A stretch of 64,000 bases of DNA from Planotetraspora kaengkrachanensis (GTDB lineage Bacteria > Actinomycetota > Actinomycetes > Streptosporangiales > Streptosporangiaceae): the NCBI RefSeq assembly GCF_016862895.1, contig NZ_BONV01000001.1:1-64000 (forward strand). Direction: 5' to 3'. The number at the start of each line of letters is the position of its first letter. Within the stretch, counting starts at the first letter, position 1. Below are positions 1 through 64,000 of the stretch, piece by piece. The translations under genes were made by a program, and so were the position numbers. The notes beneath the pieces were generated by a model. That model was not told the DNA's origin. It ran no database searches and saw nothing but the letters and a program-made list of their open reading frames with translations.

Positions 1-173
1 AAGCCGGTCCGGTTGTGGGACGTCCGCAGCCCCAACCGTCCCCAGCAGCTCGCCACGTTCAAGGGCCATAGAGCCTGGGTCTGGGGCGCGGCCTTCAGCC
101 CTGACGGAACCACCCTCGCCACACCGGCGGCGATAACATCGTCCGGCTATGGCGCGCCACCGAAGGTGGGTAA
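1..173 (+). pseudogene. WD40-repeat protein, C-terminal fragment, frameshifted
   Basis: The first bases read in frame 1 as the end of one WD40 blade (KPVRLWDVR) followed by the next (GHRAWVWGAAFSPDGTTLAT). At about 121 the frame is lost. The expected blade ending TGGDNIVRLWRATEGG followed by a stop at 171-173 continues in another frame from 123, equivalent to one missing base. Read without the shift, the frame would run on to 246 with sequence unlike WD40. The gene is truncated by the window edge, so the N-terminal effector domain is unknown; actinobacterial WD40 proteins are often kinases or STAND-type NTPases. The call as WD40 is firm; pseudogene versus sequencing error is open. Confidence 0.7.
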
Positions 174-238
174 CGGTGGTCGCGGATTGGCGGTTCTGGT
201 CATAGCGGCCATGCAGCCAAGTTGGGAGCTTGAGGCAC

Positions 239-1339
239 ATGAGTGACTGGTCGTTGGCGATTGACTTCGGTACGTGTTATACCTGCGCGACAATCATGGT
301 TGATGACCAGGCCGAGGTTCTTGAGGTCGACGGCAGTAGATGCCTGCCGTCCTTGGTGTACCGCGATGAGAACGGCGACCTGCTGACCGGGCGGCTTGCC
401 ACCAGCGAAGCAGCCGTCTCAGCGGCGAACGTCGCCCGGACCCCCAAACGCGCCCTCGCCCAGGGGGCGCCGATGCTGCTCGGCGGTACGCCGGTGGAGG
501 CGGAAGACTTGGTCGCCGCCGTCCTGTCCAGGATGGCCGTCGAGGCATCCCGGAGGGCAGGTGACGCGCCGCCCGAACAGGTCGTACTCACCCACCCCGC
601 CGCCTGGGACGGCCAGCAAATCGCCACCCTCGGCGAAGCCGCCAAACGGGCGAAACTGGCTCCGGTGCAATTCGTTCCCGAACCGGTCGCCGCCGCCGCC
701 TTCTACGCCCAGAGTGAGGACATTCCAGCCGGGGCCCCCGTCGCCGTCTACGACCTCGGCGGCGGAACCTTCGACGTCGCCGTGCTCCGCCGTACGGCCA
801 CCGGCTTCGACGTCGTCGCCCAAGGCGGCGGCGACCACATCGGCGGCGAAGACTTCGACGAGGCCCTCTACGAACTGATCGCCGACCACGCCATGACGCG
901 CGACCCCAGCACGTGGGAGGAACTCGCCCTCGGCACCACCGAACGAGCCACCCGCGACCGGGCGATCCTGCACCGGGACATCATTGAGGCCAAGGAACTG
1001 CTATCCGAAACCACCATCTGCAAGGTCATGGCCGGAAACCTGCCGATCAGCATCACACGTGCGGAGTTCGAAACCGCCATCAGCGACGACCTGCGCGCGA
1101 CCATCACCACCTTCCAGGACGTGGTGACCGGTGCAGGCCTGGCCATCGACGAACTCGCAGCGGTCTACCTCACCGGCGGCTCCAGCCGCATCCCCCTCGT
1201 CAGCGACCTGCTCAGCCAACTCCTCAACCGCGCACCCGACCTGGCCGGCGACCCCAAAGCCGTCGTCGCCCACGGCGCCCTTATGCAACCGCGGATGGAA
1301 TCCCTGATAGGGCGTCTGGTCCGAACGCTGTTCGGGTAG
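239..1339 (+). CDS. Hsp70 (DnaK-like) family protein, ATPase domain only
   Basis: This 366-residue protein has the actin/Hsp70 ATPase fold signatures: phosphate-1 loop DFGTCYT near residues 9-15, the connecting PEPVAAAAF segment, phosphate-2 DLGGGTFDVA at 172-181 and the adenosine motif GGSSR at 313-317. It ends soon after the ATPase domain, so the peptide-binding domain of true DnaK (about 600 residues) is absent. Such short Hsp70-like proteins are common in actinobacteria and have no settled role. ATG 239 is chosen over TTG 230 because GGGAG at 224-228 sits 10 bases upstream. It follows the WD40 fragment on the same strand and faces the dynamin-like operon. A role as an ATP-dependent regulator or chaperone of neighbouring proteins is inference. 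Confidence 0.88.
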   Translation: MSDWSLAIDFGTCYTCATIMVDDQAEVLEVDGSRCLPSLVYRDENGDLLTGRLATSEAAVSAANVARTPKRALAQGAPMLLGGTPVEAEDLVAAVLSRMAVEASRRAGDAPPEQVVLTHPAAWDGQQIATLGEAAKRAKLAPVQFVPEPVAAAAFYAQSEDIPAGAPVAVYDLGGGTFDVAVLRRTATGFDVVAQGGGDHIGGEDFDEALYELIADHAMTRDPSTWEELALGTTERATRDRAILHRDIIEAKELLSETTICKVMAGNLPISITRAEFETAISDDLRATITTFQDVVTGAGLAIDELAAVYLTGGSSRIPLVSDLLSQLLNRAPDLAGDPKAVVAHGALMQPRMESLIGRLVRTLFG

Positions 1340-1391
1340 ACGGGAAAGATCTCTCGCCAAAGTCCCACACTTGCACGGGTCGGCTTGGTAG

Positions 1392-1666
1392 GCGTCGGCG
1401 GCATCCCACCGTCGCCCGTATCGCACCGACCTGTCTGACGCCCGCTGGGCGCTGATCGAACCGATCACTACCGCCTGGCGGACCGCCCATACCGACCTGG
1501 GCATCAGCCCACCCATCCATGCGCTGCACGAAATCGTCAACGCAATCTTGTACGTGAACCGAACCGGAATCGCCTGGGAGTGCCTGCCCACGACTTCCCG
1601 CACTACAAGACGGTCTACGACTACTTCGCCAAATGGCAAAAAGACGGCACAACCGAGCGCGGCTGA
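1392..1666 (+). pseudogene. IS5-family transposase N-terminal remnant
   Basis: Translation gives the IS402/DUF4096-type N-terminus, with YRTDLSDARWALIEP followed by EIVNAILYVNRTGIAWECLP, typical of IS5-group transposases. After 1586 the reading shifts by one base: the expected HDFPHYKTVYDYFAKWQKDG is found from 1589 and ends in a stop at 1664-1666. An in-frame stop lies just upstream at 1389, and no DDE catalytic part follows. It is therefore a decayed fragment of a mobile element. I saw no terminal inverted repeats. The bases from 1667 to 1943 hold no recognisable gene. Confidence 0.8.
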
Positions 1667-1943
1667 ACGCCGGGAAGTCCACTCCGGTCAACGTGGTACT
1701 CGACCGGTTGGTACGCCGGCACGGCGGCGGGTACCCGACATTCGGGCCGATCCCGGCCCCGACGCTGTCGTAGTGATAGTCGTCCGACAAATAGTCCACC
1801 GCGAGCCTCTTGATGGACGGCAGCCGATGAGTTCACATATTGGACGGCCCCCGAGCCCGGAATGTTTCACCGTGCCCACCGACCGGGCCCAACCGGTGAA
1901 GGAGGTGCCGAAGTCGATGGCGGCGGTCTAAGCGCTCATCGCG

Positions 1944-3866
1944 TCACACCCCGTCCGTGCTGAGCCGGCGAAGAAGGTCGCCGAGCTCAGTGCGACGACG
2001 GGCGAGGCGTTCCCGCTGTGCGATGACCTCTGCACGCGGTGCCTCGCGTTCGATTTCAGCGATCTCGCGGTCGCGCTCGGATCTCGCCAGCGCTTCCTCC
2101 AACTCGGCCTGCCGGACGGAGATCCGTTCCATGATGGCCGCCTCCACCTCCGCAACAACCTCTCGCAATATCTCCTGGAGCGCGGGAGGCAGCGCCTCAC
2201 GGGCCCGGCGCAGCTTGTCGTCGGTCAGCCGGCGCAGTTCCTCTTTCGTCTTGGCGTCCCGGCCGAAGGCCCACACCGCGGCCCCCGCGCCGACGGCGAC
2301 GACGACGCTCAGTCCGACGCTGAGCTTGCCGTACTTGGACAGCTTCAGAAACCCGTCGCCAGCGCGTTTGAGGAGGCCGACGGCGACGCTGCTGACATCA
2401 CCGACGGCGGAGCCGATTTCGATGAGCTTCTCCCTGATCTGTTCCACCGACAGAATTCCTCGGGCGGCTCCGTCGACCGGCCCAGGCCAGTCGATGGGCT
2501 CGCCGAGACCTGCCTCCTGGCGCACTGCCTTATTCCACTGGTCAAGCAAGATCCCCACCCGCGGGACGTGGACACCGTGGACGCCAAAGCCGTCTCCGAG
2601 CTTTCCGACGAGCTCCTCGATACCCGAGTGGACGGTGTTCTGCAGGTCGAGGACGAGGCCGCGGATCCCGTCTTCCAGGCTGCGCGGCACCTCTTTGAAT
2701 GCTTCCCGGCCACCTGAGTCGATCGCCTGCCGGGCCTGGTCGCCGAGCCGCCGAAGCCCCTCGTCCAGTTCGCGCCGGAGCGTCGACTCCAGCCGGCGGA
2801 AACCGGCGCTCAGTTCTGTTCGCCACTTGGCGCCTTTGCCCCGTAGCTCGGCTAGCTCGGCCTGGCGTGCACGCACCGAGGCGGCCAACCCGGAGTCGAG
2901 CTCCAGCGAGCGCAGGCGCATCTCCAGTTGCTGGTCGAGCGTGGTGATGACGGTGTCGGCGGTGCCGAGCACCGCCTTCAGCCGATCCGACGTGATGCGC
3001 AGCACCACGTTGTCACGCAGCTCGGCCAGCAGCGGCGCGAACCCGCTGCGCTCCATCAGGTCCGCCGCACGTGCCTCCCGGCCCTGCTCTGCGGCTCGGT
3101 CGGCCTCCTGCTTGTAGCGGCTGCTCACCGCGTACCACGGCGCCGTCGCAAACCGCGACCCGCGCACGCGCAGCAGGCGGTGGTTCTCCTCGAGCGCGGC
3201 ACGCCACCCGTCGTGAGCTTTGTCGATCCCGGTCAGAACGAACAGGACCGTCTGAATGCGCTCGGTCGCGCGGTCCAGGAACGCGAGTTCCGATGCGTGC
3301 AGCTCGCCGGCGCCGTTCACCACGAAGAGCAGCGCGTCGGCACGGTTGAGTGTGGCAAGCGTGATGTCGCTGTGCCCGGCGATGAGCCCGCCCACGCCGG
3401 GCGTGTCAACCAGCACCAGCCCTTCAGACAGCAGCGACGACGCTACGCCCAGCTCGACCCGCTCCACGTCCGGATGCCGGTCCACCCCCGTCTTCGGGTC
3501 AACCGCGGCGGTCTCGTCGACGTACTCCGGTAGCTCGGCCGACTTGATCTCTTTCTTGCCGTCCTCAAAGGCGCTGCCGTACACAACGGCCTGGTCCTCG
3601 TCGGCATAGGACACCGCGACGTGTACCCGAGTGGAGACGTCCGTATCGATGGGCAGGAGCTGTCGGCGCCCCACCAGGGCGTTGATCAGCGAACTCTTCC
3701 CTCGGTTCTTCTCGCCGACCACCACGACCGTTGAACCTGGCATCAGCGCCAGGCTGCATTCCTGAGCGAGAATCGTCGCGCTGTCGGTGTCTCCCACTTG
3801 CCGGGCCGTGTCGGCGACAGCCGCCACCGCCAAGATGACCTCGTCTGCGAGTGGATGCCGAGACAT
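1944..3866 (-). CDS. IniA-like dynamin-family GTPase
   Basis: The 640-residue product is a dynamin-like large GTPase. G1 is GEKNRGKSS (51-59), G3 is DTPGVGG (154-160) and G4 is TGID (212-215). A long helical region follows, then a hydrophobic segment at about 512-533 suited to membrane insertion, then a charged coiled coil. Length and layout match mycobacterial IniA (640 residues), which remodels membranes and belongs to the isoniazid-induced iniBAC operon; the DTPGVGG region is also very similar. It starts 63 bases after the IniC-like gene and is preceded by AAGGAGAA, so the two form an operon. The order (IniC-type first) differs from iniB-iniA-iniC, and no IniB-like Gly-rich gene is present. 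Membrane fission or tethering under envelope stress is inferred from the family. Confidence 0.82.
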   Translation of the reverse strand: MSRHPLADEVILAVAAVADTARQVGDTDSATILAQECSLALMPGSTVVVVGEKNRGKSSLINALVGRRQLLPIDTDVSTRVHVAVSYADEDQAVVYGSAFEDGKKEIKSAELPEYVDETAAVDPKTGVDRHPDVERVELGVASSLLSEGLVLVDTPGVGGLIAGHSDITLATLNRADALLFVVNGAGELHASELAFLDRATERIQTVLFVLTGIDKAHDGWRAALEENHRLLRVRGSRFATAPWYAVSSRYKQEADRAAEQGREARAADLMERSGFAPLLAELRDNVVLRITSDRLKAVLGTADTVITTLDQQLEMRLRSLELDSGLAASVRARQAELAELRGKGAKWRTELSAGFRRLESTLRRELDEGLRRLGDQARQAIDSGGREAFKEVPRSLEDGIRGLVLDLQNTVHSGIEELVGKLGDGFGVHGVHVPRVGILLDQWNKAVRQEAGLGEPIDWPGPVDGAARGILSVEQIREKLIEIGSAVGDVSSVAVGLLKRAGDGFLKLSKYGKLSVGLSVVVAVGAGAAVWAFGRDAKTKEELRRLTDDKLRRAREALPPALQEILREVVAEVEAAIMERISVRQAELEEALARSERDREIAEIEREAPRAEVIAQRERLARRRTELGDLLRRLSTDGV

Positions 3867-3929
3867 CTGAACTATTTCTCCTTCTGCCGCTGATCAGCCC
3901 TTAGAGGACGCGCCGGGGAGGGATGTTCC

Positions 3930-5399
3930 TTACAAGAGGGAGAAGTAAAGTGCCTCGAACATCTCGCGTACCACTGTGGCGTGCAGCCTGGCCCTTCGCG
4001 GAAGCGAAGCCTCCAGCATCTTCCATTCGTCGACGAGTTCGCCGATCCTCCTCCGCAGTTCCTCCGGCGAAGCGTCCTCAGGCAGCCCGACGCGCTGGGC
4101 GTCCGTCACACCGGCCATCAGCATGTGCAGCTGACCGGAGTTCTGGTCGGGCAGCGGTAACATTCCGGCCGCCTGCGCCTGGGCGGCCTCCGCCAGCTCC
4201 ACCCGGCGCATGGCGGGGTGCCGCCCGAGCTCCCGCAACAGGCCACGCAGGCGACCCGCGACCTCTTGCTCCGCCGCACCGGCGAGCTCAGCCGCCGTCC
4301 GAAGCGCGGCCATGGCGGCGTCGGCGCGCAGCGCGTCAGCGCCCGTGACGAGCCGTTGCTGAACACGCTCCAGCAACCGGTTGATGCCCGATCTCTCACA
4401 CAGCGCGTCGCGGAGCGCCGACAGGTCCCGCGCGCCACCGTCGATGGCGTCGACCGCCTGGCGGATTCCGTAGATGGCGAGCAGATCGAGCAGTTCCTTC
4501 CGCATACCGGGGTCGACCGGGACGGTGTCCGGGGCCACCGACAGGAAATCCTCGTGATCGAAGAGCATGTCCTCGAGCGTGTCGCGGTCTGCGGCGGCGA
4601 GGATGCCCAGCGCGTAAAGGTGCTGCTCGGTCAGCCGCTCACAGCGGGCGGTCTCCGCCAGCTTCGTGGCGACTGGGATCACCTCGGCCACCAGACCGGT
4701 CATCCGGTCGGCGGAACGGCCCGCGACCTTGTCCGCCTCTCTCCGCACCTCCTCCAGGTCGGTGTCCTCGGAAATCTGGTCGATCCTGGTGAGCACGCCC
4801 AGCACGTTCGCCGCCGACAGGCGCGACCCGCGCATCGTCTCCTGGAACTCCCTGAGCGCAGCTGCGTCGCCCTCGCCCGGCTGGGGCATGGCGAGGATGA
4901 GCGCGTCGGCCTTGCGGATTGATGCCATCGAGTAGTCGTCAAGTGCGCTCACGGCATCCCTGCCTGGCGTATCCATCAGGGCGAAGGCTCGGTCGATCGA
5001 TTTGTTGGCCGCTTCGACGACGAGGTGGCTGACCTCGGAGTGGTCGTACTGCAGCGACTGCGGAACGCCGCCACCCACGCGAGACGGGATCGATGCGGGA
5101 GAGCGGCCATCGTTGAAATGCACCCATACGCGGTTCATGTGGTAGCTCCTGAACCACGCGGAGACCAAGGTCGTCTCAGTTCCGCCGGTGGGCGCGAGGC
5201 GCTGACCGAGCAGGGCGTTCACCAGCGTCGACTTTCCGGCATTCAGCCGTCCCCCGACGGCGACCACGAGGGTGTCGCCGGCGAGCCGTTCTGCCACAGC
5301 ACCGACCGCATCCGCGAACGGGCCCGGCCGGAGTGCCGTCAACGCCTCCGCGCACATGCTGCGGACACGATGGCACAAGCCATATGTCACTTCCTCCAC
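3930..5399 (-). CDS. IniC-like dynamin-family GTPase
   Basis: This 489-residue GTPase has G1 GRLNAGKST (50-58), G3 DTPG (143-146) and G4 TRID (204-207). The block around G1 (AGKSTLVNALLG, then LAPTGGTETT) closely resembles mycobacterial IniC (493 residues). No transmembrane segment is evident, as in IniC; the membrane-anchored partner would be the IniA-like protein encoded next. GTG 5399 is chosen because AGGAGG stands six bases upstream. Dynamin-like proteins often work as unequal pairs, so a hetero-complex of the two products is a reasonable inference. The roughly 800 bases upstream carry no gene, so the operon promoter should lie there. Confidence 0.82.
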   Translation of the reverse strand: MEEVTYGLCHRVRSMCAEALTALRPGPFADAVGAVAERLAGDTLVVAVGGRLNAGKSTLVNALLGQRLAPTGGTETTLVSAWFRSYHMNRVWVHFNDGRSPASIPSRVGGGVPQSLQYDHSEVSHLVVEAANKSIDRAFALMDTPGRDAVSALDDYSMASIRKADALILAMPQPGEGDAAALREFQETMRGSRLSAANVLGVLTRIDQISEDTDLEEVRREADKVAGRSADRMTGLVAEVIPVATKLAETARCERLTEQHLYALGILAAADRDTLEDMLFDHEDFLSVAPDTVPVDPGMRKELLDLLAIYGIRQAVDAIDGGARDLSALRDALCERSGINRLLERVQQRLVTGADALRADAAMAALRTAAELAGAAEQEVAGRLRGLLRELGRHPAMRRVELAEAAQAQAAGMLPLPDQNSGQLHMLMAGVTDAQRVGLPEDASPEELRRRIGELVDEWKMLEASLPRRARLHATVVREMFEALYFSLL

Positions 5400-6143
5400 A
5401 CCAGCCTCCTCGGGCCGCTCGTCTCAGGGGGACGGCTCGCCCGGCACGGATTGTTCCTTCCATCGCCTAGGTCTTCAAGGTCGTCTCGCGGGTCGTCGCG
5501 CACCGACCGCAGGGAACATTCGCGACCCTCGTCCACCGTGTAGGTCAATCACTGTCGCGGCCGATCAGCCCATTTGCCGCCGCCACCCGGGAGCGCGGCT
5601 CACATGGAATACGCCTGTCATGAGTGAGACATGGTCACGATCCGGCATAACCCCTTGGCAGCGGGTCCTGCCGAGTTCGGTGGGCGGCCAGGGCTACGAC
5701 CCTGAGGGACGCCTCGTGCGATTCGCCACCGACGCTGTCACATCCCCACTCTGGCCGTGGGCATGGCCGCGCCTGCCGCGTCAGTCCGACCCCGCCCCAT
5801 GCAACGTAGATTCGGGCTCTTCCTTTCAACGCGGCCTGCCGGCGATATCGGAATGCATGCCAGCACCACAGATCACCGCGCTAGCTAAGGACCATTCAAG
5901 AGACCCTCAACACTGCCAGGTTGAAGCTCTGACGGCCGCAAGATCCCCAACCACCCGGCCTGATCCCTGTGCCGGAGCCAGCGCCTTTACGTTGTAGATT
6001 CCTAACGAGCCCAATTCATTTGAACACTCGCGGCGAGAGCCTCGGCGCCTGGCCGGAGCACACGACAACCTGCGGCAACGTCGGGCAGGCAACTGTCGGC
6101 AACTGACGTCTCGTCCGAGCAACAAATAAGCAACGAGAAGCGG
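5400..6143. other. Gene-free stretch upstream of the dynamin operon
   Basis: About 740 bases lie between the IniC-like start and the tRNA terminator. Open frames here are short, on both strands, and resemble nothing I recognise. It should contain the promoter of the dynamin operon. I found no clear -35/-10 pair, no repeat of the tRNA-Pro 3' end that would mark an attachment site, and no transposase remnant. Confidence 0.5.
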
Positions 6144-6175
6144 AAAAGCCGTGATCGCTTACTCGCGATCACGGC
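6144..6175 (-). terminator. Rho-independent terminator of tRNA-Pro
   Basis: Bases 6148-6158 and 6165-6175 form a perfect 11-bp stem with a six-base loop. On the minus strand the stem is followed directly by TTTTCCG. It lies 20 bases past the tRNA 3' end, as expected for a tRNA terminator. Confidence 0.85.
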
Positions 6176-6195
6176 TCCGACCTGCCGAAACAGAG

Positions 6196-6269
<74 letters not shown>

Positions 6270-6354
6270 CTTGCCCGTTCGGGCTTCACCAACCTTAGCG
6301 CAGTTTGAGGGCACGTGCGTACAGGCTTACCCCGCCACACCTAGGCTTTGGATC

Positions 6355-6810
6355 ATGGGTAGGAAACCTCGCATCGATCAAGACGAGCTCCGCCGCCTGG
6401 CCGCGGAGGGCTGGTCGAATGCTCAGCTCGCCGCGCACTTCGGGGTGACCGATTCCGGCATTTTGCAGGCGAAGCGTGCCGCGGGCCTGTCCAAGCCGAT
6501 GACCGACCACAGCCGGGCGCTGCCCTGGAAACTGAGCCGTGAGCACAGCCAGAGCGGACCGGCCACCAACCTTCGCAACCTGTCCGCCGTCATCCAGGGC
6601 CGGACGATCCCCAAGGAGAAGCTCAACACCGCCCTCCGCTGGGCCACGCGCCTGGTCGACAACGATCTCGACATCGCCTACGACCCCGACCAGGGCTTCC
6701 TGGAGGTCCCCGTCCACGGGTCCTCGCACATCGCCGCAGTCCTCTCGGAAGCGCGGCAGGCCGTCCACCCTGCCGCCGAGGGCCTCCCCCGCGAAAACCG
6801 CGCCGAATGA
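6355..6810 (+). CDS. Small helix-turn-helix domain protein
   Basis: The 151-residue product begins MGRKPRIDQDELRRLAAEGW and carries an N-terminal homeodomain-like HTH (about residues 8-42, with WSNAQLAAHFGVTDSGI as its core). The C-terminal part is mixed alpha/beta and unrecognised. ATG 6355 has no Shine-Dalgarno sequence, but TAGGCT at 6342-6347 could serve as a -10 element for a leaderless transcript. It lies alone between tRNA-Pro and the sigma-factor fusion. DNA binding is inferred from the HTH; the target is unknown. Confidence 0.65.
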   Translation: MGRKPRIDQDELRRLAAEGWSNAQLAAHFGVTDSGILQAKRAAGLSKPMTDHSRALPWKLSREHSQSGPATNLRNLSAVIQGRTIPKEKLNTALRWATRLVDNDLDIAYDPDQGFLEVPVHGSSHIAAVLSEARQAVHPAAEGLPRENRAE

Positions 6811-6899
6811 GCCCATCCCACGACAAGCCCCCTTACAAGATCGGCCAAGACGACGAGCCGTCGCGTAACCTTTCCGCCGCCCGACGCCACTACTGAGAT

Positions 6900-8339
6900 G
6901 TGAACCCATCCGACGGCGAGCTCGTCGCCCGCGCCGCGACCGGCGACGCCGAGGCCTTCCACGAGTTGGTCCGCCGCCACCGGCCGATGGCCCGCGGCCT
7001 CGCCGGGCACCTCGCCCGCGGTCCGGACGCCGCCGACGACCTCGTCCAGGAGGGCTTCCTCCAGGCCTGGACGTCGCTCCCCAGCCTCAACGACGGCGAC
7101 CGATTCGGCAGCTGGCTCCACGGGATCCTGCTCAACCTCAGCCGCCGGTGGAGCCTGCCGCGCGAATCCCCGCTCGACCCGTACGCCGACGGCGACGCGG
7201 TCGATCCGTTCGAGGCGATCGAGGCCCGCTGGCTGGTCCGCGACGCCGTCCGCGATCTCCCTGCGGGGAGCCGTGAGGTCGTCCTGCTCTTCTACTACGA
7301 CGATCTCAGCGTGGACCAGGTGGCCCGGGCCCTCGACCTCTCGCCCTCTGCCGTCAAGGTGCGCCTGTATCGCGGCCGCCGTCGGCTCCGGGAAACGCTT
7401 GCCGGTGAATTCCCCCGATCTCCGAGGAGGACGTCCATGATTCCCGTCCGCATCGCCATGATCGTCCCTGCCGCTCCGCGGCTGCTGCTGATGCTCCACG
7501 ACGAACCGGGCGAACGCGTCCTGCCGCTCTGGCTGGAGGCCCCGGAGATGCTCGGCAGATCCACCCGGCTGGCGGGCCACATCCTCACCAGCACGGGCGC
7601 CGCCCTCGAGGCGGTCGAGCTGACGTCCGGCGGCGAAGCCCGCCTGCGCCTGCGGGTCCCGTCGGGCGACCAGGTCCTCGACGTACGGGCGGCGGAAGGG
7701 CTGGCTCTCGCCCACCGCCAGAGATGCCCGATCCTCGTGCCCGACGACGGTCTCGTCCCGCTCACCGGGTCCATGACCGTCGAGCAGGCCGCGGAGGAGG
7801 CCGTCCGCCACGCGGGGGTGCCTGCCGCGTCGGCCGCCCTCCGCCGCGGGGAACGTGTCGAGGAGCCGCGCAACCTCGACTTCTCCGACGGCCTGCGCTT
7901 CTGGGACCTGCGGGGAGGCTTCCTCCACGACCCGAGCGGCGCCCACTGGCGCGACTACACGTGCGGCGCGCGCGACGGCGTGGCGTGGCTGGCGTCGGCG
8001 GTCGACCGCCCGCTCGGCTTCGCGGATCTGCGCCAGGCCGTGGTCGCCGGGTCCCGTCAGGGCTCCCGCGTACGGCTGACCGCCGAGGTCCGATACACAC
8101 GGCACACCAGCCACGACGCCGGCAGCGAGGCCGCGCTCTACCTGCGGGTCGTCGACCCAGACCGGTCACGAGGAGCCGAGGACCATCAGCACATGGCCGT
8201 CATCGCGCCCGGCGACGAATGGCGGCCGCTCAACGTGAAGGCCCGAATACCCGACGACGCCGTTTTGCTTTTGTTCGGAGTGACGCTCTCCGGACCCGGC
8301 ACCATCGAAATGCGCCGGGTCGGCCTCACTGCGGATTAA
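6900..8339 (+). CDS. ECF-type sigma factor fused to DUF151 and a beta-sandwich domain
   Basis: This 479-residue protein has three parts. Residues 1-170 are a sigma-70 ECF module: region 2 with DAADDLVQEGFLQAW and region 4 with DLSVDQVARALDLSPSAVKV. Residues 180-300 match DUF151, the bifunctional nuclease family (GERVLPLWLEAPEM; later AAEGLALAHRQRCPI). Residues 315-479 resemble the beta-sandwich seen at the C-terminus of some actinobacterial regulators (DGLRFWDLRGG; ALLLFGVTLSGPG-like ending). The start is GTG 6900 with a weak ribosome site. A strong AGGAGG precedes in-frame ATG 7437, so the DUF151 part may also be made alone. Its stop overlaps the convergent DUF6458 stop. It may direct transcription under a signal sensed by its own C-terminus; that is inference. 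Confidence 0.85.
   Translation: MNPSDGELVARAATGDAEAFHELVRRHRPMARGLAGHLARGPDAADDLVQEGFLQAWTSLPSLNDGDRFGSWLHGILLNLSRRWSLPRESPLDPYADGDAVDPFEAIEARWLVRDAVRDLPAGSREVVLLFYYDDLSVDQVARALDLSPSAVKVRLYRGRRRLRETLAGEFPRSPRRTSMIPVRIAMIVPAAPRLLLMLHDEPGERVLPLWLEAPEMLGRSTRLAGHILTSTGAALEAVELTSGGEARLRLRVPSGDQVLDVRAAEGLALAHRQRCPILVPDDGLVPLTGSMTVEQAAEEAVRHAGVPAASAALRRGERVEEPRNLDFSDGLRFWDLRGGFLHDPSGAHWRDYTCGARDGVAWLASAVDRPLGFADLRQAVVAGSRQGSRVRLTAEVRYTRHTSHDAGSEAALYLRVVDPDRSRGAEDHQHMAVIAPGDEWRPLNVKARIPDDAVLLLFGVTLSGPGTIEMRRVGLTAD
7425..7439 (+). promoter_or_regulatory. Internal ribosome binding site and in-frame start in the sigma/DUF151 gene
   Basis: AGGAGG at 7425-7430 precedes ATG 7437 by six bases, inside and in frame with the larger gene at codon 180. 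This ATG opens exactly at the first residues of the DUF151 domain (MIPVRIAM). The fusion could derive from two once-separate genes, with the second start retained. Confidence 0.65.
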
Positions 8340-8683
8340 ACGCCCTCGCGCTTGATGGGGGTCGTCGACTGCTCCTCGACGTACACGTGTCGCTCGCTCG
8401 GCCGCACCGTCGGCTCGACCTGGGTCTCGCGCACCGGCTCCGGTACGACATGCGGCTGGGCCGGCGGGTCCACGGTGTACATCACGTCGGGTTCGATGGT
8501 CTCGACGGTGTCCTCCGCGTGGGGACGGCGCGTGTAGAGGCCGGTGAGCAGCGCGCCGACCGCGCCGACGGCCATGAGAATCCAGCCGATCATCTGCAGG
8601 TCGATTCCAGGGACGTCCCATTTCACGGCGAAGGCCAGCACCGCGCCGATCGCGAGGAAAGCGAGACTGGCTCCGAAGCCCAT
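8336..8683 (-). CDS. DUF6458-family small membrane protein
   Basis: The 115-residue protein has two N-terminal transmembrane segments (about 5-21 and 31-50) separated by a short polar loop (KWDVPGIDLQ). A cytoplasmic, Pro/Glu-rich tail follows. This is the pattern of the actinobacterial DUF6458 family, whose function is unknown. The stop codon overlaps that of the convergent sigma-factor fusion. Its start is preceded by GAGGTAAT and it is divergent from the three-gene operon beginning at 8804, so the two may share a control region. Confidence 0.8.
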   Translation of the reverse strand: MGFGASLAFLAIGAVLAFAVKWDVPGIDLQMIGWILMAVGAVGALLTGLYTRRPHAEDTVETIEPDVMYTVDPPAQPHVVPEPVRETQVEPTVRPSERHVYVEEQSTTPIKREGV

Positions 8684-8728
8684 GATTACCTCCTCAGACG
8701 GTAATCGGTGCCTCTACCCCCCAAATCC

Positions 8729-8744
8729 CGCATTACGCAATGCG
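8729..8744. promoter_or_regulatory. Candidate operator between DUF6458 and the 8804 operon
   Basis: CGCATT and AATGCG face each other across four bases in the divergent intergenic region. The palindrome is suited to a dimeric regulator of both genes. No -10/-35 pair could be assigned with confidence. Confidence 0.35.
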
Positions 8745-8803
8745 TGAAGGCGACTTTCCAGGGCAGTGCGAACGAACAACGCACAATCACCCTGGAGGCA
8801 GAT

Positions 8804-9397
8804 ATGTCCGCCATTGCATGGGTGGCCGTCGTCGTAGTCGCGGTGGTCGTGATCCTGGTGGCCGGCTACCTCGTTTCCGGCCAGAGCCGCCGTCGCCACC
8901 TGCGGAACCGATTCGGACCGGAATATGACAGGACTCTCGAGGAGAGCGAGAGCCGCAAGGACGCCGAGCAGGACCTGATCGCCCGCGAGGAGCGCCACGC
9001 CACGCTCGACATCAGGCCGCTCGACCCCGCGACCCGGCAGTCCTACGACGAGAAGTGGACAGAGGTCCAGGAGCGCTTCGTCGACGCGCCCGGCTTCGCC
9101 GTCACCGAGGCGGACGCCCTGGTCACCTCCGTCATGGCCGACCGCGGATATCCGACCGACGAGTTCGAGCAGCGGCTGAGCGACCTGTCGGTCCAGCACG
9201 CGTCCACGCTCGACCACTACCGATCGGCGCACGACATCAGCAGCCGCGCCGCCCGGCAGGAAGCCTCAACCGAGGAGCTCCGCCAGGCGATGGTCCACTA
9301 CCGCGCGCTCTTCCAGGAGCTGCTCGCGGACTCCGCCGATATCCCCACGAACGGCCGTCACGCCGCACGCTCCAACGCCGAGGAGGCTGACCTGTGA
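8804..9397 (+). CDS. Membrane-anchored protein with alpha-helical cytoplasmic domain, function unknown
   Basis: The 197-residue product starts with one strongly hydrophobic segment (residues 2-23, WVAVVVVAVVVILVAGY) followed by basic residues, so it is an N-in or N-out single-pass anchor. The rest is charged helix. Residues about 85-175 (from WTEVQERFVDAP to YRALFQEL) resemble the C-terminus of the next protein (WREIKAGFVDDP to YHALLAQL), so the two share a duplicated domain. ATG 8804 follows GGAGG at 8794-8798. The stop overlaps the next start, giving translational coupling. No function could be assigned. Confidence 0.7.
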   Translation: MSAIAWVAVVVVAVVVILVAGYLVSGQSRRRHLRNRFGPEYDRTLEESESRKDAEQDLIAREERHATLDIRPLDPATRQSYDEKWTEVQERFVDAPGFAVTEADALVTSVMADRGYPTDEFEQRLSDLSVQHASTLDHYRSAHDISSRAARQEASTEELRQAMVHYRALFQELLADSADIPTNGRHAARSNAEEADL

Positions 9398-10224
9398 TGC
9401 AGAGCAACCCTTACGAAAGCCGGTACGGCACGCCGGAGCGGCCGGTTCCCGAGCCTTCCGACCCCCTCGAGGAGGAGGCACGGAAGGAGGCGGCGCTCGC
9501 GGACGAGCGGCGTGACGAGCACGACGGCCCCGGCCCCGTGTACTCCCCCGAAGGGGCGGATGACCCGACGGCGGACGAGACCCGGCGGGTCCACGTGCTC
9601 GGCTCCGGTGCCACCGACACAGGCACCGGCACCGGCGACGTTCCCCCGGACTCCGGTGAGACCCGCGACACCGTGTACGGCGACACCGTGTACGGCGACG
9701 CCGTACCGGTCGCCGCGGACACCGGCCGAGCGGACACCGGCCGAGCGGACACCGGCCTGACGGACACCGGCCATGCCGGCACCGCGGACCCGGACGATGA
9801 CGACCCACTGGACCGGCACGGCTCAGAGAACGCGGACTCCCGGGAGACCTCGGAGACCGACGACGTCCTGGCGCCCGAGCCCGTCCGGTCCGGCGACGGG
9901 GGCACGCCCCCCGTGGCCGACGACTCCGACGTCCTCGTGGCGGGTCCCGCTGCCAGGGAACGCGGCGCCGGCGACGAGACCGAGCCGGTGGACGACGTCG
10001 ACTTCGAGCGCAGCTGGCGCGAGATCAAGGCCGGCTTCGTCGACGACCCCCGCGGCTCGGTGGAACAGGCCGATGGGCTGGTCGAGGCGGCCGTGGCCGT
10101 GTTCACCGGCCGCCGTCAGTCGTTGCTCGACAAGTGGAAGAACAGCGATCAGGCCGACACGGAGGCGCTGCGTCTGGCCCTGCGCGAATATCACGCCCTC
10201 CTCGCCCAACTGACCGGAAAGTGA
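9394..10224 (+). CDS. Acidic low-complexity protein sharing the C-terminal domain of its neighbour
   Basis: The product (276 residues from GTG 9394, or 275 from ATG 9397) begins with about 200 residues of acidic, disordered sequence with short repeats such as DTVYGDTVYGD and TGRADTGRADTG. It ends in a folded helical domain (about 205-275, FERSWREIKAGFVDDPRGSV onward) homologous to the C-terminus of the upstream protein. AGGAGG at 9381-9386 serves either start. The shared domain suggests that the two proteins pair or compete for one partner, the first at the membrane and the second in solution. The function is unknown. Confidence 0.7.
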   Translation: MMQSNPYESRYGTPERPVPEPSDPLEEEARKEAALADERRDEHDGPGPVYSPEGADDPTADETRRVHVLGSGATDTGTGTGDVPPDSGETRDTVYGDTVYGDAVPVAADTGRADTGRADTGLTDTGHAGTADPDDDDPLDRHGSENADSRETSETDDVLAPEPVRSGDGGTPPVADDSDVLVAGPAARERGAGDETEPVDDVDFERSWREIKAGFVDDPRGSVEQADGLVEAAVAVFTGRRQSLLDKWKNSDQADTEALRLALREYHALLAQLTGK

Positions 10225-10231
10225 GACAACC

Positions 10232-10420
10232 ATGCTGGCCATCGTCGCGGCGATCGTCTTCGCCATCGCCTTCCTCCTCGACCTCCTCAACGCCAACATC
10301 GGCATCGGCCTCACCGCGCTGATCGCCCTTGGACTGTGCCTGCTGGCCCTGCACCAGGCCGGCATCGGAACGGCCAGCGTGGGCTCCTACCGCGGCAACT
10401 GGCGCCGCGCCCGCCGCTGA
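10232..10420 (+). CDS. Small two-segment membrane protein
   Basis: This 62-residue protein is almost entirely two transmembrane helices (about 2-20 and 24-44) with a basic tail (RGNWRRARR). It starts seven bases after the acidic protein and ends the operon. A strong hairpin follows 26 bases later. The family is unknown; a small integral partner of the two upstream proteins is an inference from the tight spacing. Confidence 0.65.
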   Translation: MLAIVAAIVFAIAFLLDLLNANIGIGLTALIALGLCLLALHQAGIGTASVGSYRGNWRRARR

Positions 10421-10446
10421 GCCGCACGACGCTGACGCACCCCCAC

Positions 10447-10497
10447 GGGAACCGAATGTGCCGCGTGACCCCGGGTCACGCGGCACATTCGGTTCCC
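10447..10497. terminator. Perfect 24-bp hairpin between convergent genes
   Basis: Bases 10447-10470 and 10474-10497 are exact inverse complements around a three-base loop (CCG). It lies between the 10420 and 10509 stop codons and lacks a T-run on either side. It should act as a bidirectional, possibly Rho-assisted, transcription barrier. Confidence 0.8.
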
Positions 10498-10508
10498 GGC
10501 GACAGGCC

Positions 10509-11807
10509 TCAGGTCCGGGCCGCGAACTTGAACTCCTCGTGCGGCCGCTGGAGCGCGCCGAGCGAGACGATCTCCCGGGGGAAGAGCAGCCCGAGGGTCC
10601 AGTCCATCAGGATGCGCGACTTCTTGTTGAAGGTGGGCATTCTCATCAGGTGGTACGTCCGGTGCATGGCCCACGCGGGGAACCCGCGCATCTGCCGGCC
10701 GTAGACCTGCGCCACGCCCTGGTAGAGCCCGAGGCTCGCCACCGAGCCCGCGTTCTTGTGCCGGTACGGCGTGCAGGTCTGGCCTCTGATGGTCGCCAGC
10801 AGGTTGTCGGCGAGCCGGCGCCCCTGCCGTACGGCGTGCTGGGCGTTGGGCGGGCAGAACATGCCCGGCCTGGTGAGGTCGGGCACGGCGGCGGCGTCGC
10901 CGGCGGTGAAGGCGAAGTCGGTGCCCTTGATCCGCAGGTAGGCGGTGGCCTTGACCCGGCCCTTCTCGTCGAGGGGCAGGTCTCCGGCCGCGACGACCGG
11001 GTTCGGCTTGACCCCGGCCGTCCAGACGAGGGTCTCGGCGTCGAACTCCTGACCGTCGTCCAGCACGATGTGGCCGTTCTCCGCGGACGTGAGCAGGGTC
11101 CGCGTCCGGACCTCGATGCCGCGCCTGCGCAGTTCCTGCACCGTCCAGCGGGCCATGTCCTCGCCGACCTCGGGCAGGATCCGGTCGGTGGCCTCGACGA
11201 GGATCCAGCGCATGTCCCCTCTGCTGATCCCCTCGAAGTACCGCGAGGCGTCCGCGGCCATGTCCTCCAGCTCGCCGAGCGCCTCGACCCCGGCGTAGCC
11301 GCCGCCGACGAAGACGAAGGTGAGCGCGCGCCGCCGTACCCGCTCGTCCGGCGTCGACGCCGCGAGATCGAGCTTGCCGAGGACGTGGTTGCGCAGGTGG
11401 ATGGCCTCTTCGACGGTCTTGAAGCCGATGCCGTGGTCGGCGAGCCCGGGGATGGGCAGCAGCCGGGCGATCGAGCCGGGGGCGACGACCACGTAGTCGT
11501 ATCCGAGCGTGACGGGCGGGCCCTCGTGCGGCTGGAACCGCGCCGTGCGGTCCGCCAGGCTGATCGACTCGATGCTCCCGCTGAGGATCTCGCACGAGCG
11601 CAGGACCCGCCGGAGCGGGACGACGACGTGCCGGGGCTCGATGTTCCCCGCGGCCGCCTCGGGCAGGAAGGGCTGGTAGGTCATGTAGGAGTCGAGGTCC
11701 GCCACCGTGACGTGGGCCTCGCCGTGCCTGAGCCTGCGTTGAAGGCGCAACGCCGTGTACATGCCGACGTATCCGCCGCCGACGATCAGAATCCTCGGGA
11801 CAGCCAT
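10509..11807 (-). CDS. ndh: Type II NADH dehydrogenase (NAD(P)/FAD-dependent oxidoreductase)
   Basis: This 432-residue flavoprotein has an N-terminal FAD-binding Rossmann motif (ILIVGGGYVGMYTAL), a second NADH-binding motif (FVFVGGGYAGVEALGELEDM) and the C-terminal FAD contact TAGDAAAVPD. The YQPFLPEAAAGNIEPRHVVVP segment near residue 50 is typical of NDH-2. The enzyme passes electrons from NADH to menaquinone at the inner membrane face without pumping protons. It is monocistronic and ends against a strong hairpin. The neighbouring stress-sigma cluster begins 27 bases upstream of its start, which may be coincidence. Confidence 0.88.
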   Translation of the reverse strand: MAVPRILIVGGGYVGMYTALRLQRRLRHGEAHVTVADLDSYMTYQPFLPEAAAGNIEPRHVVVPLRRVLRSCEILSGSIESISLADRTARFQPHEGPPVTLGYDYVVVAPGSIARLLPIPGLADHGIGFKTVEEAIHLRNHVLGKLDLAASTPDERVRRRALTFVFVGGGYAGVEALGELEDMAADASRYFEGISRGDMRWILVEATDRILPEVGEDMARWTVQELRRRGIEVRTRTLLTSAENGHIVLDDGQEFDAETLVWTAGVKPNPVVAAGDLPLDEKGRVKATAYLRIKGTDFAFTAGDAAAVPDLTRPGMFCPPNAQHAVRQGRRLADNLLATIRGQTCTPYRHKNAGSVASLGLYQGVAQVYGRQMRGFPAWAMHRTYHLMRMPTFNKKSRILMDWTLGLLFPREIVSLGALQRPHEEFKFAART

Positions 11808-11834
11808 GCGGGTCCCGTACCCGCTACGCAGCCG

Positions 11835-12305
11835 CTAGACCAGGAAACGCATCGAAACGGTCGTCCCGTTTACCCCGGTACGGACAACAATTTCATGGCT
11901 CAGCATCCGAGCGACCCAGAGCCCCATCCCGCTGGTCGCGTTCTCTGGGGGCGCCGTGAGACCGGGCCGGCCCTCCGGATGCCACAGACGGCCGTCGTCG
12001 TGGACGTCGACCATGAGCGACGAGCCGTCCGTCCACAGCCGCAGCCGCGCCTTGGACGAGCCGTGGGTCACCGCGTTGGTGGCCACTTCGTTGAGGGCCA
12101 CGAGGAAGTCGCCGACGGCGTCCGGGGCCATTCCGCGGTCCTGCGCCTGGGCAGCGGCGAACTCCCGGACGTCGGGCAGGTCGGCCAAGGAGAACGTGAG
12201 CTCTTTGGCCGTCTGCGCGACGGACGGAGGAACGCCGTCTTCGTTCACCCGGTACCGCCTCCCACCGGACCTGACTCGACCGTACGACCTGGTGAGCCCT
12301 GGCAT
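11835..12305 (-). CDS. Anti-sigma factor serine kinase (RsbW/SpoIIAB-type ATPase)
   Basis: The 156-residue protein is a GHKL/HATPase_c domain with the N-box NEVATNAVTHG, a G1-type DVHDDGR and the G2 lid SGMGLWVARM. These are the hallmarks of partner-switching anti-sigma kinases, which hold a SigB/SigF-type factor and phosphorylate a STAS antagonist. It lies 76 bases after the sigma-factor gene on the same strand, so that factor is the likely partner. The first 25 residues are extra to the domain, and an internal start is possible. Confidence 0.87.
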   Translation of the reverse strand: MPGLTRSYGRVRSGGRRYRVNEDGVPPSVAQTAKELTFSLADLPDVREFAAAQAQDRGMAPDAVGDFLVALNEVATNAVTHGSSKARLRLWTDGSSLMVDVHDDGRLWHPEGRPGLTAPPENATSGMGLWVARMLSHEIVVRTGVNGTTVSMRFLV

Positions 12306-12320
12306 ACGGACGAAGATACC

Positions 12321-12354
12321 CCGGGATATCGCCGCGTCGGCGACGATATCCCGG
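12321..12354. terminator. Hairpin between sigma and anti-sigma genes
   Basis: CCGGGATATCGCCG (12321-12334) pairs with 12338-12354 around a three-base loop, with one three-base bulge. It lies in the 76-base gap after the sigma gene. It may attenuate read-through into the anti-sigma gene or stabilise the sigma mRNA end; no T-run is present. Confidence 0.5.
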
Positions 12355-12381
12355 GTCCGCCCGTTCCTCGCGGGGTCACAG

Positions 12382-13161
12382 TCAGCCCGCGACGAGCTCG
12401 GAACGCAGCTGGTCGAGCGTCTTGCGGAGGATCCGCGAGACGTGCATCTGGGATATGTCGAACTCCGCCGCGATCTCGGCCTGGGTCATGTTGCCGTAGA
12501 AGCGCAGCAGGAGGATGTTCTTGTCACGCTCGGGGAGGTGGTCGATGAGGGGCATGACGGCCTCTCTGTCCACGAACGCGGACAGGGCGTCGTCCTGCTC
12601 GGGGATGACGTCGCCCAGCGCGGCGGAGTCGCCGTCCCCGCCCATCGGCGCGTCGAGGGAGAGGGTGCTGTAGGCCGCGGAAGCGTCCATGGTCAGCAGC
12701 ATGTCCTCCTCGGAGATGCCCATCTTCTCGGCGAGCTCGGCGACCGTGGGGAACCGCCCGAGCTGCTGGGTCATGTCGGCGACGTGCCGGTTCAGCTCCG
12801 AGCGCCGCTCCTGGTAGAGGCGGGGGACCCGGACGGCCCAGGTGCGGTCGCGGAAGTGCCGCTTGACCTCACCCGTCATGGTCACCATGGCGTAGCCCCG
12901 GAAGCTGTGCCCGAGGTCGGGGTCGAAGCCGTTGATCGCCTTCATGAGCCCCACGTACGCGGCCTGGAGGAGGTCCTCCAGCGGCTCGCCGCGGTTCAGG
13001 TATCTGCGGGCGATGTCCCTCGCCATCGGGCGGTGCATCTCGACGATGATCTCTCGGAGGCGCTCCCGCCGCTGCTCGGACACGTCGTCGCGAGTCAGCT
13101 CTATGAGGAGCTCCTCAGCGGTCGGTTCGCTGATGGTCGCTACTCGGATATCGGCAGCCAT
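12382..13161 (-). CDS. SigB/SigF-family RNA polymerase sigma factor
   Basis: This 259-residue protein has sigma-70 regions 2 (PLEDLLQAAYVGLMKAINGFD; EVKRHFRDRTWAVRVPR), 3 (ELAEKMGISEEDM) and 4 (NMTQAEIAAEFDISQMHVSR), with no region 1.1. This is the layout of group 3 stress/sporulation factors controlled by partner switching. Its genetic neighbours (anti-sigma kinase, two STAS proteins, SpoIIE protein) fit this exactly. The start ATG 13161 is preceded by CGAGGGGAT. It should direct general-stress or development genes, as for SigB/SigF homologues in Streptomyces. Confidence 0.9.
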   Translation of the reverse strand: MAADIRVATISEPTAEELLIELTRDDVSEQRRERLREIIVEMHRPMARDIARRYLNRGEPLEDLLQAAYVGLMKAINGFDPDLGHSFRGYAMVTMTGEVKRHFRDRTWAVRVPRLYQERRSELNRHVADMTQQLGRFPTVAELAEKMGISEEDMLLTMDASAAYSTLSLDAPMGGDGDSAALGDVIPEQDDALSAFVDREAVMPLIDHLPERDKNILLLRFYGNMTQAEIAAEFDISQMHVSRILRKTLDQLRSELVAG

Positions 13162-13349
13162 CTGCGTATATCCCCTCGTATGTCTTGCGAGGGCTACGCC
13201 GGCGCGGAAGTCATCCGTGCAGAAGGCGCGCCTCGCTACAGTTTCGAGACGAGGCCCTCTGCTGGACCTCTGACGCAGTATATTGCCCGAAATTCGGGAG
13301 TTTCACCACCCCTTCGGCACCAGTAATGTTGCGCTCGAGGAGGTGTGAC

Positions 13350-13718
13350 GTGTCCAACAACGGTCTGTTGTCCCTGCGATCCACCATGGCCGGCACGATC
13401 GTGGTGGTCCACGTCGACGGCATTCTCGATGCCACGACACGCGACCAGTTCGCCGACCGCCTGGACACCGAGGCCGAGGACCACGGCCCGGACCTGATCC
13501 TCGACCTGGGCGGCGTCACCTTCATGGACTCCCGGGCGCTCGGCCTCATCGTCCACCACTGGCAGCGGTCGACGGCCGCCGGCGGCAACTTCGCCCTCGT
13601 GGCGGTGCAGTATCCGAGCTCCAAGGTCATGTGGGTGACGGGGCTGTCCCAGCGGCTGCCCCTCTTCGACACCCTCGACGAGGCCCTCGCGGCCTTCGCC
13701 GCCGAGCCCCGCCCCTGA
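13350..13718 (+). CDS. STAS-domain anti-sigma factor antagonist
   Basis: The 122-residue STAS protein carries the phosphorylation-site motif FMDSRALGLIV, in which the serine after Asp is the usual target of the anti-sigma kinase. In the unphosphorylated state such proteins bind the kinase and free the sigma factor. GTG 13350 is chosen because AGGAGG (13338-13343) lies six bases upstream. It is divergent from the sigma gene and convergent with the ANTAR gene. Confidence 0.88.
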   Translation: MSNNGLLSLRSTMAGTIVVVHVDGILDATTRDQFADRLDTEAEDHGPDLILDLGGVTFMDSRALGLIVHHWQRSTAAGGNFALVAVQYPSSKVMWVTGLSQRLPLFDTLDEALAAFAAEPRP

Positions 13719-13745
13719 CTCCGCGCCGCCGGCCTCCGCGCCCCT

Positions 13746-13764
13746 GACCCCGTCGCGCGGGGTC
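13746..13764. terminator. Hairpin between convergent STAS and ANTAR genes
   Basis: GACCCCG and CGGGGTC pair across TCGCG. It is a short GC-rich stem in the 70-base gap between two converging genes and is likely a weak bidirectional terminator. Confidence 0.5.
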
Positions 13765-13788
13765 TCGGGTGCATGGTCCCGGCGGCGG

Positions 13789-14496
13789 TCAGGGCGTGGC
13801 TCCCCCGTGCTTTTGCTGGTGCTCGGTGACCAGCAGCCTCGCCAGGTCGGCGACCTTGACCTGGTGGTGCTGGGACACCCTTCTGAGCTCGTCGAACGCC
13901 GCCTCCGCCGAGCAGCCGCTCTTCGACATGATGATGCCCTTGGCCTGGTCGATGACCGAGCGTCCCGCGAGCGCCTCCTGCATCTGGGCGGCTCCGGTGA
14001 GGACGTCGTCGAACTCCCACACGTTGGCGAGCGCCACCGTCACCTGCTCCTTGAGCAGGGACATCAGCGCCTCCTCGTCGGCGTGCGCGCCGGTCCGGAC
14101 GCCGTACAGGCCGATGATGACGACGGCGTTCTCGACCTCGATCGGCAGGATCAGCACCGACCGGATGCCGTGCCGTACGGCCGTCGCCGCGTAGCGGGGC
14201 CAGCGGGGGTCGCGCATGACGTCCGCGACGATGACCGGCCGTCCCGAGGTCAGCGCCTCTCTCGACGGGCCCTCCCGCAGCTCGCTCTCCCGGTCCGTCA
14301 AGGTGATCAGCTCGCTGTGCGAGGCGGCGAGCATGACCCGCCCCTCCATCCACAGCTCGGCCGTTCCGCCGGCGCATCCGGGCACCCCACGGGCGATGGC
14401 CTCGGTGATTCCGCGAAGGACGCTCTCCGCCGACGCGCCCTCCGTCACGCGGCCGAGAGCGGCGAGATCACGGGCGAGGATGGACGATGTCTCCAT
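13789..14496 (-). CDS. GAF and ANTAR domain RNA-binding antiterminator-type regulator
   Basis: The 235-residue protein has a GAF domain (about 20-165, with HGIRSVLILPIEVENAVVII) and a C-terminal ANTAR domain (about 170-228, containing ALAGRSVIDQAKGIIM and ELRRVSQHHQVKVADLARLL). ANTAR domains bind twin-hairpin RNA and prevent termination. GAF-ANTAR proteins of this kind abound in actinobacteria beside stress-signalling genes. The start lies in the divergent region shared with the SpoIIE gene. The ligand and target RNA are unknown. Confidence 0.88.
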   Translation of the reverse strand: METSSILARDLAALGRVTEGASAESVLRGITEAIARGVPGCAGGTAELWMEGRVMLAASHSELITLTDRESELREGPSREALTSGRPVIVADVMRDPRWPRYAATAVRHGIRSVLILPIEVENAVVIIGLYGVRTGAHADEEALMSLLKEQVTVALANVWEFDDVLTGAAQMQEALAGRSVIDQAKGIIMSKSGCSAEAAFDELRRVSQHHQVKVADLARLLVTEHQQKHGGATP

Positions 14497-14544
14497 GGTA
14501 GAAAGACCATTCCCATAGTTCCGGTGTTAATCCAGGCTGCATCG

Positions 14545-14575
14545 ATTAGATCGGCTGTCTGGCGTAGCGTCTAAT
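14545..14575. promoter_or_regulatory. Divergent control region of the ANTAR and SpoIIE genes
   Basis: ATTAGA (14545-14550) and TCTAAT (14570-14575) face each other 19 bases apart. The right arm overlaps TAATCT, a possible -10 element for the SpoIIE gene, whose ribosome site GAGAGGGGG begins at 14581. An operator function is inference. Confidence 0.35.
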
Positions 14576-14594
14576 CTCTAGAGAGGGGGCAGCG

Positions 14595-16400
14595 TTGGCC
14601 GACATCGCCGAGCTCGAGCGCTCGCTCAGCGGGCTCGCCGACCGCATCGCCACGCTCCGGGACGACCCCGGGTCCGGCGCGGCGCTGCGCGAGCTGGAGA
14701 ACGCCGAGGAACTGCTCAGGGACGCGCTGGGCGAGCTGGCCAGGAGCCGCAGGCGCAAGGACGGCGGCAACCAGCGCGAGCAGAAGCTGCTCCGCCAGAT
14801 CTTCCGGGCACTGCCCGTACCTGTGATCATCATGGACACGGGCGCGACGGTGCGCCGCATCAACAACGAGACCACCCGGCTGCTCGGCAGCCCCGCCGGC
14901 TACCTCATCGGCCGGGCCTTCCCGCTGCTCATCGACGTCTCAGGCCGCGCGGCCTTCCGCTCCCGCCTGACCTCCGTACTGCGCGGCGAGGAGAGCGCCG
15001 CCTTCCAGACCCGCCTGGCCCACCAGGGCCGGACGCACACGGTCAGGCTGGTCCTCAGCGCGCTCCGCATGCCCGGCGAGCCGCAGGAGATGATCGCCGC
15101 GGTCGTCCTGCCCACCGAGGTCCAGCTACCCGAGACCCCGGATTCGACCGCCGAGCCGAGCGACCCGGTGATCATGGCCGCCGCTCGCCGTCACGAACTG
15201 CTGTCCCACCTGACCCGGCTGCTGCTCGACGAGGAGAGCCTGCGCGAGCCGGTCGCGCTCATCCGGGCCGCCCGCCTGTTCGCGGCCGAGACGGCCGACT
15301 GGGTGATCGCCGACGTCATCAGGGACGGCCGCCTGCACCGGGCCGCCGTCGTCGGCCCCGCCGACCAGCCGCCCGGCCGGCTCCAGCGGGATCTCGAGGG
15401 GATGGATCCGGCCGCCGTGCCGATCGTCACCCAGGTCCTGACCACCCAGAGCGGGATCGTGAACGAGATGCTGGCCGACGACACGCTGCTCGGCGACGGC
15501 GTGCTCGAGGCGATGGAGGCCGGCTCCCTGCTGAGCGTGCCGATCACGACCGAGGACCAGGTCGGCGGCGTACTCACGCTCGTGCGCCTGCGCGACCGGC
15601 CCCCGTTCGGACTGGCCGACCTCGGGCTGCTGGAGGAGATCGGCCTCCACCTCGGCCTCGCCATGCGGGCCCAGCGCAGCTTCCAGCGCAGGTCGCTCGC
15701 CGCGGACACCCTGCAGACGGGCGTGCTCCCGCGGAATCTGCCGGACCTGCCCGGCTTCGAGACGGCCGCTGTCTACCACCCGGGGTCGGGCCTGCACGCG
15801 ATCGGCGGCGAGTTCTACGACGTGTTCCCCGTCAAGAACGGCTGGGGCTTCGTCATCGGCAGCGCGGTCGGCAAGGGTGAGGAGGCGGCCGCCGTCACCG
15901 CGATGGTCCGCAACGGCATGCGCGTGCTCAGCGTGTGGGAGGACGACCCCGCCCACGCCCTGCGCAAGGTCAACGACGCGCTCGTCCAGCAGAACACCGG
16001 CCTGTTCGTCATGGCCGCCGCCGGGTTCGTACGCGGCCGCAAGGTACGGCTGGCCTCGGCCGGGCACCACCCCGCGGCTTTGCTCCAGACCGACGGCCAG
16101 GTCAGGTTCTCCGAGGGCGGCGGGGTCCCGCTCGGCTTCGAGGAGGGCGCAGAGGCCGCCACGGAGCAGCTGACCCTGTCGGCCGGCGAGACCCTGGTGC
16201 TCTACTCGGACGGCCTGGTGGGCTCTCAGAGCGACGAGGGCGCCGTCTACGGGGAGGGGCGCCTCACCGAGGTCCTCGCCCGCTGCGTGGGCCAGCCGCC
16301 CGGCACGGTGGTCAAGGCCCTCGAAGATGATCACCAGGCGTTCTGCGGAAGCCACGTCATCGACGAGATCACCTTGCTCGTGCTCAGGAAGTCACGGTGA
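14595..16400 (+). CDS. PAS-GAF-SpoIIE (PP2C-type) regulator of the sigma module
   Basis: The 601-residue protein has an N-terminal coiled coil, a PAS domain (about 75-170), a GAF domain (about 200-360) and a SpoIIE/RsbU PP2C-type domain (about 380-600). Such proteins dephosphorylate STAS antagonists. Two canonical acidic positions differ: the usual GGDxYD is GGEFYD, and the usual GDVxGKG is GSAVGKG. SDG and the final IDEITLL element remain. It may be weakly active or a pseudo-phosphatase. TTG 14595 is used because GAGAGGGGG precedes it. The MEDS-STAS gene follows 34 bases later. Confidence 0.85.
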   Translation: MADIAELERSLSGLADRIATLRDDPGSGAALRELENAEELLRDALGELARSRRRKDGGNQREQKLLRQIFRALPVPVIIMDTGATVRRINNETTRLLGSPAGYLIGRAFPLLIDVSGRAAFRSRLTSVLRGEESAAFQTRLAHQGRTHTVRLVLSALRMPGEPQEMIAAVVLPTEVQLPETPDSTAEPSDPVIMAAARRHELLSHLTRLLLDEESLREPVALIRAARLFAAETADWVIADVIRDGRLHRAAVVGPADQPPGRLQRDLEGMDPAAVPIVTQVLTTQSGIVNEMLADDTLLGDGVLEAMEAGSLLSVPITTEDQVGGVLTLVRLRDRPPFGLADLGLLEEIGLHLGLAMRAQRSFQRRSLAADTLQTGVLPRNLPDLPGFETAAVYHPGSGLHAIGGEFYDVFPVKNGWGFVIGSAVGKGEEAAAVTAMVRNGMRVLSVWEDDPAHALRKVNDALVQQNTGLFVMAAAGFVRGRKVRLASAGHHPAALLQTDGQVRFSEGGGVPLGFEEGAEAATEQLTLSAGETLVLYSDGLVGSQSDEGAVYGEGRLTEVLARCVGQPPGTVVKALEDDHQAFCGSHVIDEITLLVLRKSR

Positions 16401-16434
16401 TCCACCGAGCCGGCCGGGACTGAGGAGGTCCGAC

Positions 16435-17250
16435 GTGCGCATGGGACCAGGAGAGCACCGGTCGGTGGCCTTCTCCGACGAGGCCGAACTCGAGCCAGTG
16501 CTGGCGCCGTTCATCTCCGATGGGCTCGCCGGCCGGGACAAGGTGCTGTACGTCACCGACGTCACGCATCCCGCCGTGGCCGTCGGCCTGCTGCGCGGCT
16601 GGGGAATCGACCCCGACGGGCACGGCGGGCGGCTGGAGGTGCGCGAGCTGGGCACACCCGACCCCGACGTGATGGTCGCCGAACTCACCGAGGCCGCGCA
16701 CCGGGCCCGCGCCGAGGGTTACCGCGCTCTGCGCTTCACCGGCGAGATGAGCTGGGCCGTACGCGAGGGAACCGACAGCCTCACGGCCTTCGAGACCAAG
16801 GTCCAGGCCGTGTTCGACTCCGGTCTCGCGATGGGGATCTGCCAATATGACCGGAGGGTGTTCCCGCCCGTCACCCTGTCGGAACTGCAACGCCTGCACA
16901 GTGGAGCAGACGTGGATCTGGAGTTCGACGGCGCCCTGCTGCGGATCCGCCGCAGCGCCCGGCCGCCGGGGCTCGAACTGGACGGCGAGATCGACGCCAA
17001 CGGAGTCGACGAGCTGGCCAGAGCGTTGTCGGCGGCCGTTCTGCGGGAGAGCGGCGACGTGCACGTGGACATGGGCCGGATCTCGTTCATCGACCTGTCC
17101 GGCCTCAGAGTCCTGGTGGACACGGCGACGGCCCTGACCGGGGGCAGGTCCCTCGTGCTGAACCATGTCCCGGAGCACGTCGTGCAGCTGATCGGCCTGA
17201 TCGGCTGGGACCGGGCGCCCGGGCTGCGCGTGCGAGGAGGGGACGCCTGA
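16435..17250 (+). CDS. MEDS sensor domain fused to STAS antagonist domain
   Basis: Residues 5-165 match the MEDS (methanogen/methylotroph DcmR sensory) domain, with RALRFTGEMSWA and ICQYDRR. Residues 180-270 are a STAS domain (ISFIDLSGLRVLVDTA, with the usual target serine). The product is therefore a ligand-responsive antagonist able to bind an anti-sigma ATPase. GTG 16435 follows GAGGAGG at 16422-16428. Its stop overlaps the ATG of the next gene, which carries the same sensor domain on an ATPase. Confidence 0.85.
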   Translation: MRMGPGEHRSVAFSDEAELEPVLAPFISDGLAGRDKVLYVTDVTHPAVAVGLLRGWGIDPDGHGGRLEVRELGTPDPDVMVAELTEAAHRARAEGYRALRFTGEMSWAVREGTDSLTAFETKVQAVFDSGLAMGICQYDRRVFPPVTLSELQRLHSGADVDLEFDGALLRIRRSARPPGLELDGEIDANGVDELARALSAAVLRESGDVHVDMGRISFIDLSGLRVLVDTATALTGGRSLVLNHVPEHVVQLIGLIGWDRAPGLRVRGGDA

Positions 17251-18176
17251 TGGAGCCCATGATTCATCAGGCGTGCCTGTACGGCTCGGACCAGGAGTTC
17301 CTCGAGATGGCCGTGCCGTTCGTGCGGGACGGCCTGGCCGACGGCGAGCCCGTCCTGGTGACCACGACGTCGGGCAACCTCGAACTGCTCGGCGAGGCCC
17401 TGGGCGGCGACGCCGCGCAGGTCGACCACGCGGAGACCGCCTACTACGGCCGCAGGACGGCCCAGCGCGCCACGGCGTTCACGCGGTACTGGCGGCGCAA
17501 CAGCCGTCACCGGCGGGTCCGGATCCTCGCCGAGCCCGTCTGGCAGGGCAGATCGGCGCGCGACGTGCTGGCCTGGAAGCGGATGGAGTCGGGTCTCAAC
17601 CTCCTGCTCGACGACACGGGGATCTGGATGATCTGCCCCTATGACCTGCGGTCGGTCGGCGCGGGCATCGCGGAGGACGCGCTGCGCACCCACCCGTCGG
17701 TGTGCGCCGACGGCAGGACGGGACGGCCTTCCGGCTCCTACGCCGACCCCCTCGACTTCATCGGCGGGTGCGACGCCGCGCCGCTGCCCGCGCCGCCGCC
17801 GGACGCGACGAGCGCCCCCATCGACGAGATCAACGACGTGCGCCGGTTCGTGACCGATGAGGCGTATCGCCGGGGCCTCGCCGGAGAACACGCCTCGATG
17901 CTGGCCGTCGCGGCCCACGAGGCCGCCCGCTATCTCGGCATGCCGCTGACGGCCGGCGTGTGGGCGGGCTTCGGGGCGCTGATCTGCGACCTGCGCCGGC
18001 CCGGCAAGGCGGTCTCCGACCCGCTCGCCGGATTCCGGCCGCCCGGTCCCATCGAACGGTCCGAGGACGGGCTCTGGCTGGCCAGGCAGATCTGTGACCA
18101 CGTGGACGTCCGGGCCGACGCCGCGGGCTCCACGATCAGGCTCCAGGCGGCGGGGCCCCGGCTGCAGACGGGATGA
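17250..18176 (+). CDS. MEDS sensor domain fused to degenerate HATPase anti-sigma domain
   Basis: Residues 5-155 are a second MEDS domain (FVRDGLADGEPVLVTT; MICPYDLRS). Residues 190-300 are an RsbW-like ATPase domain with SEDGLWLARQICDHVDV as the lid region. In the N-box (AAHEAARYLGMP) the asparagine that normally coordinates Mg-ATP is replaced by tyrosine. Kinase activity is therefore doubtful, and binding alone may be its role. ATG 17250 overlaps the previous stop (TGATG), with GAGGAGG at 17235-17241. The shared sensor and coupling imply a matched pair with the MEDS-STAS protein. Confidence 0.8.
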   Translation: MEPMIHQACLYGSDQEFLEMAVPFVRDGLADGEPVLVTTTSGNLELLGEALGGDAAQVDHAETAYYGRRTAQRATAFTRYWRRNSRHRRVRILAEPVWQGRSARDVLAWKRMESGLNLLLDDTGIWMICPYDLRSVGAGIAEDALRTHPSVCADGRTGRPSGSYADPLDFIGGCDAAPLPAPPPDATSAPIDEINDVRRFVTDEAYRRGLAGEHASMLAVAAHEAARYLGMPLTAGVWAGFGALICDLRRPGKAVSDPLAGFRPPGPIERSEDGLWLARQICDHVDVRADAAGSTIRLQAAGPRLQTG

Positions 18177-18208
18177 TTTTCCCGATTAGGCGTTTAGCTC
18201 GATCCGGG

Positions 18209-18231
18209 CTATGGTAAACACGCTTACATAG
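18209..18231. promoter_or_regulatory. Candidate operator upstream of the glycosyltransferase operon
   Basis: CTATGGTAA and TTACATAG form an imperfect inverted repeat with one extra base, about 58 bases before ATG 18289. The region is A/T-richer than its surroundings, as expected of a promoter. Confidence 0.4.
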
Positions 18232-18288
18232 ATCGTGCCTAAGACGCAGGCACACCTTTTCAAGCGCCTTTCTGCCTTGAGGTGTGCC

Positions 18289-19338
18289 ATGGATATCGCG
18301 ATCGTTTCCGCTCACGAGCTCACTCTCGACACCCCCGCCATCGCCCGCGAACTGGCACGCGGCCACCGGGTCACGGTCTACACGCGGTCCAGGGCGAAGG
18401 GCGCCGGGGTGGAGCACGTACCGGCCGGGCCCGATGTGGAGCTCTCCGAGAGCGACCTGCTTCCCTACATCTCCGATTTCAGCAACGGGCTGCGGCGGCG
18501 GTGGAGCAAGAGCCGCCCCGACATCATCCACGCCCACTCCTGGTCCAGCGGGCTCGCCGCCATCGCGGGCTCAGAAGGGCTCGGCGTTCCTGTCACCCAG
18601 ACGTTCCACGGCCCCGGCGGCAGCGGGACGCCCGCGACCGTGCGCCGGCTGGAGTGCGCGATCGGCCGGCGTGCTCGCGCCGTCATCGCCGCGTGCGCGG
18701 ACGAGGAGTCGGAGCTCATCCGGATGGGTGTCCCCCGGCGCAACATCTCCGTCGTGCCCCACGGGGTCGACACGCAGCGATTCCGCCGCCAGGGCCCGGC
18801 GTTCCCGCGCGGGAACAGGCCGCGCCTGCTCCACGTCGGGCACTGCGGGGCCGACAGCGCGGTCCACGCGCTGGCCGCCGTCCCGGACGCCGAGCTTGTG
18901 ATCGCGGGGGGCGACGACCCCAGCGTCGAAAGCCTGCGCGTCCTCGCCCGCGAGTCCGGCGTGGCCGACCGGGTGGAGTTGCTGGGCGTGGTTCCGCACA
19001 CCGCGATGCCGAAGCTCATGCGCAGCGCCGACCTGATCCTCTCGCTGCCGTCGACCGTGCCCACGGGCACGGCTGCCCTCGAGGCCATGGCCTGCGGGAT
19101 TCCGGTGATCGCCTCCGCCGCCGGCGCCCACCTCGACTCGGTCGTCGACGGCGTGACCGGCTTCCTGATCCGCCCGGACCACCCGGCCGAGGTGGCGGGC
19201 CGGATCCGCCAGCTGCTGGGCGACCCGACCCTGCGGACGGCGATCGGCTACGCGGCCTCCGACCGGGCGCGCTCGCGGTACTCGGTCGAGCGGATCAGCA
19301 TGGAGCTGCTGCGGGTCTACGAACGGACCTGCGCCTAG
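18289..19338 (+). CDS. GT4-family (GT-B fold) glycosyltransferase
   Basis: The 349-residue protein has the GT-B pattern: an N-terminal [22 protein letters not shown], a linker [14 protein letters not shown] and a C-terminal nucleotide-sugar site with [17 protein letters not shown], including the E-x7-E type region of GT4 enzymes. No signal peptide or membrane segment is present. It probably transfers a sugar from a nucleotide donor to a lipid or small molecule; donor and acceptor cannot be read from sequence. ATG 18289 follows TTGAGGTG. The acetolactate synthase gene starts 71 bases later, so co-transcription is possible though functionally unexplained. Confidence 0.8.
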
Positions 19339-19409
19339 CTCCGGCCCGGCACCCGGCCTCCCCCGGCCGGCCGTACGAAGGACAGCCGTACGAAAAGGGG
19401 GCCCGCCAC

Positions 19410-21140
19410 ATGGCCACCACGCACATGGACACCCGCACGGCGGGGCCCGCCCGCGGTGCGCAACGGGTCATCGAGACGGTCCAGGCCCACGGCGTGCCGT
19501 ACATCTTCGGCGTGCCGGGGGCGAAGGTCGACCAGGTCTACGACGTCCTGGTCGACGGGGGCCCGGAGCTGGTGGTCTGCCGGCACGAGCAGAACGCGGC
19601 GTTCATGGCCGCCGCGGTGGGCCGGTTGACCGGCAGGCCGGGCACCGTCCTGGTCACCTCGGGCCCGGGGACGAGCAATCTGGTGACCGGCCTGCTCACG
19701 GCCAACACCGAAGGCGACCCGGTGGTCGCCCTGTGCGGCGCGGCGCCGAGGGAGCAGCGGCTCAAGCGCACCCACCAGTCCATGGACGCGGCGGCGCTGC
19801 TCGGCGTCGTCACCAAGTCGGCCGGCGAGGTCAACGATCCGGACAACGTGCCCGAGGCGGTGGCCAACGCGTTCAGGATCGCCGCCACCGAACCGCGGGG
19901 CGCGGCCGGCGTGATCCTCCCCGCCGACGTGATGGCCGCCCCGACCCTCGCGAGCATCACCGAGCCGCTGCCGGTGCCGCGGCTCGGCCCCGCCCCGGCG
20001 GAGGAGATCGCACGGGCGGCCGGCCTCATCCGTGCGGCACGGCGCCCGGTGCTGCTGGTGGGCGTCCGGGGAGCCGACGTGGAGGCCTGCGCGGCCGTCA
20101 GGGCCCTGCTGGCGGAGACCGGCCTTCCCGTCGTCGAGACCTTCCAGGCCGCCAGTGTCGTCTCCCGGGCCCTGGAGGACCACTATCTGGGCCGGGTGGG
20201 GTTGTTCCGCAACCAGCCCGGCGACGTGGCGATCGCGCACGCCGACGTGGTGGTCACGATCGGTTACGACCCGGTGGAATACGACCCCGGGCTCTGGAAC
20301 CCGGCCCCGGGCACGGAAGAGTCCGAGGCGGCGGGCGCGGGGGCCTCGCACACGATCGTGCACATCGACTCGGTCCCCGCGCAGATCGACAATCACTACA
20401 GGCCCGCTCTGGAGTTGCGCGGAGACGTGGCCGCGACCGTCTTCGCGCTCGTGCGGCCCCTGGCCGGGCCGGCCCCGGACGCCGAGGCCGCCGCCGAGGC
20501 CGGCAGGCTGCGCCGTACGCTCGCCGAGATCGACGAGACCGCCCGGGCCGCCCCGCACGGCCGGCAGGGGCTCAACCCCGTCCGCGTCATTCTGACGCTG
20601 CGCGAGCACCTGGCCGACGACGCGACGATCGCCTGCGACGGCGGCTCGCACTACATCTACGTGGCCCGTCATCTGCGCGTGTACGAGCCGCGGCATCTGC
20701 TGTTCTCCAACGGCCAGCAGACCCTGGGCGTGGCGCTGCCCTGGGCGATCGCGGCGAGCCTGCTGCGGCCCCGGACGCACGTCGTGTCGATCTCCGGCGA
20801 CGGCGGGTTCCTCTTCTCCTCCATGGAGCTGGAGACGGCGGTCCGCGTCGGCGCGACGTTCACCCACGTCATCATGCGTGACAACAGCTACAACATGGTC
20901 GCCTTCCAACAGATGCTGAAATATGGCCGTACGTCCGGAGTCGACCTGGGCGACTACGACATCGTGCGCTACGCCGCGTCGTTCGGCGCGCACGGTCACC
21001 GGGCCGACTCCGAGCCGTCGCTGGCCGCGGCGCTGCGACGGTCCCTCGCCGAGCCGGGGCCGTCCATCATCGATGTCCCGGTGGACTCCAGCCACAACAC
21101 CGACCTGTTCGCCCAGCTGCCCGGCGACCTGTTCGAGTGA
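19410..21140 (+). CDS. alsS: Acetolactate synthase, catabolic type (ThDP-dependent)
   Basis: The 576-residue ThDP enzyme has the catalytic glutamate region [17 protein letters not shown], the central domain and the ThDP/Mg motif [19 protein letters not shown] ending in RDNSYNMV. It joins two pyruvates to 2-acetolactate with CO2 release. The catabolic AlsS assignment rests on the next gene, acetolactate decarboxylase, ten bases downstream, and on the absence of a regulatory subunit gene. ATG 19410 is preceded by AAAAGGGGG. Together they divert pyruvate to acetoin. Confidence 0.88.
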
Positions 21141-21150
21141 GGGAGGAGCC

Positions 21151-22014
21151 GTGACGGGCGACCAGGCGGACCGTCGGCCGCCGGAACCCCGGGACCGGCC
21201 GCGCGGCCGGGCGGCCGATCCGGCGCGGGACCGTTTCCTGCGCTGGGCGAGGACCCTGCTGTCCCACCACCACGGCGAACACGGCGTGCACCAGGACGCC
21301 GATCTCGCGCGCACGGTCTACCAGACCTCGACGATGAGCGCGCTGCTCGACGGCGTCTACGACGGCGACGTCACCATCGCCGACCTGCTGACCCACGGCG
21401 ACTTCGGCCTGGGGACGTTCAACCACCTCGACGGCGAGATGGTCATCCTCGACGGCGTCTGCTACCACCTGCGCGCCGACGGCACCGCCGGGGTCGCGGC
21501 CCCGGCGGACCGCACGCCGTTCGCCGTGGTCACCCGGTTCGTCCCGGACGTCATCGTGCGCGTCGGCGCGCCGGCCACGAGAGGAGACCTCGTCGCGCTG
21601 ATCGACGAATCCGTCACGAGCACGAACCTGATCCACGCCATCCGGATCAGCGGCGTCTTCGCCAAGGTGCGCACGCGCACCGTGATGGCACAGAAGCCGC
21701 CCTATCCACCGCTGACGGAGGCCACCGCGCACGAGCCCGTGACCGAATCCACCGGCCTCACGGGCACCCTGGCCGGATTCCGCACGCCGGACTACGAGCA
21801 GGGGATCTCCGTGGCCGGCCATCACCTGCACTTCATCGACGACGAGCACGCCCACGGCGGCCATCTGCTCGACTGCGAGCTGGCGCACGGGACGATCGAG
21901 GTCAGCAGCTCGGCCGACCTGCACCTGAGCCTGCCGACGACGGACGCGTTCCTCGCCGCGAACCTGTCCCCCACGGACGTGGCCGCCCAGATCCGCCGTT
22001 CCGAGGGGGGCTGA
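21151..22014 (+). CDS. budA: Alpha-acetolactate decarboxylase
   Basis: This 287-residue protein matches BudA/AlsD throughout: VYQTSTMSALLDGVYDGDV, then FGLGTFNHLDGEMVILDGV, then GHHLHFIDDEHAHGGHLLDC, which holds the zinc-binding histidines. It converts acetolactate to (R)-acetoin. About 40 N-terminal residues precede the family domain and are Arg/Pro-rich. GTG 21151 lies just after GGGAGGAG. It ends the operon; a short tandem repeat, not a hairpin, lies at the convergent junction with the PucR gene. Confidence 0.92.
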   Translation: MTGDQADRRPPEPRDRPRGRAADPARDRFLRWARTLLSHHHGEHGVHQDADLARTVYQTSTMSALLDGVYDGDVTIADLLTHGDFGLGTFNHLDGEMVILDGVCYHLRADGTAGVAAPADRTPFAVVTRFVPDVIVRVGAPATRGDLVALIDESVTSTNLIHAIRISGVFAKVRTRTVMAQKPPYPPLTEATAHEPVTESTGLTGTLAGFRTPDYEQGISVAGHHLHFIDDEHAHGGHLLDCELAHGTIEVSSSADLHLSLPTTDAFLAANLSPTDVAAQIRRSEGG

Positions 22015-22076
22015 CCACACCCGCCGCCCCAGGGCTGCTTGTTCGGGCGCGCCCATGAGAGCCACGGGGTCCACGA

Positions 22077-22128
22077 GGACTACGGGGTTCTGGGGGCTCC
22101 GGGGTTCTGGGGGCTACGGAGTTCGGGG
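22077..22128. repeat. Three tandem 17-18 bp copies at the alsD/pucR junction
   Basis: Copies at 22077-22094, 22095-22111 and 22112-22128 share GGCTCCGGGGTTCTGGG with few changes. The third runs into the last codons of the PucR gene, so copy-number change would alter its C-terminus (APRTP). Confidence 0.75.
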
Positions 22129-23187
22129 GGCGCCCACGAGGGCCGCCGCCTTGAGGGACAGATGGAGGAGCAGTCGGTCCTCACCGTCGTCGAGTGCCAG
22201 GCCCGTGAGCCGCTCGGCCTTGCGGAGCCGGTAGTAGAGCGTCTGGCGGTGCACGCCGAGCCGCTCGGCGGTCTCCGCCGCGTGGCCGGACCTGTCCAGG
22301 TACTCCTCGACCGTCCCTGCCAGCTGCCCCCCTGCCGTCGCCAGAGCCGCGGACTCGGTCGCCAGCTCGGCGAGCTCCCGGTGGGCGAGCCTCGCCAGCA
22401 GGCGGTAGACCCCCAGATCGTCCCAGGTCGCGACGGGTGAGTGCCGCTCCACATGCTCGGCCACCCGCAGCGCGACGACGGCCTCCCGCCAGCTCTCCCA
22501 CGCCTCCTCCGCGTCGTCCCGGACGCCACCGACCCCGGCGGCGGTGCCGTACATCTCCTGGAGCCGCCGGGCGACCTCGCCGGCCTGCGACGCCGGCGCG
22601 AGCACCGCGAGGAGCGCCTCGTCCGGAGCCGCCTCGGTGAGCACGCCGCGCGGGAGGGTCCACAGCGCCGCCGTCCGGTCGGGCGAGGTCCGTACGGCTA
22701 TCGCCGCCACCGGCCCCTCCGTCTCCACTCCCGCGGCGGCCCGGGTGGCGGAGTCGGCGGAGAAGAAGTCCCTGAGCCTGGCCCGCCTGCCCCGGGCCTC
22801 GTGGGCGAGGAGCGCGGCGGCGCGGTCCACGAGCGGCGCGACCGAGGCCAGCCGCTCGTCGGTCAGGGCTCCCGAGTCGAGCAGCCACAGGTATCCGTAG
22901 TTCACCCCGCCGTGCCGCAGCGGCACACAGACCCGGCCGAGCATGCCGGGAAGGCCGGGGATCCGGACCGGCCCCGCCGCGGTGGCGATGCCGTACGCCT
23001 CGAAGTGCGCGCGGACCTGGTCGGTGGCGCGCCGGCGCAGGATCGACTCCTGGCGGACCGTGTCGATGTCCCCGCTCTGCGCGCCGTAGGCCAGAAGGTT
23101 GAACGAGCGGTCCTCCAGGGTCACCGACGCGTCGAGGATCCGGGCGATCTCATCGGCGATGTCTTGCATGGGTCCATTGTTGTCCAT
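22114..23187 (-). CDS. PucR-family transcriptional regulator, probably of proline catabolism
   Basis: The product of about 357 residues has an N-terminal sensory part (QDIADEIARILDASVTLED), a GGDEF-like middle and the C-terminal PucR helix-turn-helix (TAERLGVHRQTLYYRLRKAE). It is divergent from proline dehydrogenase with only about 65 bases between them. PucR-type activators are known to control proline utilisation in Streptomyces. The start is uncertain: ATG 23187 or ATG 23169 fit, while the longer frame would run into the divergent promoter. The stop lies within a short tandem repeat. Confidence 0.82.
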   Translation of the reverse strand: MDNNGPMQDIADEIARILDASVTLEDRSFNLLAYGAQSGDIDTVRQESILRRRATDQVRAHFEAYGIATAAGPVRIPGLPGMLGRVCVPLRHGGVNYGYLWLLDSGALTDERLASVAPLVDRAAALLAHEARGRRARLRDFFSADSATRAAAGVETEGPVAAIAVRTSPDRTAALWTLPRGVLTEAAPDEALLAVLAPASQAGEVARRLQEMYGTAAGVGGVRDDAEEAWESWREAVVALRVAEHVERHSPVATWDDLGVYRLLARLAHRELAELATESAALATAGGQLAGTVEEYLDRSGHAAETAERLGVHRQTLYYRLRKAERLTGLALDDGEDRLLLHLSLKAAALVGAPRTP

Positions 23188-23252
23188 CTGTATGAAAACG
23201 CTGTGGCGGATGTCCGTGGACCACCCGTGAACTGCGGATTTACGCTGCTGCC

Positions 23253-24164
23253 ATGTTCGGTTCGCTGCTTCTGGCAGGCTCACGCAGCCCGCTCGCCCGG
23301 CGGGCGGTGTCGAGCCTCCCGCTGACCCGCAAGGTCGTCGACCGTTTCGTCGCCGGCGTGTCCGCCGACGACGCCGTCGCCGCCACCCGGCGCCTCACGG
23401 AGGCCGGGCTCTCGGTGACGATCGACCACCTCGGCGAGGAGGTCCGCGACACGGGCGCGGCGATCGACGCGGTGAAGGCCTACGTGACCCTGCTCGGCGC
23501 GCTCCGGCCGCTGGATCTCGGCCGCCGGGCCGAGGTCTCGGTGAAGCTTTCGGCGCTCGGGCAGGCGCTCGACACGTCGATGGCGCTCGATCACGCCCGC
23601 CAGATCTGCGCGGCCGCCAGTGACTGCGGCTCCACGGTGACGCTCGACATGGAGGATCACACCACCGTCGACTCGACGCTGGACATCCTGCGCACCCTGC
23701 GCGAGGACTTCCCCGACACCGGCGTCGCCATCCAGGCCTACCTGTTCCGCAGCGAGGCCGACTGCCGTGATCTGGCCGGGTCGCGGGTACGCCTGGTCAA
23801 GGGCGCCTATCGTGAGCCCGCCTCGGTCGCGTACCAGAAGAAGAACGAGGTGGACCTGGCCTACGTGCGCTGCCTGCGGATCCTCATGGCGGGCACGGGT
23901 TATCCGATGGTGGCCACGCACGACGACCGGCTCATCGCCATCACCGAGTTGCTGGCCGACCAGAACGACCGGACCCGCGATAGCTTCGAATATCAGATGC
24001 TCTACGGCATCCGGACCGACAAGCAGCAGGCGCTCGTCGGCGCTGGGTCGCAGACCCGGGTCTACGTTCCCTACGGCGACGACTGGTACGGCTATTTCAT
24101 GCGCCGTCTCGCCGAGCGTCCGGCCAACGTCGCCTTCTTCCTCCGCTCCCTGAGCGGCAAGTAG
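23253..24164 (+). CDS. Proline dehydrogenase, monofunctional
   Basis: The 303-residue protein is a PRODH TIM barrel with FAD. It has VSVKLSALGQALD, TLDMEDHTTVDSTLDI, RLVKGAYREPASVAYQKK and the C-terminal RVYVPYGDDWYGYFMRRLAE, in which the two arginines bind the proline carboxylate. It oxidises proline to pyrroline-5-carboxylate and passes electrons to quinone. The P5C dehydrogenase gene follows 31 bases later. The two steps are separate proteins here, not the fused PutA of enterobacteria. Confidence 0.93.
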   Translation: MFGSLLLAGSRSPLARRAVSSLPLTRKVVDRFVAGVSADDAVAATRRLTEAGLSVTIDHLGEEVRDTGAAIDAVKAYVTLLGALRPLDLGRRAEVSVKLSALGQALDTSMALDHARQICAAASDCGSTVTLDMEDHTTVDSTLDILRTLREDFPDTGVAIQAYLFRSEADCRDLAGSRVRLVKGAYREPASVAYQKKNEVDLAYVRCLRILMAGTGYPMVATHDDRLIAITELLADQNDRTRDSFEYQMLYGIRTDKQQALVGAGSQTRVYVPYGDDWYGYFMRRLAERPANVAFFLRSLSGK

Positions 24165-24195
24165 TTCTCTGATCGGCGAAATAGAGGGGTCAGCC

Positions 24196-25887
24196 ATGGA
24201 TGCGATCACCAGCGTTCCGGTACCGGCCAACGAGCCGGTGCGCGGTTACGCGCCCGGCAGCGCGGGGCGCGGCGAACTGGAGAACCGGATCAAGGAGCTC
24301 GCGGGTGCGCGGCTCGACCTCACGATGACGATCGGCGGCGAGCGGCGTCTCGCCGGGGGCGCTCCGATCGACGCGGTCCAGCCGCACAACCACGCCTCGG
24401 TCCTCGGCACCATGGCCGACGCGACGGCCGCCGACGTCCGGGCGGCGATCGAGGCCGCGGCCCAGGCGGCGCCCGCGTGGCGGGCCATGCCGTTCGAGGA
24501 GCGGGCCGCGATCTTCCTGAAGGCCGCCGACCTGCTCAGCGGGCCGTGGCGCGCGACGCTGAACGCCGCGACGATGCTCGGGCAGTCGAAGTCGGCCCAC
24601 CAGGCGGAGATCGACGCGGCCTGCGAGCTGATCGACTTCTTCCGGTTCAACGTGTCGTACGCCCGGCAACTGCTGACCGAGCAGCCGCTGTCGTCGCCCG
24701 GCGTGTGGAACAGGATGGAGTACCGCCCGCTCGAGGGCTTCGTTCTCGCGATCACTCCGTTCAACTTCACCTCCATCGCCGCGAATCTGCCTGCTTCTGC
24801 GGCTTTGATGGGAAATGTCGTCGTATGGAAGCCGTCGCCGACGCAGCAGTTCTCCGCGCACTTCCTGATGCGGCTGTTCGAGGCCGCGGGCCTGCCCCCC
24901 GGCGTGATCAACATGGTGACCGGCAACGGCGCCGCGGTCTCCGAGGTCGCGCTGTCGCACCCCGACCTGGCCGGCATCCACTTCACCGGCTCCACCGCGA
25001 CCTTCCAGCACCTGTGGCGCACGGTCGGTGAGGGCATCACGGGTTACCGCAGCTACCCCCGGCTCGTCGGCGAGACCGGCGGCAAGGACTTCGTCGTGGC
25101 CCACCCGTCCGCGTCGGCCGACGTGCTGTCGACCGCGCTGATCCGGGGCGCGTTCGAGTACCAGGGCCAGAAGTGCTCGGCGGCCTCCCGGGCGTACGTG
25201 CCGCGGTCGGTCTGGTCGCGCATGCGCGACGACCTGGTCTCCGCGGCCGAGTCGCTCACGATCGGCGACGTGGCCGGCGACCTGTCGACGTTCATGGGCG
25301 CGGTCATCGACGGGCGGGCGTTCGCCAAGCACAAGGACGCCATCGACCGGGCGCGCGCGACCGGCTCGATCGACGTGCTCACCGGGTCGTACGACGACTC
25401 CACGGGCTACTTCGTGAAGCCCACCATCCTGGAGTGCTCCGACCCCACGGACGAGATCTTCGTCAAGGAGTACTTCGGCCCGATCCTGGCGGTCCACGTC
25501 TACGACGACTCGTCGTACGACACCGTGGTCGACCAGATGGAGAGCGCGGCGCCGTACGCGCTGACCGGGTCGATCATCGCGCAGGACCGGCAGGCGATCA
25601 CCGACGCCACGGAGCGGCTGCGCTTCGCCGCGGGCAACTTCTACATCAACGACAAGCCGACGGGCGCGGTCGTCGGCCAGCAGCCGTTCGGCGGCGCGCG
25701 GGCCTCCGGCACCAACGACAAGGCCGGCTCGATCTTCAACCTGATCAGGTGGGTCAACGCCCGCACGATCAAGGAGGCGTTCGTGCCTCCGGTCGTCGAG
25801 GGGCCGTTCCGGGGCGACGTGCCGCAGGGCGGCTCGCCGCAGCCCGACCTCGGTACCCTCGGCTACCCGAACGGCGCCACCGGATGA
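24196..25887 (+). CDS. pruA: L-glutamate gamma-semialdehyde (P5C) dehydrogenase
   Basis: This 563-residue aldehyde dehydrogenase has the N-terminal RIKELAGARLDLTMTIGGER typical of P5C dehydrogenases, the NAD-binding and oxyanion Asn region AITPFNFTSIAANL, the general-base motif ETGGKDF and the active cysteine in EYQGQKCSAASRAYVP. It oxidises glutamate semialdehyde to glutamate with NAD. It forms an operon with proline dehydrogenase and is followed by a strong hairpin at 25963-26000. Confidence 0.94.
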   Translation: MDAITSVPVPANEPVRGYAPGSAGRGELENRIKELAGARLDLTMTIGGERRLAGGAPIDAVQPHNHASVLGTMADATAADVRAAIEAAAQAAPAWRAMPFEERAAIFLKAADLLSGPWRATLNAATMLGQSKSAHQAEIDAACELIDFFRFNVSYARQLLTEQPLSSPGVWNRMEYRPLEGFVLAITPFNFTSIAANLPASAALMGNVVVWKPSPTQQFSAHFLMRLFEAAGLPPGVINMVTGNGAAVSEVALSHPDLAGIHFTGSTATFQHLWRTVGEGITGYRSYPRLVGETGGKDFVVAHPSASADVLSTALIRGAFEYQGQKCSAASRAYVPRSVWSRMRDDLVSAAESLTIGDVAGDLSTFMGAVIDGRAFAKHKDAIDRARATGSIDVLTGSYDDSTGYFVKPTILECSDPTDEIFVKEYFGPILAVHVYDDSSYDTVVDQMESAAPYALTGSIIAQDRQAITDATERLRFAAGNFYINDKPTGAVVGQQPFGGARASGTNDKAGSIFNLIRWVNARTIKEAFVPPVVEGPFRGDVPQGGSPQPDLGTLGYPNGATG

Positions 25888-25962
25888 CGGCCGAATGATG
25901 GCCGGACGGCACTGCGGGACACCGGCCGGTTGACGGCCACCGGAAAGGGCCGTCCTTTCACT

Positions 25963-26000
25963 CGCGAGCCGCCCGGTCAACGGAGCCCGGGCGGCTCGCG
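25963..26000 (+). terminator. 14-bp stem hairpin after the proline operon
   Basis: Bases 25963-25976 pair perfectly with 25987-26000 around a ten-base loop, about 75 bases past the pruA stop. CTGTTGTGG follows, a poor T-run as is common in high-GC genomes. Confidence 0.75.
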
Positions 26001-26141
26001 CTGTTGTGGGGCCGCTTTTCGGCCCGTCTCCATCGATCGATACCTCCGGACCTTCTTCTCGGCCTGCGTATTCTCGACTTGCGTACGGCGTGTCGCTCAT
26101 GGGCGCGCCCTGTCCGCGCCGGAGCCGAGAGGAGACCGACC

Positions 26142-26972
26142 GTGGACGACCTGGCGGCGGTCGCCGAACTCGCCGAAGCCGAGTCGCTGTTCGCGCTCAT
26201 CGCCCAGGCGCCCGAACCCGCGCGGTCCGTCCTGGGGATCGCGTCCGCCCGCATCGGCGGGGGCGTCGTGGTGTCGATGCGGCACGACTCCACCGGCTAC
26301 TGGAGCAAGGCGCTCGGATTCGGGTTCGAGGAGCCGGTCAGCCACAAGCTGATCGCCGAAGTCTGCGACTTCTACCGGGACCAGGCCAGCCCGGGCGCCG
26401 TTCTGCAGATCGCCCCGATGTGCCTGCCGCCCGAGTGGCCCGGCATCTGCGCCGCGCAGAACATCTCCGCCGGATCGACCTGGGTCAAACTCGTCCGTGC
26501 GGCGGACACCGCGGCGTTCCCTCCGATCCGGACGGACCTGCGGGTGGCCGCCGTGGACGGGGACGCGGTCGCGGAATGGGCCTCGGTACTGCTGCGCGGC
26601 TTCGGCATGCCCGTGGAGGCGATGGGGCCGGTGCTGGTCCACGGCGTGGCCCGCGGCGGATTCCGCCCCTACGCCGCCTGGCGCGGTGACTCCATGGTCG
26701 GCGCCGCCAATCTGCGCATCCACGGGGACACCGCCTCGTTCTCCGGCGCGTCCACGTTGCCGGGGCATCGTCTCAGCGGCGCGCAATCGGCCCTGCTGGC
26801 CGTACGGGCCCGCGACGCGGCCGCGGCAGGTTGCCGGTGGCTTGTCGCGGAGACGTGGAAACCAGCCCCCAACAGGCGGAACTCGTCACTGAACAACATG
26901 CTGAGGGCCGGCTTCTCCGTCATCCATCCCCGGCGGAACTGGCTCTGGAAACCGGACGGCCTCCCGTCCTGA
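26142..26972 (+). CDS. GNAT-family N-acetyltransferase
   Basis: The 276-residue product has a C-terminal GNAT fold. GDTASFSGASTLPGHRLSGAQSALLAVRARD is the strand-4/acetyl-CoA region, and the NNMLRAGFSVIHPRRNWLW ending is typical of the family. The N-terminal half may be a degenerate second GNAT domain. GTG 26142 is chosen because AGAGGAG at 26128-26134 precedes it. It is monocistronic after the proline operon terminator. The substrate is unknown. Confidence 0.75.
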   Translation: MDDLAAVAELAEAESLFALIAQAPEPARSVLGIASARIGGGVVVSMRHDSTGYWSKALGFGFEEPVSHKLIAEVCDFYRDQASPGAVLQIAPMCLPPEWPGICAAQNISAGSTWVKLVRAADTAAFPPIRTDLRVAAVDGDAVAEWASVLLRGFGMPVEAMGPVLVHGVARGGFRPYAAWRGDSMVGAANLRIHGDTASFSGASTLPGHRLSGAQSALLAVRARDAAAAGCRWLVAETWKPAPNRRNSSLNNMLRAGFSVIHPRRNWLWKPDGLPS

Positions 26973-27020
26973 CCCCGGAGGCCGGCGGCTCATCCGGGCG
27001 CCGATCGAAGGGGTCGATCG

Positions 27021-27101
27021 GGGGTTTCATCCGTGGGGTTTCATCCGTGGGGGTTCATCCGTGGAGACCCATCCGTGGGCTCATTCGCGGCTCATCGTGG
27101 G
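27021..27101. repeat. Tandem 15-bp repeats at a convergent junction
   Basis: Four copies of GGGGTTTCATCCGTG or close variants run from 27021 to about 27079, then decay into CTCATTCGCGG and CTCATCGTGGG. They fill most of the gap between the GNAT stop and the F420-oxidoreductase stop. Confidence 0.75.
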
Positions 27102-27103
27102 GC

Positions 27104-27976
27104 TCAGAGGCCGGAGACCGCCGGGATGACCCGGGCTCCGATCGTCTCGAGCGGCTCGAGGAGGTGGACCTCCTTGACGCGGCCGATCGCGTGGCTGAAG
27201 CCCATTTCCGCGAACCCGCCGAGGTCGTCGATGATCCGCTGGACGTTCTCACCGCCGTCTCCAACGTCGTAGCCGTAGTAGACGGTCTTCTCGATCTCGT
27301 CGTAGTCGCGGCCCTCGGACTCGCAGTGAGCCCGCAGCACGTCCAGTTTCCGCGCCAGGTCGGGCCCGGGGAACAGATTGCAGGCCTGGGCGTACCTGGC
27401 CACCAGGCGGAGGGTCTTCTTCTCCCCTCCTCCGCCGATGAGGATGGGCGGGTGCGGCCGGGTCAGCGCCTGCGGCGAGTTGAGCGGCCGTTCCAGCTGG
27501 TAGTGCCTGCCGTGGTAGGGCTTCTCGTCACCCGTCCACATCTGCAGGCAGATCTGGATCGCCTCTTCCAGCCGCTCGAACCGCTCACGCGTCTCGGGGA
27601 AGGAGAAGCCCAGGCCGCGGGACTCCTCGTCGTTCCACGCCGCGCCGATTCCCAGCCAGGCACGGCCGCCGGACAACACGTCGAGGGTTGTGACGATCTT
27701 GGCCAGGAGACCGGGCTCGCGATAGATGGTGCCGGTGACGAGGGTGAACAGCTCGGCCCTGGACGTGTGGGCGGCCAGGTAGCCGAGGGTGGTGTAGGCC
27801 TCCAGCATCTCGTTCTCGCTGGGACCGACGCTGCGGATCTGGAAGAAGTGGTCCATCACGGCGATGGAGGCGAACCCGGCGTCGTCCGCGGTCTTCGCGA
27901 TCGCCGCCAAATCCGCACCAAGGGTGGTGGGGCCTCCGGGGTAGGTGAAGTCGGGGATCTGCAAGCCAATCTTCAT
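27104..27976 (-). CDS. LLM-class F420-dependent oxidoreductase
   Basis: The 290-residue protein is a luciferase-like TIM-barrel oxidoreductase. The N-terminus MKIGLQIPDFTYPGGP, the MDHFFQIRSVG segment, GRAWLGIGAAWNDEESRGLG and PPILIGGGGEKKTLRLVARYA are family signatures of the F420-binding group. The substrate is unknown. A PPOX-class protein, another F420-family member, is encoded upstream on the same strand 121 bases away. The start is preceded by AGGAGGAACAA. Confidence 0.87.
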   Translation of the reverse strand: MKIGLQIPDFTYPGGPTTLGADLAAIAKTADDAGFASIAVMDHFFQIRSVGPSENEMLEAYTTLGYLAAHTSRAELFTLVTGTIYREPGLLAKIVTTLDVLSGGRAWLGIGAAWNDEESRGLGFSFPETRERFERLEEAIQICLQMWTGDEKPYHGRHYQLERPLNSPQALTRPHPPILIGGGGEKKTLRLVARYAQACNLFPGPDLARKLDVLRAHCESEGRDYDEIEKTVYYGYDVGDGGENVQRIIDDLGGFAEMGFSHAIGRVKEVHLLEPLETIGARVIPAVSGL

Positions 27977-28097
27977 TTGTTCCTCCTATTACTTGCTTAC
28001 ACCTCCTCCCTGGGGCACAGGAAGCCCCATCTTTCGCCAGATTCCCGGCGCCCAGCCACCGCCACGGCGACGCGGGATCAGAGACCGCCGCCGCGAA

Positions 28098-28523
28098 TCA
28101 GTCGGCCATGTCCCGGATCGCGATGACGCGGCCGATCCGCAGCCGCACGAGCAACTCGCCCGGCACGCCGTTGCGCTCGCCGAACTCCTTCGCCCGGTCC
28201 TCGCCCATGTAGCGGCCGCCGATCACGGACGCCCATTTGATCAGGTCGTCGAGGTCGGACTCGATCGTCGCCTCGCCTTCGATCATGACGAACGCGTACG
28301 GGGCCCGGTCGTCGTCGACGCACAGGGTCGCCCGGGGGTCACGCCGGAGCGCCTTGCCCTTCACGCCGGTCTCACTGGTGTTGAACACCACGTCGTCACC
28401 GTCGAGGACGAACCAGACCGGGGTCACGTGGGGCCGTCCGTCCGCACGGGTGACGGCCAGTTTCCCGGTCCGCGTACCCGTCATCACGAACTCACGCCAT
28501 TCGGCATCCGCCATGACTTCCAT
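28098..28523 (-). CDS. PPOX-class (F420/flavin-binding split-barrel) protein
   Basis: The 141-residue split-barrel protein contains RTGKLAVTRADGRPHVTPVWF, GKALRRDPRATLCVDDDR and PYAFVMIEGEATI, typical of TIGR03618-like PPOX-class F420-dependent enzymes. ATG 28523 or 28514 is likely. An open frame extends further upstream only because the 30-bp repeats of the adjacent array lack stops, giving a meaningless MITPRGSNL repeat. The promoter must lie within or beside that array. The substrate is unknown. Confidence 0.82.
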   Translation of the reverse strand: MEVMADAEWREFVMTGTRTGKLAVTRADGRPHVTPVWFVLDGDDVVFNTSETGVKGKALRRDPRATLCVDDDRAPYAFVMIEGEATIESDLDDLIKWASVIGGRYMGEDRAKEFGERNGVPGELLVRLRIGRVIAIRDMAD

Positions 28524-28553
28524 ACCCCCCAAGCTACCCCCACCCCCCTTCCG

Positions 28554-28988
28554 CGTGATCATGCACAGGTTCGACCCCCTTGGCGTGATCATGCCCAGGT
28601 TCGACCCCCTTGGCGTGATCATGCACAGGTTCGGTGCTCAGCCCACCGACCAGCGCCGACCCAAGCCGTGATCATGCAGGACTTCGCTGCGACGGCGCCT
28701 GACGTGCGGAAATCCAAACCGTGATCATGCACGGATTCGAGGAAACGTAGCCCGACAAGCATGGATTCCGTTCGTGATCATGCATGAGTGGAGGCGGGAG
28801 TAGCCCAACAAGTCACCTGCGTGATCACGAATGCCATCACGCCAGGTCAGCACCTTAGACACGGAACCTGTGCATGATCACGGAAGGCATGGCCCCTGCT
28901 CAGCGGCATGATCGGCGAATCCGTGCATGATCACGGCTTGGGTCGGCGCAGGTGGGCGGGCTGAGCACCGAACCTGTGCATGATCACG
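28554..28988. repeat. Dyad array A of 53-bp units beginning GTGATCATGCA
   Basis: Forward copies of GTGATCATGCACAGGTTCG or variants start at 28555, 28585, 28615, 28668, 28721 and 28774. The first two steps are 30 bp and the rest exactly 53 bp. Reverse-complement copies end at 28828, 28881, 28934 and 28987, again exactly 53 bp apart. Each forward start plus its mirror end sums to 57602, so the array has a perfect dyad at 28801. The outermost pair (28615-28667 against 28935-28987) agrees at 50 of 53 positions; inner units are more diverged. The array fills the gap between the PPOX gene and the ThDP-enzyme gene. I do not recognise the family. Confidence 0.92.
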
Positions 28989-29001
28989 GGCCCGGGCGGG
29001 G

Positions 29002-30765
29002 TCAGTGGCCGCGGAAGGCTTCTTCCAGCCACCACGCGGGCTTGCCGGCCGCCACCTTGGCGTGGACCACCAGAGGCTTGTCCCTCGGTCCCTTGAGCCA
29101 CTCGGCGACGTCCCCCAGATCGGCCCTGTCCTGTACGGTCACCGCCTCGCAGCCGAATCCCCTCGCGATTTCCGCGATGTCCACCGCCGGGAACGTGACC
29201 GTGTCGAGCGGGAACCCGTCCGGCCCGAAATGGTGCACCTCGGCCCCATAGCCCTGGTCGTCGTAGACCACGACCACCATGGGGATGCCCAGCCGTACGA
29301 CCGTCTCGAGCTCTGCCACGCTCATCAGTAGACCCCCGTCGCCCAGCGCGGCGACGGGCAGACGGTCGGGCCGGGCGAGCGCGGCGCCGATGGCGGTCGC
29401 CAGGCCGAGCCCGATCGACTGGAACGCCTGGGTGAAGCAGAAACCGCTGCCGTCGGGCACCGACATGAACATCGTCGGGTACCCCATGAAGTTGCCCGAG
29501 TCGATGGACACGACCCTTTCCTCGGGCAGGAGGTCGTCAAGCTCGATCGACAACGTCCGGGGGTCGATCCGGCCGTCCCCGCTCAAATCCTCGTACGGAA
29601 CGTCCCGCCAGCGGACCTCACGGGAGATGCGCCCGGCGAGCTCGGGGCTGCGATACCCGGCCCCCCGTCCCACGGCCGCGGGGCGCTCCGCCAGCAGAGC
29701 TCCCACCGTGCGCGCGGTCTCCCGTACGTCTCCGACGATGCCCAGGTCGACCGGGCGATTCACGCCGATGGCGTCGGGGTTGATGTCGACCTGAACGACC
29801 TTGGCGTCCGGGCCGATGAGCGTGCCGTGCCGCGTGGTCCACATCGTGAACGAGCAGCCCCATCCGACGACGAGGTCCGCCGCGCCGATGAGCTCGGCCG
29901 TCAGCGGGGAGGAGAACCCGCCGCTCACGTCGAGATCCCACGGGCTGCCGTGGAAATGTCCCTTCGCGACCGCCGAGGTCGCGAACAGCGCGCCGACCCG
30001 CTCTCCCAGCGCCTCGAGTTCCATGCGGGAGCCGCGCGCGCCGCGTCCCGCCACGAACACGGGACGCTTCGCGGCCGCCAGCAGGCCCGCCAGTTGGGCC
30101 AGGACTCCGGACGTTCCGGTCTCCTCGGCCGGTGCCGGGGACCCGATCGACTCCTCGGCGTCGGACTCCCCCATGGTCGGGAAGGTCAGGCCCCACGGCG
30201 GGGGCACGAGGCCCGCCGCGTCCTGACGCCTGCTCCCCCGTCCCGCGCGCAGTTCCTGTACGGCGTGGACGGCTTCGTCGGGCAACTCCTCGGCCTGGAC
30301 GTCGAGGGGCAGGTTGAGCAGCACCGTGCGGCGGCCGAGCAGAGCGGCGAGATAGGCCATGACCGTGTCGTCGACCACGGTCTCCGCCGATCCGATCCTG
30401 GCCCCGTGCGCGCCGACGGCGGCGGCGAGCGCGGCCTGGTCGATCCGGAAGTTCGAGCGCGGCGAGGTGGCCTCCGCGGCCAGGACCAGCAGGGGCGTAC
30501 GGCTCTTGGCCGCCTCGGTTATGCCGGTCAGGGCGTTGGTGAGCCCGGGCCCCTGGTGAACGGTGAGCACGGCGACCGTGCCGCTCATCCGCGAGTAGGC
30601 GTCGGCCATGGTGGCGGCGCCGCCCTCGTGCCGGGCCGCGACGTAGCGGACGCCCTGCTCCGTCAGGGCGTTGGTCACGTGGAAGTTGCCGCTTCCGACG
30701 ACGCCGAAGGCCGCGCGGACGCCCAAGGAGGCGAGCACCGCGCCGACGGCCTCCGCGACGTTCAT
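29002..30765 (-). CDS. ThDP-dependent enzyme (acetolactate synthase / arylglyoxylate decarboxylase type)
   Basis: The 587-residue product has the three ThDP-enzyme domains: the catalytic glutamate in VAARHEGGAATMADAYSRM, the central domain around FVAGRGARGSRMELEALG, and the ThDP motif GDGGLLMSVAELETVVRLG ending in YDDQGYGAE. It lacks the features of a biosynthetic IlvB partner and stands apart from any small subunit. Its ATG overlaps the stop of the cyclase-type hydrolase gene (ATGA), so the two act together. A decarboxylase for a 2-oxo acid made by that hydrolase is chemically reasonable but unproven. Confidence 0.8.
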   Translation of the reverse strand: MNVAEAVGAVLASLGVRAAFGVVGSGNFHVTNALTEQGVRYVAARHEGGAATMADAYSRMSGTVAVLTVHQGPGLTNALTGITEAAKSRTPLLVLAAEATSPRSNFRIDQAALAAAVGAHGARIGSAETVVDDTVMAYLAALLGRRTVLLNLPLDVQAEELPDEAVHAVQELRAGRGSRRQDAAGLVPPPWGLTFPTMGESDAEESIGSPAPAEETGTSGVLAQLAGLLAAAKRPVFVAGRGARGSRMELEALGERVGALFATSAVAKGHFHGSPWDLDVSGGFSSPLTAELIGAADLVVGWGCSFTMWTTRHGTLIGPDAKVVQVDINPDAIGVNRPVDLGIVGDVRETARTVGALLAERPAAVGRGAGYRSPELAGRISREVRWRDVPYEDLSGDGRIDPRTLSIELDDLLPEERVVSIDSGNFMGYPTMFMSVPDGSGFCFTQAFQSIGLGLATAIGAALARPDRLPVAALGDGGLLMSVAELETVVRLGIPMVVVVYDDQGYGAEVHHFGPDGFPLDTVTFPAVDIAEIARGFGCEAVTVQDRADLGDVAEWLKGPRDKPLVVHAKVAAGKPAWWLEEAFRGH

Positions 30766-31535
30766 CTCTCCACCAGGGCGAGGACGCGCGTCGGGCTGCC
30801 CGAACCCCCGACGATCGGAAGCGGTCCCGCGATCACGACCGCGCCGGTGGTGGGCAGCCGGTCGAGGTTGCGCAACTGGGTAAGGCCGTACTTGCCGGCT
30901 CCGAGCAGGAACGAGTGGCAGGGGAAGGCGGGGTCGAACGAGTGCGCGGCTCCGGCGTCGGTGCCGACGGTCTCCACGCCGAGTCCCGCGATCGGGGTCT
31001 CCTCGGCGAGGTAGCGCGCGCACTCGACCGAGATGCCCGGTGTATGGGGCCCGGTCTCGTTGGCGTTCAGGAACTCGGCCTGGTCGTGCGCGCGGGTGTC
31101 CCAGCCCGTCCGGTAGAGGAGCCAGCCACCGTCGGGCAGCGGGCCGTGCTCCTCCTCCCATTGTTTGACGTGGTCGATCTCGAGGAGGAAGTCGGGATCG
31201 CGCTGCGCCTGGGCGACGAAGTCGAGCACCACGGCGGGGGCGATGAGCTTGGAGACGGCGACCTGAGAGATGTCCTCTCCGTCCCTGGCCGTCACCCAGT
31301 GATTCGGGGCGTCGAAGTGCGTCCCGACGTGTTCGCCGGTCGTGAAGTTGTTCCAGTACCAGGCCGGGCCTCGGTCGTCGTACCGGCTGATCTCATGGAG
31401 CGTGAAGGGCACCGTCTGCCCGAACGGCTCCGGCAGCAGGAGGATCGGCGTCGTCCCGCTCAGCGGCGCTGTCAGGTCGAGCACCTCGATCCCACCGGTC
31501 CGAATGCTCTCCACCAGTTCGCGCAGCACCGACAT
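30762..31535 (-). CDS. Cyclase-family metal hydrolase (kynurenine formamidase / isatin hydrolase type)
   Basis: This 257-residue protein carries the family metal motif EHVGTHFDAPNHW and the downstream DGGWLLYRTGWD and GISVECARYLAEETPIAGLG segments. The family includes kynurenine formamidase, isatin hydrolase and related Mn/Zn amidohydrolases. ATG 31535 is chosen because GGGAG stands five bases upstream; ATG 31547 lacks a ribosome site. It is the first gene of a two-gene operon with the ThDP enzyme. The exact substrate cannot be read from sequence. Confidence 0.82.
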   Translation of the reverse strand: MSVLRELVESIRTGGIEVLDLTAPLSGTTPILLLPEPFGQTVPFTLHEISRYDDRGPAWYWNNFTTGEHVGTHFDAPNHWVTARDGEDISQVAVSKLIAPAVVLDFVAQAQRDPDFLLEIDHVKQWEEEHGPLPDGGWLLYRTGWDTRAHDQAEFLNANETGPHTPGISVECARYLAEETPIAGLGVETVGTDAGAAHSFDPAFPCHSFLLGAGKYGLTQLRNLDRLPTTGAVVIAGPLPIVGGSGSPTRVLALVER

Positions 31536-31547
31536 GCCGACTCCCAT

Positions 31548-31908
31548 CTGTCAGGATGGGAAGATCCTCCTACACCGCACTCCCGAGCGCCAGATCAGAA
31601 ATCGGCCGCCTCTCCGCCCGATGTCCGTCGCTCTGAATCGGCTTCCATATGTGGCGAACTTACGTCCACATCACACAGCAAGCATCAATAATTCGGACTT
31701 ATTGGCATAAATAGACATTGGGCATAGCATCGGAAAACCTGGTCCACCCAGACGACGGCACCGGCGTTCCGAGCCCGCAGAGGGCCCGGACAGGGTTTCG
31801 TCCGGGCTCGGCACACCTCACGCCGCGGGACGCCCGCGGCGGGCACGCTTGCCGTCGCCGCGGACGGGGCACTGGTTGGCCTTGAGAACGGACAAGGACG
31901 GCGTGGTC
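31548..31908. promoter_or_regulatory. Divergent region between the cyclase operon and dhaKLM
   Basis: No gene is seen in these 361 bases. ATGTGG (31649-31654) and CCACAT (31666-31671) form an inverted repeat in an A/T-rich stretch likely to hold both promoters. Nearer dhaK, two hairpins follow: 31784-31791 with 31800-31807, and 31822-31829 with 31833-31840. They would lie in the dhaK leader RNA. Operator and leader roles are inference. Confidence 0.45.
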
Positions 31909-32916
31909 ATGAAGAAGCTCATCAACAGCGTCGACGCGATCGTCACCGACACCCTCCGCGGCGTCGCGGCAGCGCACCCCTCACTCCGCGTGGACTTCGA
32001 GAACCGGGTGATCTACCGCAGGAACGCCCCCCACCAGGGCAAGGTCGGGCTGGTCTCCGGCGGCGGAGCCGGCCACGAGCCGCTCCACGGGGGTTTCGTC
32101 GGGTATGGCATGCTCGACGCGGCCTGCCCCGGCGAGGTCTTCACCTCCCCCGTCCCCGACCAGATGATCGAGGCCTCCAAGGGCGTCGACGGCGGTGCCG
32201 GCGTGCTCCACATCGTCAAGAACTACACAGGCGACGTGCTCAACTTCGAGATGGCGGCCGAGTTGTGCGCCGACGAGGGCATCGAGGTCGCCAGCGTCCT
32301 GGTCAACGACGACGTCGCCGTACAGGACTCCCTCTACACCGCCGGCCGCCGCGGCACCGGGGCGACGCTGTTCGTGGAGAAGATCGCCGGCGCCCTGGCC
32401 GAGACCGGCGCCCCGCTCGCGGAGGTCGCCCGCCTCGCCCAGGAGGTCAACGAGCGCAGCCGGTCGTTCGGGGTCGCCCTGTCAGCGGGCACGGTTCCCG
32501 CCGCCGGCAAGCCGACGTTCGACCTGTCCGACACCGAGATCGAACTCGGCATCGGCATCCACGGCGAGCCCGGCCGCACCCGCACCACCCACCGGGAGGC
32601 CCGCGAGATCGCGCGGCTGGCCATGGACGCCGTCAACGACGACGTCCCCCTGTCCGGCGACACGCTCGTCCTGCTCAACGGCATGGGCGGGACACCGCTT
32701 CTGGAGCTCTACATCATGTACGGCGAGGTCGCCGCCTATCTCGAGGAGAAGGGCGCGCGAGCCGTACGCTGCCTGGTGGGCAACTACGTCACCAGCCTCG
32801 ACATGCAGGGCTTCTCGGTCAGCGTCTGCCGGCTGACCGACGAGCTCACCCGGCTCTGGGACGCCCCGGTGGAGACGCCGGGGCTCCGGTGGGCCGCTGA
32901 TCGCCCCCACGGGTGA
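31909..32916 (+). CDS. dhaK: Dihydroxyacetone kinase subunit DhaK
   Basis: The 335-residue protein matches DhaK end to end. GLVSGGGAGHEPLHGGFVG is the substrate loop, KNYTGDVLNFEMAAE follows, and His218 in GIGIHGEPGR is the residue that binds dihydroxyacetone as a hemiaminal, at the same number as in E. coli. ATG 31909 follows AAGGACG. With DhaL and DhaM it phosphorylates dihydroxyacetone using phosphoenolpyruvate through the PTS. It opens the dhaKLM operon. Confidence 0.95.
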   Translation: MKKLINSVDAIVTDTLRGVAAAHPSLRVDFENRVIYRRNAPHQGKVGLVSGGGAGHEPLHGGFVGYGMLDAACPGEVFTSPVPDQMIEASKGVDGGAGVLHIVKNYTGDVLNFEMAAELCADEGIEVASVLVNDDVAVQDSLYTAGRRGTGATLFVEKIAGALAETGAPLAEVARLAQEVNERSRSFGVALSAGTVPAAGKPTFDLSDTEIELGIGIHGEPGRTRTTHREAREIARLAMDAVNDDVPLSGDTLVLLNGMGGTPLLELYIMYGEVAAYLEEKGARAVRCLVGNYVTSLDMQGFSVSVCRLTDELTRLWDAPVETPGLRWAADRPHG

Positions 32917-32964
32917 CTCCGCCCGGAGGACACCGAAGGAACGCCGTGCAGCAAGGAGTCACTC

Positions 32965-33594
32965 TTGGACACATCCTTCTTCCTGGCCTGGATCAAGGAG
33001 GCCGCGTCAGCCGTACAGGCCGAGCGTGATCACCTGACCCAGCTCGACGCCGCGATCGGCGACGCCGACCACGGCGCCAACCTGGATCGGGGCTTCGCGG
33101 CCGTACGCCAGACCCTGGCCGACACGCCTCCGCAGACGCCTGGCGGCGTCCTGGTCCAGGCGGGCTCGGCGCTGATCCGCAAGGTGGGGGGCGCGTCCGG
33201 CCCGCTGTACGGCACGGCCTTCCGGCAGATGGGCCGGGCGCTCGGCGACGCTCCGGAGATCACACCGGCCGACCTGGTCACCGCGCTGGAGGCGGCCCAG
33301 GAGGGCGTACAGAAGCTCGGCGGGGCGGCGGAGGGCGACAAGACCCTGGTGGACGCGTTCGCTCCCGCCGTCAGGGCCCTGGCGCAGGCCGTACGGGACG
33401 GGGCGAAGCTGGAGGACGCCCTGGAGACGGCGACCGCGGCCGCTCAGGAGGGCGCACAGGCGACCGTCCCGCTGCAGGCGCGCAAGGGCCGGGCCAGCTA
33501 CCTCGGCCCGCGCAGCGTGGGGCACGAGGATCCCGGCGCGGCGTCCACGGCGCTGATCTTCGCCGCCCTGCGGCGGGCGGCCGGGCAGGCGTGA
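32965..33594 (+). CDS. dhaL: Dihydroxyacetone kinase ADP-binding subunit DhaL
   Basis: The 209-residue all-alpha protein has the metal-ADP motif DAAIGDADHGANLDRGF, KVGGASGPLYGTAF, and the C-terminal ARKGRASYLGPRSVGHEDPGA. In PTS-type systems DhaL keeps ADP bound permanently as a cofactor that shuttles phosphate from DhaM to dihydroxyacetone on DhaK. TTG 32965 is chosen because AAGGAG at 32953-32958 lies six bases upstream. Its stop overlaps the dhaM start. Confidence 0.95.
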   Translation: MDTSFFLAWIKEAASAVQAERDHLTQLDAAIGDADHGANLDRGFAAVRQTLADTPPQTPGGVLVQAGSALIRKVGGASGPLYGTAFRQMGRALGDAPEITPADLVTALEAAQEGVQKLGGAAEGDKTLVDAFAPAVRALAQAVRDGAKLEDALETATAAAQEGAQATVPLQARKGRASYLGPRSVGHEDPGAASTALIFAALRRAAGQA

Positions 33595-33989
33595 TGGACG
33601 GCCAGGCCCGGCCGATGGTCGGGATCGTCATCGTCTCCCACAGTTCGAGGCTGGCCGAGGAGGTGGCGGCGCTCGTCCGGGAGTTCGGCGGCGAGAACGT
33701 CCCGGTGGCGGCGGCCGGGGGCACCGACGACGGGCGTCTCGGCACGAGTCTGGGCAAGGTGATCGCGGCCGTCGAGAGCGTCGACCGGGGGGCGGGGGTC
33801 GTGCTGATCCCCGACCTCGGCAGTTCGGTGCTGACGGCCAAGCTGGTGGAAGAACCGGGATCCGTGGTGATCGCCGATGTGCCGTTGGTGGAGGGCGCGA
33901 TCGCGGCCGCCGTAACGGTGGGAGGAGGGGGCTCCCTGCCGGATGTCCTGTCCTCCGCCGAAGAAGCCAGAACCTTCCGCAAACTCTGA
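33591..33989 (+). CDS. dhaM: PTS-dependent dihydroxyacetone kinase phosphoryl donor DhaM
   Basis: The 132-residue product is a single EIIA-Man-like domain with the active histidine in IVIVSHSSRLAEEVAALV and the GAGVVLIPDLGSS segment. The HPr and EI-like extensions of enterobacterial DhaM are absent, so it must take phosphate from the cell's general HPr. GTG 33591 or ATG 33594 is the start, overlapping the dhaL stop. Repeat array B begins 17 bases after its stop. Confidence 0.92.
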   Translation: MMDGQARPMVGIVIVSHSSRLAEEVAALVREFGGENVPVAAAGGTDDGRLGTSLGKVIAAVESVDRGAGVVLIPDLGSSVLTAKLVEEPGSVVIADVPLVEGAIAAAVTVGGGGSLPDVLSSAEEARTFRKL

Positions 33990-34005
33990 CCCCCACCTTT
34001 TGTGG

Positions 34006-34501
34006 TGATCATGCACAGGCTCGCGCGGATGCCTCCCGACGTGCACAAACCCTCGGCGTGATCATGCACAAGTTCGCCTGAATGCTGTCCGACGTGCGCA
34101 AACCTCCCGCGTGATCATGCACACATTCGGGCCTACACCGCCCCACCTGCGGATTCACCATGCGTGATCATGCACAGATTCAGCGAAGTGCCCACTGATC
34201 TGCAGCCTCGCCGATGACGATCATGCAGCAGCCTGAGCATGCCCCTCGACCACAACCACAGGTACGGCCGGCACCCGCGCATGATCACGATCATCGTCGC
34301 CCCAGGTCGAGACCGCCTTCGCCGAACTCACGCATGATCACGACCTGAGATTACGCAGGTCAGACGGCGCCCCACCGAGCCCGTGCATGATCACAAACAA
34401 GGAACGCGCCGCTCAGACCGGCAGCACACGAACCTGTGCATGATCACGGCCAGGGGGTCGGCTGGTCAGACGGCATCTCACCGAACCTGTGCATGATCAC
34501 G
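34006..34501. repeat. Dyad array B of 53-bp units beginning GTGATCATGCA
   Basis: Forward units start at 34006, 34059, 34112, 34164 and (diverged, ACGATCATGCA) 34217, spaced 53, 53, 52 and 53. Inverted units end at 34288, 34341, 34394, 34447 and 34500, spaced exactly 53. Mirror pairs sum to 68505-68506, giving a dyad centre near 34253. Beyond the 19-base head, the body of the unit is also conserved among copies (GATGCC, then TGAC or CGAC, then a C-rich GGC end) and is related to array A. The array fills the space between the convergent dhaM and Smr genes. Confidence 0.92.
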
Positions 34502-34519
34502 CGGGGGTAACGGGAGGGG

Positions 34520-34771
34520 TCACCAGCGGAAGTAGACGAACAGGCGGCCGTGGTTTTTGGCGTCCTTGTCGATCCGGTGATAAAGCGCCTTGATCTCCTT
34601 CTGCTCCAGGAATCGCAGCACTTTCTTCTTCAGCTGTCCCGAGCCCTTGCCCGGAATGATCTCCACTTGGGTGGCCTTCTTCTGGACCGCCTCCTGGATG
34701 ATGCCGCGCAGCGCACGGTCGATCTCGCCGCCCTTGTTGTAGATGTCATGGAGATCCAGCTTGAGCTTCAC
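34520..34771 (-). CDS. Small Smr-domain protein
   Basis: The 83-residue protein is a bare Smr (MutS2 C-terminal-like) domain. LDLHDIYNKG at residues 5-14 and IIPGKGSGQLKKKVLRFL at about 38-55 are the LDxH and TGxG-type motifs. Smr domains bind or nick DNA or RNA. Here nothing else is attached, unlike MutS2. The upstream 200 bases to the protease gene hold the divergent promoters. Its stop lies 19 bases from array B. Confidence 0.87.
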   Translation of the reverse strand: MKLKLDLHDIYNKGGEIDRALRGIIQEAVQKKATQVEIIPGKGSGQLKKKVLRFLEQKEIKALYHRIDKDAKNHGRLFVYFRW

Positions 34772-35020
34772 GGTTCGAGTTTAAAGGGCCATCACCCACC
34801 CGACAGGTCGCCGAAAGCACCCCTAAAATTCCCGTAAATAATGATCTAGCCGCATAAATGATCGTTAGTTAGACTCCCTGTCAGGGTCGGCCACCCATCC
34901 GGGTGGCCGTTCGCTCGTCGCCCACCGGGGAGGGGCTCGTACCTTCCCCTGCCATCAGGGCGGCGCGACGCCTCCATGCTCCGTGCGCCTCGAGCGCCTG
35001 CAGCACTACAGGGAGGTGTC

Positions 35021-38000
35021 GTGTCAAGGAAGCCCCCGCCTACCTTCTTACGCGCCGGCGCGGTCGTCGCAGGGCTCGGACTCATCACGGCCATGGTCCC
35101 CGCAGGGGCGGCCGCCGCGGATCCCAGCCCATCACCAAGCAGGACATGGAGCGTTACACCCGTCACCGTCACCGATCAGGTCCAGGGCGCGACCTCGGAC
35201 AGCGGCCGACTGGCGGAAAGCGATCAGGCGCTGCTCAAGTCGGTCTCCCCCGCACCTGTCAGCGTCGTGGTCAAGCTCGACTACGACGCGATCGCGGCCT
35301 ACAAGGGCGGTCTGCCCGGGCTTCCCGCCACGAGCCCGTCGGCGACGGGCAAGGCACTCGACCTCAAGAGCGCCGACGCCGCCAAGTACACCAAGCACAT
35401 CGAGAACGTCGAGAACACCTTCCTCACCGAGCTGGCCGAGAAGGTCCCCGGCGCGAGGGTCGGCCAGCGCCTCCGCACGGTCTACGGCGGCGTCGCCCTC
35501 ACGCTCCCTGCGGACAAGGCGGCGGGCCTGCTGAAACTCCCCGGCGTCGCGGCCGTCCAGGAGGACAGGCTCGAGCACCTGCTGACCGACTCCAGCGCCT
35601 CGTTCATCGGCGCGGACACCGTCTACAAGCAGCTCGGGGGCTCGAAGTCCTCCGGCAAGGGCGTCATCGTGGGCGTCCTCGACTCCGGCGCGTGGCCCGA
35701 GCACCCCTCGTTCGCCGACCCGGGAACGCTCCCGGCGCCACCGCCCAAGGCGGACGGCACGCCGCGCACCTGCAACTTCGGCGACAACCCGCTCACCCCG
35801 GCCACCGACGTCTTCGTCTGCAACCGCAAGCTGATCTCCGGCCAGGCGTTCCTCGAGACGTACAAGGCGAACGCGGAGACCCCCGAGGTCTACCCGGACA
35901 CCGCGCGCGACTCCAACGGGCACGGGACGCACACCGCGAGCACCTCGGCGGGCGGCCCGGTCGCGCACGCCGACCCCCTCGGCATCGACCGGGGCGCGAT
36001 CCACGGCATCGCCCCCGCGGCGCACGTGGCCGTCTACAAGATCTGCGGCGCGGAGGGCTGCTACCAGACCGACACCGCCGCCGCGGTCGCGCAGGCCATC
36101 TCCGACGGCGTACGGGTGATCAACTTCTCCATCTCCGGCGGAGCCGACCCCTACAGCGATCCGGTCGAACTGGCCTTCCTCGACGCGTACGCCGCGGGCG
36201 TGTTCGTCTCGGCCTCGGCGGGCAACTCCGGCCCGGGCGCGGGGACGACCGACCACCGCAGCCCGTGGGTCACGACCGTGGCCGCCTCGACGCAGTCGCG
36301 GACGTTCCAGTCGACGGTCACCTTCACCGGCGGGCCGGCGATCAAGGGCGCCTCGATCACCTCGGGCGTCACGGCCCCGCTGCCCGTGGTGCTCGCGTCG
36401 GCGCCGCCGTACCGCGACCCGCAGTGCCTCAACCCGGCGCCGCCCGGACTGTTCACCGGCAAGATCGTCGCCTGTGAACGCGGGACCAACCGCGTCCTGA
36501 AGGGCTTCCAGGTCAGGCAGGGCGGCGCGGCCGGAATGATCCTCTACAACACGACGCCGCTCGACGTCATGACCGACAACCACTGGCTGCCGACCGTCCA
36601 CATCGACAAGCCGGAGACCGACGTCCTGCTGTCGTGGCTGGCCTCCCACCCGAACGCGACGGCGTCGTTCACCCAGGGTCAGAAGGCCACCTGGCAGGGG
36701 GACGCGATGACCTCGTTCTCCTCCCGCGGACCGGGCGGCGACTTCCTCAAGCCGGACGTGACCGCGCCCGGCCTCCACATCCTCGCCGGCCAGACCCCGA
36801 CGCCCGAGTCCGCCCTGGAAGGCCCCCCGGGCAACCTGTACCAGGTCATCGCGGGCACGTCGATGTCGTCGCCGCACGTCGCGGGCGCGGGCGCGCTCCT
36901 GTTCGCCCTGCACCCGAAGTGGACTCCCGGCCAGGTCAAGTCCGCGCTTGAGACCACCGCCACCACCAAGGTCACCAAGCAGGACCGCACCACCCCGGCC
37001 GATCCCTTCGACTACGGCGGCGGCCGCATCGACCTGTCGAAGGCGGGGGACGCGGCTCTGACGCTCGACGAGAGCGCGGCCGACTACCGCGCCTCCGCGG
37101 ACGACCCGCTGAACCGGATCGACCTGAACCTGCCCTCGGTGAACGCCCCGGTGATGCCGGGCGTCATCAGCGCCAAGCGGACGCTGGTCAACACCACGAA
37201 CAAAACGCTGGTCTACACCGCGACGGGCACCACAGTCAGCGGCGCGAACATCACGGTGCTGCCTCCGCTGTTCTCCGTGAAGCCGGGCAAGAGCGTCGGC
37301 ATCACCGTCGTCATCACCGCACCCGACCTGCCCACCGGGCAGTACTTCGGCCAGGTGAACCTCAAGCAGGTCGGCGGCAGCCGGGCGCAGCACCTGCCGG
37401 TGGCGTTCTTCCGCCAGGAGGGCGCGGTGCCGGTCGACCAGACCTGCTCGCCGTCGGCCATCGCGAAGAACTCGGGGACCTCGACCTGCACGGTCACGGT
37501 GCAGAACGACACCTTCGAGGACACCGAGGTCACCGCGCTGACCACCCTGGACGGCAGGCTGCGTCTCACCGGGGCCACCGGTGCGACCAAGGTCGGCAGC
37601 CAGATCGTGACGGCCAAGGCCCCGCTCGCAGGCAAGCAGCCTGACAGGCCGGTCATCGCCCCCGGCGAGAACCCGGCCGGTGGCTGGTTGTCCCTCACGA
37701 ACTTCGGCATCGCGCCGATCCCCGTCGGCAACGAGTCGGCGGTGAACCTCACCGTTCCTCCGTTCACCTTCGCCGGGCGGACCTACACGAGGATCGGCGT
37801 CGTCTCCAACGGCTACGCGGTGGCGGGCGGGGTCACCGACGCGGCACAGATCCAGGCCACGCCGCAGACGCTTCCCGACGCCACCCCGCCCAACGGCGTG
37901 CTCGCGCCGTACTGGACCAACCTGGACGGCACAGGCACGCCGGGCGTCTACGCCGGCTTCCTCACCGACCAGGTGAACCGCTGGCTGGTGCTCGAGTGGC

Positions 38001-38353
38001 ACGTCAACCTCGCCGGCACGACGAACACGAAGGTCTTCCAGCAGTGGATCGGGCTCAACGGCGCCGAGGACATCACCTACGCCTACGATCCCGCCAACCT
38101 GCCGGGTGACCCCGGTGCGGCGGGCCTGACGGTCGGCGCGGAGAACGCCGACGGCACAGGGGGCAGCCAGATCAGCGGGCCGCCCACGCAGGACTACCGG
38201 ATCTCCAGCACGCCGGGGGCTCCCGGAGGGACGTTCACCTACTCCTTCACCCTGAAGGGCGTCTCCTCGGGCACCGGCACGGTCACGACGGCCACCTCCA
38301 CCCCGCAGGTGAAGGGCATCACCGTCGAAGTCGACAAGATCACCGTCCAGTAA
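35021..38353 (+). CDS. Secreted S8 (subtilisin-like) serine peptidase
   Basis: The 1110-residue precursor has a signal peptide (basic SRKPPPTFLR, hydrophobic core, cleavage near AGAAAAD), an I9-type propeptide (about 60-175) and an S8 catalytic domain. The triad is Asp221 in GVLDSGAWPEHPSF, His301 in NGHGTHTAS and Ser614 in AGTSMSSPHVAGAGALL. A PA insert lies between His and Ser (GKIVACERGTNRVLKG; GGAAGMILYNTT). A fibronectin-like domain and a C-terminal beta-rich domain follow. GTG 35021 is used because GGGAGG precedes it. It probably degrades extracellular protein. The gene ends at a strong hairpin. Confidence 0.93.
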   Translation: MSRKPPPTFLRAGAVVAGLGLITAMVPAGAAAADPSPSPSRTWSVTPVTVTDQVQGATSDSGRLAESDQALLKSVSPAPVSVVVKLDYDAIAAYKGGLPGLPATSPSATGKALDLKSADAAKYTKHIENVENTFLTELAEKVPGARVGQRLRTVYGGVALTLPADKAAGLLKLPGVAAVQEDRLEHLLTDSSASFIGADTVYKQLGGSKSSGKGVIVGVLDSGAWPEHPSFADPGTLPAPPPKADGTPRTCNFGDNPLTPATDVFVCNRKLISGQAFLETYKANAETPEVYPDTARDSNGHGTHTASTSAGGPVAHADPLGIDRGAIHGIAPAAHVAVYKICGAEGCYQTDTAAAVAQAISDGVRVINFSISGGADPYSDPVELAFLDAYAAGVFVSASAGNSGPGAGTTDHRSPWVTTVAASTQSRTFQSTVTFTGGPAIKGASITSGVTAPLPVVLASAPPYRDPQCLNPAPPGLFTGKIVACERGTNRVLKGFQVRQGGAAGMILYNTTPLDVMTDNHWLPTVHIDKPETDVLLSWLASHPNATASFTQGQKATWQGDAMTSFSSRGPGGDFLKPDVTAPGLHILAGQTPTPESALEGPPGNLYQVIAGTSMSSPHVAGAGALLFALHPKWTPGQVKSALETTATTKVTKQDRTTPADPFDYGGGRIDLSKAGDAALTLDESAADYRASADDPLNRIDLNLPSVNAPVMPGVISAKRTLVNTTNKTLVYTATGTTVSGANITVLPPLFSVKPGKSVGITVVITAPDLPTGQYFGQVNLKQVGGSRAQHLPVAFFRQEGAVPVDQTCSPSAIAKNSGTSTCTVTVQNDTFEDTEVTALTTLDGRLRLTGATGATKVGSQIVTAKAPLAGKQPDRPVIAPGENPAGGWLSLTNFGIAPIPVGNESAVNLTVPPFTFAGRTYTRIGVVSNGYAVAGGVTDAAQIQATPQTLPDATPPNGVLAPYWTNLDGTGTPGVYAGFLTDQVNRWLVLEWHVNLAGTTNTKVFQQWIGLNGAEDITYAYDPANLPGDPGAAGLTVGAENADGTGGSQISGPPTQDYRISSTPGAPGGTFTYSFTLKGVSSGTGTVTTATSTPQVKGITVEVDKITVQ

Positions 38354-38361
38354 TCACACAC

Positions 38362-38398
38362 GACAGGGGCCCGGCGGTCCGGCCGCCGGGCCCCTGTC
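38362..38398. terminator. 16-bp hairpin between convergent protease and CBS genes
   Basis: Bases 38362-38377 pair exactly with 38383-38398 around a five-base loop. The stem lies nine bases past the protease stop and nine bases from the CBS gene stop, so it serves both. Confidence 0.85.
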
Positions 38399-38406
38399 AT
38401 GCCGTC

Positions 38407-38835
38407 TCACCGGTTGATGTAGCCGACGAGGGCGTCCTTCTCCGTCTCCAGTTCCTCGATGGTGCTCTTGACGACATCGCCGATGCTGACGATGCCCGCG
38501 AGCCGGCCATTCCGGACGACCGGTACGTGCCGGATGCGATGGTTGGTCATCGTGCGGCGAAGCTCGTCGACGTTGGCGTCGGGAGCTGAGGTGCGGACGT
38601 CGGACGTCATGATCGACGACACCGGATGGCTGAGGATGCCTGCGCCCCGCTCGTGCAACTGCCGCACGATGTCCCGTTCGGAGACGATTCCCGCGATGGT
38701 CTCGCCGTCGGCCGAGACCACGACCGCACCGATGTTGAGCTCGGCGAGCATCGCCAGGAGCTCGTTCACCGTGGCCTGCGGGCGAACCGTCGCCACGCTG
38801 GTCCCCTTACTCTGCAAGATCGAACCGATGAGCAA
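38407..38835 (-). CDS. Tandem CBS-domain protein
   Basis: The 142-residue protein is two CBS domains: ATVNELLAMLAELNIGAVVV with IAGIVSERDIVRQL, and NVDELRRTMTNHRIRHVPVV with LAGIVSIGDVVKSTIEE. A TTG start at 38835, preceded by GGAAAGG, fits the domain start (LIGSILQSKG); the longer frame adds Pro/Gly/Arg-rich sequence without a ribosome site. Stand-alone CBS pairs bind adenine nucleotides and act as energy sensors. The partner is unknown. Confidence 0.82.
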   Translation of the reverse strand: MLIGSILQSKGTSVATVRPQATVNELLAMLAELNIGAVVVSADGETIAGIVSERDIVRQLHERGAGILSHPVSSIMTSDVRTSAPDANVDELRRTMTNHRIRHVPVVRNGRLAGIVSIGDVVKSTIEELETEKDALVGYINR

Positions 38836-39087
38836 CCGGCACCGCCTTTCCGGGGTCCCAAGGGAAGATCCCCGACTCCCGCCCCGACCGGCCGGTGGGA
38901 GCGGATCAGCCTGTTTCCCCAGGCAACAGCGGCTACGGTGACCCGTCAAGTATCCTGACTCACAACAGGTGAAGTATCACCTTTCGCTTGAATATGTACC
39001 AGGCCGATACTCTTCAGATGGGTATCGGCGTCACTTCTCACGCCATCAGTTCACTTGATCGTCACACGGCTCCCCTAGGGTGAGCGC

Positions 39088-39735
39088 GTGCGCCCTCCAC
39101 TGGCCGTGGCCGGCTACACCGACGAGGTGCTCGAGTTCGCCGGCGGCACGCTGACCGAGGCGGAGCGCACCCGCGCCGACAGGTTCACCCGCGAGCAGGA
39201 CCGTCTGGACTTCGTCGCCGCCCACCTCCTCGTACGGCAGTGCGCGGCGGAGCTTCTCGGCACTCGGGCCTGCATGCTGACCGTGGTGCAACGGTGCGAC
39301 CGGTGCGGCCAGGCACACGGACGCCCCCGGCTCGCCGAGGCCCCCGAACTTTCGATCACCCTGGCCCACACGTCGGGATACGTCTGCGCGGCCGCGGGCT
39401 ACGGCCGGGTGGGGATCGACGCCGAGCACGCGACGTCCGGACCGGCCGACGAGAGCCTCGCGGCCCTCGCGCTGACCCCGGCAGAGGCCGCCGTGGTCGG
39501 CCGGGACAACGCCCGGCTCATCCGGCAGTGGGTCCGGAAGGAGGCCCTGGTCAAGCGGGGTGAGCTGACCCTCGACCGGCTGCGCGAGGTCGACCTGTCC
39601 GCGCTGCCCTTCGACGACGGCCTGTCCGGCGACCTCGAATGGCAGGGACGGCACCTGCTCGAATGGAGGGCGGGCACCGTGATCGCCACCGCGATCACCG
39701 ACGAGCCAGGGAAACTACGCCTCCTTGGCGGGTGA
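39088..39735 (+). CDS. 4'-phosphopantetheinyl transferase, Sfp type
   Basis: The 215-residue protein has the Sfp-superfamily motifs GRVGIDAEH (Mg-binding Asp and Glu) and WVRKEALVK. It transfers phosphopantetheine from CoA to a serine on carrier proteins of polyketide, peptide or fatty acid synthases. No synthase is encoded nearby, so it serves genes elsewhere. GTG 39088 lacks a good ribosome site; TAGGGT at 39076-39081 could be a -10 element of a leaderless transcript. Its 3' end overlaps the CDF gene by 21 bases. Confidence 0.88.
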   Translation: MRPPLAVAGYTDEVLEFAGGTLTEAERTRADRFTREQDRLDFVAAHLLVRQCAAELLGTRACMLTVVQRCDRCGQAHGRPRLAEAPELSITLAHTSGYVCAAAGYGRVGIDAEHATSGPADESLAALALTPAEAAVVGRDNARLIRQWVRKEALVKRGELTLDRLREVDLSALPFDDGLSGDLEWQGRHLLEWRAGTVIATAITDEPGKLRLLGG

Positions 39736-40665
39736 CCTGCCGGGGGTCGGGTCGAGGAAGACCTGCTTGATCGCGGGGAACCGGTCGGTGAGGCAGCGCT
39801 CCACCCGGTCGGAGGCCAGTTCCAGCCGTTCGCCCGTCGTCTCGTCGAGGAAGTCGACCTTCGCGGCGACCATGATCTGGTTGGGTCCCATCACCACGGT
39901 GACGAGGTCGACCACGCCTTCCACCTCGGGCTGGGCCACGAGCACGGCGCGGATCTCCTCCTCCAGCCCGCTCGAGGCGGCCTGGCCGATGAGCAGCGAG
40001 GCGTTGGTCCTGATCAGGGTGAGCGCCACGCCGAGCAGGAGCAGGCCGATGGCGATCGAACCCACGCCGTCCCACGTCGCGGATCCGGTGACCTGGGACA
40101 ACGCCAGGCCGACGCCGGCGATGACGATCCCGGCCAGCGCGGCGATGTCCTCGAGCACGACGGCCTTGAGCATGGTGTCCGCGGTGCGGGACAGCAGCCG
40201 CCTGGCGGAGATCCGCTGACGGCCGGCCTCCGCCCTGAGCTGCGACAGTCCCCGCCACAGGGACACGGACTCGATCGCGAACGAGACCACGAGCACGATG
40301 TAGGAGACGGTGAGGTTCCCCAGCTCCTCGCCGTGGGTGATCGTGTGCCAGCCGTGGGTGAGTGAGAAGCCGGCGCCGACGACCAGCGTGAAGCAGGCCG
40401 CGATGATCGCCCATAAGTAGCTGGCCCGGCCGTGGCCCAGCGGATGCCGCCGGTCGGCGGGCCGCTCTCCGTGCCGGATGGCGGTGAACAGGAGCACCTC
40501 GGTCACGGTGTCGGCCGCGGAGTGCGCCGCCTCCGACAACATCGACGCCGACGAGCTGATGAGGCCGGCCACCAGCTTCGCGAGCGCGATCGCGAGATTG
40601 GCCGCCCCGGCGACCACGACCGTGCCGAGACTCTCGCTGCTCTCGCCGGTCTCGTGCTCGTCCAT
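39715..40665 (-). CDS. Cation diffusion facilitator family transporter
   Basis: The 316-residue protein has six predicted membrane helices and a cytoplasmic C-terminal domain, as in CDF exporters. The SMLSEAAHSAADTVTEVLL segment carries the metal-site His/Asp pair of helix 2. It likely exports Zn, Fe, Mn or Co in exchange for protons; the metal cannot be read with confidence. ATG 40665 follows GGAG by about six bases; GTG 40680 is the alternative. It is divergent from a MarR regulator 50 bases away, which may control it. Confidence 0.87.
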   Translation of the reverse strand: MDEHETGESSESLGTVVVAGAANLAIALAKLVAGLISSSASMLSEAAHSAADTVTEVLLFTAIRHGERPADRRHPLGHGRASYLWAIIAACFTLVVGAGFSLTHGWHTITHGEELGNLTVSYIVLVVSFAIESVSLWRGLSQLRAEAGRQRISARRLLSRTADTMLKAVVLEDIAALAGIVIAGVGLALSQVTGSATWDGVGSIAIGLLLLGVALTLIRTNASLLIGQAASSGLEEEIRAVLVAQPEVEGVVDLVTVVMGPNQIMVAAKVDFLDETTGERLELASDRVERCLTDRFPAIKQVFLDPTPGRSPAKEA

Positions 40666-40714
40666 CGCCACTCCGTCCACCCTGCTGAATCAGTGCGATC
40701 TTATGCTGTAAGCC

Positions 40715-41182
40715 ATGGAAGACCCCGGCTGGCTCAGCCCGCGAGAGCAGGGCGCCTGGCGCGCCCACCTCGCCGCGCACCGTCTGCTGTCGTACCAGCT
40801 CGACCGTGAGCTGCAGGCGTTCGGACTGTCGCTCAACGACTACGAGATCCTCGTGAACCTCTCGGAGAGTCCCGGGCATCGTATGCGCATGAGCGAACTC
40901 GCCGACGCGACCATCCAGTCCCGCAGCCGGCTCTCCCACCAGATCTCGCGCATGGAGGCCGCGGGGCTGGTCGCGCGGGAGGACTGCGAGGACGACCGGC
41001 GCGGCACCTACGCGGTGCTGACGGACCTCGGCTGGGACACCACCCAGCGGGTCGCCCCCGACCACGTGGCCAGCGTGCGTGAACACTTCATCGACCTGCT
41101 CACGCCCGAGCAGGTGGCGACGGTCGAGGAGATCTACACCCAGGTCGTCGATCACCTCCACTCGATCCGTTCGGTCAAATAG
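40715..41182 (+). CDS. MarR-family transcriptional regulator
   Basis: The 155-residue protein is a winged-helix MarR repressor, with LSLNDYEILVNLSESPGHRM, MSELADATIQSRSRLSHQI and the wing DCEDDRRGTYAVLT. TATGCT at 40703-40708 is a good -10 element placed six bases from ATG 40715, and no ribosome site is visible, so the message is probably leaderless. It is divergent from the CDF transporter and upstream of the lipoprotein/pump pair; either could be its target. Confidence 0.9.
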   Translation: MEDPGWLSPREQGAWRAHLAAHRLLSYQLDRELQAFGLSLNDYEILVNLSESPGHRMRMSELADATIQSRSRLSHQISRMEAAGLVAREDCEDDRRGTYAVLTDLGWDTTQRVAPDHVASVREHFIDLLTPEQVATVEEIYTQVVDHLHSIRSVK

Positions 41183-41302
41183 GCAGGAAAGCTCACGGAG
41201 CGCCCCCGGAGACGGGCGGCCCGGCCCCGCGCGGCGAGGGAGGTGCCGAACCGATATGCCGTGATCGCCCGTTGTTCAGGCCGCGATCGCTACGATCCGC
41301 GT

Positions 41303-41953
41303 GTGAGAAGAATCGTCTGGCTGGCCGCGGCCGCAGCCTTCCTCCTCGTGACGTCATGCAGCTCCGGCAGCGAGGCGGCGGTCCCGAGCGGGCCCGATCT
41401 GCTCGCGAAGTCCGCCGAGGCGATGAAGACGGTCAAGACGGTGGCCTTCACCATCGACACCAAGGACCGCCCCTCCGTGCCGGTCAGGCACGCGGAGGGT
41501 GTTCTCACCAGCGCGGGCGACGCCAAGGGCTCGCTGCAGATCGACTTCGGCGGCCTGCAGGAGTTCGAGTTCATCGTGTCCGGCGACACGGTGCACTTCA
41601 AGGGCGCGACCGGCGGCTACCAGACGATGACCCGTGAGCAGCTCGCGGCGATCTACGACCCCTCGGCCGTGCTCACCGGGGTCCCCCAGCTGCTCGCCGC
41701 GGCGCAGGACGTCCGGTCGGAGGCAGCCGAGAAGGTCGGCGGATCCGACGCCTACCGGGTGGCCGTGACCCTTCCGCAGCAGGCTCTGGTCAAGCTCGTC
41801 CCCGGCGTCCAGCAGGGCGTCAACGGGACGGTGTGGATCGCCAAGTCCTCCAGCAGGCTGATGAAGATCGACCTGCCGATGACGGGCGGCAGCGTGACCG
41901 TGGGTCTCGACGACTACGACGCTCCCGTGACGATCACTCCCCCGGCCTCGTGA
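41303..41953 (+). CDS. LppX/LprG-family lipoprotein
   Basis: The 216-residue precursor has a lipoprotein signal peptide ([18 protein letters not shown]) with lipobox VTSC. A mature LppX_LprAFG fold follows ([39 protein letters not shown]). Mycobacterial LprG binds triacylated lipids and hands them across the periplasm. The next gene, seven bases away, encodes a P55-like pump, the same order as lprG-Rv1410c. GTG 41303 with TACGAT at 41291-41296 suggests a leaderless message. Confidence 0.87.
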
Positions 41954-41960
41954 CCGCGTC

Positions 41961-43442
41961 ATGACCACAGGGGACAACCGCCGCGTCGTCCTGGGCGTGG
42001 GCGGCGCCGCGGTGCTGCTCGCCGCGCTCGACGCGTACGTCGTGGTGACCGTGCTCACCGAGATCGCCGGGGACGCCGGCGTCCCGCTGAACCACCTGGA
42101 ACGCGCGACGCCCATCGTGACCGGCTTCCTGCTCGGCTACATCGCGGCGATGCCGCTGCTCGGCCAGCTGTCCGACCGGTACGGCAGGCGTGTGCTCATC
42201 CACGCCTGCCTGGCCGGTTTCGCCGCCGGTTCGGTGATCACCGCGCTGTCCACGGGCGTGCCCGGCCTGGTGGCGGGCCGTACGCTGCAGGGCGTCGCCG
42301 GCGGGGCGCTGCTCCCGATCACCATGGCCCTCATCGGCGACCTGTGGGACGAGCGCGGCCGGCCGGTGGCCCTGGGCGCCGTCGGCGCCGCGCAGGAACT
42401 CGGCAGCGTCCTCGGCCCGCTGTACGGCGCGGGCGTTGCGGCGCTGGCGGGCTGGCGCGGAATCTTCTGGATCAACGTTCCCCTGGCCCTGCTGGCCGCG
42501 ATCGCCGTCAACCGGGCGGTGCCGGCCGGGCCCCGCGGGACCGGCAGGATCTCGGTGCGCGTCGACGTGGTGGGCGGCGGCCTGCTGGCGCTCGCGCTCG
42601 GGCTGCTCGTCGCGGGCCTCTACAACCCGTCGCCGGACGCGTCCGTGCTGCCGCCCTGGGGGCTGCCGTGTGTGGCCGCCGGCCTCGTCGCCGCGGCGCT
42701 GTTCGTGGCCTGGGAGATCAGGTCGCCGGTCCGCCTGCTCGACCTCACCGGGATCCCCCGGCGCCCGTTGCTCGCGACGCTGGGGGTGAGCTTCCTCGCC
42801 GGTGCGGCGCTGATGGTCACGCTGGTCGACGTCCAACTGGCCGCGCAGACGCTCATGGGCAAGGACACGGTGCCCGCCGCGCTCGTGCTCACCCGCTTCC
42901 TGGCCGCGCTGGCGGTCGCCGCGTTCCTCGGCGGCATGCTGACCCGCCGCTTCGGCGAGCGCGCCGTCGCCACGGCGGGGATGGCGGTCGCCGCCGCCGG
43001 CTACGTGCTCATCTCCCGCTGGCCCGCCGACCTCGCCGCGGCCGGCCTGCGGGTGGACGTCGACCTCGTCATCGCCGGTCTCGGCCTGGGCGCCGTCATC
43101 GCGCCCGTCTCGTCGGCGGCGCTGCGGGTCGTGCCCGCCGTACAGCACGGCGTGGCCTCGGCCGCGGTCGTGGTGGCGCGGATGATGGGGATGCTGCTCG
43201 GGGTGGCGGCGCTGTCGGCCTGGGGCTTCCACCGGTTCCAGTCGCTCACGGCCGATCTCGACACCCCGCTTCCGATGGGGGTGGACGCCGCCGAGTTCAC
43301 CAGGAGGCTCGCCGAGTACACCACCAAGGTCAAGGCCGCGCTGCACGTCGAGTATTCGGAGATCTTCCTGATCACCGCGGTGCTGTGCGCGGCCGGCGTG
43401 CTGACGGCGCTCGCCCTGCCCCGGCGCGCGCCTCAGGCCTGA
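41961..43442 (+). CDS. P55-like major facilitator transporter
   Basis: This 493-residue MFS protein has 14 predicted helices, the conserved helix-1 Asp24 in [12 protein letters not shown], motif A in [10 protein letters not shown] and [15 protein letters not shown]. These regions are very close to mycobacterial P55 (Rv1410c), which with LprG exports triacylglycerides and supports envelope integrity and drug tolerance. It has no ribosome site of its own and probably depends on translation of the lipoprotein gene just upstream. It ends at a convergent junction with short tandem repeats. Confidence 0.88.
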
Positions 43443-43445
43443 GGG

Positions 43446-43513
43446 CGGCTCACCCGCGCAGGCCGGCTCACGAGCGCAAACGGTCTCACGAGCGCAGGCG
43501 ATCTCACGAGCGG
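43446..43513. repeat. Four tandem 17-18 bp copies at the P55/response-regulator junction
   Basis: Copies at 43446, 43464, 43481 and 43499 share CGGCTCACGAGCGCAGG with few changes. The last overlaps the final codons of the response-regulator gene. It resembles the short repeats at other convergent junctions in size, not in sequence. Confidence 0.75.
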
Positions 43514-44151
43514 AGGTAAGCGAGCACGGCCAGGACCCGCCGGTGCTGGTCGCCGTCTTCCGCGTGCAGCCCGAGCTTGGTGAAGATGCCGCGGATGTGC
43601 TTTTCCACCGCGCCGTCGGTGACGACGAGCCGGCGGCCGATGGCCGGGTTCGACCGGCCCTCCGCCATCAGTTCGAGGACCTCACGCTCGCGCGGGGTCA
43701 GCGACGCGAGCGGGTCGTTGCGGCGGCGCCGGACCATGAGCTGCGCCACGACCTGGGGGTCGAAGACCGTGCCCCCGCCCGCGACCCTGCGCAGGCCCTC
43801 CATGAACTCCTCCACGTCGACGACGCGGTCCTTCAGCAGATAGCCGACCGCGCCCCTGGCGTCGGCCAGCAGGTCGTCCGCGTAGGACACCTCGACGTAC
43901 TGGGACAGGATCAGCACCGGAGCCCCGGGAATCCTGCGCCGGGCCTCGACGGCCGCTCTCAGCCCCTCGTCGGTGAACGACGGCGGCATCCGCACGTCGA
44001 CCACGGAAACGTCGGGACGGTGCTCGACGACCGCTTCGACGAGGTCGTCGCCCGAGCCCACGACCGCCACGACCTCGCAGCCGAACTCCTCGAGCAGACG
44101 AACCAGGCCCTCCCTGATGAGGACGGCGTCGTCGGCGACAACTACCCGCAC
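43504..44151 (-). CDS. NarL/LuxR-family response regulator
   Basis: The 215-residue protein has a receiver domain (MRVVVADDAVLIREGLVRLL; phospho-acceptor in VSVVDVRMPP; lysine in GYLLKDRV) and a C-terminal LuxR-type HTH (SLTPREREVLELMAEGRSN; DGAVEKHIRGIFTKLGL). Its start overlaps the end of the sensor kinase gene by ten bases, so the two are co-translated. Targets are unknown; autoregulation is plausible from a palindrome before the kinase gene. Confidence 0.93.
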   Translation of the reverse strand: MRVVVADDAVLIREGLVRLLEEFGCEVVAVVGSGDDLVEAVVEHRPDVSVVDVRMPPSFTDEGLRAAVEARRRIPGAPVLILSQYVEVSYADDLLADARGAVGYLLKDRVVDVEEFMEGLRRVAGGGTVFDPQVVAQLMVRRRRNDPLASLTPREREVLELMAEGRSNPAIGRRLVVTDGAVEKHIRGIFTKLGLHAEDGDQHRRVLAVLAYLRS

Positions 44152-45389
44152 GGAACCTCCGCCGTGATCGAAGTGGGCCCTCCGGCCGGGGACAGGACGG
44201 TCAGCTCGCCGTCGACCCCGCGCAGCCGCTCGGCCAGGCCGGACAGGCCGTGTCCCTTGGCGACGTGCGCGCCGCCGACGCCATCATCGCCGATCATGAG
44301 CATCAGCGTGTCGCCGATCCTCGTCAGCGTGACCGAGCACATCTCCGCCCGGCTGTGCTTGGCGACGTTGGTGAGCGCCTCGGCCGTCACGAAGTAGACG
44401 GTGTTCTCGATCAGCGCGGGGAACCGCTCCTCCGTCTGGACGTCGAGCTCCACCGGGACCGTGCAGCGGCTCGCCAGGGCGGCCAGCGCGGGTGCGAGGC
44501 CGCGGTCGGCCAGGATGGGCGGCGCGATGCCGCGCGAGAGCGCGCGCAGCTCGTCCAGCGTCTCCCTGGTGGCGGTGATCGCCTTGCTGATGGTCGACTG
44601 GGCGGCTGCCGCGTCCTTCTCCAGCTCGCGCTGCGCCCGGGACAGCTCCATGGCCAGGTGGACGAGGCGTTGCTGCGGCCCGTCGTGGATGTCCCGCTCC
44701 AGCCTGCGCAGGGCGTTCGCCTCGGCGTAGGCGGCGGCGTTGCGCCCCTCGGTCAGGTCCTCGATGCGCTCCTGCAGCTGGGCGACGCCGGTCAGCAGCG
44801 ACCTGCCGAGCAATGCCTGGAGCAGCGCGCACCCGCGGACGACCGGGTACAGCGTCAGCGCCGCGACGACGCCGAGGAACACGTTCATCAGGCTCTCGGG
44901 CACGTACCCGTGCCCGAACCCGAGCAGCTCGGCGAGTCCCTGGTTGTCCGGGATGTTCGCGAACAGCCATCCGTAGAGCGGATAGGTCACTCCGGCGATC
45001 GCCGCCGACCACCACGCGACGATCACGCAGAAGGTCGCGGTGGCGACGGGGAACACCACCAGGGCGTGCAGGATGTCGAGCCACGGCTGGGCGCCGGCGA
45101 GCGGCGTCAGCGTCCTGCGGATCCAGTTCGCACCGGGCGGGGACTGGGGGTAGCGGGGCCTGGGCACCTCCGCGCCCAGGACGCCGCGGATCCGGATCCG
45201 CTCGATTTCGCCCATCCCCCGCGCCGCGAGAGCGGTCAGCACGAGGACGGGCACGCCGATCCAGACGACCAGCAGGCTGGAGCCCACGGACAGACCCGTC
45301 ACGACCAGGAGGAACGCGAGGACCGCGAGGGGGAACCCCACGAGGAGGTAGGCGGTGTCCCCGGCGAGCCGGGAGAGAAGTCTTCGCAT
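44142..45389 (-). CDS. Membrane sensor histidine kinase (NarL-partner type)
   Basis: The 415-residue kinase has four to six N-terminal membrane helices with no large extracellular domain. A HisKA_3 dimerisation domain follows with the phospho-acceptor in LERDIHDGPQQRLVHLAMEL, then an ATPase domain (TAEALTNVAKHSRAE; IGDDGVGGA; GHGLSGLAERLRG). Such intramembrane-sensing kinases often watch the envelope. ATG 45389 is chosen because the membrane part begins there; upstream sequence in the same frame is a non-coding leader. It is the first gene of the pair. Confidence 0.9.
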   Translation of the reverse strand: MRRLLSRLAGDTAYLLVGFPLAVLAFLLVVTGLSVGSSLLVVWIGVPVLVLTALAARGMGEIERIRIRGVLGAEVPRPRYPQSPPGANWIRRTLTPLAGAQPWLDILHALVVFPVATATFCVIVAWWSAAIAGVTYPLYGWLFANIPDNQGLAELLGFGHGYVPESLMNVFLGVVAALTLYPVVRGCALLQALLGRSLLTGVAQLQERIEDLTEGRNAAAYAEANALRRLERDIHDGPQQRLVHLAMELSRAQRELEKDAAAAQSTISKAITATRETLDELRALSRGIAPPILADRGLAPALAALASRCTVPVELDVQTEERFPALIENTVYFVTAEALTNVAKHSRAEMCSVTLTRIGDTLMLMIGDDGVGGAHVAKGHGLSGLAERLRGVDGELTVLSPAGGPTSITAEVPCG

Positions 45390-45449
45390 GTCCCCAACGC
45401 TAGGCAGCCGGCGATCTCTGATCGATCCCGCGCCCGGGAGTGTTCCGGG

Positions 45450-45465
45450 TAGGGAATACCCTACT
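45450..45465. promoter_or_regulatory. Palindrome upstream of the two-component operon
   Basis: GTAGGG and CCCTAC face each other across AATA, about 60 bases before the kinase start. A dimeric LuxR-type regulator could bind here. The right arm abuts the duplicated der tail. Confidence 0.45.
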
Positions 45466-45511
45466 TCCCCCGCTTCTCCCTGATCCTCATCGTGACCTCG
45501 ATGGGCGGACC
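45461..45511 (-). pseudogene. Duplicated remnant of the der 3' end
   Basis: The minus strand reads GPPIEVTMRIREKRGK and a stop, matching the genuine Der C-terminus ([17 protein letters not shown]) encoded 192 bases away. Over a 38-base core the two copies agree at 35 positions. Nothing of the rest of Der precedes it. The copy is untranslated as it stands. Confidence 0.75.
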
Positions 45512-45587
45512 GGAGAGGTTCCGCAATGACAGTGATGAGGCGCTGGTCGGCTGTGAGCCGTCCTCGAATGTGCTCCCGCATAGGAGC

Positions 45588-45616
45588 GGCGCCGGTTCAC
45601 ACGGTGAACCGGCGCC
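45588..45616 (-). terminator. Hairpin after der
   Basis: GGCGCCGGTTCAC (45588-45600) pairs perfectly with 45604-45616 around ACG. It lies 36 bases past the der stop on the minus strand. Confidence 0.75.
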
Positions 45617-45652
45617 CTCCCGAGGGTCCGCACAGGAATCTCCGGCGGCGAC

Positions 45653-47113
45653 CTACTTCTTCTTGCGCCTTTCCCTGATCTTCATCGTGACCTCGATGGG
45701 CGAACCGGCGAAGCCGAACTCCTCGCGGAGCTTCCGCTCGAGGAAGCGGCGGTAGGTCTCCTCGAGGAACCCCGAGGTGAACAGCACGAACTTCGGCGGC
45801 TCGGTGGACGCCTGGGTGGCGAACAGGATCTTGGGCTGCTTGCCCGAGCGCACCGGCGGCGGCGTGGCCCGCAGCAGGTCGGTGAAGAACTGGTTGAGCC
45901 TGCCGGTCGGAACGCGCGTGCCCCACGAGTCCAGGGCCCGTTCGATGGCCGGCACCAGCTTCTCGACGTTGCGGCCGGTCTTGGCGGAGATGTTGACCCG
46001 CAGCGCCCACGGTGTGCGGACGAGCTGGCGGTCGATCTCCTTCTCCAGGTAGTACCGCCGGTCCTCGTCGACGAGGTCCCACTTGTTGAAGGCCACGACC
46101 ATCGCCCGGCCTGACTCGATGACGAGGCCGATGATGCGCAGGTCCTGCTCGGTCAGCACCTCGGAGGCGTCGATGAGGACCACGGCCACCTCCGCCCGCT
46201 CCAGGGCGGCGCGGGTGCGCATGGCCGCGTAGAAGTCGGCGCCCTTCAGCTCCCGGTCACGGCGGCGGATTCCCGCGGTGTCGATGAAGCGGTAGGTCCT
46301 GCCGCCCAGCTCGACCAGCTCGTCGACCGGGTCACGCGTGGTCCCCGCCACCGGGTCGACCAGCACGCGCTCCTCGCCCGCCACCCTGTTCAGCAGGGAC
46401 GACTTGCCGACGTTGGGCTTGCCGAGGAGCGCGATCCTGCGCGGGCCCCTGTGCTCGCCGAAGGTCTGCGGCGGCGTCTCGGGCAGCGCGTCGAGCACCA
46501 CGTCGAGCAGGTCGCCGCTGGACCTGCCGTGGAGGGCGGAGACCGGCTGCGGCTCTCCGAGGCCCAGCGACCACAGCCCGGTCGCCTCCAGCTCCATCAG
46601 CTGGTTGTCGACCTTGTTGGCCGCGAGCACCACGGGCTTGCCGGAACGGCGGAGCACCGCACCCACGGCCTCATCCGAGTCGGTCACGCCCACGCTGGCG
46701 TCCACCACGAACAGCACGACGTCGGCCAGTTCGGCGGCGATCTGGGCCTGTTCCGCGATGCGCAGAGCCATGCCGGTGGCGTCCGGGTCCCACCCGCCGG
46801 TGTCGACCAGGGTGAAGCGGCGGCCCCGCCACGTCGCCTCGTAGGTCACCCGGTCTCTGGTCACACCCGGCACGTCTTCCACGACCGCCTCGCGGCGGCC
46901 GATGATCCGGTTGACCAGCGTGGACTTGCCCACGTTGGGCCGGCCGACCACCGCGACCACGGGGAGCGGGCCCGCGTCCGGCCCTGCCGCCTCGCCGTCG
47001 GCGTACTCGGACTCGCCCTCGGAGAACTCGCTCTCGTCGTAGAACTCGTCGAAGTCGCCGTCCTCGACCCAGCCGCTCTCGTCGCGGTACTCCCCCGTCA
47101 CGTCCCTGCTCAT
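45653..47113 (-). CDS. der: Ribosome assembly GTPase Der (EngA)
   Basis: The 486-residue protein has two tandem GTPase domains. The first has [14 protein letters not shown] and NKVD, and the second [16 protein letters not shown] and NKWD. A C-terminal KH-like domain follows ([20 protein letters not shown]). It acts in 50S subunit maturation. An acidic N-terminal extension of about 50 residues precedes G1, as is usual in actinobacteria. ATG 47113 follows GAGGAAGCG. It lies 26 bases after cmk, a conserved pair. Confidence 0.97.
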
Positions 47114-47139
47114 CGCTTCCTCTCCCGATCCGGAGAGGA

Positions 47140-47808
47140 TCAGGCTCTCTCCTTGACGAGCCGCAGGACCTCGGCGATCACATCGTCCAAGGTCAGCGGC
47201 GTGGTGTCCAGCTCGATCGCGTCCGCCGCCATCGCCAGCGGGTCGGCCTTCCTCGTGGAGTCCAACGTGTCCCGACGCGCCATCTCGGCCTTCTGCGTCT
47301 CCACGGTGGTCCCGGTCAGCTCGGCCGTACGGCGCCGCGCACGGGCTTCGGCGTCCGCGGTGAGGTAGACCTTGACGGGCGCGTCCGGCGCCACGACGGT
47401 GCCGATGTCGCGTCCCTCGACCACGATGCCCCCACCGGGCAGCGACTCGGCGATGATCTCCTGCTGAAGGGCGACCAGCCGGCGGCGGACCTCGGGCACC
47501 GCGCTCACCGCGGAGACGGCTCCCGTGACCTCGGGCCCGCGGATCGGGCCGTTCACGTCGACGCCGTCGACGGACACGCCAGGCGTGTCCGGGTCCGTGT
47601 TCATGATCAGGGTCGGCTCGCCCGAGCGCCCTGTGATCGCCTCCGGATCGGTGAGATCGACCTCCTGCTGGAGCATCCACCAGGTGATCGCGCGGTACAT
47701 CGCACCCGTGTCCAGGTAGCGCAGGCCCAGCGCGCGCGCGACCCCGCGGGAGGCGCTCGACTTGCCGGACCCCGAAGGGCCATCCATGGCGACGACCAGA
47801 CCCGACAC
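47140..47808 (-). CDS. cmk: Cytidylate kinase
   Basis: The 222-residue kinase has the P-loop [11 protein letters not shown], the CMP-binding [10 protein letters not shown] and the [17 protein letters not shown] segment. It phosphorylates CMP and dCMP with ATP. GTG 47808 is chosen because AAGGAGAG precedes it by about seven bases; a longer frame to 47880 has no ribosome site. It forms an operon with der. Confidence 0.96.
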
Positions 47809-47939
47809 GGTCTCTCCTTTGCGTTTCGCGCCCCTTCGAGCTGTCGACCCTGAGGCTACCGGGATTCGGCACCCAACCACGCATCGGAGTGTGGCCGCTC
47901 CCTACGGGAACCGGGCGGCGACGGGGCTCGCGCGGCCGT

Positions 47940-48569
47940 TCAGGGATTCCCGAGCAGCCGGGTCGACCTGTCCTCCTGAGCGAGCCTGCGCAGGGAGGCG
48001 ACGACGGTGTCGCCGACCGCCGTCCACACCACCACGGCCTCCGCGACGCTGTCGAGGTCTCCCCTGCGGGCGACCGTCTCGATCTCGGTGTCCGCGAGCC
48101 GCTCGGCGGTCTCCGCGTAGGAGTCCAGCAGCTCGAAGTAGTCGTCCTGGTCGAGTCTCCGCAGCGTGGCGAGCGCGTCGGCCAGCGTCCGGCGGGCCGG
48201 GTTGGTCGCTTTGACCCGCCAGCCGCGCTTGGCGATCAGCTCGTCCACCTCGGTCACGGCCTCGTCCCACGCCTCGTCCTCCACGTACTCCCGCGCGGGG
48301 GTCATGGCGTACTGCGCCTTGCCGATGGTGTCGAGCTCGGAGAGCCCCGCCGAGAACATCAGGCGGAGCGCCTCCCGCGCGGAGGCGATCGACAGGCCGC
48401 CGACCTCGACGAGGGCGCGGGCCAGCTTCAGCCTCTTGACGTGCGCCTCGCCGTACTGGGCCTGGTTGGGGCCCGTGCGCTCCCCGGCGGGGACCAGCCC
48501 CTCCCGCAGGTAGTACTTGATCGTCGGGATCGGAACGCCGGTGCGCCTGCTCAGCTCAGCGATCCTCAT
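47940..48569 (-). CDS. MerR-family transcriptional regulator
   Basis: The 209-residue protein has an N-terminal MerR HTH ([32 protein letters not shown]) and a long helical C-terminus without cysteine-rich metal motifs. It is more likely a drug- or stress-responsive regulator than a metal sensor. It is divergent from an MMPL transporter, whose promoter region contains repeated GGATAG half-sites; that transporter is its probable target. Confidence 0.88.
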
Positions 48570-48646
48570 CGTCCCTCTCCCTCACCGCAGTGCTCCCAGG
48601 ATAGGACCGGCCGCCGTACGGACGGGCGTGCGCGGCGCCCGGCGGC

Positions 48647-48713
48647 TTGACGCACGAAGCGGATAGCGCCACTATCCATAATATGGATAGCAATACTTTC
48701 CACTATCTATAAT
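48647..48713 (+). promoter_or_regulatory. MMPL promoter with repeated GGATAG/CTATCC half-sites
   Basis: TTGACG at 48647-48652 is a good -35. Half-sites GGATAG (48661), CTATCC (48673), GGATAG (48685) and CTATCT (48703) alternate in orientation, and 48673-48691 is a perfect 8+3+8 palindrome. CACTAT at 48670 would be a -10 at 17-bp spacing. This looks like the operator of the divergent MerR protein. Confidence 0.6.
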
Positions 48714-48726
48714 GAGGGAGGCTTTC

Positions 48727-50883
48727 ATGTTCGGCGATCTGGGCAGGTTCGCCGGCAGGCGCCGCCGGTGGATCATGGTGGGAACTCTGCTGATCATCGC
48801 GTTCGCGGCGGTCTGGGGAACCGGGGTCTTCGGCCGCCTCGGCGGCGGCGCGGGCTTCGACGATCCGGGCAGCCCGTCGGCCCACGCGGACAGGGTCCTG
48901 GCCGGCCCGCTCGGCCGCCACGCCAACGATGTGGTCGTCCTCTACGAGAGCGACCGGCTCACGGTGGACGACCCGGCCTTCGCCGGTCCCGTGCAGAAGG
49001 CCCTTGCCGGCGTGCCCCGCGGCGACGTCACCCGGCTCGACTCCTACTGGTCCACGGGCTCTTCGTCGTACGTGTCAGGAGACAGGCACGCGACGTACGC
49101 CGCGGTGCAACTGCGGTCGGCCGACGACCAGGAGCGGGTCCTGCAGCTGAGGAAGATCCAGGACAGTTTCCGCGCCGACGGCCTCACCGTGCGGTTCGGG
49201 GGCACCACGTCGATGACCGACCAGGTGAACAGGCAGACCCTGCGCGATCTGGCGATCGCGGAGGCGATCTCGATACCCGTCCTGCTGATCCTGCTGATCG
49301 TGATCTTCCGAAGTCTCCTGGCCGCCACGCTTCCGCTGGTCATCGGCCTCACGGCTGCTCTCGGTTCGCTGGCGCTGCTCCGGTTCGTCACGTTCTTCAC
49401 CGACATCTCGACCTTCGCCATCCAGGTCATCACGATCCTCGGGCTGGGCCTGGCCATCGACTACGCGCTGCTGGCCGTCACCCGGTTCCGTGAGGAGTTG
49501 TCGGCGGGTGCCACGGTGGAGGCGGCGGTCGAGCGGACCATGGCGACCGCGGGCCGCACCATCGCGTTCTCCGGCGCCGTGGTGGCCGTGTCCTTCGCGG
49601 GGCTCACCCTGTTCCCGTCGCGGTTCCTGCTGTCGATGGGCTACGCGGGGGCGGGCACCGTCGTCGTGGCCGTCCTCGCCTCACTGACGGTGCTGCCCGC
49701 GCTGCTCACCGCCATGGGACGGCGGCTCAACCCGGCCAGGGCGAGGACGGGCGACCCCGCGGCCGGACGGTGGTACCGGACCGCCCACGCCGTCATGCGC
49801 CGCCCATGGCGCAACACCGTCGTCATCGTCGTCGTGCTCGGCGCCCTCGGCCTGCCGTTCCTGGGCGTGAACTGGGCGCGGCCCGGCGACTGGGTCCTGC
49901 CGTCGAACGCCGACGCCCGCGTCGTCACCCAGGTGATGTCGGAACGGTTCGCCGCCGACCCGGGCAAGCTGGTCACGGCCGTGGTCGAATCGCCCCGCCC
50001 CGCCGGCCGGGCCGCCCTCGAGGCCTACGCCGCCCGTCTGGACGGCGTGCCGGGGATCGAGGGGGCGGCCGTCACGGGGACCGACGGCGGCCGGGCGAGG
50101 ATCACGCTCGGCTACTCGATGGACCCGATGTCCCGCGACGCCCGGCGCATGGTCGCGGATCTGCGCGCGGTCGCCCCGCCCGAGGGCGCCACGACGTCGT
50201 TCACCGGCATGCCCGCCTCCCGGGCGGACATCGTGGACATGGTCACCTCGAGGCTGCCGTGGATGGCCCTGTTCGCGACCGCGGTGTCGTTCGTGGTGCT
50301 GTTCCTGGCGCTCGGATCCGTGGTGTTGCCGATCAAGTCGGTCCTGCTCAACCTGCTCTCGCTGGGAGCGGCCTTCGGGGCGATCAAGCTCGTCTTCCAG
50401 GACGGCCTGCTGAACGGCCTGCTCGGGCTAGAAGCGGTCGGCGCCGTGGACGTCAACTTCCCCGTGCTGATCGTCGCGATCGCCTTCGGCCTCGCCGTGG
50501 ACTACGAGGTGTTCCTGCTGTCACGCGTCCGGGAAGAGTACGACCGGACGGGCGACGTGGCCGAATCGACGGCGCTCGGGCTGCAACGGACCGGGCGGGT
50601 CATCACGAGCGCGGCCCTGCTGGTGGCCGTGGTGGTGGGCGGGTTCGCCCTGTCCGGCATCGTGTTCATGAAGATGGCGGGAGTGGGGCTGGTGATCGCC
50701 GTGGTGGTGGACGCCTTCGTCGTGCGGGCCCTGCTCGTTCCCGCCACGATGCGGCTGCTCGGCCGGTGGGCGTGGTGGGCGCCCGCGCCGCTCGCCCGCT
50801 GGTGGCGGCGCCGTGGCGCGGCGGTGCACGGTCACGCGGTCCCGCCCTCCGCCAGGCCCGCCGAGGTCGCGCATCCGACGTGA
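48727..50883 (+). CDS. MMPL/RND-family transporter
   Basis: The 718-residue protein has the twice-repeated RND pattern: one helix, a large periplasmic domain (about 45-165), then five to six helices, then the same again. GLGLAIDYALLAVTRFREEL (first half) and AFGLAVDYEVFLLSRVREEY (second half) contain the proton-relay Asp-Tyr pairs. It likely exports a lipid or hydrophobic drug. ATG 48727 is preceded by GAGGGAGG. It is divergent from and probably controlled by the MerR protein. Confidence 0.9.
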   Translation: MFGDLGRFAGRRRRWIMVGTLLIIAFAAVWGTGVFGRLGGGAGFDDPGSPSAHADRVLAGPLGRHANDVVVLYESDRLTVDDPAFAGPVQKALAGVPRGDVTRLDSYWSTGSSSYVSGDRHATYAAVQLRSADDQERVLQLRKIQDSFRADGLTVRFGGTTSMTDQVNRQTLRDLAIAEAISIPVLLILLIVIFRSLLAATLPLVIGLTAALGSLALLRFVTFFTDISTFAIQVITILGLGLAIDYALLAVTRFREELSAGATVEAAVERTMATAGRTIAFSGAVVAVSFAGLTLFPSRFLLSMGYAGAGTVVVAVLASLTVLPALLTAMGRRLNPARARTGDPAAGRWYRTAHAVMRRPWRNTVVIVVVLGALGLPFLGVNWARPGDWVLPSNADARVVTQVMSERFAADPGKLVTAVVESPRPAGRAALEAYAARLDGVPGIEGAAVTGTDGGRARITLGYSMDPMSRDARRMVADLRAVAPPEGATTSFTGMPASRADIVDMVTSRLPWMALFATAVSFVVLFLALGSVVLPIKSVLLNLLSLGAAFGAIKLVFQDGLLNGLLGLEAVGAVDVNFPVLIVAIAFGLAVDYEVFLLSRVREEYDRTGDVAESTALGLQRTGRVITSAALLVAVVVGGFALSGIVFMKMAGVGLVIAVVVDAFVVRALLVPATMRLLGRWAWWAPAPLARWWRRRGAAVHGHAVPPSARPAEVAHPT

Positions 50884-50913
50884 CCGCACGCTCAGAGGCC
50901 GCACGCTCAGAGG
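50884..50913. repeat. Two perfect 15-bp tandem copies
   Basis: CCGCACGCTCAGAGG occurs twice in tandem directly after the MMPL stop, at the convergent junction with tyrA. Nothing else is recognised in the 116-base gap. Confidence 0.7.
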
Positions 50914-50999
50914 CCGCCGAGATCGCGACATCACCGGGCGGAGGACCGGTGAACGCCGAGATCACGACGTGGACGAGCGGGCGGCCGGGAGCGCGGACG

Positions 51000-52094
51000 T
51001 CAGGCGGGCAGGTGCCAGCCGCGCTCGCGCAGGCCGTCCGCGAGCGCGGCCGCCGCCTCCGGCTGGACGTAGAGCTCGGCCGCGCCGAGGGGCAGGCCGG
51101 GGGCGTGCTCCAGCCGGATGTCCTCGATGTTGACGCCGGTCTCGCCCGCCGCCTGCACGAGCCTGGCCAGCTCGCCGGGGCGGTCGCCGATGACGACCTG
51201 GACGACCGTGTAGGTGCGGGCCGGGCCGCCGTGCTTGCCGGGGATCCTGCCGGTCCCGCGGACGCCGCGTTCGAGGAGATCCGTCACCCCCGCGACGGCG
51301 GTGCCCTCGCCCGCGAACGCCCGCAACGACCGGGCCACGGCGGACAGGTCCTCAACCAGGGCCTCGAGGACCTCGGCGACCGGGCCGGCGTTGCCCGCCA
51401 GGATCCCGGTCCACAACGACGGGTCCCCCGCCGCGATGCGGGTGACGTCCCGCACGCCCTGCCCCGACAGGCCGAGCGCGGTCTCCGACGCCTCCGACAA
51501 CTGGGCGGCCACCGCCGCCGCGGTGACGTGCGGTGCGTGGGAGATGACGGCCACGGCGCGGTCGTGTTCCTCCGCGCCGATCCGCACGGAGTTGCCTCCG
51601 CACAGTTCGACCAGCTCGAGGGCCGTCTCCAGCGCCTGCTCCGTGGTCTCCGCCGAGGGGCACAGGGCCCAGGGGCGGCCGAGGAACAGGTCGGCGCGGG
51701 CGGCCGCGGGCCCCGACCGCTCCCGGCCGGCGAGCGGATGCCCGGCCACGTAGACCGACAGGTCGCATCCCAGCTGCGCGGCCTGCTCCAGCGGGAGGAC
51801 CTTGACGCTGGCGACGTCGGTGTAGACCCGCGCGGCGTCGTTCTTCTGCAGGTCGAGCAGTTGCTGTGCCACGAACCGCGGCGGCACGGCGATGATCGCC
51901 AGGTCCACGGTCCGGTCGGACGGCCACTCCTCCCCCGCACCGAGCTCCCGGGCGAGCCGTACGGCCGCGGCGTCGCGGTCGGCGAGGAAGACCCGCACCC
52001 CCCGCTGACGCAGCGCGAGGGCGATCGACGTGCCGATCAGCCCGGTTCCGACGACGACGGCGCTGCCGATCGTCGCACCCTCGATGGGAGTCAT
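51000..52094 (-). CDS. tyrA: Prephenate dehydrogenase with ACT domain
   Basis: The 364-residue enzyme has an NAD-binding start (VVVGTGLIGTSIALALRQRG), the catalytic region SHAPHVTAAAVAAQL with its conserved histidine, and a C-terminal ACT-like domain (VQVVIGDRPGELARLVQAAG). It converts prephenate to 4-hydroxyphenylpyruvate in tyrosine synthesis; the ACT domain suggests feedback control by tyrosine. Chorismate mutase is encoded 51 bases upstream, giving two successive steps together. Confidence 0.93.
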   Translation of the reverse strand: MTPIEGATIGSAVVVGTGLIGTSIALALRQRGVRVFLADRDAAAVRLARELGAGEEWPSDRTVDLAIIAVPPRFVAQQLLDLQKNDAARVYTDVASVKVLPLEQAAQLGCDLSVYVAGHPLAGRERSGPAAARADLFLGRPWALCPSAETTEQALETALELVELCGGNSVRIGAEEHDRAVAVISHAPHVTAAAVAAQLSEASETALGLSGQGVRDVTRIAAGDPSLWTGILAGNAGPVAEVLEALVEDLSAVARSLRAFAGEGTAVAGVTDLLERGVRGTGRIPGKHGGPARTYTVVQVVIGDRPGELARLVQAAGETGVNIEDIRLEHAPGLPLGAAELYVQPEAAAALADGLRERGWHLPA

Positions 52095-52145
52095 GGTTCT
52101 TGTCGTCCTAGCGTGCCTTCTCGTCCGGGCGGGCGACCGCGCCGG

Positions 52146-52505
52146 TCACTGGGCGATGTCCACCCGCAGGGCGACCGCGCCCCGCAGGTACACGTGCTGG
52201 ATGTCCTGGCGGGGCCGGTCGGTCTCCACGTGAGCCATCAGGCGCACCACCCGCGGCAGTGCGCCCGGCACGGCGATCTCCGAGGCGCACAGCAGGGGGA
52301 CATCGTGGAATCCCAACTTGCGGGCCGCGAGGGCGGGGAACTCCGCGGTCAGGTCGGGCGTGGCCGTGAAGATCACACTGATGACGTCATCAGTCGTGAG
52401 CCTGTTGCGCTCCATCACCGCGGTCACCAGTTCGGTCGTGCCCGCGATGATCGAGTTCCGATCGTCGCCGTCGACCTGGATGGCTCCCCGGATGGCCCGG
52501 ACCAT
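52146..52505 (-). CDS. aroH: Chorismate mutase, AroH class
   Basis: The 119-residue protein is the trimeric AroH-type mutase: VRAIRGAIQVDGDDRNSI, TELVTAVMERNRLTTDDVIS and ETDRPRQDIQHVYLRGAVALR, with the arginines and tyrosine that line the active site. It makes prephenate from chorismate for the adjacent dehydrogenase. ATG 52505 follows GGAGGGG. This non-fused class is typical of Gram-positive bacteria. Confidence 0.95.
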   Translation of the reverse strand: MVRAIRGAIQVDGDDRNSIIAGTTELVTAVMERNRLTTDDVISVIFTATPDLTAEFPALAARKLGFHDVPLLCASEIAVPGALPRVVRLMAHVETDRPRQDIQHVYLRGAVALRVDIAQ

Positions 52506-52617
52506 GTCGTTCCCCTCCCACCAGACTGCAGTGACGGGCGCGCTCGCCGCGGCCCATCACTGTGACCTCCCAGGACATTGTGCCCGACTCGCGAAGTTCG
52601 CCGCCGGACGGGCCGGA

Positions 52618-54657
52618 TTAGAGGCCGACCGCCGCGTAGAGTTCCCCGACCTCCTGGACGGTCAATGTCCGGATCGTGCCCGGCTTGAGCCGGCCCAGCT
52701 TGACCGGGCCGAACTCGATGCGGGCGAGATCGATCACCCGGTGCCCGGACGCCTCGAGCAGCCGCCTGACGATGTGCTTGCGCCCCTCGTGCAGGATGAT
52801 CTCGACCAGCGCCTGCTGCCCGTGCTCCTGGACGACGTGGAACTCGTCCACCTTGGCCAGGCCGTCCTCGAGCTCGATTCCCTTGCGCAGCACCCGGTGC
52901 AGGTCGCGGGGAACGGGACCGGGCACCTTGGCCCAGTACTTCTTCTGCACGCCGTAACTCGGGTGGGTCAGCCGGTGGGCGAGCTCTCCGTCGTTGGTGA
53001 ACAGGAGCAGGCCCTCGGTCTCGGTGTCCAGACGTCCCACGTGGAACAGCCGCGTGTTGAGGTCCTGGACGTAGTCCTGGAGGCACGGACGGCCGTCCGG
53101 GTCCTCCATGGTGCTCACGACGCCGATCGGCTTGTTCAGCGCGTAGTAGACGAGCTCGGGCGAGGTCGGGATGCGCTTGCCGTCGACGTGGATGACCTGC
53201 TTGACCGGGTCGACCCTGGCCCCGAACCTGCGGACCACCTGGCCGTCGACCGTGACCCGGCCGTCCCCGATCATCTCCTCGCTGGCCCGGCGGCTGGCGA
53301 TGCCGGCCTGCGCGAGGACCTTCTGCAGCCGCTCGCCGCCCGGCACCTCCGTGGTGTCGCGCTCGTCGACGTAGTCCGCGTCGTAGAAGTCCGGGTCGCG
53401 CAGCGGCTGCCGGGAGGTCTTGAACGGGTTCTCGCCGGCCTTCCCCGCCCCGCCGCGCGCGCCCGCCGGGGCGCCGCCGCGCGTTCCGTACGGCTTGGCC
53501 TCCGGCCTGCCCCCACGGGACGCGCCGCGGCGCAGGTCGCGGCGCGAGCTGTCCTTGCCGAAGCGGGCCCGCGTGCCGCCGCCGCGCTCGCCCGTGCCGC
53601 TCCGTCCGGCGCCGTCGCGGCGGGAGCCGCCGCGGGTGCTTTCGCCGAGCGTCTGGACCTCGTCCGACCGGTCGCTCCTGCGGGAGTAGCCGGTGCGGGC
53701 GCCACCACGGTCGGCCCGCAGTCCCGGCCTGTCCTGCCCGGACGGACGGCCGCCGCCGCGCCGGTCGTCAGGCCGATCCCGGCTCTCGCCCTGGCCACGC
53801 CGGTCACGACCGCCGTCCCGGCCGGAGGCGCGCACGTCGTCGCGCGGCGCGTACCCGCGATCGTCACGGCCACGGTCGTCACGGGCACGGTCGTCACGGC
53901 CACGGTCGTCACGGCCGAAGCCGCGATCGGATGAGCCGGAGCCACGCCCGAAGCCGGGACCACGGCTGAAGCCGCGATCATCACGACCCCGATCGTCACG
54001 GCCCCGATCGTCACGGCCGAAGCCACGATCGTCACGCCCGAAGTCACGGCCTCCACGAGTCCGATCATCACGGGCACGGTCGTCGCGGCCGAAGCCGCGG
54101 TCGGATGAGCCGGGGCCGCGCTCGAAGCCGCGATCATCACGGGCACGGTCGTCTCGACTGAAGGCGCGGTCGTCGCCGCGGCCGCCGCGGTCGTCCTGGC
54201 GGCGGTCGGCGCGGGCGCCGTCCGGCCTGCCGTACCTGCCGCGTGAGCCGCCGCGATCGGCGCGGAAGGAGTCGCGGTCGCCGCTCCTGAAGCGGTCCCG
54301 GTCGCCGTCAGGCCTGCCGTAGGAGCCGCCTCTGTCGCCTGAATCGCTGTACCGGGAGCCGCCCTCGTAGCGGGATCCGCCGTCCCTGCGGGATCCGGCG
54401 CTGTCCGGCCGGTAGCCGGAGCCCGTGTCCGAGCCGCGGGAACCGCCGCGCCTGTCGTCCTGGGGGCGTCCCTGGGATCCACGGGATCCGCCCCGGAAAC
54501 CGCCGCCCGATCCGCTTCTCGGCGAGTCTCCCGAGCGGCCGCCCGACCCTCTTCTGGCGTCTCCGGCGCCGCGTCCGAACCCTCCGGTTCCTCCGCGCTG
54601 GCCGGCGTTCCGGCTTCGACCGCGTCCATCACCGGACGGGGTAGGCCTGCTGTTCAC
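52618..54657 (-). CDS. rluB: rRNA pseudouridine synthase RluB type with long RG/RD-rich N-terminus
   Basis: The 679-residue protein ends in a normal RsuA/RluB enzyme (about 435-679). It has an S4 domain (GERLQKVLAQAGIASRRASE) and the catalytic Asp in GRLDTETEGLLLFTND. It modifies 23S rRNA. The first 430 residues or so are low-complexity Gly, Arg, Asp and Ser with many DDRGRDDRG and GGSR repeats, like eukaryotic RGG RNA-binding tails. GTG 54657 overlaps the scpB stop and follows AGAGGAG, so the extension is translated. Confidence 0.92.
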   Translation of the reverse strand: MNSRPTPSGDGRGRSRNAGQRGGTGGFGRGAGDARRGSGGRSGDSPRSGSGGGFRGGSRGSQGRPQDDRRGGSRGSDTGSGYRPDSAGSRRDGGSRYEGGSRYSDSGDRGGSYGRPDGDRDRFRSGDRDSFRADRGGSRGRYGRPDGARADRRQDDRGGRGDDRAFSRDDRARDDRGFERGPGSSDRGFGRDDRARDDRTRGGRDFGRDDRGFGRDDRGRDDRGRDDRGFSRGPGFGRGSGSSDRGFGRDDRGRDDRARDDRGRDDRGYAPRDDVRASGRDGGRDRRGQGESRDRPDDRRGGGRPSGQDRPGLRADRGGARTGYSRRSDRSDEVQTLGESTRGGSRRDGAGRSGTGERGGGTRARFGKDSSRRDLRRGASRGGRPEAKPYGTRGGAPAGARGGAGKAGENPFKTSRQPLRDPDFYDADYVDERDTTEVPGGERLQKVLAQAGIASRRASEEMIGDGRVTVDGQVVRRFGARVDPVKQVIHVDGKRIPTSPELVYYALNKPIGVVSTMEDPDGRPCLQDYVQDLNTRLFHVGRLDTETEGLLLFTNDGELAHRLTHPSYGVQKKYWAKVPGPVPRDLHRVLRKGIELEDGLAKVDEFHVVQEHGQQALVEIILHEGRKHIVRRLLEASGHRVIDLARIEFGPVKLGRLKPGTIRTLTVQEVGELYAAVGL

Positions 54658-55589
54658 TTCTGCTCCTCTAGGGTGTCCACGTTGTCCGGGAGGAAGGGTG
54701 CGAGCTCAGGAAGTTCCCCGAGCTCCTTCAACCCCAGCCTCTCCAGGAAGTAGCTGGTCGTCCGGTAGAGCACGGCCTGGCTCTCCGGATCGACCCCGGC
54801 CTCTTCTACGAGGCCTCGCGCGAGCAGCGTCCGCATGACGCCGTCGCTGTTCACACCACGCACGGCCGCCACTCTGGCCCGGCTCACCGGCTGCCGGTAG
54901 GCCACCACGGCGAGCGTCTCCAGCGCGGCCTGGGTCAACCGGGCCTGCTGGCCGTCACGGACGAACCGCTCCACCAGCGGGGCGCACTCCGCCCGCGTGT
55001 AGAAGCGCCAGCCGCCCGCCACCTCCCGCAGGTCGAAACCCCTCCCCGCGGCGGTGTATTCCGCGGACAGGGCGCGCAGGGCCGTGGTGACCTCGATCGT
55101 GGGACGCTCCAGAACCTGGGCGAGGATGACCTCGGCCACGGGTTCGTCGACCACCATCAGGATCGACTCGAGCGCCGCGCCGAGGCTGGGCCCCACTCCC
55201 GTGGCGTCCGGTTCGCCCTCACCGGCGGCTTCGTCCACCTCGTCGAGCCCGGCGGCCTGGTCCAGCGCATCCGCCCCGGCAGCCTCGCCGGGATCGTCCG
55301 GCCCGTCCGGCCCGTCCTCGCCGGCCCCGGCGACCACATCTGGCTCGTCTGGCTCGTCCGGGATGTCCTCCAGCCTGCTCGGCACCTGGCTTGGAACCGA
55401 GGCCGGAATCGTGGCCGGAACGCCGGCGTCCGCGCCTGGAGCGCCGTCGGGCTCGTCCGGCACGTTCGCCTCATGCCCTACGGGGCCGGGGGCGTCGCTG
55501 CGGTCCATAACTCCTCGTTCGTCGTCGTCCGGCTGGTCGCCGTGTTCGCCGTACCACGGCGCGTCCTGATCATCGCGCTGGCTGCTCAT
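54654..55589 (-). CDS. scpB: Segregation and condensation protein ScpB
   Basis: The 311-residue protein has an acidic, disordered N-terminus of about 125 residues. The ScpB winged-helix pair follows (LGAALESILMVVDEPVAEVILA; TQAALETLAVVAYRQPVSRARV; YRTTSYFLERLGLKELGELPEL). With ScpA it completes the SMC condensin complex. It lies between scpA and rluB, the usual order, and its stop overlaps the rluB start. Confidence 0.95.
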   Translation of the reverse strand: MSSQRDDQDAPWYGEHGDQPDDDERGVMDRSDAPGPVGHEANVPDEPDGAPGADAGVPATIPASVPSQVPSRLEDIPDEPDEPDVVAGAGEDGPDGPDDPGEAAGADALDQAAGLDEVDEAAGEGEPDATGVGPSLGAALESILMVVDEPVAEVILAQVLERPTIEVTTALRALSAEYTAAGRGFDLREVAGGWRFYTRAECAPLVERFVRDGQQARLTQAALETLAVVAYRQPVSRARVAAVRGVNSDGVMRTLLARGLVEEAGVDPESQAVLYRTTSYFLERLGLKELGELPELAPFLPDNVDTLEEQK

Positions 55590-55671
55590 GGTGCCGGAAC
55601 ACCGCCGCGATCGTCACGGCCGTCTCTGCGGAGACCAGGTGCGGAGCTCGCGGAGGTCCGATCCGTCCAGC

Positions 55672-56550
55672 TCACTCGTCCGGCCCCTCGGCGGTCCCGC
55701 CGTCCCCGCGCTCGTCGGCGCCGGCCGCCTTGCCGTCGTCGTAGTCGTCGCCGACGGTGACGTCACCGTCGGCGGCGCCCGTCCACGTCACGTGGAGGTC
55801 GCCCAGAGCCTCGACCTGCTCGAAGGAGACCGCGGCCTCGCGGAAGAGCTCCAGGACGGCCAGGAAACGGGCGACGATCTCCCACGTCCCCGCGCAGTCG
55901 GCCGTCAGCGACCGGAAAGTGGCCGTCTTCACCCGCCTCAGCCGTTCGACGAGGATAGCCGCCTGCTCGCGCACGCTGGCGAGCGGTTGGTACATGTGGC
56001 TCACAGAAACCGACGGCGGCGCCTTGGGCGTGAAGGCCCGCGCCGCGATCTTCGCCAGCTGCTCGGGCCCGATGCCGAGCACGAGCTCCGGCAGCAGGTC
56101 GGCGAACCGCTTCTCCATGGGCACGGCCCGCGGGAAACGCAGGGCCTCCTCCGCCATCCGGCCGGAGAAGATCTTGGCGACCTCCTTGTACGCCCGGTAC
56201 TGGAGGAGGCGGGCGAACAGCAGGTCGCGGGCTTCGAGGAGGGCGAGGTCCTCCTCGTCCTCGACCTCACCGGTGGGCAGGAGCCTGGCCGCCTTCAGAT
56301 CCAGCAGCGTCGCCGCGACGAGAAGGAAGTGGCTGGTCTGGTCGAGGTCCCATTCCGGGCCCCGCGACCGGATGTACGCGATGAACTCGTCGGTGACCTG
56401 GTGCAGGGACACCTCGGTGATGTCGAGCTTGTGCTTGGAGATCAGCCCGAGCAGCAGGTCGAACGGGCCCTCGAAGACGTCCAGATGCACCTGGAAGCCG
56501 TCCGGCGCCGGGCTCTCCCGCTCGGTCTCCTGCTCGATCACGCCTCTCAT
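55672..56550 (-). CDS. scpA: Segregation and condensation protein ScpA
   Basis: The 292-residue kleisin has the N-terminal SMC-neck-binding part (FQVHLDVFEGPFDLLLGLISKHKLDITEVSL), HFLLVAATLLDLKAARLLP, and the C-terminal winged helix (FLAVLELFREAAVSFEQVEALGDL). It bridges the SMC heads. It starts at ATG 56550. In related genomes parA normally lies directly upstream; here about 2.9 kb intervene. Confidence 0.95.
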   Translation of the reverse strand: MRGVIEQETERESPAPDGFQVHLDVFEGPFDLLLGLISKHKLDITEVSLHQVTDEFIAYIRSRGPEWDLDQTSHFLLVAATLLDLKAARLLPTGEVEDEEDLALLEARDLLFARLLQYRAYKEVAKIFSGRMAEEALRFPRAVPMEKRFADLLPELVLGIGPEQLAKIAARAFTPKAPPSVSVSHMYQPLASVREQAAILVERLRRVKTATFRSLTADCAGTWEIVARFLAVLELFREAAVSFEQVEALGDLHVTWTGAADGDVTVGDDYDDGKAAGADERGDGGTAEGPDE

Positions 56551-57674
56551 TGTCCCTCACACAGGGGACCACTGCCGAAGCCCTGGGGGAATCCATTTCA
56601 ACGGCCCGCGCCGGCCGAACATCTCGCTTTTTCGATGACCAAGAACTCGATACGGGTCAATCGGACATGTTGTCGCCGGACGAACCGGCGACTACTCGCC
56701 GAATCCGGCAGATTCGACCGGCTCCGAGGAGCCCGAAATCGGTGGCACAGCGCCCTGAATCGACAAACCGGGAGCGAGATCGCCTTAAAGCGAATTAAGA
56801 CTCGTGACTCACGTATAGAAATCAAGGGCACCATTCTCCACGGAAGCCTTTGAGTAAAACCGAATAATTTGGACAATTTCTCATCGTCGACGAACCCATT
56901 CATGCCCTGTTAGCGAAGAGACCGCATTGTCGCGACCATGGCCGCGAATCCCTTGTTCGCAGCCGCTTTAGCGGTTCACGAAACTTGATTGTCTCGAATC
57001 ACAGACGACATGGAATGCAATGACTTCTAGTAGTTACCGGCGCACTTCCACTCCTGGTTCCGGCAAGAACATCCGGGCATTGGGGGTCGCGACTACGGCG
57101 ATCGGCGCCATAATGACTATTTCGCGCCAGACCCCGGCGAGTACCATCGTCGGCGCGAAAAGGGACAGCCTCCCTCGAAGCACGAGGCGACGACTTCGAC
57201 AACCCTCGCGCGATTCGCAATGTCATTCGTATTGCCGAAAGCTCGCGGCAGGTGAGCAGAATGCTCGATGACGACGGGTGCGGCAGCTCCGGGACCCGCG
57301 CACGAATCCGCCCTGGCATGACCTCTCGACCTTGGCCGGGTATCCGGCAGGTGTCGTCTCGGTCTCCTCGTCGATCATCTTCAATGGCGCCTTTCCGTTC
57401 ATGCGCGTGATGGCGGAGACCTCGACCGGCCAGATCGCGCAAACGGTGTGTGCGATCGGCATCCCGATCCCGATTCTCGGTGGCTTCTTCGCCCCCGGGG
57501 TGCCCGGCGGGCCTCCGCCCTACCCGGCGAACTGCACGGCATGGGTGGATCACACGCCGCCGAACCGAGTTCGCGGAAGCACCGAGTTCGCGAAGGACGA
57601 CGAGTGCCGTGCCGGGCGACAGCCCAAACAGCGAGTCAGCCCGCGGAGGGCATCCCGGAGGCGGAACGTCCGCG
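56551..57674. other. Unrecognised stretch between scpA and the HxlR gene
   Basis: These 1.1 kb are A/T-richer than the surroundings from about 56600 to 57250 and hold no recognised gene. Two overlapping open frames at about 57223-57739 show G/C-rich third positions: one on the plus strand (GYPAGVVSVSSSIIFNGAFP) and one on the minus strand (WPVEVSAITRMNGKAPLKMI). Neither resembles a family I know. They may be remnants of displaced genes. Confidence 0.4.
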
Positions 57675-58040
57675 CTAATCGCTCTCGACTGGAAGGTGCT
57701 CGCGCGCCCAGCGGGAGATCTGGTCCAGCGCGGGCATGAGCGCATCGCCCCGCTCGGTCAGCTGGTAGGACACCGTGACCGGCGGCCCCTCACAGACGGT
57801 GCGGACGACAAGCCCGGCCTCGGTCAGCTCGGACAGACGGTCGGAGAGCACCGAGTCGCTCACTCCCCCGATGGCGCGCGACAGCTCGCGGAATCCGGCG
57901 GGGGCCGGACGGAGGCAGCCAAGCACCACAGCGCTCCAGCGTTTCCCCAGAACCAAGAAGGCCCTCGTCAGCGCTTCGTCACCGCGCTTACACAGCTCCA
58001 CTTCCGCGGGCGAGGGGGGCTTGGGCGTCACGGAGGCCAT
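57675..58040 (-). CDS. HxlR-family transcriptional regulator
   Basis: The 121-residue winged-helix protein has VLGKRWSAVVLGCLRPAPAGF, ELSRAIGGVSDSVLSDRLSELTEAGLV and YQLTERGDALMPALDQI, the HxlR signature. Such regulators often sense redox or electrophiles and control the divergent gene, here a FAD oxidoreductase 89 bases away. A perfect CTAGC-T-GCTAG palindrome lies between them. Confidence 0.9.
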   Translation of the reverse strand: MASVTPKPPSPAEVELCKRGDEALTRAFLVLGKRWSAVVLGCLRPAPAGFRELSRAIGGVSDSVLSDRLSELTEAGLVVRTVCEGPPVTVSYQLTERGDALMPALDQISRWAREHLPVESD

Positions 58041-58070
58041 CCTAGCCGCTCCCTCGTTACTTCGACTTTC

Positions 58071-58081
58071 CTAGCTGCTAG
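58071..58081. promoter_or_regulatory. Candidate HxlR operator
   Basis: CTAGCTGCTAG is a perfect 5+1+5 palindrome midway between the divergent HxlR and oxidoreductase genes. It is well placed to overlap both promoters. Confidence 0.5.
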
Positions 58082-58129
58082 TCTTCGCCTCGTCACCACT
58101 AAATGACAAGTGAGAGGACGAGCCTCATC

Positions 58130-59251
58130 ATGACCGACAATCCCGGTGGGCGCCCGAACGTAGTGATCGTGGGCGGTGGCTACGGCGGCATCAACGCCGC
58201 CAAGGGCCTCGACGACGTGGCCGATGTCACCCTCGTGGACGCCAGCGAGATCTTCGTGCACAACGTCGCGGCGTGGCGGGCCCTGGTCGAGCCCGTGTGG
58301 CTGGAGAAGATCTTCATGCCCTACGACCGCCTGCTGAAGCACGGGCGGTTCCTTCGCGACCGTGCCGTGGCGGTCGAGGGCCGTCGAGTCACTCTCGAAT
58401 CGGGTAAGGAGCTCGAGCCCGACTACCTGGTCCTGGCGACCGGGTCCACGTACCCGTTCCCCGCCAAGACCGACGCACCGGACGCCGAGACGGCGCGGGC
58501 CAGGCACGAGGCCGCACACGACGAACTCCTGCGTGCCACCCGGGTGCTGCTGGTCGGCGCCGGCCCCACCGGTCTGGAGCTCGCGGGCGAGATCAAGGCG
58601 TTCTTCCCCGACAAGCAGGTGACGATCGTCGACGTCGGCGCCGACGTCCTCCCCGGCCCGTTCGACCAGTCACTCCGTGACGACCTCCGGCGCCAGTTGG
58701 ACGAGATCGGTGTCGAGCTGAAGCTGGGCAGCCCCCTGAGGGACCTGCCGGACACCGCCCCCGCCACGTTCGGCGAGGTCACGGTCGTCACCGAGACGGG
58801 CGAGAAGCTGACGGCCGACATCTGGTTCCGCTGCTTCGGGCTCACGCCGCAGTCCGGCTATCTGAAGGGATCCCTCGCGACCACCCGCGACGCGAACGGC
58901 TACCTCCGCGTCGACGAGCATCTCCAGGTGATCGGGCACGACCGCGTGTACGCACTCGGCGACATCACCGACGCCGACCGCAACACGGCCGGTGGCGCGA
59001 CCTACCAGGGTCAGCTGCTCGCGGCGAACCTCCGGACGCTGATCACCGGCGAGGGTGAGCTCGGCACGTGGCAGCCGCTGCCGCCCATCATCGTCGTGCC
59101 GCTCGGCCCGGAGAAGGGCGCCGCCTGGCTCCCGGGCGAAGACGGCGTCGGCGCGCTGGCCGGACCTGAGGTGACCTCGGCGGTCAAGGGCAGCGCCATG
59201 CTGGTCGACAACTACAGCGCGATGTTCGACGGCCCGGGCACCCGGTCCTGA
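58130..59251 (+). CDS. FAD-dependent pyridine nucleotide oxidoreductase (AIF/FSP1-like)
   Basis: The 373-residue flavoprotein has an N-terminal FAD motif (VVIVGGGYGGINAAKGL), DYLVLATGSTYPFP, a second dinucleotide motif (VLLVGAGPTGLELAGEIKAF) and the FAD contact YALGDITDADRNTAGGA. It resembles AIF/FSP1-type NAD(P)H:quinone oxidoreductases. ATG 58130 follows GAGAGGACGAG; ATG 58103 is possible. With the HxlR regulator it forms a typical redox-response pair. Confidence 0.85.
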   Translation: MTDNPGGRPNVVIVGGGYGGINAAKGLDDVADVTLVDASEIFVHNVAAWRALVEPVWLEKIFMPYDRLLKHGRFLRDRAVAVEGRRVTLESGKELEPDYLVLATGSTYPFPAKTDAPDAETARARHEAAHDELLRATRVLLVGAGPTGLELAGEIKAFFPDKQVTIVDVGADVLPGPFDQSLRDDLRRQLDEIGVELKLGSPLRDLPDTAPATFGEVTVVTETGEKLTADIWFRCFGLTPQSGYLKGSLATTRDANGYLRVDEHLQVIGHDRVYALGDITDADRNTAGGATYQGQLLAANLRTLITGEGELGTWQPLPPIIVVPLGPEKGAAWLPGEDGVGALAGPEVTSAVKGSAMLVDNYSAMFDGPGTRS

Positions 59252-59270
59252 TCACACCCCTCGGGCGGCC

Positions 59271-59296
59271 GGGGCCGCATCCCGGCGAGCGGCCCC
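59271..59296 (+). terminator. Hairpin after the FAD oxidoreductase
   Basis: GGGGCCGC (59271-59278) pairs with GCGGCCCC (59289-59296) around ten bases, 20 bases after the stop codon. Confidence 0.6.
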
Positions 59297-59439
59297 GAAC
59301 GATCCGGCCCGTACGGCCACGCGCCGCATGGCGACGTGGCCTGCGGGCACCGGACAGGGGCTCTCAAGGGCATCTCAACCTGGGCGGAGCGGACGCGAAG
59401 GCACGGTCCCGATGCGGGGACTCGGAACCGCGCGTGCCG

Positions 59440-60333
59440 TCAGACCCGGGAGGGCCACCTGACGAGCAGCTCACGAGCCAGCTCACGATAGGCGGTGGCT
59501 CCCATCGAACCCGGGTCGAACTGGGTGATGGGCTCGCCGGCCAGGGTGGCGTCGGGGAACCGCACGGTCCGGTTGATGACGGTGTGGAAGACCTTGTCGC
59601 CGAAGCCCTGCATGATCGTCTGCAGCACCTCGCGCGCGTGCAGGGTGCGCGGGTCGTACATCGTGGCCAGCAGGCCGTCGATCTCGAGGTCCTTGTTCAG
59701 GCGCTCCTGCACCTTGCCGATCGACTCCATCAGCAGCGCGACGCCGCGCAGGGCGAAGAACTCGCACTCCAGCGGGATCATCACGCTGTCCGCGCAGGTC
59801 AGCGCGTTGACCGTGAGCAGGCCGAGGGACGGCTGGCAGTCGATGAGCACGATGTCGTAGTGCGGCAGGAGCGGCTCGAGTGACCGCTGCAGCGCGTATT
59901 CGCGCGCCACCTCGTTCACGAGCCTGATCTCCGCGCCGGACAGGAAGATGTTGCTCGGCAGCAGGTCCATGCCCTCGACGGAGGTGTTGAGCAGCACGTC
60001 GTCGACCGTGACGTCCGGCTCCTCCATGATGAGGTCGTACATGGTCGACTCGAGCGGCCGGGGATCGATGCCGAGCCCCACGGAAAGCGCGCCCTGGGGG
60101 TCGAAGTCCACGAGCAGGACCCGCTGACCCACCTCGGCCAGCGCGGCTCCGAGGTTGATCGTGGTGGTCGTCTTGCCGACGCCGCCCTTCTGGTTCACCA
60201 TGGCGACGATCCGCGCGGGACCGTGCGTCTCCGGCGGCAGCGGCTCCGGGAATACGGGACGAGGGCGACCGGTCGGCCCGATCTCACCGCCGGGAGTCCC
60301 CGCGGTCCACGTCGCATCTGTGGTCGCAGTCAA
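59440..60333 (-). CDS. ParA/Soj-family ATPase beside scpAB
   Basis: The 297-residue protein has the deviant Walker A (MVNQKGGVGKTTTTINLGAA), Walker A' (VLLVDFDPQGALSVGLGID) and Walker B (DIVLIDCQPSLGLLTVNA). A Pro-rich leader of about 45 residues precedes it. This is the orphan ParA/Soj paralogue conserved next to scpA/scpB in actinobacteria, distinct from the parAB operon near the origin; no parB follows. TTG 60333 is chosen because AGGGAGG stands eight bases upstream. Confidence 0.9.
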   Translation of the reverse strand: MTATTDATWTAGTPGGEIGPTGRPRPVFPEPLPPETHGPARIVAMVNQKGGVGKTTTTINLGAALAEVGQRVLLVDFDPQGALSVGLGIDPRPLESTMYDLIMEEPDVTVDDVLLNTSVEGMDLLPSNIFLSGAEIRLVNEVAREYALQRSLEPLLPHYDIVLIDCQPSLGLLTVNALTCADSVMIPLECEFFALRGVALLMESIGKVQERLNKDLEIDGLLATMYDPRTLHAREVLQTIMQGFGDKVFHTVINRTVRFPDATLAGEPITQFDPGSMGATAYRELARELLVRWPSRV

Positions 60334-60454
60334 CTGACGAACCTCCCTGATGGACCGAACCTGATCGAATTTAGAGCGTAGGCCCCCATGCGGCAAGGCG
60401 GCGCGCCAGGGCCTGCGATATTCAACGCCATATTCCGCATGGAGCCAAATACGT

Positions 60455-61369
60455 TCAGCGCCGCGCCCGGGGATGGGCCGCGGCGTAGACCTCGCGGAGC
60501 CTGTCGACGGTCACGAGCGTGTAAACCTGTGTCGTGGTGACCGAGGCGTGACCCAGCAACTCCTGGACAACCCTAACGTCGGCGCCTCCGTCAAGGAGGT
60601 GGGTTGCGAATGAATGCCGCAACATATGCGGGGAAACACCGGAAAGGCCCGCCCGCTCCGCCGCCGCCTGGAGGACCTCCCAGGCGCCCTGGCGGGTCAG
60701 CCTGCCGCCCCGCGCGTTGAGGAACAGCGCGGGCGTCCCGCGGCCGTGAGCGGCGATCTGGGGCCTCGCCCGGACCATGTAGGCGTCCAGGGCCCCGCGG
60801 GCGAACCGGCCGAGCGGGACGATCCTGGACCTGCCGCCCTTGCCCCGCAGCCGCACCTGGTCGTGATCGGGCTCCTCACGGTGGGAGACGTCGTCGACGG
60901 CCAGCCCCACCGCTTCGGAGATCCGCGCGCCCGTGCCGTAAAGGACCTCGAGGAGCGCACGGTTGCGCAGGGTCAGCGGCGCGTCCTCCGGGCCGGCGCC
61001 GGCGATGAGGAGCTCCACCTCGGCCACCGTGATCGCCTTCGGCAGCCTGCGGAGCTGGCGCGGCGGCCGGACCTCGTGCGCGGGGTCGTGTCCCGTCACG
61101 CCTTCGCGGACCGCGAACCGGTGCAGCCCGCGCACCGCGGAGACCGCCCGGGCCGCCGAACTGGCGACCAGGGCGGGGTGCTCCTCGTCGCCCTCCCGCA
61201 GTGAGGCCAGGAAGGCGACCACGTCGGACTCGGTGATCCGCGCGAAGGACCCGATCCCCCGCGCCGCGAGATGGTCGAGGTAACGCCGCAGGTCACGGCG
61301 GTAGGAGGCGAGCGTGTTGGCAGCCAGACCCCGCTCCACCGCCAGGTGGGCGAGGTAGCTGGACAGCAC
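60455..61369 (-). CDS. xerD: Tyrosine recombinase XerD
   Basis: The 304-residue recombinase has the SAM-like N-terminal core-binding domain and the catalytic set: Arg in [14 protein letters not shown], Lys in [14 protein letters not shown], His-x-x-Arg in [20 protein letters not shown], His in [14 protein letters not shown] and that final Tyr. It resolves chromosome dimers at dif. GTG 61369 is the first possible start after an in-frame stop, though its ribosome site is close. It lies in the conserved pyrG-nudix-xerD-parA order. Confidence 0.94.
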
Positions 61370-61404
61370 CGCCTCCGGCTCGCTCAGGACGTCCCCCTAC
61401 GGAC

Positions 61405-63797
<2,393 letters not shown>

Positions 63798-63854
63798 CTA
63801 CGTGCGCGAACCCACCATGGCCAAGGGCCGGACCAGCGGGTACCTTGTCCCGTT

Positions 63855-64000
63855 ATGTCGATCGTGAAGCGTGTCGTGGGCCGGATCGCCCACCGGGGGT
63901 GGGCCTACCTGCGCGAGGCCGCCGCGCTCAGCCCCGGCTCCACGGGCGGTTACCGGTTCCGCCACCTCGGCGATGGGGCGTGCGTCTCCTTCCCGCTCGG
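63855..64000 (+). CDS. Hexapeptide-type acyltransferase, 5' part
   Basis: The first 48 codons (MSIVKRVVGRIAHRGWAYLR, then the RFRHLGDGACVSFPLG region) resemble the N-terminus of actinobacterial left-handed beta-helix acyltransferases often found near pyrG. The gene runs off the window. TACCTT at 63841-63846 could be a -10 for a leaderless message from ATG 63855. It is divergent from pyrG. Confidence 0.55.
   Translation, partial: MSIVKRVVGRIAHRGWAYLREAAALSPGSTGGYRFRHLGDGACVSFPL

Follow-up and report, generated by a model that had tools for sequence, protein, structure and literature searches.

What is the array of short repeats that fills the gap between two convergent genes in this Planotetraspora genome, and what maintains it there? 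We analyzed the window, a stretch of 64,000 nucleotides that corresponds to C1:1-64000 of the host genome, G000, together with related genomes. A preliminary description of the window had reported two arrays of inward-facing units with a 53-bp period, called A and B here, and had argued that this architecture is the conserved property. The features needed to follow both arrays are listed below.

33594-33989, forward strand: EIIA-man domain gene (dhaM-like), the upstream neighbor of array B (PF03610, E 6.5e-21); its stop codon lies 15 bp before the first head
33990-34004, forward strand: left C-rich leader of array B (CCCCCACCTTTTGTG), directly 3' of the EIIA-man stop codon
34005-34227, forward strand: forward arm of array B, with GTGATCATGC heads at 34005, 34058, 34111, 34164 and 34217, in exact 53-bp steps
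34278-34500, reverse strand: reverse arm of array B, with head 5' ends at 34500, 34447, 34394, 34341 and 34288, in exact 53-bp steps
34501-34519, read on the reverse strand: right C-rich leader of array B, adjoining the Smr stop codon
34520-34771, reverse strand: Smr-domain gene, the convergent neighbor (PF01713, E 1.1e-14)
28555-28783, forward strand: forward arm of array A, with heads at 28555, 28585 and 28615 (30-bp steps), then 28668, 28721 and 28774 (53-bp steps)
28819-28987, reverse strand: reverse arm of array A, with head 5' ends at 28987, 28934, 28881 and 28828 (the last with one mismatch)

Array B as one member of a genome-wide family

The head positions bear out the five forward and five inverted units described for array B, as well as its dyad near 34253 (the midpoint is 34252.5) and its place in the gap between the convergent dhaM-like and Smr genes (EIIA-man stop at 33989 on the forward strand, Smr stop at 34520 on the reverse). 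The spacing had been given as 53, once 52; the 53 is correct, and all spacings in array B have this value, steps of 52 being found in other arrays. The final forward head carries two mismatches (ACGATCATGC) and lacks the conserved body. What had been called a 19-base head common to A and B is actually GTGATCATGCA plus TTCG at positions 16-19. The arms of B were said to be less alike than those of A; this holds for the outermost unit pair (94% identical in A, 70% in B) but not for the mean identity of forward and reverse units with the last units omitted (63% in A, 60% in B), so the contrast is limited to the outermost units. Within the window, TGATCATGCA has 24 matches at no more than one mismatch, compared to a mean of 1.84 and a maximum of 5 in 100 shuffles.

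Array A opens, at 28555-28624, with a run of three heads at 30-bp intervals (TRF unit CCCCCTTGGCGTGATCATGCACAGGTTCGA) ahead of its 53-bp part, each head being repeated together with its C-rich leader. Two other tandem repeats of the window are unrelated to the head: a 14-bp repeat at 27021-27079 (GGGGTTTCATCCGT) and, at 53861-54057, units of 15 to 21 bp containing CGTCACG. A tRNA gene at 6196-6269 on the reverse strand is the sole Rfam match in the window at the gathering threshold.

The proposal that A and B belong to one repeat family is supported. The 8.77 Mb host genome contains 786 exact GTGATCATGCA heads (384 + 402), compared to 0 for the reversed-pattern control. To define arrays, we chained heads with at most two mismatches at steps of 52-54 bp only; most array counts omit clusters with fewer than three heads, and gene ends were taken from our own script gene finder and not from annotation. 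The 1.39 Mb of the host genome examined in this way contains 26 array clusters (18.8 per Mb), which, extrapolated at the same density over 8.77 Mb, would give about 165. Array B is probably one among more than 100 evenly spaced intergenic repeat arrays in this genome. C1 has 95 exact heads and 17 clusters in 606 kb, and only 7 of the 138 exact heads of C1-C3 are centered in coding sequence. C2 has 7 heads and one cluster in 395 kb and shows no clear difference from C1 in gene length or GC.

Pairs of heads at exactly 53 bp occur in all five Planotetraspora genomes: 576 in the host and 680, 706, 151 and 668 in four congeners. Elsewhere there are 443 in one g59 genome (G059) and 11, 7, 2 and 1 in four g65 genomes; 15 further genomes among 297 have any such pair, with one or two each. 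Among the matches listed, the named records with 53-bp head spacing belong to Planotetraspora and Microbispora. The heads of P. thailandica are mostly CAGAAGTTCG, those of other Planotetraspora mostly CACAGGTTCG.

The arrays are inherited. Over about 200 kb of P. mira, six of seven array places (one of them a single head) are matched in the host, which agrees better with slow than with active spread. An array lies between a relA-family gene and its convergent neighbor in P. thailandica, A-T 1434, Microbispora G215, the host, G022, G077 and G059; in two g34 genomes, the same site holds arrays with GTGATCTTGCA heads. Losses occur as well: at three orthologous places, another species is without the array. 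Three comparisons of present and absent sites show no clear target duplication such as a MITE or terminal-inverted-repeat transposon would leave, but the flanks have diverged. A blastn search for relatives of the arrays on plasmids found none.

Several single sites may be recorded here. A lone isolated head, without an array, stands at corresponding places in two genomes (G000:C1:102510 and G125:C1:100831). In P. mira, 1.8 kb of small genes lie between two arms that stand 79 bp apart in P. silvatica (L091:2121-4347, L054:2512-3120); this is DNA inserted at the array center, and one of its genes encodes, by eye, an excisionase-like HTH protein. typA (BipA) lies between facing arms in P. mira and P. 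thailandica (L050:3279-5889, L120:1811-4224), and in P. phitsanulokensis (L117) the left typA arm is missing, with a possible worn first head remaining. In G041, of a genus without these arrays, L037:1501-1613 is a 53-bp tandem of a different unit, GATCATGAAGGCACCCCGGGATCGCG....

Anatomy, constraint and placement of the arms

An arm runs from a C-rich leader through phased heads, mostly three to five, whose bodies are weakly conserved, to a bare terminal head. Three heads are found in 76 arms, four in 68, five in 40, two in 16 and more in 3. Across 203 arms and 548 units, positions 1-10 (GTGATCATGC) are conserved at 98-100%, A11 at 88% and TTC at 16-18 at 90-99%; in the body, G34 A35 C36 C37 T38 G39 reach 73-97% (with A at 38 in a further 20%) and C53 89%. 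In the 512 units of spacing 53, the second conserved block reads [CT]GACC[TA]G at positions 33-39. A C-run precedes the first head, and past the last head there is no conservation beyond about GTGATCATGCA. The preliminary description had suggested aligning the units and asking whether anything beyond GATCATG is conserved; in the alignment, drawn from several genomes, conservation extends to TTCG and GACCTG, so the outcome named there as a refutation is not seen.

The same hierarchy is seen between species. Orthologous units mismatch at 2.7% of head positions (1-11), 4.6% in TTCG, 12.5% in CYGACCWG and 27-32% at free positions, so that heads are roughly tenfold more constrained than the free positions of the body. 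These figures come from the 27 of 52 aligned unit pairs that had a body identity of at least 0.7, and, because only recognizable heads could enter the comparison, the head figure is biased down somewhat.

Successive heads on the same strand are separated by 53 bp in 514 steps, by 52 in 29 and by 54 in 8, with a few others from 21 to 95. Adjacent arms meet head-to-head in 63 gaps and tail-to-tail in 2. The head-to-head gap itself is variable (mode 34, without a peak at 10.5 bp), and a single arm makes up 72 of 136 clusters, for which reasons we do not regard the dyad as the functional center; the 136 come from a slightly larger set of loci than the 95 clusters used for placement, all of which lie 1 kb or more from the ends of their loci. 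Phasing across the dyad was considered and rejected: R is 0.10 at 10.5 bp, and the maxima in 61 gaps, 0.32 at 9.9 and 0.31 at 11.3, may be caused by the mode.

Single arms also tend to face one another at a distance. In C1 and C3, the next arm after a single forward arm is a reverse one in all six cases; two reverse arms in succession occur four times. Of 13 neighboring arm pairs 0.4-5 kb apart, 9 are facing, 2 are forward-forward and 2 reverse-forward. Seven of the 9 facing pairs enclose exactly one gene, and two of these seven are orthologues.

The arms are placed at gene ends. The outer head lies at a 3' end in 96 arms (median 16.5 bp) and at a 5' end in 41 (median 74 bp); in 19 of the 96 it stands at exactly -4, so that its TGA serves as the stop codon. 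Convergent genes flank 41 of 95 clusters, compared to 20 of the 164 intergenic gaps in C1 that measure 150 bp or more. In nine classes of leaders, by gene end and distance, the composition from -20 to -5 is C 0.44-0.65 and G 0.09-0.19, compared to C 0.37-0.40 and G 0.35-0.36 in control 3' flanks (n=257). The bias is present at both kinds of gene end: the 68 arms that lie 13-30 bp from a 3' end, for example, have C 0.57 and G 0.12, and 13 arms at 5' ends have C 0.62 and G 0.10. It is weaker in arms more than 60 bp from a gene (C 0.44 and 0.48, G 0.19). An excess of C over G of more than 10 in 50 nt is seen in 63% of 147 leaders but in 5% of 582 controls. The array-bearing 3' ends (n=23) have a median folding z of -0.11, with 13% below -2, and no G+C-rich hairpin as in an intrinsic terminator; array-free convergent ends (n=60) have a median of -0.77, with 30% below -2, and 60 other ends a median of -0.58.

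This placement raises the possibility that the arms are helically phased sites for a DNA-binding protein, AbiEi-like or other, that insulates or stops transcription, the leader serving as a Rho-loading or stalling segment before the first head. The preference for 3' over 5' ends, the convergent positions, the lack of hairpins at ends with arms, the C-over-G excess of the leaders and the strong constraint on the heads are all consistent with it. In contrast, 41 of 137 arms lie at 5' ends, facing arms sometimes enclose whole genes such as typA, C2 has one cluster in 395 kb as against seventeen in 606 kb of C1, and array numbers track the putative nuclease described below rather than any evident need for terminators. 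We consider this unlikely as the main explanation of the arrays. Their use by the host as polar boundaries may be an added role or a rival explanation, and we do not rank it as the origin.

The claim that the architecture is the conserved property stands for Planotetraspora and its near relatives, where the period of 53 and the inward-facing heads are kept, but it does not reach the deepest level, as other actinobacterial families keep the head and not the architecture. CGTGATCATGCA is high-copy in several of these families, with differing periods and tails. Among 394 genomes of the class, copies of CGTGATCWTGCA number 613 in the host (G000), 289 in G325, 287 in G384, 101 in G531, 65 in G119, 35 in G323, 29 in G443 and 22 in G366, with 0-8 in the remaining genomes. 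Steps are mostly 37-41 bp in G325, 34-53 in G384, 31-44 in G443 and 32-34 in G531, and the tails differ; over all these families steps are mostly 31-53 bp, and heads are also found single, in hairpin-like pairs or outward-facing. Many CGTGATCWTGCA copies outside the genus are also preceded by C-rich stretches. The Microbispora arms examined start with GTGATCTTG[TC]A, mostly followed by GTGATCATGCA.

A putative nuclease gene beside the heads

In eight of nine loci, read over roughly 2 kb around the gene, a gene for a putative nuclease adjoins heads, and in six of the eight the heads lie on both sides. Six loci were chosen through the protein (G000, G215, G384, G025, G050 and G140; heads near the gene in G215 were known beforehand) and three through the heads (L100, L324 and L326). 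In the host, the gene is on a separate contig from array B, at G000:C58:39897-40862, between two arms of its own repeat.

Host G000 (L328): gene between arms, with five reverse heads and, within the part read, two forward ones
P. thailandica (L100): gene with an MTES_1575 domain between facing arms of 5 and 4 heads
Microbispora G215 (L329): gene between arms of 3 forward and at least 1 reverse heads
G443 (L324): gene between arms of 4 and 3 heads
G531 (L326): gene between arms of 3 and 2 heads
G384 (L330): gene beside three reverse heads, on the right side, the one side read
G025 (L332): head pair on one side of the gene
G050 (L333): heads on both sides of the gene, not inward-facing
G140 (L331): no heads beside the nuclease gene

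As a base rate, in the 1.39 Mb of the host genome arrays lie within 300 bp on both sides of 2 of 1234 genes and on at least one side of 45 of 1234. Four facing pairs spaced by about 1 kb were taken from G443 and G531: two (L324, L326) hold the nuclease gene and two (L325, L327) hold other genes.

The N-terminal half of the protein matches AbiEi: PADLOC models gave E values from 1.6e-16 (L328) to 2.3e-9 (L324) in the five proteins tried, and PF13338 matches at 3.3e-7 in L330 and below cut-off in L328 and L329. AbiEi proteins have a DNA-binding domain of the winged-helix type. The C-terminal half matches PF18741 above cut-off in L100, L328 and L329 and below it in L330, L324 and L326; a DUF559 match is weak, and above cut-off in L100 only. 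D224, E235-x-D237-G238-x3-H242, D251 and R254 (D, ExDG, H, D, RR) are invariant in six of six proteins and kept in three further aligned ones. By these residues, the PD-(D/E)XK-like core is present, and we refer to the protein as a putative Vsr-like nuclease. A profile search of solved structures returned matches at chance level (best E 0.2), an AlphaFold model from one sequence was too poor for a fold search (pLDDT 39), and no relatives were confirmed among viral contigs.

We compared the distribution of the gene to that of the heads. Among 297 genomes of the bacterial family, an orthologue of at least 286 bits is found in ten: four Planotetraspora, three Microbispora, G025, G050 and G090. 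Every one of these has a head family. CGTGATCATGC occurs 124 times in G025, 230 in G050 and 178 in G090, compared to 6-25 in 18 comparison genomes; these three were counted after the orthologue had pointed to them, local heads having already been read in G025 and G050, so that G090 was indicated by the orthologue alone. The comparison set consists of G114, 15 genomes whose homologues score 234-261 bits, G120 (E 2.4e-7) and G155, for which no match is listed. G114, a congener of G050 and G090 that is not among the orthologue matches, has 21 copies. The three Planotetraspora G022, G077 and G125 have 876-974 copies; counts elsewhere are 23 in G199, 23 in G084, 14 in G034, 41 in G193, 854 in G059 and 320 in G104.

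In Microbispora, the orthologue (365-369 bits) is present in three of four genomes with arrays and in none of 11 without (best E 8.9e-5). In G384, with 287 heads, a family member stands next to heads; G340 of the same genus, with 1 head, has no PF18741 match. G104 is without the orthologue (best E 7.3e-5); it has 151 pairs and 320 heads, and its four congeners have 576-706 pairs. Two further genomes have heads without a close orthologue: G059 has 854 heads and 443 pairs, its best match being 35% identical with one in-frame stop, and G193 has 41 heads and is not among the orthologue matches. These could reflect recent gene losses or a second enzyme. G084 and G034, with GTGATCTTGCA arrays at relA, have homologues that are only partial or weak (102 bits over residues 4-109; E 1e-19).

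Outside the bacterial family, PF18741 itself is unspecific: 27 of 30 genomes match it, head-less ones included. Family members are also present in G366 (22 heads), G323 (35) and G325 (289). G292 has a 49%-identical homologue matching from residue 8, yet background heads, and among homologues that match from residues 21-25, those of G037 and G240 are without heads and that of G025 (residue 24) is with them; an intact N-terminus alone is therefore no predictor of heads, and the split follows the overall score. A missing N-terminal domain as the cause of head-less homologues fits L331, does not hold cleanly elsewhere (G037, G240 and G292), and was rejected. Besides that of L331 (G140), nuclease homologues occur in many g4 and g37 genomes, and CGTGATCATGC is at background in those counted; these homologues may have their own, different repeats.

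Could the arrays instead be self-standing tandem repeats spread by recombination, with the nuclease gene merely often carried between them? Unrelated genes (typA, UbiA, a histidine phosphatase, GNAT and an M20 peptidase) also lie between facing arms, and in L106 we see, by eye, near-identical adjacent units and an inverted copy between the arms. However, the same gene family is a neighbor of heads in several bacterial families that differ in tails and steps, and within the bacterial family head abundance tracks the orthologue, which makes such hitch-hiking improbable. We give still less credit to a role in defense, with a Vsr- or restriction-like nuclease and the arrays as chromosomal decoys or recognition buffers: the AbiEi models do stem from a phage-defense library, and the nuclease domain matches the anti-phage proteins ProA and Hhe weakly, far below cut-off, but phasing, leaders and gene-end placement are not expected of decoys.

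The check for base pairing suggested in the preliminary description gave no pairing signal: in 346 units, mutual information rises clearly above the shuffled null only at positions no more than 2 apart, with no compensatory base changes. An RNA element in 3' untranslated regions, with which the sense orientation of the 96 of 137 arms 3' of a gene agrees, is hardly credible given this lack of long-range covariation, the absence of hairpin propensity at the 23 array-bearing 3' ends, a strict 53-bp spacing without evident meaning in RNA, the arms at 5' ends, and no Rfam match at the arrays at the gathering threshold.

A candidate partnership of enzyme and repeats

These results suggest an unrecognized enzyme-and-repeat partnership in bacterial chromosomes. 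We think it likely that arrays A and B are dispersed, enzyme-linked extragenic repeats, maintained by or for the AbiEi-like/Vsr-like protein. The data support a stable association between one protein gene and extragenic sites in the hundreds; binding, cutting and copying are inferred. Most simply, this protein would recognize CGTGATCATGCA, and a phased set of at least three heads (53 bp, about five turns) would load several copies of it side by side. Further, nicks or breaks at heads, repaired from other copies, would duplicate, invert and homogenize units; such repair would extend arms from gene ends toward the array center and preserve the heads. Where the gene is lost, the arrays would no longer be maintained and would decay, as may be the case in G104. 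Cutting and copying of this kind would be in line with the near-identical units and inverted copy of L106 and with the apparent decay in G104. Gene ends would then be a tolerated niche for arrays, with a possible secondary role as a transcriptional boundary.

The nearest kind of system in its manner of working is that of REPs and RAYTs. In one report, RAYT genes are flanked by inverted REPs and RAYT presence correlates with REP number (PMC2817692); another describes REPINs with single-copy, vertically inherited RAYTs (PMC8049555). By these reports, the likeness covers hundreds of short extragenic copies, an enzyme gene flanked by its own repeat, copy number that tracks gene presence, lineage-specific dialects and vertical inheritance. 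In contrast, the enzyme here is AbiEi-like with an MTES_1575/DUF559 (Vsr-like) domain and not a Y1 transposase of the IS200/IS605 type, and the head CGTGATCATGCA has no GTAG/GGAG-tagged hairpin and no pairing within the unit, the phased 53-bp arms and C-rich leader being features of the arrays here. A link to RAYTs was itself rejected: PF01797 is found in 9 of 23 genomes and is absent from 14, including the host and most array bearers (G000, G022, G104, G125, G059, G186, G215, G384, G325, G531, G443, G366, G323 and G340).

Other known systems share single traits. The CGTC-tagged palindromic hairpin repeats are reported from five phyla, actinobacteria not among them, and said to be without a dedicated transposase (PMC3733652); like the units here they are dispersed, short and often dimers, but theirs are CGTC-tagged hairpins. 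DUF559 is described in PMC12907096 as a domain often found in Vsr-like PD-(D/E)XK endonucleases, and Caulobacter VsrA is tied there to cytosine methylation, not to repeats; the proteins here match DUF559 weakly. The AbiEi antitoxins of type IV toxin-antitoxin systems resemble the N-terminal half of our protein, which matches AbiEi models, but here this half is joined to a nuclease domain, and the protein is associated with genomic sites in the hundreds. DNA uptake sequences are also short genome-wide motifs, sometimes in inverted pairs at gene ends; in contrast, the copies here are nearly all extragenic (7 of 138 heads centered in coding sequence) and form phased arrays. In the open-access literature, subscription papers and preprints aside, we found no report of this head or of AbiEi/DUF559 proteins with flanking repeats. 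We regard the system as new in its parts, since two defining features of REP/RAYT fail (the enzyme class and the hairpin repeat) and the pairing of enzyme and repeat was not found in that literature.

More tentatively, and with doubt slightly outweighing confidence, we propose that a domesticated AbiEi-like/Vsr-like nuclease reads CGTGATCATGCA, that its cutting and copying built hundreds of helically phased, C-led units at gene ends, and that the host uses them as polar boundaries. An unrelated enzyme would then have arrived independently at the REP/RAYT life-style. If true, partnerships of one enzyme with hundreds of repeats would not be confined to tyrosine transposases. It would also suggest a function for the AbiEi-plus-nuclease family, which is named by domain only in the libraries searched. 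The species in which the gene is present, the congeners in which it is absent and the one in which arrays appear to be decaying would together make a test system for the origin, maintenance and host use of such repeats.
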